A stretch of DNA of 21,672 nt from a virus: positions 1-21,672 of IMG/VR virus record IMGVR_UViG_3300030202_000428; one strand, 5' to 3'. Every line of letters starts with the position of its first letter. Within the stretch, counting starts at the first letter, position 1. The translations under genes were made by a program, and so were the position numbers. Positions 1 through 21,672 of this stretch are shown here, piece after piece. Under the pieces are notes generated by a model that was given only the letters and a program-made list of their open reading frames with translations, had not been told where the DNA came from and searched no databases.

Positions 1-2
1 TA

Positions 3-353
3 TACAAACCAGTACATCAGAAGCATCCATGTACACTGTGGGCAATGGAGACACGTGCTAACTATTCCTTTGCTTGGCTGACCTACCAGAGTATGTTGAG
101 TGAATATACCCACAGGTATGGTAAGTATCATGGTGCAAGTAAACACGCTTTTGCTTTGTTCAAAGGTACAAAGTACATACCTGAAGGTAGTATGACACCA
201 CACCCTCAGTGTTTCAGTGGGCATGATGACTGCAAGACAGATGAGAAGTATCCAGTACAAGCCTATCGTGCGTTCTATAAGCGTGACAAGATGGGCTTTG
301 CGAGATGGAACAAGAACAGAGCTATGCCAGAGTGGTTGAAAGCTGTTGCATAG
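3..353 (+). CDS. Conserved phage protein of unknown function, 5' partial
   Basis: The frame is open to the left edge, so this is the C-terminal part of a gene. An internal ATG exists at position 45, but the codons before it read YKPVHQKHPCTLWAMETR, which is continuous with what follows and looks like real coding sequence, so position 45 is probably not the start. The visible pattern is HPCxxWA, then EYTHRYGKYH, then IPEG and a C-terminal YRAFYKRDKMGFARWNK with a final PEW. I recall similar small proteins in many marine and T4-like phages, always without a known role, and I cannot name a family. The tryptophan and tyrosine-rich pattern suggests a compact cytoplasmic domain. It ends 112 bases before the DUF932 gene, with a regulatory-looking spacer between. 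Confidence 0.7.
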   Translation, partial: YKPVHQKHPCTLWAMETRANYSFAWLTYQSMLSEYTHRYGKYHGASKHAFALFKGTKYIPEGSMTPHPQCFSGHDDCKTDEKYPVQAYRAFYKRDKMGFARWNKNRAMPEWLKAVA

Positions 354-366
354 TAACAACACACTT

Positions 367-380
367 TCCCTATATAGGGA
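367..380. promoter_or_regulatory. 14-bp perfect palindrome, operator-like
   Basis: The sequence tccctatataggga is a perfect 14-base palindrome in the only sizeable spacer of the left arm. Its right half, tataggga, occurs again in direct orientation at 400-407, inside the candidate promoter. The spacing is 27 bases start to start, nearly three helical turns minus a few bases. With no loop and no T-run it does not look like a terminator. A site for a dimeric repressor or activator is the simplest reading, but no regulator gene is visible in the window. Confidence 0.4.
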
Positions 381-396
381 GAATGAAATATAATGC

Positions 397-425
397 TTGT
401 ATAGGGAATAATCTTTATATATAGT
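397..425 (+). promoter_or_regulatory. Candidate sigma70-type promoter for the replication operon
   Basis: A TTGTAT hexamer at 397-402 and a TATAGT hexamer at 420-425 are 17 bases apart. The -10 box matches the consensus at 5 of 6 positions, the -35 box at only 3 of 6. The surroundings are very A+T rich, which raises the chance of a false match. A second TATAAT at 389-394 has no recognisable -35 partner. Position supports a promoter here: it is the first spacer ahead of a long run of overlapping same-strand genes, and a strong ribosome site (aaaggag, 451-457) follows it. Confidence 0.35.
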
Positions 426-465
426 ACAACTAAGGCACAGTTGCCATAACAAAGGAGAATATATA

Positions 466-1308
466 ATGCCATTTGATTTAACAAAAGAACTAGATGTACC
501 ATATGACTTAGACTTTGATGTAGAGTTTGAACCTACCAGAGTTGCAGATAAGAAGTATGTCATCAACACGCAGACAGGTGAGCCTATTGCAATCATAGGT
601 GAAGGAGCTACAGCTAGAAGTCATGGTGATTTCTATCGTAGTGTATGGGATGTAATGTCCAATGACCTACCTGCATCTGACCTAGAGGATGCGAGTGTAA
701 ACTTTAAGTCAGCACGTAACAATGGATGGACTATGCTTGATGTCACACTACCGAAGATCAAGACAACTATTCGTACAAAGAAACATGATACCGAAATATC
801 ACAGAGACTGATAGCTGTGCATGGTATAGATGGTACAGCCTCACCTGCTACATGGTTTGGTGCTATAGATTTCTTCTGCACGAATGGTATGATAACTGGT
901 GATTATGACAAGGTGCGTAAGAAGAATACATCAGGCTTCACACTGTCAGGCTTTCAGCATGAGTTGTCCAAAGCTAAGACAGACTTTGATACTCAAGGTA
1001 AGAAGCTACAGCTATGGGCTGACACTGACCTGACATACGTAAGTGTACCAACATTGTTGGATGAGATTATTAAGTCAGAACGTAAGTCTAAGAAGATGTA
1101 TGAGTTGTATATGCAAGAGGCAGGTGTGCGAGGTCACAATAAGTTTGCATTGTACAGTGCGTTCACTAACTATGCGTCCTATGCTGACGAGCGTAATGGT
1201 TTCAGCCTACGTAATACAGGTAATGATACACAGGCTGTGAGTATGTTTGCACGTGAGCAAGAAGTATCCAAGTGGATCAGTACACCACAGTTTCTTGAGG
1301 TAGCATGA
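466..1308 (+). CDS. DUF932-family phage/plasmid-like protein
   Basis: This is a 280-aa protein of the DUF932 type, a family found in phages and plasmids whose biochemical role is not established. The recognised features are an N-terminal GEGATARSHGDFYRSVW segment (about residues 46-62) and a central block with DFFCTNGMITGDYDKVRKK followed by NTSGF, the place where family members carry a CxNGM-type motif. No membrane segment or signal peptide is visible, so it should be cytoplasmic. The start is well supported by aaaggag eight bases upstream of the ATG. Its stop codon overlaps the integrase start (ATGA), so the two are translationally coupled. As the first gene after the spacer it should be expressed early. 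The family call is from motif memory. Confidence 0.7.
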   Translation: MPFDLTKELDVPYDLDFDVEFEPTRVADKKYVINTQTGEPIAIIGEGATARSHGDFYRSVWDVMSNDLPASDLEDASVNFKSARNNGWTMLDVTLPKIKTTIRTKKHDTEISQRLIAVHGIDGTASPATWFGAIDFFCTNGMITGDYDKVRKKNTSGFTLSGFQHELSKAKTDFDTQGKKLQLWADTDLTYVSVPTLLDEIIKSERKSKKMYELYMQEAGVRGHNKFALYSAFTNYASYADERNGFSLRNTGNDTQAVSMFAREQEVSKWISTPQFLEVA

Positions 1309-2390
1309 TTAAACTACCAAGGTATGTACAAAAAAGAGAGAGTGGGGAGTATCGTTACAACCCACCTCAAAACCTTGTTGATGCAGGTGTAGTGACCAGA
1401 AAAACTTTTGGCACTGACTTGCAAGAGGTGCGTAAACTTGTACGTGAGGACAACAAGGCAATAGATGAGTGGCGTGACACACAGTCGCAGGTATTTGTGA
1501 TTACAGAAAAGAGTACAGTAAAAGATTTGATTGAGTTATACTATATGTCTAATGATTTCAATATGTTACGTGATACAACTAAAGTGGATTACAAATACTT
1601 CCTAAGTATAGTGTGTGACAAAATTGGCACAGTTAAATATAAAAATGTAACAACAAAGGTTGCCAAGGGTGTATATGAAGAGTGGGTTTTGCGTGGTGTG
1701 AGCCTTGCAAATCACACAGCTACCTGTGCGTCACGTGTATTTAATTATGCGATTGAGATGGAACACGCCATATTAAATCCATTCTCTAATATAAAACGTA
1801 AGGCAGTAAAAAGGAGAAAAGTTGTATGGACAGAGGATAATGTACGTAAATTTCTTGATGTTGCATACTCTAAGTTTCAGTATCGTAATGTCGGTCTGAT
1901 TATACAAATGGCATACGAATGGTGTCAAAGATTAGGTGACATGAGGACACTAGAATGGGATAATATACACTGGGAAGATAAACAGTTACACCTTGAACAA
2001 AGTAAGCGTAGAGCAGAGGTATTTTTACCCATTTCAGAGGATTTATTGGGCATGTTAGAAGATCAACACCAAGACTTCGGCTTTCAAAGGTACGTAGCAC
2101 CTCATCCTAGCCCCATACAGGGTGTGTTTAGACCCTATCCCTTAGAGCGACTATCTAAAAATGGAAGGGCTATCATGCGTGAGGCCATGTTACCTGAGAC
2201 ACTACGATTAATGGACTTGAGAAGAACAGGAGTGACACAAATGGTGGATGCAGGAGTACCATTGCCACAAGTAATGGCAGTGACAGGACATACACATGTG
2301 TCTTCTGTGCAACCATATATGAAACATACATATCTAAGTGCAAATAATGCCTTGACACAGAGAACAGATAGTTTAAAATCTACGAAGTAG
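1305..2390 (+). CDS. int: Tyrosine recombinase / phage integrase
   Basis: The 361-aa protein has an N-terminal arm-binding and core-binding half (to about residue 170) and a C-terminal catalytic domain. Catalytic residues can be placed as R209 (CQRLGDM), K234 (QSKRR), R306 (MDLRRTG), H329 (TGHTH) and nucleophile Y338 (VQPYMKH), with the usual nine-residue step from H329 to Y338. The first position of the HxxR box is methionine (M303) rather than histidine; this position varies between families, so I expect activity. It would catalyse site-specific insertion and excision at an att site. It overlaps the DUF932 gene by 4 bases and is followed by the primase gene, so it is embedded in the replication operon. 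No excisionase, repressor or att core was recognised nearby. Confidence 0.93.
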   Translation: MIKLPRYVQKRESGEYRYNPPQNLVDAGVVTRKTFGTDLQEVRKLVREDNKAIDEWRDTQSQVFVITEKSTVKDLIELYYMSNDFNMLRDTTKVDYKYFLSIVCDKIGTVKYKNVTTKVAKGVYEEWVLRGVSLANHTATCASRVFNYAIEMEHAILNPFSNIKRKAVKRRKVVWTEDNVRKFLDVAYSKFQYRNVGLIIQMAYEWCQRLGDMRTLEWDNIHWEDKQLHLEQSKRRAEVFLPISEDLLGMLEDQHQDFGFQRYVAPHPSPIQGVFRPYPLERLSKNGRAIMREAMLPETLRLMDLRRTGVTQMVDAGVPLPQVMAVTGHTHVSSVQPYMKHTYLSANNALTQRTDSLKSTK

Positions 2391-2411
2391 TAACAAAGAA
2401 AGTGATACACT

Positions 2412-3176
2412 ATGAATGTAAATAATTATATAAATGATTTATCACTTACAGTGGGAGAAAGTGTAAGAGTTAAATGTCCTTCTTGTAATAGGAGAGAGTT
2501 CTCAGTTACAAATGACATGGGTACTGTATTGTATAGGTGTTATAGGAATAGCTGTAACTTACACAAAGGTGGAAGAATAAAGGTACAACTAAGTAAGAAT
2601 GATATACGTGAATACTTTAGTCGTACAACTAGAGAAGTAAAAGAAATACAATTTAGTAAGCCCGAATGGTTAGTAAAAGATAATGTATCTATAGAACCAT
2701 TCTGTACTGAGTGGGATTTAGATCCCGATGAGTTGGGTTTGTTGTATGATGTAAAGGAGAATCGTGTCGTATTTCCTGTGGTTAAATCAGGTGTGATGGT
2801 TGATGCTAGTGGCAGAAGTATCACACGTAGACTACCAAAATGGAAACGATATGGTAAAAGCGACTTGCCTTATAGTCATGGTAATGGTAAAGTCGCTGTA
2901 GTTGTTGAGGACTGTATAAGTGCTGCATTTGTAGGTGGTGGTGTATATGTCGGGGTCGCTGTGTTGGGTACATCACTATCCGAAGGACACAAGAGGTTCT
3001 TATCACAGTTCTCAACAGCAATTATAGCTCTTGACCCTGACGCACTACCAAAGACGCTACAATTTACAAAAGAATTACGAGGCTATGTAGATAATGTACG
3101 GGCCTTACGACTAACTGACGATCTAAAATATAGAAACTCTAACGACATTGAAAAACTAACAGCATTAGGAGTATAA
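2412..3176 (+). CDS. DNA primase (zinc-binding + TOPRIM), T7 gp4 primase-half-like
   Basis: At 254 aa this is close in size to the primase half of T7 gp4. The N-terminus holds a four-cysteine zinc site, C22/C25 (CPSC) and C43/C48 (CYRNSC), which in this family reads the template trinucleotide. A TOPRIM core follows, with E166 in VVVEDCIS and the DxD pair D208/D210 in IIALDPDA, the metal-binding residues for RNA primer synthesis. The C-terminus keeps a KYRNSNDI segment resembling the family's K-D-x-N-D end. The helicase half is a separate gene starting two bases after this stop, so the gp4 function appears split into two polypeptides. The ribosome site is weak (aaagaaag), suggesting partial dependence on upstream translation. 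Confidence 0.88.
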   Translation: MNVNNYINDLSLTVGESVRVKCPSCNRREFSVTNDMGTVLYRCYRNSCNLHKGGRIKVQLSKNDIREYFSRTTREVKEIQFSKPEWLVKDNVSIEPFCTEWDLDPDELGLLYDVKENRVVFPVVKSGVMVDASGRSITRRLPKWKRYGKSDLPYSHGNGKVAVVVEDCISAAFVGGGVYVGVAVLGTSLSEGHKRFLSQFSTAIIALDPDALPKTLQFTKELRGYVDNVRALRLTDDLKYRNSNDIEKLTALGV

Positions 3177-3177
3177 A

Positions 3178-4401
3178 ATGGAACTATCTTTAATACGTAG
3201 CCTCATGGACAGAGGCTTTTATGATGATCATCGTGGCGCACGTTGCCCAGATCGTTTGTTCAGTAAAGATGTACGCAAAATTAAACATACCATAGATGCA
3301 GCTATGGAGAGATACGAGCGAACTGTAACACCTGCTGAAGTTGAGGCATTGTTTATGTCAAATAATGCACAGTTAACAACAGCACAAAAGAATGCTTACA
3401 GTTCGTTGTTTAACCAAGTCAAGAAAGAATCACCTATGGGTGGCGATGTGGCACAGGAAGTGTTGTCTAAACTGTTTCAACAAGTAGTTGGAGAAGACAT
3501 AGCCAACATTGGTTTTGAAATGGTCAATGGTAGTATGTATAATCTTGAGCCAATCCGAAATATACTTGAACAGTATGGTGATGACTTTACGCCTGACCTA
3601 AACATTGAGTGGGATGACATGGATATTGAAACATTACTTGCCAAGAATGATCTGGAAGCACAATGGACATTCAACATACCAACACTTACACGTAAGATAG
3701 AAGGTGTGAATGAAGGACACTTGATTGAGATAGGTGCGAGACCTAATACAGGTAAGACATCTTTCCATGCGAGTTTGGTGGCAGGGCCAAATGGTTTTGC
3801 ACAGCAAGGAGCCAAGTGTATTGTGTTGTGTAACGAAGAAGGTACACATCGTGTTGGTGCTAGATATCTCACAGCAGCTACAGGTATGACAATGCAGGAA
3901 GTCAAGAATAATCCAAGTAAGGCCAGAGATACATATCAACACATTAGTGATAACATAAAAGTAAAAGATGCAACAGGACGAGACATGGCATGGGTAGAAA
4001 GTTTATGTAAGTCATACAAACCTGATGTAGTTATATTAGACATGGGTGATAAGTTTGCTAGAACACAGGGCTTTGCCAGAGCAGATGAAGCACTCAAGGC
4101 AAATGCAATACATGCGCGACAGATAGCCAAGCAACATAGTTGTGCTATCTTTTATATGTCACAGCTATCTGCTGATGCAGAGAACAAGGTTGTATTGAAT
4201 CAGGCTATGATGGAAGGATCACGTACAGGTAAAGCTGCTGAAGCTGACCTAATGATACTCATAGCAAAGAATCCACCTGTAGAAGGTCAGGAAGAAGAGG
4301 ATACACAGCGTCACTTAAACGTAGTAAAGAATAAACTATCAGGGTGGCATGGTATAGTTCATTGTGAACTGAACTACAGGACAGCAAGGTACGAAGTATG
4401 A
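3178..4401 (+). CDS. Replicative DNA helicase, DnaB-like
   Basis: This 407-aa protein has an N-terminal helical region (about 1-110) resembling the DnaB N domain, a linker, and a RecA-type motor. Walker A is GARPNTGKTS at 186-195, the NEE at 219-221 carries the candidate catalytic glutamate, and Walker B is VVILDMGDK with D288. Later segments MSQLS, EGSRTGKAAEADLMI and KNKLSGWHG match the DnaB sensor and arginine-finger end. It would form a hexamer that unwinds duplex DNA 5' to 3' ahead of PolA and recruit the separately encoded primase. An aggag at 3167-3171 lies six bases before the ATG. The stop overlaps the next start by four bases (ATGA). Confidence 0.92.
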   Translation: MELSLIRSLMDRGFYDDHRGARCPDRLFSKDVRKIKHTIDAAMERYERTVTPAEVEALFMSNNAQLTTAQKNAYSSLFNQVKKESPMGGDVAQEVLSKLFQQVVGEDIANIGFEMVNGSMYNLEPIRNILEQYGDDFTPDLNIEWDDMDIETLLAKNDLEAQWTFNIPTLTRKIEGVNEGHLIEIGARPNTGKTSFHASLVAGPNGFAQQGAKCIVLCNEEGTHRVGARYLTAATGMTMQEVKNNPSKARDTYQHISDNIKVKDATGRDMAWVESLCKSYKPDVVILDMGDKFARTQGFARADEALKANAIHARQIAKQHSCAIFYMSQLSADAENKVVLNQAMMEGSRTGKAAEADLMILIAKNPPVEGQEEEDTQRHLNVVKNKLSGWHGIVHCELNYRTARYEV

Positions 4402-4865
4402 GTCAGGGTGAGTTGTTTGACTTAGAAATTGTCCAAGAGATTAATGAGGATGGTTATGTATGTATAAAATGTGACATAAGACAGCCACTCAGTAACTTTC
4501 AACAAATGAGTTATAAGAATACAGAAAATGCAGAAGTAAAGAGAACATGTAAATCATGTAGTTCTGGGCATAGGCGAGTAATTGCTGACCTAAGAAAGAA
4601 AAATATATATCCACAGGATAAAGACTATGCATGTCCTATTTGTACAAGAAAGATAGATGAGGTTAATAAATACAATCAAAAACTTTTAGGTACATGGGTA
4701 TTAGATCATTGTCACGATACAGATACATTTCGTGGATACATATGTAAGCACTGCAACGATGGTTTAGGTGGATTTAGAGATGACTTGACAACCATAAAGA
4801 ATGCTGTTAAGTATATGGAAAGACATGAGGAGAAGTTAAATGATGTTAAAATCACCAATGATTAA
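4398..4865 (+). CDS. Endonuclease VII-like His-Me nuclease
   Basis: The 155-aa protein matches the recombination endonuclease VII family (T4 gp49-like). Its core is a zinc site, C79/C82 (CPIC) and C116/C119 (CKHC), enclosing VLDHCH with D103 and H104 as the metal and general-base residues, followed by CNDGLGGFRDD. A second cysteine quartet near the N-terminus (C22/C25 and C51/C54) suggests an extra zinc ribbon. Family members resolve Holliday junctions and other branched DNA. Because it sits between helicase and polymerase genes, where free-standing HNH nucleases often land, and a T7-type resolvase is also encoded, it could instead be a homing or nicking enzyme. It overlaps the helicase gene by four bases and the next small gene by 26. 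Confidence 0.85.
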   Translation: MSQGELFDLEIVQEINEDGYVCIKCDIRQPLSNFQQMSYKNTENAEVKRTCKSCSSGHRRVIADLRKKNIYPQDKDYACPICTRKIDEVNKYNQKLLGTWVLDHCHDTDTFRGYICKHCNDGLGGFRDDLTTIKNAVKYMERHEEKLNDVKITND

Positions 4866-4995
4866 GTACTACGTTGAGTATGAGATCAATGCCGAACACG
4901 ATAAAGAAAGTATAACTCTCTTTGCACATGGTCCACAAATGGTAAGAGACATACTAGATAGCTACATAGTAGTAAAGATAAAGGAAATGAAATGA
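4840..4995 (+). CDS. Small protein of unknown function (51 aa)
   Basis: A 51-codon frame starts at tandem ATGs (4840 and 4843) inside the end of the endonuclease VII gene and stops in an ATGA overlap with the polymerase start. An aggag at 4828-4832 gives a seven-base spacer to the first ATG. The product (MMLKSPMIKYYVEYEI at the start) is mixed charge with a predicted beta-then-helix pattern and no membrane segment. I do not recognise it. It fills what would otherwise be a 126-base gap in an operon with almost no gaps, and the coupled stop/start supports real translation. It may help couple expression of the polymerase, or be a small replication accessory protein; neither can be shown from sequence. 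Confidence 0.65.
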   Translation: MMLKSPMIKYYVEYEINAEHDKESITLFAHGPQMVRDILDSYIVVKIKEMK

Positions 4996-7040
4996 AAGTT
5001 GTAACAGTTTTAGATGTAGAAAATACTACTATTAAACGTAACAATAAACTTATGCTTGATCCTTTTGAAGCAGAAAACTCATTAACTATGGTAGGCATGT
5101 TAAATCACTCTGGAGAAAAGATTATTACGTTTGATCACAGTGAGCAACAACCTACCACTGAGGGTGGAAGTATTGTCCAGAACATTCTGGATGATACCCA
5201 CCTTTTGGTGATGCAGAATGCAATACACGACTTAACATGGTTATGGGAATCAGGTTTTAACTACACTGGAGACATATTTGATACCATGTTAGGTGCATAC
5301 ATCATACAAAGAGGACAAAAAGAACCTCTGAGTCTTGAATATCTAGCTGAAAGATATAAGTGTGATACACAGAAGATGGGTACACTAAAAGATTACTTTA
5401 ATAAGGGATATACAACTAGAGATATACCTCACGCAGATTTATCACAGTATTTATCAGCAGATTTACATGCAACTATGGAATTATATAAGAAGTTAGACGA
5501 CAAACTAACCCAAGAAGATAAAGGATTAGAATCTACTGTTAAATTAACTAATCAGATATGTGTACAGCTTGCACGTATATACCAGAGAGGTTTCAATGTT
5601 AATACGGATGCATTAGAAGAGGTACGTAAGGAGTTTGAGCAGGAAAAACAGGAGTTATTGATAAAATTACAGTCTCAAGTGCATGAATTGATGGGAGATA
5701 GACCAATTAATCTAAATAGTCCTGAACAATTATCGTGGATTATATATAGTAGAAAGCCACACGACAAACCTATGTGGGCTAACTCGTTTGAGCCTAGATT
5801 TACTGACTCAGAGTTTAAATCAGTTATAAAAAGCAAATCATCTGTGTTATATAAACAGAAAGCAAGACAGTGTACTGTTTGTAAGGGTACAGGTAAGGTT
5901 CGTAGAACTAAAAAGAATGGTAAGCCTTTTGTTAATACTAGTAAGTGTCTAGAGTGTAAGGCTGAAGGTTATTTATTTACAGACACTAAGGAGATAGCAG
6001 GTTTAAAGTTTATGGCTCCTAACCCTGATTGGGTCAGCGCACATGGATTTAGCACAAGTAAAGATAATCTTATAAAGCTAGAGACAAATGCCAGAGAACG
6101 TAACTTTCAAGATGCTGTGATATTTTTGCAACGTGTTAGAAGATTATCAGCACTAGATACATATTTATCTAGCTTTGTTGAAGGAATATCTACACACATT
6201 AAATCAGATGGTATGTTACATGTTCAATTACTACAGCATAGAACAGGTACAGGTAGGCTATCAGGTGCTAACCCTAACATGCAAAACATGCCTAGAGGTG
6301 GTACATTTCCAGTAAAGAAAGTATTCGTATCACGATGGGAAGGTGGACAGATCATGGAAGCTGACTTTGCACAGCTAGAGTTTCGTGTAGCTGCGTTCCT
6401 TAGTCAAGATAAGGTAGCCATAGAAGAAGTATCAACAGGCTTTGATGTGCATAGTTATACAGCTAAAGTTATCAGTGATGCAGGTCAGCCCATATCTAGA
6501 CAAGATGCAAAGGCCCATACGTTTGCTCCCTTGTATGGCGCGAGTGGGTTTGGTCGGACAGAAGCCGAAGCTGCGTACTATAAACAGTTTACAACTAAAT
6601 ATAAAGGTATATCTGAATGGCATAAAAGATTAGCAACTGAGATATTAAATACAGGTAGAATTAAAACACCATCTGGACGAGAGTTTACATGGCCTGATGT
6701 ACAGCGTAGGCGTAATGGGAGTGTGACATTTTTCACACAGATAAAGAATTATCCTGTTCAATCCTTTGCAACTGCTGACATCGTACCTATATCTCTGATA
6801 TACATAGATAAGCTACTAGAAAAGAACTCTATGCAAAGTTGTGTAGTAAATACAGTGCATGATAGTATTGTTATTGATGTACATCCAAATGAGACAGATA
6901 AGGTAATAAGAATAGTAAAGGCAACGAACGATAATTTAATTAATATAATAAATAGTAAATGGAATATAGATTTTAATGTACCATTACTACTAGAAGCAAA
7001 AATAGGTGATAATTGGCTTGACACAAAAGATGTGGCATGA
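4992..7040 (+). CDS. polA: DNA polymerase, family A, with DnaJ-like zinc finger
   Basis: This 682-aa polymerase has a 3'-5' exonuclease domain with D8/E10 (LDVENT), D80 (NAIHD) and Y153/D157 (YLSAD), so proofreading residues are intact. Between exonuclease and polymerase lies a zinc-finger insertion, C294/C297 (CTVCKGTG) and C319/C322 (CLECKAEG), of the DnaJ central-domain type. Polymerase motifs follow: TGTGRLSGANPNMQN (about 418-432), motif A with D458 (EADFAQLEFR), motif B with R503, K507, F511 and Y515, and motif C as VHDS (H623, D624). F511 aligns with E. coli Pol I residue 762. Motif C has serine where Pol I has glutamate. The zinc-finger insertion is, to my knowledge, the hallmark of HMO-2011-type phages. 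The start has aagga six bases upstream and overlaps the previous stop. Confidence 0.96.
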   Translation: MKVVTVLDVENTTIKRNNKLMLDPFEAENSLTMVGMLNHSGEKIITFDHSEQQPTTEGGSIVQNILDDTHLLVMQNAIHDLTWLWESGFNYTGDIFDTMLGAYIIQRGQKEPLSLEYLAERYKCDTQKMGTLKDYFNKGYTTRDIPHADLSQYLSADLHATMELYKKLDDKLTQEDKGLESTVKLTNQICVQLARIYQRGFNVNTDALEEVRKEFEQEKQELLIKLQSQVHELMGDRPINLNSPEQLSWIIYSRKPHDKPMWANSFEPRFTDSEFKSVIKSKSSVLYKQKARQCTVCKGTGKVRRTKKNGKPFVNTSKCLECKAEGYLFTDTKEIAGLKFMAPNPDWVSAHGFSTSKDNLIKLETNARERNFQDAVIFLQRVRRLSALDTYLSSFVEGISTHIKSDGMLHVQLLQHRTGTGRLSGANPNMQNMPRGGTFPVKKVFVSRWEGGQIMEADFAQLEFRVAAFLSQDKVAIEEVSTGFDVHSYTAKVISDAGQPISRQDAKAHTFAPLYGASGFGRTEAEAAYYKQFTTKYKGISEWHKRLATEILNTGRIKTPSGREFTWPDVQRRRNGSVTFFTQIKNYPVQSFATADIVPISLIYIDKLLEKNSMQSCVVNTVHDSIVIDVHPNETDKVIRIVKATNDNLINIINSKWNIDFNVPLLLEAKIGDNWLDTKDVA

Positions 7041-7079
7041 TATAACTAGAAACCTTACAGTATACAAAAGGAGAAATAA

Positions 7080-7976
7080 ATGAATGAAGTAGCAAATATA
7101 AATACTAAGGACTATGCAGCAATGGCAAAGGCTATGGGCATGGTTATGGACACAGGCTCCAATAAAGAAAAGGCAGACGCATTAGCTCGTGTACGTATTA
7201 ATCACGCACCTATTATGGGTAGGTCAGAAGTTAATGGTAAAATGGTAAACGTAGAAGTTGTGGCTGGTGGTACATACAAACTGGACATCCCAGATGGGCC
7301 AACGTACTACTCTGATACAGCTACTATCAGACCTTATATGCAAAGGTTTATGTACAAGCGTTTTGTAATGAAGACAGACAGTACACCTAATAGATATATA
7401 AAAACTATTATGGCAGATAATCTAAACATTGACCTAAAGGATAATGATGGTGGTTTTAATTGTGGTAAAGCTGCAGGATACATACAAGACTTTAAGTCTC
7501 TACCTGAGAAGATGCAGGACTTACTAAAACAGATTAAACGTGTACGTGTATTATTTGGTACAATAGAGTTACACAACCCTGTTGATGAGACAGGTGCATC
7601 TGTTTCTATAGGAGCTACACCATTTATATGGGAAGTTGAGAATAGAGATGCGTTTAAGACGTTTGGAACTGTTGTATTTAATAAGTTAAATAAAATGAAA
7701 CGTCTACCAATACATCACTATGTAAAGTTAGCTACAGAAGAACGTAAACTACCAAATGGTAATTGTTTTTACTTACCTTCTGTTTCACTTGATCTATCAA
7801 CTACATTAGATATGGATGATGATACACAAGAAAATCTTGCTAACTTCCTAGCATGGGTATCTAATTACAATGGTTACATAACAAATGCATGGGATGAAAA
7901 TATGCATAAGAATGAAGATGTTGACAAAGAAACTGTTGATGAATTCATAGATATTACAGCAGAGGAATTTGCATAA
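7080..7976 (+). CDS. Putative single-stranded DNA-binding protein
   Basis: The 298-aa product has no motif I can name. Three features suggest an ssDNA-binding protein. First, it lies between the polymerase and the exonuclease genes, a position where T7-like phages keep such a gene. Second, the last 27 residues are strongly acidic and end in a phenylalanine (ITAEEFA), like the acidic aromatic-tipped tails that recruit partners in T7 gp2.5 and T4 gp32. Third, the body has mixed beta-rich segments with basic patches (RFMYKRFVMK, KQIKRVRV). No membrane or signal segment is present. A strong aaggag at 7068-7073 precedes the ATG, consistent with high expression. The function is inference from context and tail composition; a structural search would decide. 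Confidence 0.5.
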   Translation: MNEVANINTKDYAAMAKAMGMVMDTGSNKEKADALARVRINHAPIMGRSEVNGKMVNVEVVAGGTYKLDIPDGPTYYSDTATIRPYMQRFMYKRFVMKTDSTPNRYIKTIMADNLNIDLKDNDGGFNCGKAAGYIQDFKSLPEKMQDLLKQIKRVRVLFGTIELHNPVDETGASVSIGATPFIWEVENRDAFKTFGTVVFNKLNKMKRLPIHHYVKLATEERKLPNGNCFYLPSVSLDLSTTLDMDDDTQENLANFLAWVSNYNGYITNAWDENMHKNEDVDKETVDEFIDITAEEFA

Positions 7977-8725
7977 TGGAAAAAGAGTCTGAACACTGGT
8001 ATGATAAGACAGGAGAAGCTGCATACACAGTTGTTGGCTCTAATGGAAAAGAGCGCAACACCAATCTAAAGGATGCTAGGAAGCATGGGTATGTACCATC
8101 TGTTACTACTATCCTTGGTGTTGCAGCCAAGCCACCACTTGAGAATTGGAAGATTAACCAAGCAATAACGGCTGCACTTACATTAAAAAAGAACAAAGAC
8201 GAGTCTGACTCACAGTTCTTTTACAGATGTAAAGAGCATTCAAAGAGTATAGGTAAGAAAGCAGCAGAGATGGGTACAACCATTCATGCTATGATAGAGC
8301 AGGGCTTTTCAGGTGGTAAGGAAACAAAGCCTTACATGGTTATAAAAGAATACTTGGACAAAATATTTCCTGATGAGAAATGGATAGCAGAAGATTCGTT
8401 CTGTGCTAAAGAGGGTTATGGTGGTAAGATAGACTTGTATTCTGAGTCAGGTATATTTGTTGACTTTAAAACTAAAGACAACTTGGATGGTAAAAAAGGA
8501 TCTAACCTTGTTTTCAATGAACATGGTATGCAGTTATCAGCTTATGCTGAAGGCTGTGGTTTTACTGACCCTGAAAGGGTATCTATTTTTGTAGACAGAA
8601 AGGATACAGGATTAATAGTTCCATACAAATGGGATAAAGATACACACCCTAAACACCTACAGATGTTTAAAAGTTTATTGACATACTGGAAGTTGTTTAA
8701 GAACTATGACCCATCTAATGCGTAA
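7976..8725 (+). CDS. PD-(D/E)XK exonuclease, RecB/Cas4-like
   Basis: The 249-aa protein carries the nuclease signature of the RecB/Cas4 branch of the PD-(D/E)XK fold. H104 lies in TTIHAMIE, D153 in GGKIDLY, D163 and K165 in VDFKTK, and a QLSAYA box (Q186, Y190) follows. The four elements are in the usual order and spacing. No helicase domain and no obvious iron-sulphur cysteine set is present, so it is a stand-alone nuclease. By position, ahead of endonuclease I, it probably plays the T7 gp6 role: digesting host DNA and processing ends for recombination and replication. The start codon overlaps the preceding stop by one base (TAATG). The last 20 bases overlap the endonuclease I gene. Confidence 0.85.
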   Translation: MEKESEHWYDKTGEAAYTVVGSNGKERNTNLKDARKHGYVPSVTTILGVAAKPPLENWKINQAITAALTLKKNKDESDSQFFYRCKEHSKSIGKKAAEMGTTIHAMIEQGFSGGKETKPYMVIKEYLDKIFPDEKWIAEDSFCAKEGYGGKIDLYSESGIFVDFKTKDNLDGKKGSNLVFNEHGMQLSAYAEGCGFTDPERVSIFVDRKDTGLIVPYKWDKDTHPKHLQMFKSLLTYWKLFKNYDPSNA

Positions 8726-9194
8726 CGTAAAGCAGTTTCAAGCTGCCTTAAAGTATGGTTATCGTAGTGGTCTAGAGATTAAAGTATCTGATTACTTAAA
8801 AGAATTAGACCAAGACTTTAGATACGAATGCTTTAAGATAGAGTGGGAAGATCTGATGTATAGAACATATACGCCAGACTTCCTTCTACCTAATGGTATT
8901 ATAATAGAAACTAAAGGTCGTTTTGTAGCGTCAGATAGACGCAAACATTTGGCTATACAAAAACAACATAAAAATCTTGACATACGTTTTGTGTTTGAAA
9001 GCAGTAAACGTAAGTTAAGTAAGGGTTCAAAGGGTACGTATGCTAGTTGGTGTGAGAAGTATAACTTTTTATATCACGACAGGATTATTCCTGAGTCATG
9101 GCTAAAAGAAAAGAAGAAAAAGTCTTTATCACTATGGCTACTGGCAGATAAAAGTGTTATACCTTTCCCATTAAAGAAGATAAGGAGAGCATAA
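8706..9194 (+). CDS. Endonuclease I, Holliday-junction resolvase (T7 gp3-like)
   Basis: This 162-aa protein aligns along most of its length with T7 endonuclease I as I remember it, including YRSGLE, YTPDFLLPNG, ETKG, RRKHLAI and LDIRFVFESS, with a matching end around IPESWLKE. The catalytic residues can be placed as E24, D58, E68 and K70, the PD-(D/E)XK set that T7 has at 20, 55, 65 and 67. It should cleave four-way junctions and help degrade host DNA. A lysine-rich end follows the domain. The chosen ATG overlaps the exonuclease gene by 20 bases; a second ATG at 8718 is possible, since neither has a clear ribosome site and coupling is likely. Confidence 0.95.
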   Translation: MTHLMRNVKQFQAALKYGYRSGLEIKVSDYLKELDQDFRYECFKIEWEDLMYRTYTPDFLLPNGIIIETKGRFVASDRRKHLAIQKQHKNLDIRFVFESSKRKLSKGSKGTYASWCEKYNFLYHDRIIPESWLKEKKKKSLSLWLLADKSVIPFPLKKIRRA

Positions 9195-9195
9195 C

Positions 9196-9516
9196 ATGGA
9201 TGATAAAATATTTATAGACTTTGAACCTAATGATTTTATTGTTAGGATTACACCATTACTAGATGAAAACCATGCGTGGACAGGAGAGTTAAAGATTGGT
9301 TCTATAACTACTGATGATAATAATTTAAGCGATGAGGACTATTCTGATTTAATGTATATAGTTACCTTGCTTAGTTCAGCAGTTCCTTTAATGGAAGAGG
9401 ATGCTGAATTTAGACAAAAACTAAACTTACATGCACAAAATAGTATAAAACCTGTTGACACAAAACCTACAATAGAATCTGTGAAAGACAATGTTGTAAA
9501 GTTAAAGTTTCATTAG
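9196..9516 (+). CDS. Hypothetical acidic protein (106 aa)
   Basis: I do not recognise this protein. It is acidic in its first two thirds (MDDKIFIDFEPNDF, then TTDDNNLSDEDYSD), has one moderately hydrophobic stretch (YIVTLLSSAVPLM, about 55-67) too short and too charged around it to be a confident membrane span, and a basic end (VVKLKFH). The start follows an aaggag at 9180-9185, and the preceding gene stops one base upstream. It sits in the operon between endonuclease I and a 52-aa gene leading to ribonucleotide reductase. A regulatory or host-interaction role is possible but unsupported. Confidence 0.7.
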   Translation: MDDKIFIDFEPNDFIVRITPLLDENHAWTGELKIGSITTDDNNLSDEDYSDLMYIVTLLSSAVPLMEEDAEFRQKLNLHAQNSIKPVDTKPTIESVKDNVVKLKFH

Positions 9517-9524
9517 GGGTAAAC

Positions 9525-9683
9525 ATGAAAATAAAAATATACCTGACTTTAAATTTAGATGAAGATGATTATCCCATACCTGTTGATGGATTTGTTGACG
9601 AAGAAATAAATGAAGCGTTACATGAGTTTATATATGACATTGACGGTATGACCATAGAAACAATTAGAATAATATCGGAGTAA
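9525..9683 (+). CDS. Small acidic protein of unknown function (52 aa)
   Basis: A 52-codon frame fills the 170-base space before the ribonucleotide reductase gene. It starts at ATG 9525, seven bases after a gggg ribosome site (9515-9518), and stops three bases before the next ATG. The product begins MKIKIYLTLNLDEDDYPIPV and is strongly acidic in the middle, with alternating hydrophobic residues suggesting a small beta-alpha-beta domain (YLTLNL, then EALHEFIYDI, then IETIRII). There are no cysteines and no membrane segment. I do not recognise it. Correct spacing on both sides and clean codon use support a real gene. Confidence 0.65.
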   Translation: MKIKIYLTLNLDEDDYPIPVDGFVDEEINEALHEFIYDIDGMTIETIRIISE

Positions 9684-9686
9684 TAA

Positions 9687-11594
9687 ATGAACAACTATTT
9701 ACCAACAGACTATCAGGCGTTTATACATACATCTCGTTACGCACGATGGTTAGACAAAGATAAAAGACGAGAGAACTGGGGCGAGACTGTTGGCAGGTAT
9801 GTTGACTACATTTCCGATAAAATAGGGTATGAGTTAGATACTGATACACGTGAAGAACTATATGATGCTATTGCTAGTCTTTCTGTTATGCCTTCTATGA
9901 GAGCATTGATGACTGCTGGCCCTGCACTTGATCGTGATAATACAGCAGGATATAATTGTAGCTATCTACCTGTGGACGATCCAAAGAGTTTTGACGAAGC
10001 TATGTTTGTATTACTATGTGGCACAGGTGTAGGCTTTAGTGTAGAGAGACAATTTATTTCCAAGCTACCTGAGATACCACCACTGTTTGACAGTGATACA
10101 ACGATTGTGGTAAAGGACAGTAAAGAAGGTTGGGCAAAGGCACTACGTCAACTGCTTGCACTTCTATGGGCAGGTGAGATACCTAAGTGGGATATGTCAT
10201 TGGTACGTCCTGCAGGTGCAAAGCTCAAGACGTTTGGTGGTAGAGCCTCTGGCCCTGCTCCACTTGTAGATCTGTTCATGTTTGTTGTTGGCACATTTAA
10301 GTCAGCACAGAATCGTAGGCTGTCAAGCATTGAATGTCACGACATCATGTGTAAGATAGGTGAGATTGTTGTTGTGGGTGGTGTACGTAGGTCAGCTATG
10401 ATTAGTTTGAGTAATTTAAGTGATGACCGTATGAGGCATGCTAAGTCTGGTAACTGGTGGGAGTCAGCACCTCACAGAGCATTGTCTAATAACTCAGTTT
10501 GTTACACTGAGAAGCCTGATATGGAAACATTCTTGCGTGAGTGGACTGCACTTGTAGAATCTAAGTCAGGTGAGCGTGGTATCTTTAACAGACAGGCAGC
10601 ACAGAAGCAAGCAGCTAGGAATGGTAGGCGTGATCCTGATTGGGAGTTTGCGTGTAACCCTTGTTCAGAGATAATCCTACGCCCATACCAATTTTGCAAC
10701 CTCACAGAAATAGTTGTAAGAGCAACAGATGATATCAAAAGTCTATCTAACAAAGTAAAACTTGCTACTATCTTGGGTACAATTCAATCGCAGTTTACTA
10801 AGTTCCCATACCTACGTAAGGTGTGGCAGAATAACACAGAGGAAGAGCGTCTACTTGGTGTATCACTTACAGGTATCATGGACAATCCTCTTATGACTAA
10901 TAAGAACAAAGGTCTTGAACAGACACTCAAGCATCTTAGAATGATTGCTGTCAATACAAATAAAGAATGGGCTGAGAAGCTAGGCATACAACAATCTACT
11001 GCTGTCACCTGTGTTAAACCATCTGGTACTGTATCACAACTTGTAGACAGTGCAAGTGGCATACATGCAAGGCATAGTAAACATTACATACGGACTGTAC
11101 GAGGAGACAACAAAGATCCATTAACAAAGTTTATGATTGATCAAGGTGTACCTGCAGAACCATGTGTTATGAAACCTGACACTACAACTGTGTTTAGTTT
11201 TCCTATTGAGTCACCCAAAGCTGCAGTCACTCGTAATGATATGACAGCTATAGATCAGCTAGAGATATGGTTGGAGTACCAAAGACATTTCTGTGAACAT
11301 AAACCATCTGTTACTATCACAGTACGTGATGCAGAGTGGATGGAAGTTGGTGCGTTTGTCTATAAATATTTTGATGAAATGTCAGGTGTGTCATTTTTGC
11401 CACACTCTGATCATACTTATCAACAAGCACCATATCAGGATTGCACTAAGCAAGAATATCAGGCATTATCAAAGAAGCTTCCAGAGAAGATTGACTGGTC
11501 ATTGTTGTCTAGTTATGAGGAAGAAGATAATACAGTAGCAATGCAGACACTAGCCTGTTCAGGTGATGTTTGTGAGATAGTAGACATAACATAA
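9687..11594 (+). CDS. Ribonucleotide reductase, class II (adenosylcobalamin-dependent)
   Basis: The 635-aa enzyme makes deoxyribonucleotides from ribonucleotides for phage DNA synthesis. Active-site residues are visible: C91 in YNCSYLP, the NPCSE box with N324, C326 (thiyl radical cysteine) and E328, C337 in FCNLTE, and a C-terminal redox pair C624/C629 (CSGDVC) that would be re-reduced by thioredoxin-type donors. The NCS and NPCSE spacing and the CxxxxC tail resemble the monomeric Lactobacillus-type class II enzyme, though this one is about 100 residues shorter. No small (beta) subunit and no glycyl-radical tail are present, which supports class II. It would need host or environmental B12. 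The gene starts three bases after the preceding stop and has no strong ribosome site. Confidence 0.92.
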   Translation: MNNYLPTDYQAFIHTSRYARWLDKDKRRENWGETVGRYVDYISDKIGYELDTDTREELYDAIASLSVMPSMRALMTAGPALDRDNTAGYNCSYLPVDDPKSFDEAMFVLLCGTGVGFSVERQFISKLPEIPPLFDSDTTIVVKDSKEGWAKALRQLLALLWAGEIPKWDMSLVRPAGAKLKTFGGRASGPAPLVDLFMFVVGTFKSAQNRRLSSIECHDIMCKIGEIVVVGGVRRSAMISLSNLSDDRMRHAKSGNWWESAPHRALSNNSVCYTEKPDMETFLREWTALVESKSGERGIFNRQAAQKQAARNGRRDPDWEFACNPCSEIILRPYQFCNLTEIVVRATDDIKSLSNKVKLATILGTIQSQFTKFPYLRKVWQNNTEEERLLGVSLTGIMDNPLMTNKNKGLEQTLKHLRMIAVNTNKEWAEKLGIQQSTAVTCVKPSGTVSQLVDSASGIHARHSKHYIRTVRGDNKDPLTKFMIDQGVPAEPCVMKPDTTTVFSFPIESPKAAVTRNDMTAIDQLEIWLEYQRHFCEHKPSVTITVRDAEWMEVGAFVYKYFDEMSGVSFLPHSDHTYQQAPYQDCTKQEYQALSKKLPEKIDWSLLSSYEEEDNTVAMQTLACSGDVCEIVDIT

Positions 11595-11604
11595 GGAGAT
11601 TGGC

Positions 11605-11880
11605 ATGATATTACCAACTGATAGTAAGGAAAGAAAAGCAATACCTGTGTATACAGGATTTATCAAATACTTTCCTAGAGCTATTGCACAAGTAGCAAAG
11701 ATATCATATACAGGTGGACTACAACATGGACAAACACCAGAGACTTTATTCTGGGATAGGACAAAGTCTAAGGATGAGTTGGATGCATTGATGAGACACT
11801 TACTAGATGAAGACTGGGCGCAAGTAGCATGGAGAGCTATGGCTAATTTAGAGAAACAATTAGAGAAGGAGAGCAAATGA
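11605..11880 (+). CDS. DUF5664-type protein (dATP/dGTP diphosphohydrolase N-terminal family)
   Basis: The 91-aa protein shows the pattern I associate with DUF5664, now described as an N-terminal domain of dATP/dGTP diphosphohydrolases: RKAIPVYTGFIKYFPRA, then GLQHGQ, FWDRTKSKDELDALMRHL and WRAMANLEKQLE. It is all helical with conserved acidic and histidine residues (E57-D60 region and H65), typical of the MazG-like nucleotide pyrophosphohydrolase group. A role in nucleotide pool control fits its place directly after the reductase and close to a MazG-like gene. An aaggag lies eight to nine bases before the ATG. Its stop overlaps the next start by four bases (ATGA). Substrate is not deducible from sequence. 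Confidence 0.7.
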   Translation: MILPTDSKERKAIPVYTGFIKYFPRAIAQVAKISYTGGLQHGQTPETLFWDRTKSKDELDALMRHLLDEDWAQVAWRAMANLEKQLEKESK

Positions 11881-12068
11881 AAATAACTGTAGAAGATAAA
11901 GATTATGAAATAGATGAGAAAGATGAAGACATCATGGGTGTTGTACGTACTCTGTCTAATGGTAGTAATTCACTGAATATACTAAACCACATGTCACAAT
12001 GTGTACAGGCAATACAGAATACAAAGACAGACGAACTTAAAGGAAAACTTAACTCAAAGGAGACATAA
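11877..12068 (+). CDS. Hypothetical small acidic protein (63 aa)
   Basis: I do not recognise this 63-aa product. It starts with an acidic beta-rich segment (MKITVEDKDYEIDEKDED) and continues into a probable amphipathic helix (ILNHMSQCVQAIQNT). It has one cysteine and no membrane segment. It is coupled to the gene before it by an ATGA overlap, and its stop directly abuts the next ATG at 12069. A gagaaggagag ribosome site lies inside the end of the upstream gene. The T7-type helix-after-strand layout and acidic nature are common among small phage regulatory proteins, but no function can be assigned. Confidence 0.7.
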   Translation: MKITVEDKDYEIDEKDEDIMGVVRTLSNGSNSLNILNHMSQCVQAIQNTKTDELKGKLNSKET

Positions 12069-12332
12069 ATGAAACGTATGTTGACACGAAAAGAAAGAGG
12101 TCTTGGAAAATATGATGCCCCACTGAAGGTTCAATTTCAGCGAGGCTATGAAGACTTTACAAGAGGTAGGGTAAACAACCCTTTCCATATGGACACTATG
12201 CAGTTTAGGGAGTGGAATAGAGGCTTTAATAAAGCGTTTAGTGAAAATTTAAAGAGAGTTACTAAGCATGAACAAACTAGAGACAGAGGCAAAAAATTGG
12301 TTGAAGGAGAAGTACCAAATGACAGACTTTAA
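12069..12332 (+). CDS. Ribosome-modulation-factor-like small protein (87 aa)
   Basis: The core QRGYEDFTRGRVNNP, then F, then QFREWNRGFNKAF (about residues 24-56) follows the layout of E. coli ribosome modulation factor as I recall it: QRGY, a GR pair a few residues later, P plus aromatic, then W-x-x-G-aromatic-x-x-A. The protein is basic (RKERGLGKYD at the start, KRVTKHEQTRDRGKK at the end), which suits RNA or ribosome binding. RMF joins 70S ribosomes into inactive dimers in starved cells; similar short motifs occur in many phage proteins, so the function here is unproven. A caaaggagac site precedes the ATG. The last 14 bases overlap the MazG-like gene in another frame. Confidence 0.5.
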   Translation: MKRMLTRKERGLGKYDAPLKVQFQRGYEDFTRGRVNNPFHMDTMQFREWNRGFNKAFSENLKRVTKHEQTRDRGKKLVEGEVPNDRL

Positions 12333-12648
12333 CTCTTATCAGAGATCATCAGCTAAAACAGCTATCTATGATGATAAGTATAAAATATCCTATCCTGCAC
12401 TTGGACTTGCAGGAGAGGCAGGAGAGGTTGCCAATAAAGTAAAGAAGTTAATGAGGGATGGTGTGGCTAACATGCCACCCACTTGGCGTGACGATATAGC
12501 CAGTGAGATAGGTGATGTGTTATGGTACTGTGCTGCACTTGCAACTGATCTTAATTTATCACTTGGTACGATTGCAGGTTTGAATCAGGCAAAGCTTAGT
12601 GATAGGATGGACAACAACACCATAGGTGGAAGTGGTGATAAGAGATAA
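12319..12648 (+). CDS. MazG-like nucleoside triphosphate pyrophosphohydrolase
   Basis: The protein has the MazG signature: GEAGEV with E33 and E36, and SEIGDVLWY with E63 and D66, the four acidic residues that bind magnesium. A C-terminal LNQAKLSDR segment matches the family end. It would hydrolyse NTPs or dNTPs to monophosphates, or act on host alarmones as proposed for some marine phage MazG. I chose the ATG at 12319 (109 aa) because gaaggag lies at 12303-12309, nine bases upstream. The in-frame ATG at 12268 would add 17 residues but has no ribosome site and would deepen the overlap with the preceding gene. This is the last gene of the + strand operon. Confidence 0.85.
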   Translation: MTDFNSYQRSSAKTAIYDDKYKISYPALGLAGEAGEVANKVKKLMRDGVANMPPTWRDDIASEIGDVLWYCAALATDLNLSLGTIAGLNQAKLSDRMDNNTIGGSGDKR

Positions 12649-12654
12649 AAAAAT

Positions 12655-12672
12655 GGGGGCTTAGTTGCCCCC
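12655..12672. terminator. Bidirectional terminator between convergent operons
   Basis: A hairpin with a six-base GC stem, gggggc (12655-12660) and gccccc (12667-12672), and a ttagtt loop sits in the 28-base space between the MazG-like stop and the end of the 1220-aa gene. On the + strand it is followed by a T-rich ttatttattta. On the - strand the hairpin is followed by a run of seven T (complement of the a-run at 12647-12653). Both operons can therefore end here as intrinsic terminators. It is the strongest terminator-like structure in the window. Confidence 0.85.
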
Positions 12673-12676
12673 TTAT

Positions 12677-15600
12677 TTATTTATATACATTTGAAAATTC
12701 TATTAATAATAATATATGTTCTAAATTTGAAAAATCTAATTTTTCATTTGGTATTTCTTCTTTAAATCTTAATTTTGCTATATTACGTTTTTCTCTAGAC
12801 AGACGAGAATATTTTGAAACTGCTGCACTTAAAGGTGTAATAACTCCCTTTAACCCTTTTTTAATTTCATTACTTTCCATATAGGATTTTACTCTAGCTG
12901 TAAACACTTCTCTACCTCTAATTACAAGGTCTCTATTTAATTCTGTTCCTTTTTTACCTCTGGATTCAAAATCCTTTCTTAACTTATTTTGTGCATCAAT
13001 AGCTTCTTCTATGGCTATTGGTATTATTATTCTCCTTTGCTTATTTTCATACGCTCTAGCTTTAGGATCTTCTTTTCTACTTGCGAGTTCATAGTCAACA
13101 TTCTGATAACCTAACTCAATTAGAAATTTTTTCTCTTTAGTGTCTAAAGGTCTCTGATTAAAACCACTATATAACTTTGTTTTAACTCTAATTCTTGCTC
13201 CATCTGATGGTTCAACGAATATGTTTTCTTGATTTGGCATATTTCTTTCTGTAGAAGGTGCTGATAATCCCCTTCTCTTACCTTGTTTAATGTTTGCCTC
13301 TTTTACTGTATCCCAAAACTCTTTACTTAAATCGTCTTCTACTTCACCTCTAAATTCTTTATACTCTAATGGTCTCATAAGTTTTTCATTTGGTCCATAC
13401 CGATCAAGAACTGTTGCTCTTTGTCCTTCAATTAACTGAAAAGCTGGAGTAATAAATCTTAGTCTCCATTGACCAAACGCTTCACCAAACATCTTTGCCC
13501 ATTTTGCATCATCTTTTTCATCAGCCGTAGCATCTATTATATCTGTAATACCTTTTACCCAAACATTAGCAACACCAGTTCTTAAAGCACTTGTTCCAAA
13601 AACATCAAGAACTTCTTTCTTTGAAAAGCCAGACCACATATCTCTTGTTCCTGCTACTGTATCACGGGAACCCTCCATACCTCCACCAAATAGGTTTGAT
13701 CTTTCTGCTGCTTCTGCAATCCACAGAGCCTGTCTAACAGGAAATAAAGTTGTAGTGTCTGTTTGTGTTAAGTCTTTGTTTGGATCTGTTAGATCCATAA
13801 ACTGATTAGGGCTTACCATTTTATAATCAGCAGGTGCATCTTCAGAGTTACGATACATCATTAGTCCATATATACTCGTTAGACCCATAATGTTTCTAGA
13901 AACCATGCGTCTTTCAGTACTTGTTAATGGTCCTTTTGCATTTCCTGTAGCTCTTCTTAGTGCAGGGAGTAAAGCACCAGCACTATGTTCAGCTATAAAT
14001 TCCATACTATTAAACATAAAACGAGGAAATGGTATAACAATAGTTGCACCAGATTCAGTAATGACACTAGTAGCAATCCTAAAAGGTTTCCATTCTGGAG
14101 TTTTTGCATAAGTAACATCTAAAGCTTTTCTTACAGAATCATCCATGAGTGTTTTAAAGTCTGATGTACCTGCCTTTCTTACTGTTGAAACATCACCCAT
14201 TAAATCTTGCATGGTAAACTTTCCACTATTTAAACCATCAATTAAATCTACATCCCATTCTAATTTTACTCTTCTGTTTAATTCACCTAAAAAAGTAGCC
14301 CTTCTTACTAAAAATTCTTGAAATCTATTTGGACCATTTAAAGCCTGTACAAAATCTTCAGCAACGCTCATAGTTTTATCATAGGTTATACCAACTGGGT
14401 TTTTAAATTGTCCTCTTCCTCTAAATTTTTGTACTTCGTTTACATTATCAAACATTTTAGAAAAGTTTTCGGCAAACTCAGGTCTATTTAAAAAAAAGTC
14501 TGTATATTCTTTTGCATATTCAGGACTCGCTAAAAGCCTCATATTTTTAAATGAACCTGCCCACGCACTTCCTTTTGTAAAGGGGATTGTTGTACCAACG
14601 GCTGATTTAAGACCTTTTGTTGCATATGTATATAATGCAGCATCCATTACATTAGCCAAACTTTCTACTGGCATTCTAACTCCTGCAGAGAATAGATTAC
14701 GTGCAGCAGTGGCTAAAGAAGATACCATCATTCCTCTTGCAATACCTTCAGTACGTACAAACGTATATTTCCAAAACTTTTTAAGTGAACTTTCTGTTTT
14801 ATCTAATTTTAGTCTTTCTAAATGTTCAGTCTCATCAAAGTTTTTCATCCTACCTCTTTTTATTTGAGATAGTTTATTTAACAATCTACCTGCATCTGAT
14901 GCAGATCCAAGTATAGTTAAAATATAATCTTCAAATGAAAGATTGTGTTCAGCTAACATATCATAAATTTTTACATCACCAAGTAAATCTTTGTCTACAG
15001 TCATATCAAGTAGTTCATCTACAAGTGGTTTTCTATCCCCTCCTTTTTTAGATAGGTTTGGAAATTTTAATACCTCTTTACCATCAGCATCAATCATAGT
15101 TTGTTTTCGTAGTTTTGATACTAAAGCTACAAGACCATCTAAAAGGTTTACATTTAAATCATCTATTATTTTTTTTGTTTTGTCTTGACCAAGAAAGTTT
15201 TTAGTTGTTACCTCTGGTGATTCATTATATATCTCATCTATTCTTTTTCTACTAGATGCTCTTGATATTTTACCATCAATAACAGTGTTTCCATCTTCGT
15301 CTATCCTTGAAATTTTTACATTAGCTTTACTTTCAAATTCTGTAATAAAATCAGATTTTATGTCAGCATTTTTTATGGATTCAGCAGCATTAGAGCGATT
15401 AATAGCCTGTATACTTTCTTGTTCAAGACGACTAGCTGTACCTGTAGCCTTTCCACCTTTAGCTTTTCCAATATAACTTGATCTTATGGCCCCAAGACCT
15501 TTTCCAAAACCCTTAACCAAAATGTTTGCTTGTGCAACGTCTAAAGCAGCTAATGCAAAATAACCTGAAGCGGCTCCAAACTTACCTTCTTTTAGTCTTT

Positions 15601-16339
15601 CCTGAAACATACCAAAGTGGTATGGAGAATCTGCTAAAGCTGTTAAAGGATTTAAAATCATATCACCAAGAACAATGGTATTTATTTCACCTATCGTTAA
15701 ATCAGACTTTAAAAGTTGTTCAGTCAATCCACTACTTAGATAATTAGGAGATTTTAAATAGCTTTCTATTGTTGCTACTCTTTTATCTGAATTTTTTAAG
15801 TTAACTTTTGTGTCTTGACTTATAAGCTCTTCCATACTATATGGTAGATAATTATCTTCTTTAAAATTATTTCCTAGTTTTTCTCTTTCCTTATCTAAAA
15901 AGTAATTCCGTTCCTCAATATTATTTATACCATAGCGAGTAGACCAGTTTTTCTTAAACAGTTCTATTTGTTTTTGGTGGCTTATGTTGTTTTCTGCATC
16001 CGTAAAGATATTTTTTGTAGTCTCCTTATCCATTTTTATTTTTTCTTCTAGTAAACTTTTAGATATAGGATCTAGTGTAAGAAGATTATCTTTTACATTT
16101 GCATCTTCTGATGCGTTAATGCTCTCCTCATCATCTATAAGTTTTTGATCTTCTTCTGATATAACTTCAGCAGCAGTTTGATTTGTAAAACTATTACCTA
16201 CAACAGCGTCATTACTACTAACATTGCTATCGTCTTGAGAAGAAAAAACATTTTGATTAACTACAGGCTCTATAACTGCTTCATCTGAAAAAACATTTTT
16301 TGGATTTGTAAAACTATTGCCTATTATAACATCTGTCAT
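12677..16339 (-). CDS. Very large probable internal virion / ejection protein (1220 aa)
   Basis: This is the largest gene of the window and the last of the - strand operon. I recognise no enzymatic domain. The first 120 residues look disordered, acidic and serine/asparagine-rich, with NxF[ST] repeated at 8-11, 15-18, 30-33 and 49-52. The rest is mostly charged helical sequence, with several hydrophobic or glycine-rich segments (around 253-285 and 530-570, plus ESGATIVIPFPRFMF further on) that could insert into a membrane during DNA ejection. No lytic transglycosylase motif was seen. Length, helical composition and position after tail genes fit the large internal core or ejection proteins of podoviruses. 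This is inference. The ribosome site is weak and the 402-aa gene stops eleven bases upstream. Confidence 0.6.
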   Translation of the reverse strand: MTDVIIGNSFTNPKNVFSDEAVIEPVVNQNVFSSQDDSNVSSNDAVVGNSFTNQTAAEVISEEDQKLIDDEESINASEDANVKDNLLTLDPISKSLLEEKIKMDKETTKNIFTDAENNISHQKQIELFKKNWSTRYGINNIEERNYFLDKEREKLGNNFKEDNYLPYSMEELISQDTKVNLKNSDKRVATIESYLKSPNYLSSGLTEQLLKSDLTIGEINTIVLGDMILNPLTALADSPYHFGMFQERLKEGKFGAASGYFALAALDVAQANILVKGFGKGLGAIRSSYIGKAKGGKATGTASRLEQESIQAINRSNAAESIKNADIKSDFITEFESKANVKISRIDEDGNTVIDGKISRASSRKRIDEIYNESPEVTTKNFLGQDKTKKIIDDLNVNLLDGLVALVSKLRKQTMIDADGKEVLKFPNLSKKGGDRKPLVDELLDMTVDKDLLGDVKIYDMLAEHNLSFEDYILTILGSASDAGRLLNKLSQIKRGRMKNFDETEHLERLKLDKTESSLKKFWKYTFVRTEGIARGMMVSSLATAARNLFSAGVRMPVESLANVMDAALYTYATKGLKSAVGTTIPFTKGSAWAGSFKNMRLLASPEYAKEYTDFFLNRPEFAENFSKMFDNVNEVQKFRGRGQFKNPVGITYDKTMSVAEDFVQALNGPNRFQEFLVRRATFLGELNRRVKLEWDVDLIDGLNSGKFTMQDLMGDVSTVRKAGTSDFKTLMDDSVRKALDVTYAKTPEWKPFRIATSVITESGATIVIPFPRFMFNSMEFIAEHSAGALLPALRRATGNAKGPLTSTERRMVSRNIMGLTSIYGLMMYRNSEDAPADYKMVSPNQFMDLTDPNKDLTQTDTTTLFPVRQALWIAEAAERSNLFGGGMEGSRDTVAGTRDMWSGFSKKEVLDVFGTSALRTGVANVWVKGITDIIDATADEKDDAKWAKMFGEAFGQWRLRFITPAFQLIEGQRATVLDRYGPNEKLMRPLEYKEFRGEVEDDLSKEFWDTVKEANIKQGKRRGLSAPSTERNMPNQENIFVEPSDGARIRVKTKLYSGFNQRPLDTKEKKFLIELGYQNVDYELASRKEDPKARAYENKQRRIIIPIAIEEAIDAQNKLRKDFESRGKKGTELNRDLVIRGREVFTARVKSYMESNEIKKGLKGVITPLSAAVSKYSRLSREKRNIAKLRFKEEIPNEKLDFSNLEHILLLIEFSNVYK
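16178..16330 (-). repeat. Duplicated nonapeptide-coding repeat in the 1220-aa gene
   Basis: Residues 4-13 (VIIGNSFTNP) and 46-54 (VVGNSFTNQ) are near copies, encoded at 16330-16301 and 16204-16178. The DNA is also similar, sharing tttgtaaaactatt on the + strand. Between them two NVFS motifs at 15-18 and 30-33 repeat the same N-x-F-[ST] pattern, both within a similar gaaaaaacatttt DNA context. This suggests recent tandem duplication of a short linear motif in a disordered N-terminus. Confidence 0.6.
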
Positions 16340-16350
16340 TTATAAAATAC

Positions 16351-17559
16351 CTAATTATTTTCAATAAATGAAGCAGTAAAGAAATTGTTAAAAATTTGCT
16401 CTCCTGTTCCTACTAAATTATTGTCTTTAAAACCTGCTCCAAGATAAACAAAATTAAAAATACCAGATGCAGTATACTCTTCACCATTCATTCTTTTCTT
16501 TGTTTGAGAACCCGTAACTTTTATAACTTGACCTACTTTTAATTGTCCTGATTGAGAAAATCTTAATGCATCATCATAAGAAAATGTTGATACTTTTTCT
16601 TGTTTAAACAAATTACTAGAAGTGTCGTCAATTGCAATAGTACTTGCATAATCTATTAAAGTTTTTCTTCCTTTAAATAATTTACCTTCACGCTGCGCTT
16701 CAAACTGATCGCTCATTACTACGTCTTTTTCGTTTCTATTTATTTCTCTAGTAGTTTGATATGTTAGTAAATCAGAAATTCCATCAAGACCTTTTGATCC
16801 ATCAATAAGTTGCATTACTCCATCTACAAGACCCATAGCACCTAAAGCCCGTAATGAATCTTCTTTAGCAAGTTTAAATGTAGTGCTTATTGATACTTTA
16901 CCAAAGGGATTATTTTCTTCACCCTTTTTAGTAGTAGCAAGATGTTTTTGTTTCATAGCATATAAGTATCCACTTTTTTCTGTTTGAGCCTCTCTAAGTT
17001 CGTTCTCATTTCCAGTTTGCATAGCTCTAAGTTCTCTCTGGGTTGCGCTTGCAAATAAAGCATCTAATGACTTATCTGTTGGTTTAGGTGCATATATAGT
17101 TTTCAAAACATCTGGATCTAGACCAAAAGCACTTACTGTTTCTGAGCCATCATCTCCTGAGGCTACATTCATTATATTATTAATTTGTTGTGTATCGTCA
17201 CTTAGATTAGCACCCTTTACACTAGATGCTTTATAAATAGTATTGACGTTAACTCCTTTTTTTAGAGCATCTACAGCCCATTGAGAAGCTTGAGTTATAG
17301 ATGCTTCACCTCCACGTAAAAACTTTGCTACTAACTCTGGTTCATAACCTAAGTTTCTAAGAGCTTCAGCATCTCTCTCAGCTTGTCTTTTTTCTTTTTT
17401 CTCTGCACTTTTTTCCTCAAACTCAGTTTGTATTTCAGCAGATGTTCTAAGTCTTTTTTCTTCAGCGAGAGTTTTTTCATGTGCATTCATACGGTTACGC
17501 ATTGTTTTAGTTGCACCTATTGCACCCCCAGCAATTATTGTACCAATATTAAAACCCAT
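16351..17559 (-). CDS. Probable virion-associated protein (402 aa), unknown function
   Basis: I do not recognise a family. The N-terminus has a short glycine-rich hydrophobic segment (IGTIIAGGAIGA, about 5-16), followed by a long highly charged helix (about 27-66, rich in E, K and R) with coiled-coil character. The remainder is mixed, with a possible small beta domain near the C-terminus (LKVGQVIKVTGSQTKKR, then GIFNFVYLGAGF). Small glycine-rich segments before long helices are common in internal and ejection proteins of short-tailed phages. It overlaps the stop of the 169-aa gene by one base (TAATG), with an aggag ribosome site, so the four genes from 18271 to 12677 look like one translational unit. 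Confidence 0.6.
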   Translation of the reverse strand: MGFNIGTIIAGGAIGATKTMRNRMNAHEKTLAEEKRLRTSAEIQTEFEEKSAEKKEKRQAERDAEALRNLGYEPELVAKFLRGGEASITQASQWAVDALKKGVNVNTIYKASSVKGANLSDDTQQINNIMNVASGDDGSETVSAFGLDPDVLKTIYAPKPTDKSLDALFASATQRELRAMQTGNENELREAQTEKSGYLYAMKQKHLATTKKGEENNPFGKVSISTTFKLAKEDSLRALGAMGLVDGVMQLIDGSKGLDGISDLLTYQTTREINRNEKDVVMSDQFEAQREGKLFKGRKTLIDYASTIAIDDTSSNLFKQEKVSTFSYDDALRFSQSGQLKVGQVIKVTGSQTKKRMNGEEYTASGIFNFVYLGAGFKDNNLVGTGEQIFNNFFTASFIENN

Positions 17560-18068
17560 TACACTCTCCTCGCCATTAAGCCTGTAGGTTGCTCTTCTTC
17601 CATTACAGGTTCGGATTCTTCTGTCATCATATCCTCAGACATATCCTGATCATTAAATTTGTCACCTGCTTTTTTTACAGCAAGAGCAATTTCACTACTA
17701 GAGTACCCATTACTACTTTTTCTTTCTACACCTGTTGTATATTTAATACCTGCATTTTCTGCCATTAGTGACATGAGTTCTACGATTACAGGCAAAACAA
17801 GTATTCCTACATCAATCGTATGTTTTCCTTCCATAACAGAACTTATCTGTAAAGCATTTGCTATAGAAGTAAGTGGCATACCTAATTCAATTACATCTAA
17901 CAAGGGTTGTTTTAAATCTTCAGAGTTAATTCTCTGTAGATAAAAGTCTATTGCGTCTTCTACTGTTGCATATTGAGAAGGTTTTTCCCAAGGTCTATTA
18001 CCTAGTTCTGAAGTAAAAGACTGACCCGGTATAGGTGCATCAAAAGGTAGTTGTTGTATTTCTGCCAT
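17559..18068 (-). CDS. Conserved virion-associated protein (169 aa), unknown function
   Basis: The N-terminus reads DAPIPGQSFTSELGNRPWE, then KPSQYATVEDAIDFYL. I recall this proline-rich PGQS...PWE...PxxxxxxEDA pattern from small proteins near tail or internal-protein genes of several marine phages, always of unknown function. A hydrophobic stretch, VGILVLPVIVELMSLM (87-102), could associate with a membrane or pack as a core helix. The C-terminal third is acidic and methionine-rich (DQDMSEDMMTEESEPVMEEE) and ends in PTGLMARRV, a short basic tip. The start overlaps the upstream stop by one base and has agaggaa as a ribosome site. Confidence 0.65.
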   Translation of the reverse strand: MAEIQQLPFDAPIPGQSFTSELGNRPWEKPSQYATVEDAIDFYLQRINSEDLKQPLLDVIELGMPLTSIANALQISSVMEGKHTIDVGILVLPVIVELMSLMAENAGIKYTTGVERKSSNGYSSSEIALAVKKAGDKFNDQDMSEDMMTEESEPVMEEEQPTGLMARRV

Positions 18069-18271
18069 TATATTTCCTCTGAACTCTTCACTCGTTTAAT
18101 CATATTTACATAGTCTACAACAATATCTAACGGCTCCATAGTTGTTGACTCTTCTTCTTCAACAAAACTTCTAGAAAGTAATCCACCAGATCGTACCACT
18201 GGTTGTACTTTATTTTTTTCTTGTGCTTTTTTTAGTGTTTCTACATATACTTTATTTGCATTATCGTACAT
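18068..18271 (-). CDS. Small protein of unknown function (67 aa)
   Basis: A 67-aa product between the 824-aa and 169-aa virion genes. It has a basic first half (about residues 8-27, including KKAQEKNKVQPVVR), a SGGLLSRSF box at about 28-36 and an acidic second half ending in a short helix (DIVVDYVNMIKRV). The GGLLSR element resembles the GLMAR end of the neighbouring 169-aa protein, which may be coincidence. An aaggaaac ribosome site lies just ahead of the ATG. Tight spacing on both sides (9 bases upstream, 1-base overlap downstream) supports a real gene. I do not recognise a family. Confidence 0.65.
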   Translation of the reverse strand: MYDNANKVYVETLKKAQEKNKVQPVVRSGGLLSRSFVEEEESTTMEPLDIVVDYVNMIKRVKSSEEI

Positions 18272-18280
18272 TATGTTTCC

Positions 18281-20755
18281 TTAACTTAGTATACTAGATG
18301 GACCACTTAAAAACTTTGATCCTCCAGTTAAAAATGTTCCTATTAATTCACCAAACGCTAAAGAATTAGAATGATCATTTCGTACATCTTCTAAAGTTAA
18401 TGTTGCATCGTTAGCCATTTGTTGTCTAACAATCGCGTTCCATCTATCCTGCTCATCTTCAGCACTTTCCCATGCCCAGTGCATAGTATCTGCATAATAT
18501 TTCCACAGATTGTTATATGCTGTATCTGACATATTAAGAATGCTAGATGCATTTATTTCATTTGCTCTATTAATAGCAACTGTATCTGCAGTAGCAATTT
18601 GTCTACGCCACTGTGCATTATTTTGATCTATAACTAGTCTATTTTGTGCATTGAACTGGTCGCGTTGGTTCTGTATATTTTTGTTAAACTGATCCATAGC
18701 ATTTGTTTGACCTGCATTAAACTGTGCTTGAGCGTTAGACTGTGACGCATTAAACTGAGCAGTAGCATTCTTTAAGTTTGCAAAGAAATCATCTCTTTGG
18801 TTTTGACTACTTGCATTAAACTGTCTTGATGCATTCTCAGCAGCTTGGTCTGTAAACAATGCTTGTATTCTTTGTTGTGATTTAAACAACTCTGTTTGCT
18901 GTTGATTAGATAAGTTAGCCATATCTATTTGCATAAAGGATTGTGCATTTAAAACTGCAGCTTGCTGATGATTACTAAGATTCGCCATGTCTAACTGTGC
19001 TAATGCAGCAGCTTCTGCCATAATCAATGCCTGTTTACTATTTAGGTTTTGTAAGTTTACCGTATTACCTATACGACTATTCTCTAATTCTACTTGTTGT
19101 TCTGCAGTAAAGTTTAAATTAGCGATATCACCTATACGTGCAGAGTTTTGTACTCTTGCTTGAAATGCTTGGTCAAACTCCATACCCATAAATGTGGCAC
19201 GTTGTTGTGCTGCAAGCATAGCACGTTGTTGACGATTTGACAAGTTCTGTGCTTCAAATTGTGCAACTATTTGTGCATCTGCCTGTGCTATTGGTAGTGC
19301 AGATTCCATAGCTCCTTGGATAAGAGCCTGTGCTGCCATACTTGATGCACCCAAACCTCTATTAGCCATCTGTGTCGTGACGTTACGCATTGCTCCTGCT
19401 GCCCATGCAGGTGTAGCACCACCTTCAAAGGCTGCCATCAATCCTTCTAACTGTCCTTGTACTGTAGCTTTGTTCGTTGGTGTTGCCTCTGCAGCTTGTA
19501 CCTGTTCAGTAAAGTTAGCTGCTGTCTGGGCATTAGCTGCTCCACTTACAAGTTCACCTGTTTCAATCTTACGTTGATTGGGGTTATTCATAAGGATGCC
19601 TGTACCCTGTACTGCATCTAGACTGCTTACACCTGTATTAACAGTTGACTGTGCAGCAATTACTGCTCTAGGATCTACGGCTCCCTGTGCTGCAGTAAGA
19701 GTGTCAGCAGCTATACCAATTTCAGTGGCTGCAGTGTCAGCAGTCATTGTGCTAACTGGAGTTGCCGTTGGTGCTGCAGCTTGTGCAGTTGTAGCTCCAG
19801 TTGCCTGTCCAGCAATAGCTCCACTTACCTGACCAGATGCTGTATCTACAGCTTGGTTTTGATTAAATGCTGTACCAACTGGTGATACTGTAGCACCAAA
19901 AGGTAAGCCCGGAGTAAATGCTCTGTTAGACATTGCTTCAGTTATAGTACCACCCTGATACCCAGTTGACTGAGGCACTGGCCCCTGTGTGTAGTCTACT
20001 GGTGATGTGGGTGCTGTTGCTGTAGGGGCATTACCTCTCTGATCGCTTTCAGGTCCACCTTTAAACTCAGGTAAAACTGCTGGTGGAGCTTGTGTAAAAT
20101 CAGTACCACCCCGTAAGTAATTTGCTTGTCCTGATCTATTTAAATAAGCCTCATATGCTCTATCTGCTGCAGCACCAACAGATCCAGATCCTTGTTCACC
20201 AAAGTAAGGACTAAAACGCATATCTGCTGTACCAATTCTATTACTTGGATCATTTATAAAGGCGTTATATTCTGGTGAGTCATAGTACCCAGATACAACA
20301 TTAGGGTTTCTTTGTACAGGTGGTCGTGGGTCTATAAGCATTCCAGTAGAAGGACTACCCTGTGCTAATAAATTACTACTTACTGGTCCACCATATGGCG
20401 TACCCTGTTGATATTCAGCAAAGGATATTGGTGTACCCATCTCTCTTGGACCCATTTCTCTACTTACTCTACTTGGATTATCTGTAGCTACACTACCATC
20501 TGGCATTCTATAATAAGCTATTTCTCTGGTTTCTATGCCACCAAATTTCTCTGATACAACACCACCATTAGCATAGCCTTTTACATAGCCACCCATCATC
20601 ATCTCTTTAGCTTTTTCAGAGTACACATCCATCATTTCTTGTTTATCAGGATTTTCATTTAGAAATCTATCAAACTCCTTCATGTCTCCTGAGTATCCCA
20701 TAGTCTTAGCCATGCGGTTTAATGCGTCTGGTTTAAATCCCTGAAATTGTAACAT
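18281..20755 (-). CDS. Large Gln/Asn/Ala-rich virion protein with 11-residue repeats (824 aa)
   Basis: Three regions can be seen. Residues 1-80 are a helical start with a MMMGGYVKGYANGGVV segment. Residues 90-430 are low-complexity, rich in G, P, T, A and Q, probably disordered or fibrous. Residues 460-735 are helical, starting with NRGLGASSMAAQAL and built on 11- and 22-residue periodicity: an NLSNxQQ box recurs at about 504, 592 and 614, and seven exact 11-residue units beginning QFNA-like run from 645 to 721. The last 100 residues are a tryptophan-rich helix and a hydrophobic end. I recall similar NRGLGASS/QFNA proteins in marine phage structural modules. A tail or internal virion role is likely, but not proven. 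Ribosome site aagga precedes the ATG. Confidence 0.7.
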   Translation of the reverse strand: MLQFQGFKPDALNRMAKTMGYSGDMKEFDRFLNENPDKQEMMDVYSEKAKEMMMGGYVKGYANGGVVSEKFGGIETREIAYYRMPDGSVATDNPSRVSREMGPREMGTPISFAEYQQGTPYGGPVSSNLLAQGSPSTGMLIDPRPPVQRNPNVVSGYYDSPEYNAFINDPSNRIGTADMRFSPYFGEQGSGSVGAAADRAYEAYLNRSGQANYLRGGTDFTQAPPAVLPEFKGGPESDQRGNAPTATAPTSPVDYTQGPVPQSTGYQGGTITEAMSNRAFTPGLPFGATVSPVGTAFNQNQAVDTASGQVSGAIAGQATGATTAQAAAPTATPVSTMTADTAATEIGIAADTLTAAQGAVDPRAVIAAQSTVNTGVSSLDAVQGTGILMNNPNQRKIETGELVSGAANAQTAANFTEQVQAAEATPTNKATVQGQLEGLMAAFEGGATPAWAAGAMRNVTTQMANRGLGASSMAAQALIQGAMESALPIAQADAQIVAQFEAQNLSNRQQRAMLAAQQRATFMGMEFDQAFQARVQNSARIGDIANLNFTAEQQVELENSRIGNTVNLQNLNSKQALIMAEAAALAQLDMANLSNHQQAAVLNAQSFMQIDMANLSNQQQTELFKSQQRIQALFTDQAAENASRQFNASSQNQRDDFFANLKNATAQFNASQSNAQAQFNAGQTNAMDQFNKNIQNQRDQFNAQNRLVIDQNNAQWRRQIATADTVAINRANEINASSILNMSDTAYNNLWKYYADTMHWAWESAEDEQDRWNAIVRQQMANDATLTLEDVRNDHSNSLAFGELIGTFLTGGSKFLSGPSSILS
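18593..18823 (-). repeat. Seven tandem 33-bp units coding hendecad (11-residue) repeats
   Basis: Residues 645-721 of the 824-aa protein are seven units of exactly 11 residues, starting at 645, 656, 667, 678, 689, 700 and 711. Typical units are QFNASQSNAQA and QFNAGQTNAMD. Phenylalanine is at unit position 2 in six of seven, and asparagine at position 8 in the first five. An 11-residue step fits a hendecad coiled coil, which winds straighter or right-handed compared with heptads. On the + strand the repeats show as recurrent gcattaaactg. Confidence 0.85.
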
Positions 20756-20765
20756 TCTTTTATCC

Positions 20766-21029
20766 TTAATCCTTAGATGCTATACGTTCTACGTGAGTTC
20801 GTATTGCTTTGATGTTCTCGTCTATTCGTGCCAGAGCTACAGCTTGGCCTTGCACTGCCATCTCTAGCTTCTCTGTTCGTGTTTCTAATCTGATGAGGTT
20901 TGTTGCATTAGCTGCTATACTGGATTGCATTTGTGATACAGTCCACACGATGGCGGCTGCTTGTAGTACAAGTGCAACGATGAGGGTGACAGGTACGGAC
21001 TTACTGAGATGCCAGTTGTTTTTTTCCAT
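20766..21029 (-). CDS. Single-pass membrane protein with C-terminal coiled coil (87 aa)
   Basis: The product starts MEKNNWHLSKSVPVT and has one clear membrane span (about residues 12-31, ending AAAIVWTV) followed by a coiled-coil-like helix to the end (LETRTEKLEMAV, LARIDENIKAIRTHVE). A positive K10 before the span suggests N-terminus inside. I recall short proteins of this layout next to tail genes in many marine phages, unknown in function; a holin- or spanin-like lysis role is one possibility. I chose 21029 rather than the longer ATG at 21071, because the 14 extra codons lie wholly inside the upstream 51-aa gene in another frame. With 21029 the gene begins two bases after that stop. Confidence 0.75.
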   Translation of the reverse strand: MEKNNWHLSKSVPVTLIVALVLQAAAIVWTVSQMQSSIAANATNLIRLETRTEKLEMAVQGQAVALARIDENIKAIRTHVERIASKD

Positions 21030-21031
21030 GT

Positions 21032-21187
21032 CTAGTCTGCTGCAGCTATTGTATTGCCAGCGTCTACCCATTCAAGAATAGCTGCGTAGTGGCGATTGTC
21101 TTCGTTTTTTGGCACAACCCAAACTCTTCCATCTATAGTTGCTTTTACCATATTTGTAGGCCAATATTTTGCTTCTGTTACTATCAT
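21032..21187 (-). CDS. Small conserved phage protein, tail-gene neighbour (51 aa)
   Basis: A 51-codon frame begins with ATG at 21187, six bases after an aggag ribosome site (21198-21194), and ends at a TAG two bases before the next gene. The product starts MIVTEAKYWPTNMV and ends NRHYAAILEWVDAGNTIAAAD. The final pattern, YxxILEWVxAGNTIxxAD, is one I recall from short proteins next to tail-fibre genes in many phages, where it is of unknown function. The well placed ribosome site, the exact fit between neighbours and the familiar ending make it a confident gene despite its size. Confidence 0.8.
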   Translation of the reverse strand: MIVTEAKYWPTNMVKATIDGRVWVVPKNEDNRHYAAILEWVDAGNTIAAAD

Positions 21188-21196
21188 CTCTATCTC

Positions 21197-21672
21197 CTAT
21201 AATTCTGCATCATAAGCAATCCAAGCCGTATTCTGACCAAAAGTAGGATATGCTCTTTGCGCTGTGAGACTAGAAAATCCATCAATTCTAGCACTAGCTC
21301 CGTCTACTTCTACATCTGACCCTACAATGGATGAACCACTACTTGTTTTTGCTCCTATTCCAGCACTGTCTGTAACTACACTGTCATCTATTAATGAGTT
21401 GGAAGGATCTGCTCGTTTTGTGGTTTTAAAAAATATATCAAAGTTCATAGACGAGGTGCTATAACAAAATCCTGCTGCTTTAATAATTTGTTCATAATAC
21501 CTCTGACACAAAGCCAACTCTTCCCCAAAGGAACGATGCTCAAAGTTTGTAGCTTGTGAGCCAATCTCTAACTGTACTCCAGTCAGAAAAAATGTATTGT
21601 CTGTACTACTAAAGAATGAACTTGTCATGCCACCAGCAGTTTCATTGTTTGTAACAGCACCCCACTCTTCTT
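21197..21672 (-). CDS. Tail fibre / receptor-binding protein C-terminus, 5' partial
   Basis: The frame stays open through the right edge, reading EEWGAVTNNETAGG immediately before the first internal methionine, so the gene continues beyond the window. It contains FLTGVQLEIGSQATNFEHR, then SFGEELALCQRYYEQ, the phrase that closes the collagen-like or beta-helical parts of many phage tail fibre proteins and precedes a variable C-terminal domain. The last 90 or so residues (FDIFFKTTKRADP, then a serine/aspartate-rich region, ending WIAYDAEL) would be the variable receptor-contacting tip. It is the first gene of the virion block within the window and stops nine bases before the 51-aa gene starts. 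Confidence 0.85.
   Translation of the reverse strand, partial: EEWGAVTNNETAGGMTSSFFSSTDNTFFLTGVQLEIGSQATNFEHRSFGEELALCQRYYEQIIKAAGFCYSTSSMNFDIFFKTTKRADPSNSLIDDSVVTDSAGIGAKTSSGSSIVGSDVEVDGASARIDGFSSLTAQRAYPTFGQNTAWIAYDAEL

Follow-up and report, generated by a model that had tools for sequence, protein, structure and literature searches.

The closest described counterpart of the protein reported here is H, the DNA-delivery protein of phiX174. Its tube domain, residues 151–271, contains three exact hendecads, from residue 151 to 183, followed by heptads, and its decameric helices form a tube 170 Å long in which 18 of the 23 lumen residues are Asn, Gln or Arg (PMC7354561). In T7 and P22 the genes with which we compare the present cassette follow one another in rising size, as gp14-gp15-gp16 and gp7-gp20-gp16 respectively, and gp14-like proteins are 181–240 aa long (PMC8954989). 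In phage DEV, the podophage ejection proteins gp73:gp72 form a helical conduit ∼300 Å long (PMC10925440).

The array described below shares with phiX174 H exact 11-residue units that begin with Gln, a Gln/Asn-rich alpha helix and an 11/3 phase (PMC7354561), and H is its best analogue. The two differ in that H belongs to an ssDNA microvirus and has a fixed length of 170 Å, whereas the hendecad family belongs to dsDNA podoviruses, and in that H has three hendecads and then heptads, whereas the family has 12–50 hendecads with no heptad part seen. The DEV conduit is also comparable in length with the present array, which would span ∼340 Å if straight; its gene sizes are different, however, and the accessible text of that report gives no hendecad array for DEV (PMC10925440).

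The window analysed here is the whole of IMG/VR virus record IMGVR_UViG_3300030202_000428, a stretch of 21,672 bases that stands by itself. Its DNA polymerase shares 65–72% identity with the enzymes of Roseobacter phages CRP-345 and CRP-1 and of Puniceispirillum phage HMO-2011, and its DNA match to HMO-2011 extends over the array-coding stretch. These polymerase identities and DNA matches place the contig with the HMO-2011-type podoviruses; judged by sequence, its source is a marine phage of this type, whose members have short tails (PMC9038755; PMC6918029). A tyrosine integrase at 1305–2390 heads the replication module and, as integrases are known from HMO-2011-type subgroups I and III (PMC9038755), the phage may be temperate. 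Identical phage contigs (L269-L272) are present in a Flavobacteriales MAG and a Neomarinimicrobiota MAG; being common to both, they make both bacterial assignments look like binning artefacts.

Relatives of the hendecad protein were found in 27 phage records and 182 IMG/VR stretches, with more distant ones besides. Its N-terminal residues 1–73 matched five records of the HMO-2011-type group by tblastn, and in the upstream anchor segment the PxWA-to-PIA distance is 37–39 among relatives. The protein of the window gave no match above noise in PHROGs or Pfam, and a profile search of all PDB chains with the hendecad family gave none at E values up to 10, hence no sequence homology to phiX174 H; homology to the DEV proteins was looked for by this same search only, with none found. 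Foldseek searches with a low-confidence AF2 model returned nothing significant from the PDB, and from BFVD phage homologues only. We found no paper that describes hendecads in this protein.

Table 1. Features of the hendecad-array protein and of its gene cassette, with the basis of each assignment.
Feature	Coordinates	Strand	Basis
Hendecad-array protein, 824 aa	18281..20755	-	ORF; opens terminal virion cassette
N-terminal conserved segment, residues 1-70, ending GYxNGG	20546..20755	-	tblastn
Variable linker, Pro/Gly/Ala-rich, residues 71-425	19481..20545	-	N-terminal lengths in relatives
Upstream anchor WAAGAMR..RGLGASS..ALPIAQ, conserved, residues 447-490	19286..19417	-	alignment
Complete in-phase hendecad array, 21 units, residues 491-721	18593..19285	-	phase table, spacing law, proline-free
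Upstream array part, NLSNxQQ box per 22 residues, residues 491-644	18824..19285	-	lag 22, period 2.75
QFNA part, seven units, residues 645-721	18593..18823	-	units read from translation
One continuous alpha helix (predicted), residues 617-740	18536..18907	-	AF2 monomer model
C-terminal tail, Gly-rich, weakly hydrophobic, residues 798-824	18284..18364	-	maximum KD17 0.88
67-aa cassette protein	18068..18271	-	ORF; small ORF here also in CRP-345, CRP-1, phiM6
169-aa cassette protein (FDAPIPG...GVMEGxHxxDVG)	17559..18068	-	27 phage records, identical to hendecad-gene set
402-aa cassette protein, gp15/gp20 position	16351..17559	-	gene position
1220-aa cassette protein, gp16 position, mostly helical	12677..16339	-	AF2 pTM 0.65

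Register and helix geometry of the array

The QFNA units read QFNASSQNQRD, DFFANLKNATA, QFNASQSNAQA, QFNAGQTNAMD, QFNKNIQNQRD, QFNAQNRLVID and QNNAQWRRQIA; their spacing is exact but their sequence is not, since unit 2 begins with DFFA and unit 7 with QNNA. At lag 11 the identity reaches 0.455 (z = 8.9, against a maximum z of 4.7 in 2,000 shuffles), and the spectrum of FILMVWY residues peaks at a period of 3.67 with a power of 9.3, the shuffle maximum being 7.8. The first-pass annotation had read seven 11-residue units here, with coordinates that prove exact, preceded by a looser 11/22-residue periodicity. The 22-residue period is borne out by lag 22 in residues 485–644 (z = 4.5, 95% shuffle limit 3.3), with one correction to that reading. 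When the phase is counted backward from the conserved NAxWRR motif, the upstream part shares that of the QFNA part, so that the two form one run of ∼21 units with no phase break; in both parts, most units have Asn as their third residue. Codons have diverged among the seven QFNA units and Tandem Repeats Finder detects no 33-base DNA repeat under the array, from which we conclude that the periodicity is old and maintained at the protein level.

The hydrophobic stripe of the QFNA part completes a turn every 3.670 residues in the window, and the median for 195 relatives is 3.67 (interquartile range 3.662–3.679). This equals 11/3, or three turns per 11 residues, and implies a helix with almost no supercoil, nearly straight. 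Its amide face is made up of unit positions 8, 1, 5 and 9. Gln, Asn and Ala together account for 49% of array residues, Gln and Asn for 32%, and proline is absent from all 37,428 residues of 158 distinct arrays, compared with 4.7% outside the arrays of these proteins. An AF2 monomer model of residues 426–824, built on an alignment of 25 sequences from IMG/VR loci only, has a single helix across residues 617–740, with pLDDT of about 70–81 over the QFNA part; before residue 617 the confidence is low.

Of the features expected of an 11/3 coiled coil, the unbroken 11-residue phase runs through the whole array, and the stripe of ∼3.67 is confined to the QFNA part. The upstream part has its hydrophobic period peak at 2.75, or 11/4, with no clear single stripe. 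Between residues 485–644 and 645–721 (18593–19303) the hydrophobic period thus passes from 11/4 to 11/3 within one continuous phase, and the hydrophobic face turns by roughly 150–180°. The upstream period and the differently pointing face suggest that the two parts of the array probably pack differently.

Whole-unit spacing, described below, the lack of proline, the 3.67 stripe and the AF2 helix together give good support to a straight helix, and we hold with high confidence that the array is a hendecad helix, rich in Gln, Asn and Ala, that is long and nearly straight; length and near-straightness had been predicted in the first-pass annotation. Calculated at 1.5 Å per residue, the 228 residues between the anchors of the window protein would extend ∼34 nm, and the family would range from 21 to 84 nm.

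Array length among relatives

The strongest new result is that the distance between the anchors is quantised among relatives. The anchors are the Pro of xLPIA (residue 488) and the Trp of NAxWRR (residue 716). Among the 175 relatives that have both, 16 different distances occur, from 140 to 558 residues, and every one of these relatives has a distance equal to 8 modulo 11; with looser anchors the same holds for 203 of 203 relatives, with 18 values over the same range. Five apparent exceptions under the looser anchors proved to be false anchor matches downstream of the true ones, which lie 228, 228, 228, 184 and 162 residues apart, again 8 modulo 11. Odd and even numbers of units both occur, showing that the module is 11 residues and not 22. 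As a control within the same proteins, the pre-array length takes 111 values and the post-array length 40, both evenly distributed modulo 11. Loss of register in close relatives was named at the outset as grounds for rejecting the first-pass reading; the opposite is seen, register being kept in every relative measured.

A tree built from the flanking sequence requires at least 15 changes of array length. Duplication within a tandem array itself yields growth by whole units, so that the length law alone is no proof of a structural demand. The zero drift, the absence of DNA-level repeats and the features of helix geometry nevertheless argue for a structural demand on the register. A low-complexity repeat that grows by unit duplication and keeps its register with no such demand would show the same whole-unit changes; the want of a DNA-level repeat, the zero prolines, the preference for Asn as third residue of the unit, seen in arrays of 12–50 units, and the absence of in-frame indel drift (0 of 203 relatives) all speak against it, and we regard it as the least probable of the explanations considered.

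Gene cassette and C-terminal domain

The final run of virion genes opens with the hendecad gene in HMO-2011, CRP-345, CRP-1, phiM6, CHOED, MQM1, Slicky01 and pelagiphages. The gene comes after tail-fibre-like genes. The cassette that closes the virion module has the order hendecad, small, 169, 402, 1220 (HMO-2011, CRP-345, phiM6, CHOED, MQM1 and others), and in most of these phages the genes downstream are a small gene, one of the 169-aa type, one of 365–930 aa and a large one. The 169-aa protein is probably a functional partner of the hendecad protein. Conserved motifs in the 1220-aa protein include RRGLLVSQxATAARN and PFPRFMFNSMEL. Its AF2 model, made on 929 residues, is fairly confident; no Foldseek match had an E value below 0.4, and VIA Z scores all stayed short of 5. 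Despite the lack of a strong PDB match to this model we make no claim of a new fold. The Slicky01 counterpart matches a PHROG virion structural protein (2e-18).

In order and rising size the cassette resembles gp14-gp15-gp16 of T7 and gp7-gp20-gp16 of P22 (PMC8954989), and the hendecad gene sits where the first ejection gene would, with extra small genes present and with downstream genes that are putative ejection genes. Like T7 gp14 and P22 gp7, the hendecad protein is the first of a small-to-large cassette ending the virion genes and is a polar helical protein with a Gly-rich, weakly hydrophobic C-terminus. Those proteins, however, are of ∼200 aa with predicted transmembrane helices and have no long repeat array, whereas the protein of the window has 824 aa and a tail whose weak hydrophobicity falls short of a clear transmembrane helix. 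Using hhalign, no homology was found between the 402- and 1220-aa products and T7 gp15/gp16 or P22 gp20/gp16, nor between the hendecad family and T7 gp14, P22 gp7, Pseudomonas AH02 gp11 or the Salmonella 7-11 and Octadecabacter DB2 types. The array region taken by itself gave probabilities under 3% against T7 gp14, P22 gp7 and the DB2-type proteins.

The C-terminal tail of some relatives continues into an S74 chaperone domain. Peptidase_S74 was found by Pfam at the C-terminus of the CRP-3 form (E 6.7e-6) and the CRP-738 form (E 1.7e-10), and by motif in the forms from L221 and L224; the window protein lacks it in Pfam, as do most members of the family. Residues 258–618 of the CRP-3 form align with most of the phrog_6121 profile (‘virion structural protein’), the CRP-738 form matches phrog_4287, ‘DNA ejection protein’, with its C-terminus only, and several S74 matches of the family are tail-fibre PHROGs. 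The Salmonella 7-11 ‘DNA ejection protein’ has a similar S74-type C-terminus, and so does AH02 gp11, whose gene lies directly 5' of a ‘P22-like injection translocase’, in the position of P22 gp7. S74 is a mobile domain, common on tail fibres and typical of trimeric ones, and because of this mobility and frequency its link to ejection is a lead and not proof.

Proteins of the Octadecabacter DB2 gp18 and Salmonella 7-11 type, which are related to each other (hhalign, 91%), have the S74 C-terminus of some hendecad-family members, and some of their relatives also have quantised 11-mer arrays, although the array region is not homologous by hhalign. Independent long arrays of this kind, with units such as QANLQAGTTSA and QQAMQAQLANQ, were seen in L147, L148 and L149, of the DB2 gp18 type. 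Nine DB2-type sequences have spacings of 118, 140, 162, 195, 228 and 349, all 8 modulo 11, and nine others, a short subgroup with a spacing of 89, break the rule.

Candidate roles of the helix

Our preferred explanation is that the array forms a single alpha helix of great length, free of proline and in 11/3 phase, and that neighbouring copies would most likely associate in parallel, as a bundle or tube. Within this podovirus group the hendecad protein would most likely act as the first of the ejection (internal virion) proteins, held in the capsid and then leaving through the portal, and with the 169-, 402- and 1220-aa products it would build a DNA conduit across the envelope; the amide-rich helix may face the lumen of this conduit, as its counterpart does in phiX174 H. 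The precedents of that tube and of the DEV gp73:gp72 conduit lead us to judge an ejected or internal helical protein likeliest, and a tail rod next. That this is an internal or ejected protein of the cassette we consider reasonably probable; the complete explanation, with the straight helix as part of an ejected conduit, we put at even chances, and formation of a DNA-conducting tube is a tentative proposal. Such a tube had been suggested in the first-pass annotation, and gene position, the S74 link and the phiX174 H precedent favour it, while the lack of homology does not. The longest arrays (558 aa, ∼84 nm if straight) look too long for a conduit that simply spans one periplasm. The label ‘virion protein’, also given in that annotation, is one we infer likewise, our literature search having returned no virion proteomics for this protein and no source reporting it in a virion.

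If the protein were instead an external rod or fibre of the tail, a rod being the other role suggested in the first-pass annotation, its straight hendecad helices would form a small oligomer fixed to the tail, for example a parallel trimer, and in some relatives a C-terminal chaperone would assist its folding. The S74 domains of the CRP-3, CRP-738, L221 and L224 forms, the tail-fibre PHROGs among the S74 matches and the tail-fibre-like genes that precede the hendecad gene would all suit such a rod. The same type of S74, however, is carried by the Salmonella 7-11 ejection protein and by the AH02 protein at the P22 gp7 position, and most members, that of the window included, have none. The gene is grouped with large internal-type proteins rather than with those of fibres. 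Unlike host-specific fibres, its product keeps the array sequence across very different hosts; we therefore think a tail rod unlikely. Gene position and helical content would fit equally well an internal core or portal-ring protein that organises the packaged DNA or the core stack and forms no conduit, the whole units setting the height of the core, and DEV gp72 rings the portal as helices before ejection (PMC10925440). Known core proteins at that gene position are ejected, however, and the amide-rich helix looks like that of a tube facing nucleic acid (PMC7354561), making a purely structural core protein somewhat less likely again.

The array could also be an amphipathic helix that lies on a membrane, coating or thinning it. 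Amphipathic repeats of 11 and 22 residues are a hallmark of the apolipoprotein, synuclein and perilipin class, and the QFNA part is weakly amphipathic (mean moment 0.28). Residues 489–620, however, have almost no moment (0.02–0.15), the net charge is about zero, and a HeliQuest-type discriminant exceeds 0.68 in only 1 of 12 windows of 22 residues; a lipid-bound helix is accordingly improbable, more so than either the tail rod or the core protein.

Returning to the preferred ejected helix, a four-fold range of lengths that is strictly quantised, with zero prolines and a fixed register, represents a sharp constraint on the helix, and this makes the idea of a tube directly testable. The family also provides natural helical rods of graded length, ready to use. 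More speculatively, widespread dsDNA podoviruses may possess ejected hendecad tubes tuned in three-turn modules, with 12–50 units giving conduits of ∼21–84 nm, and this habit may also have arisen in a second, apparently unrelated family of first ejection proteins.
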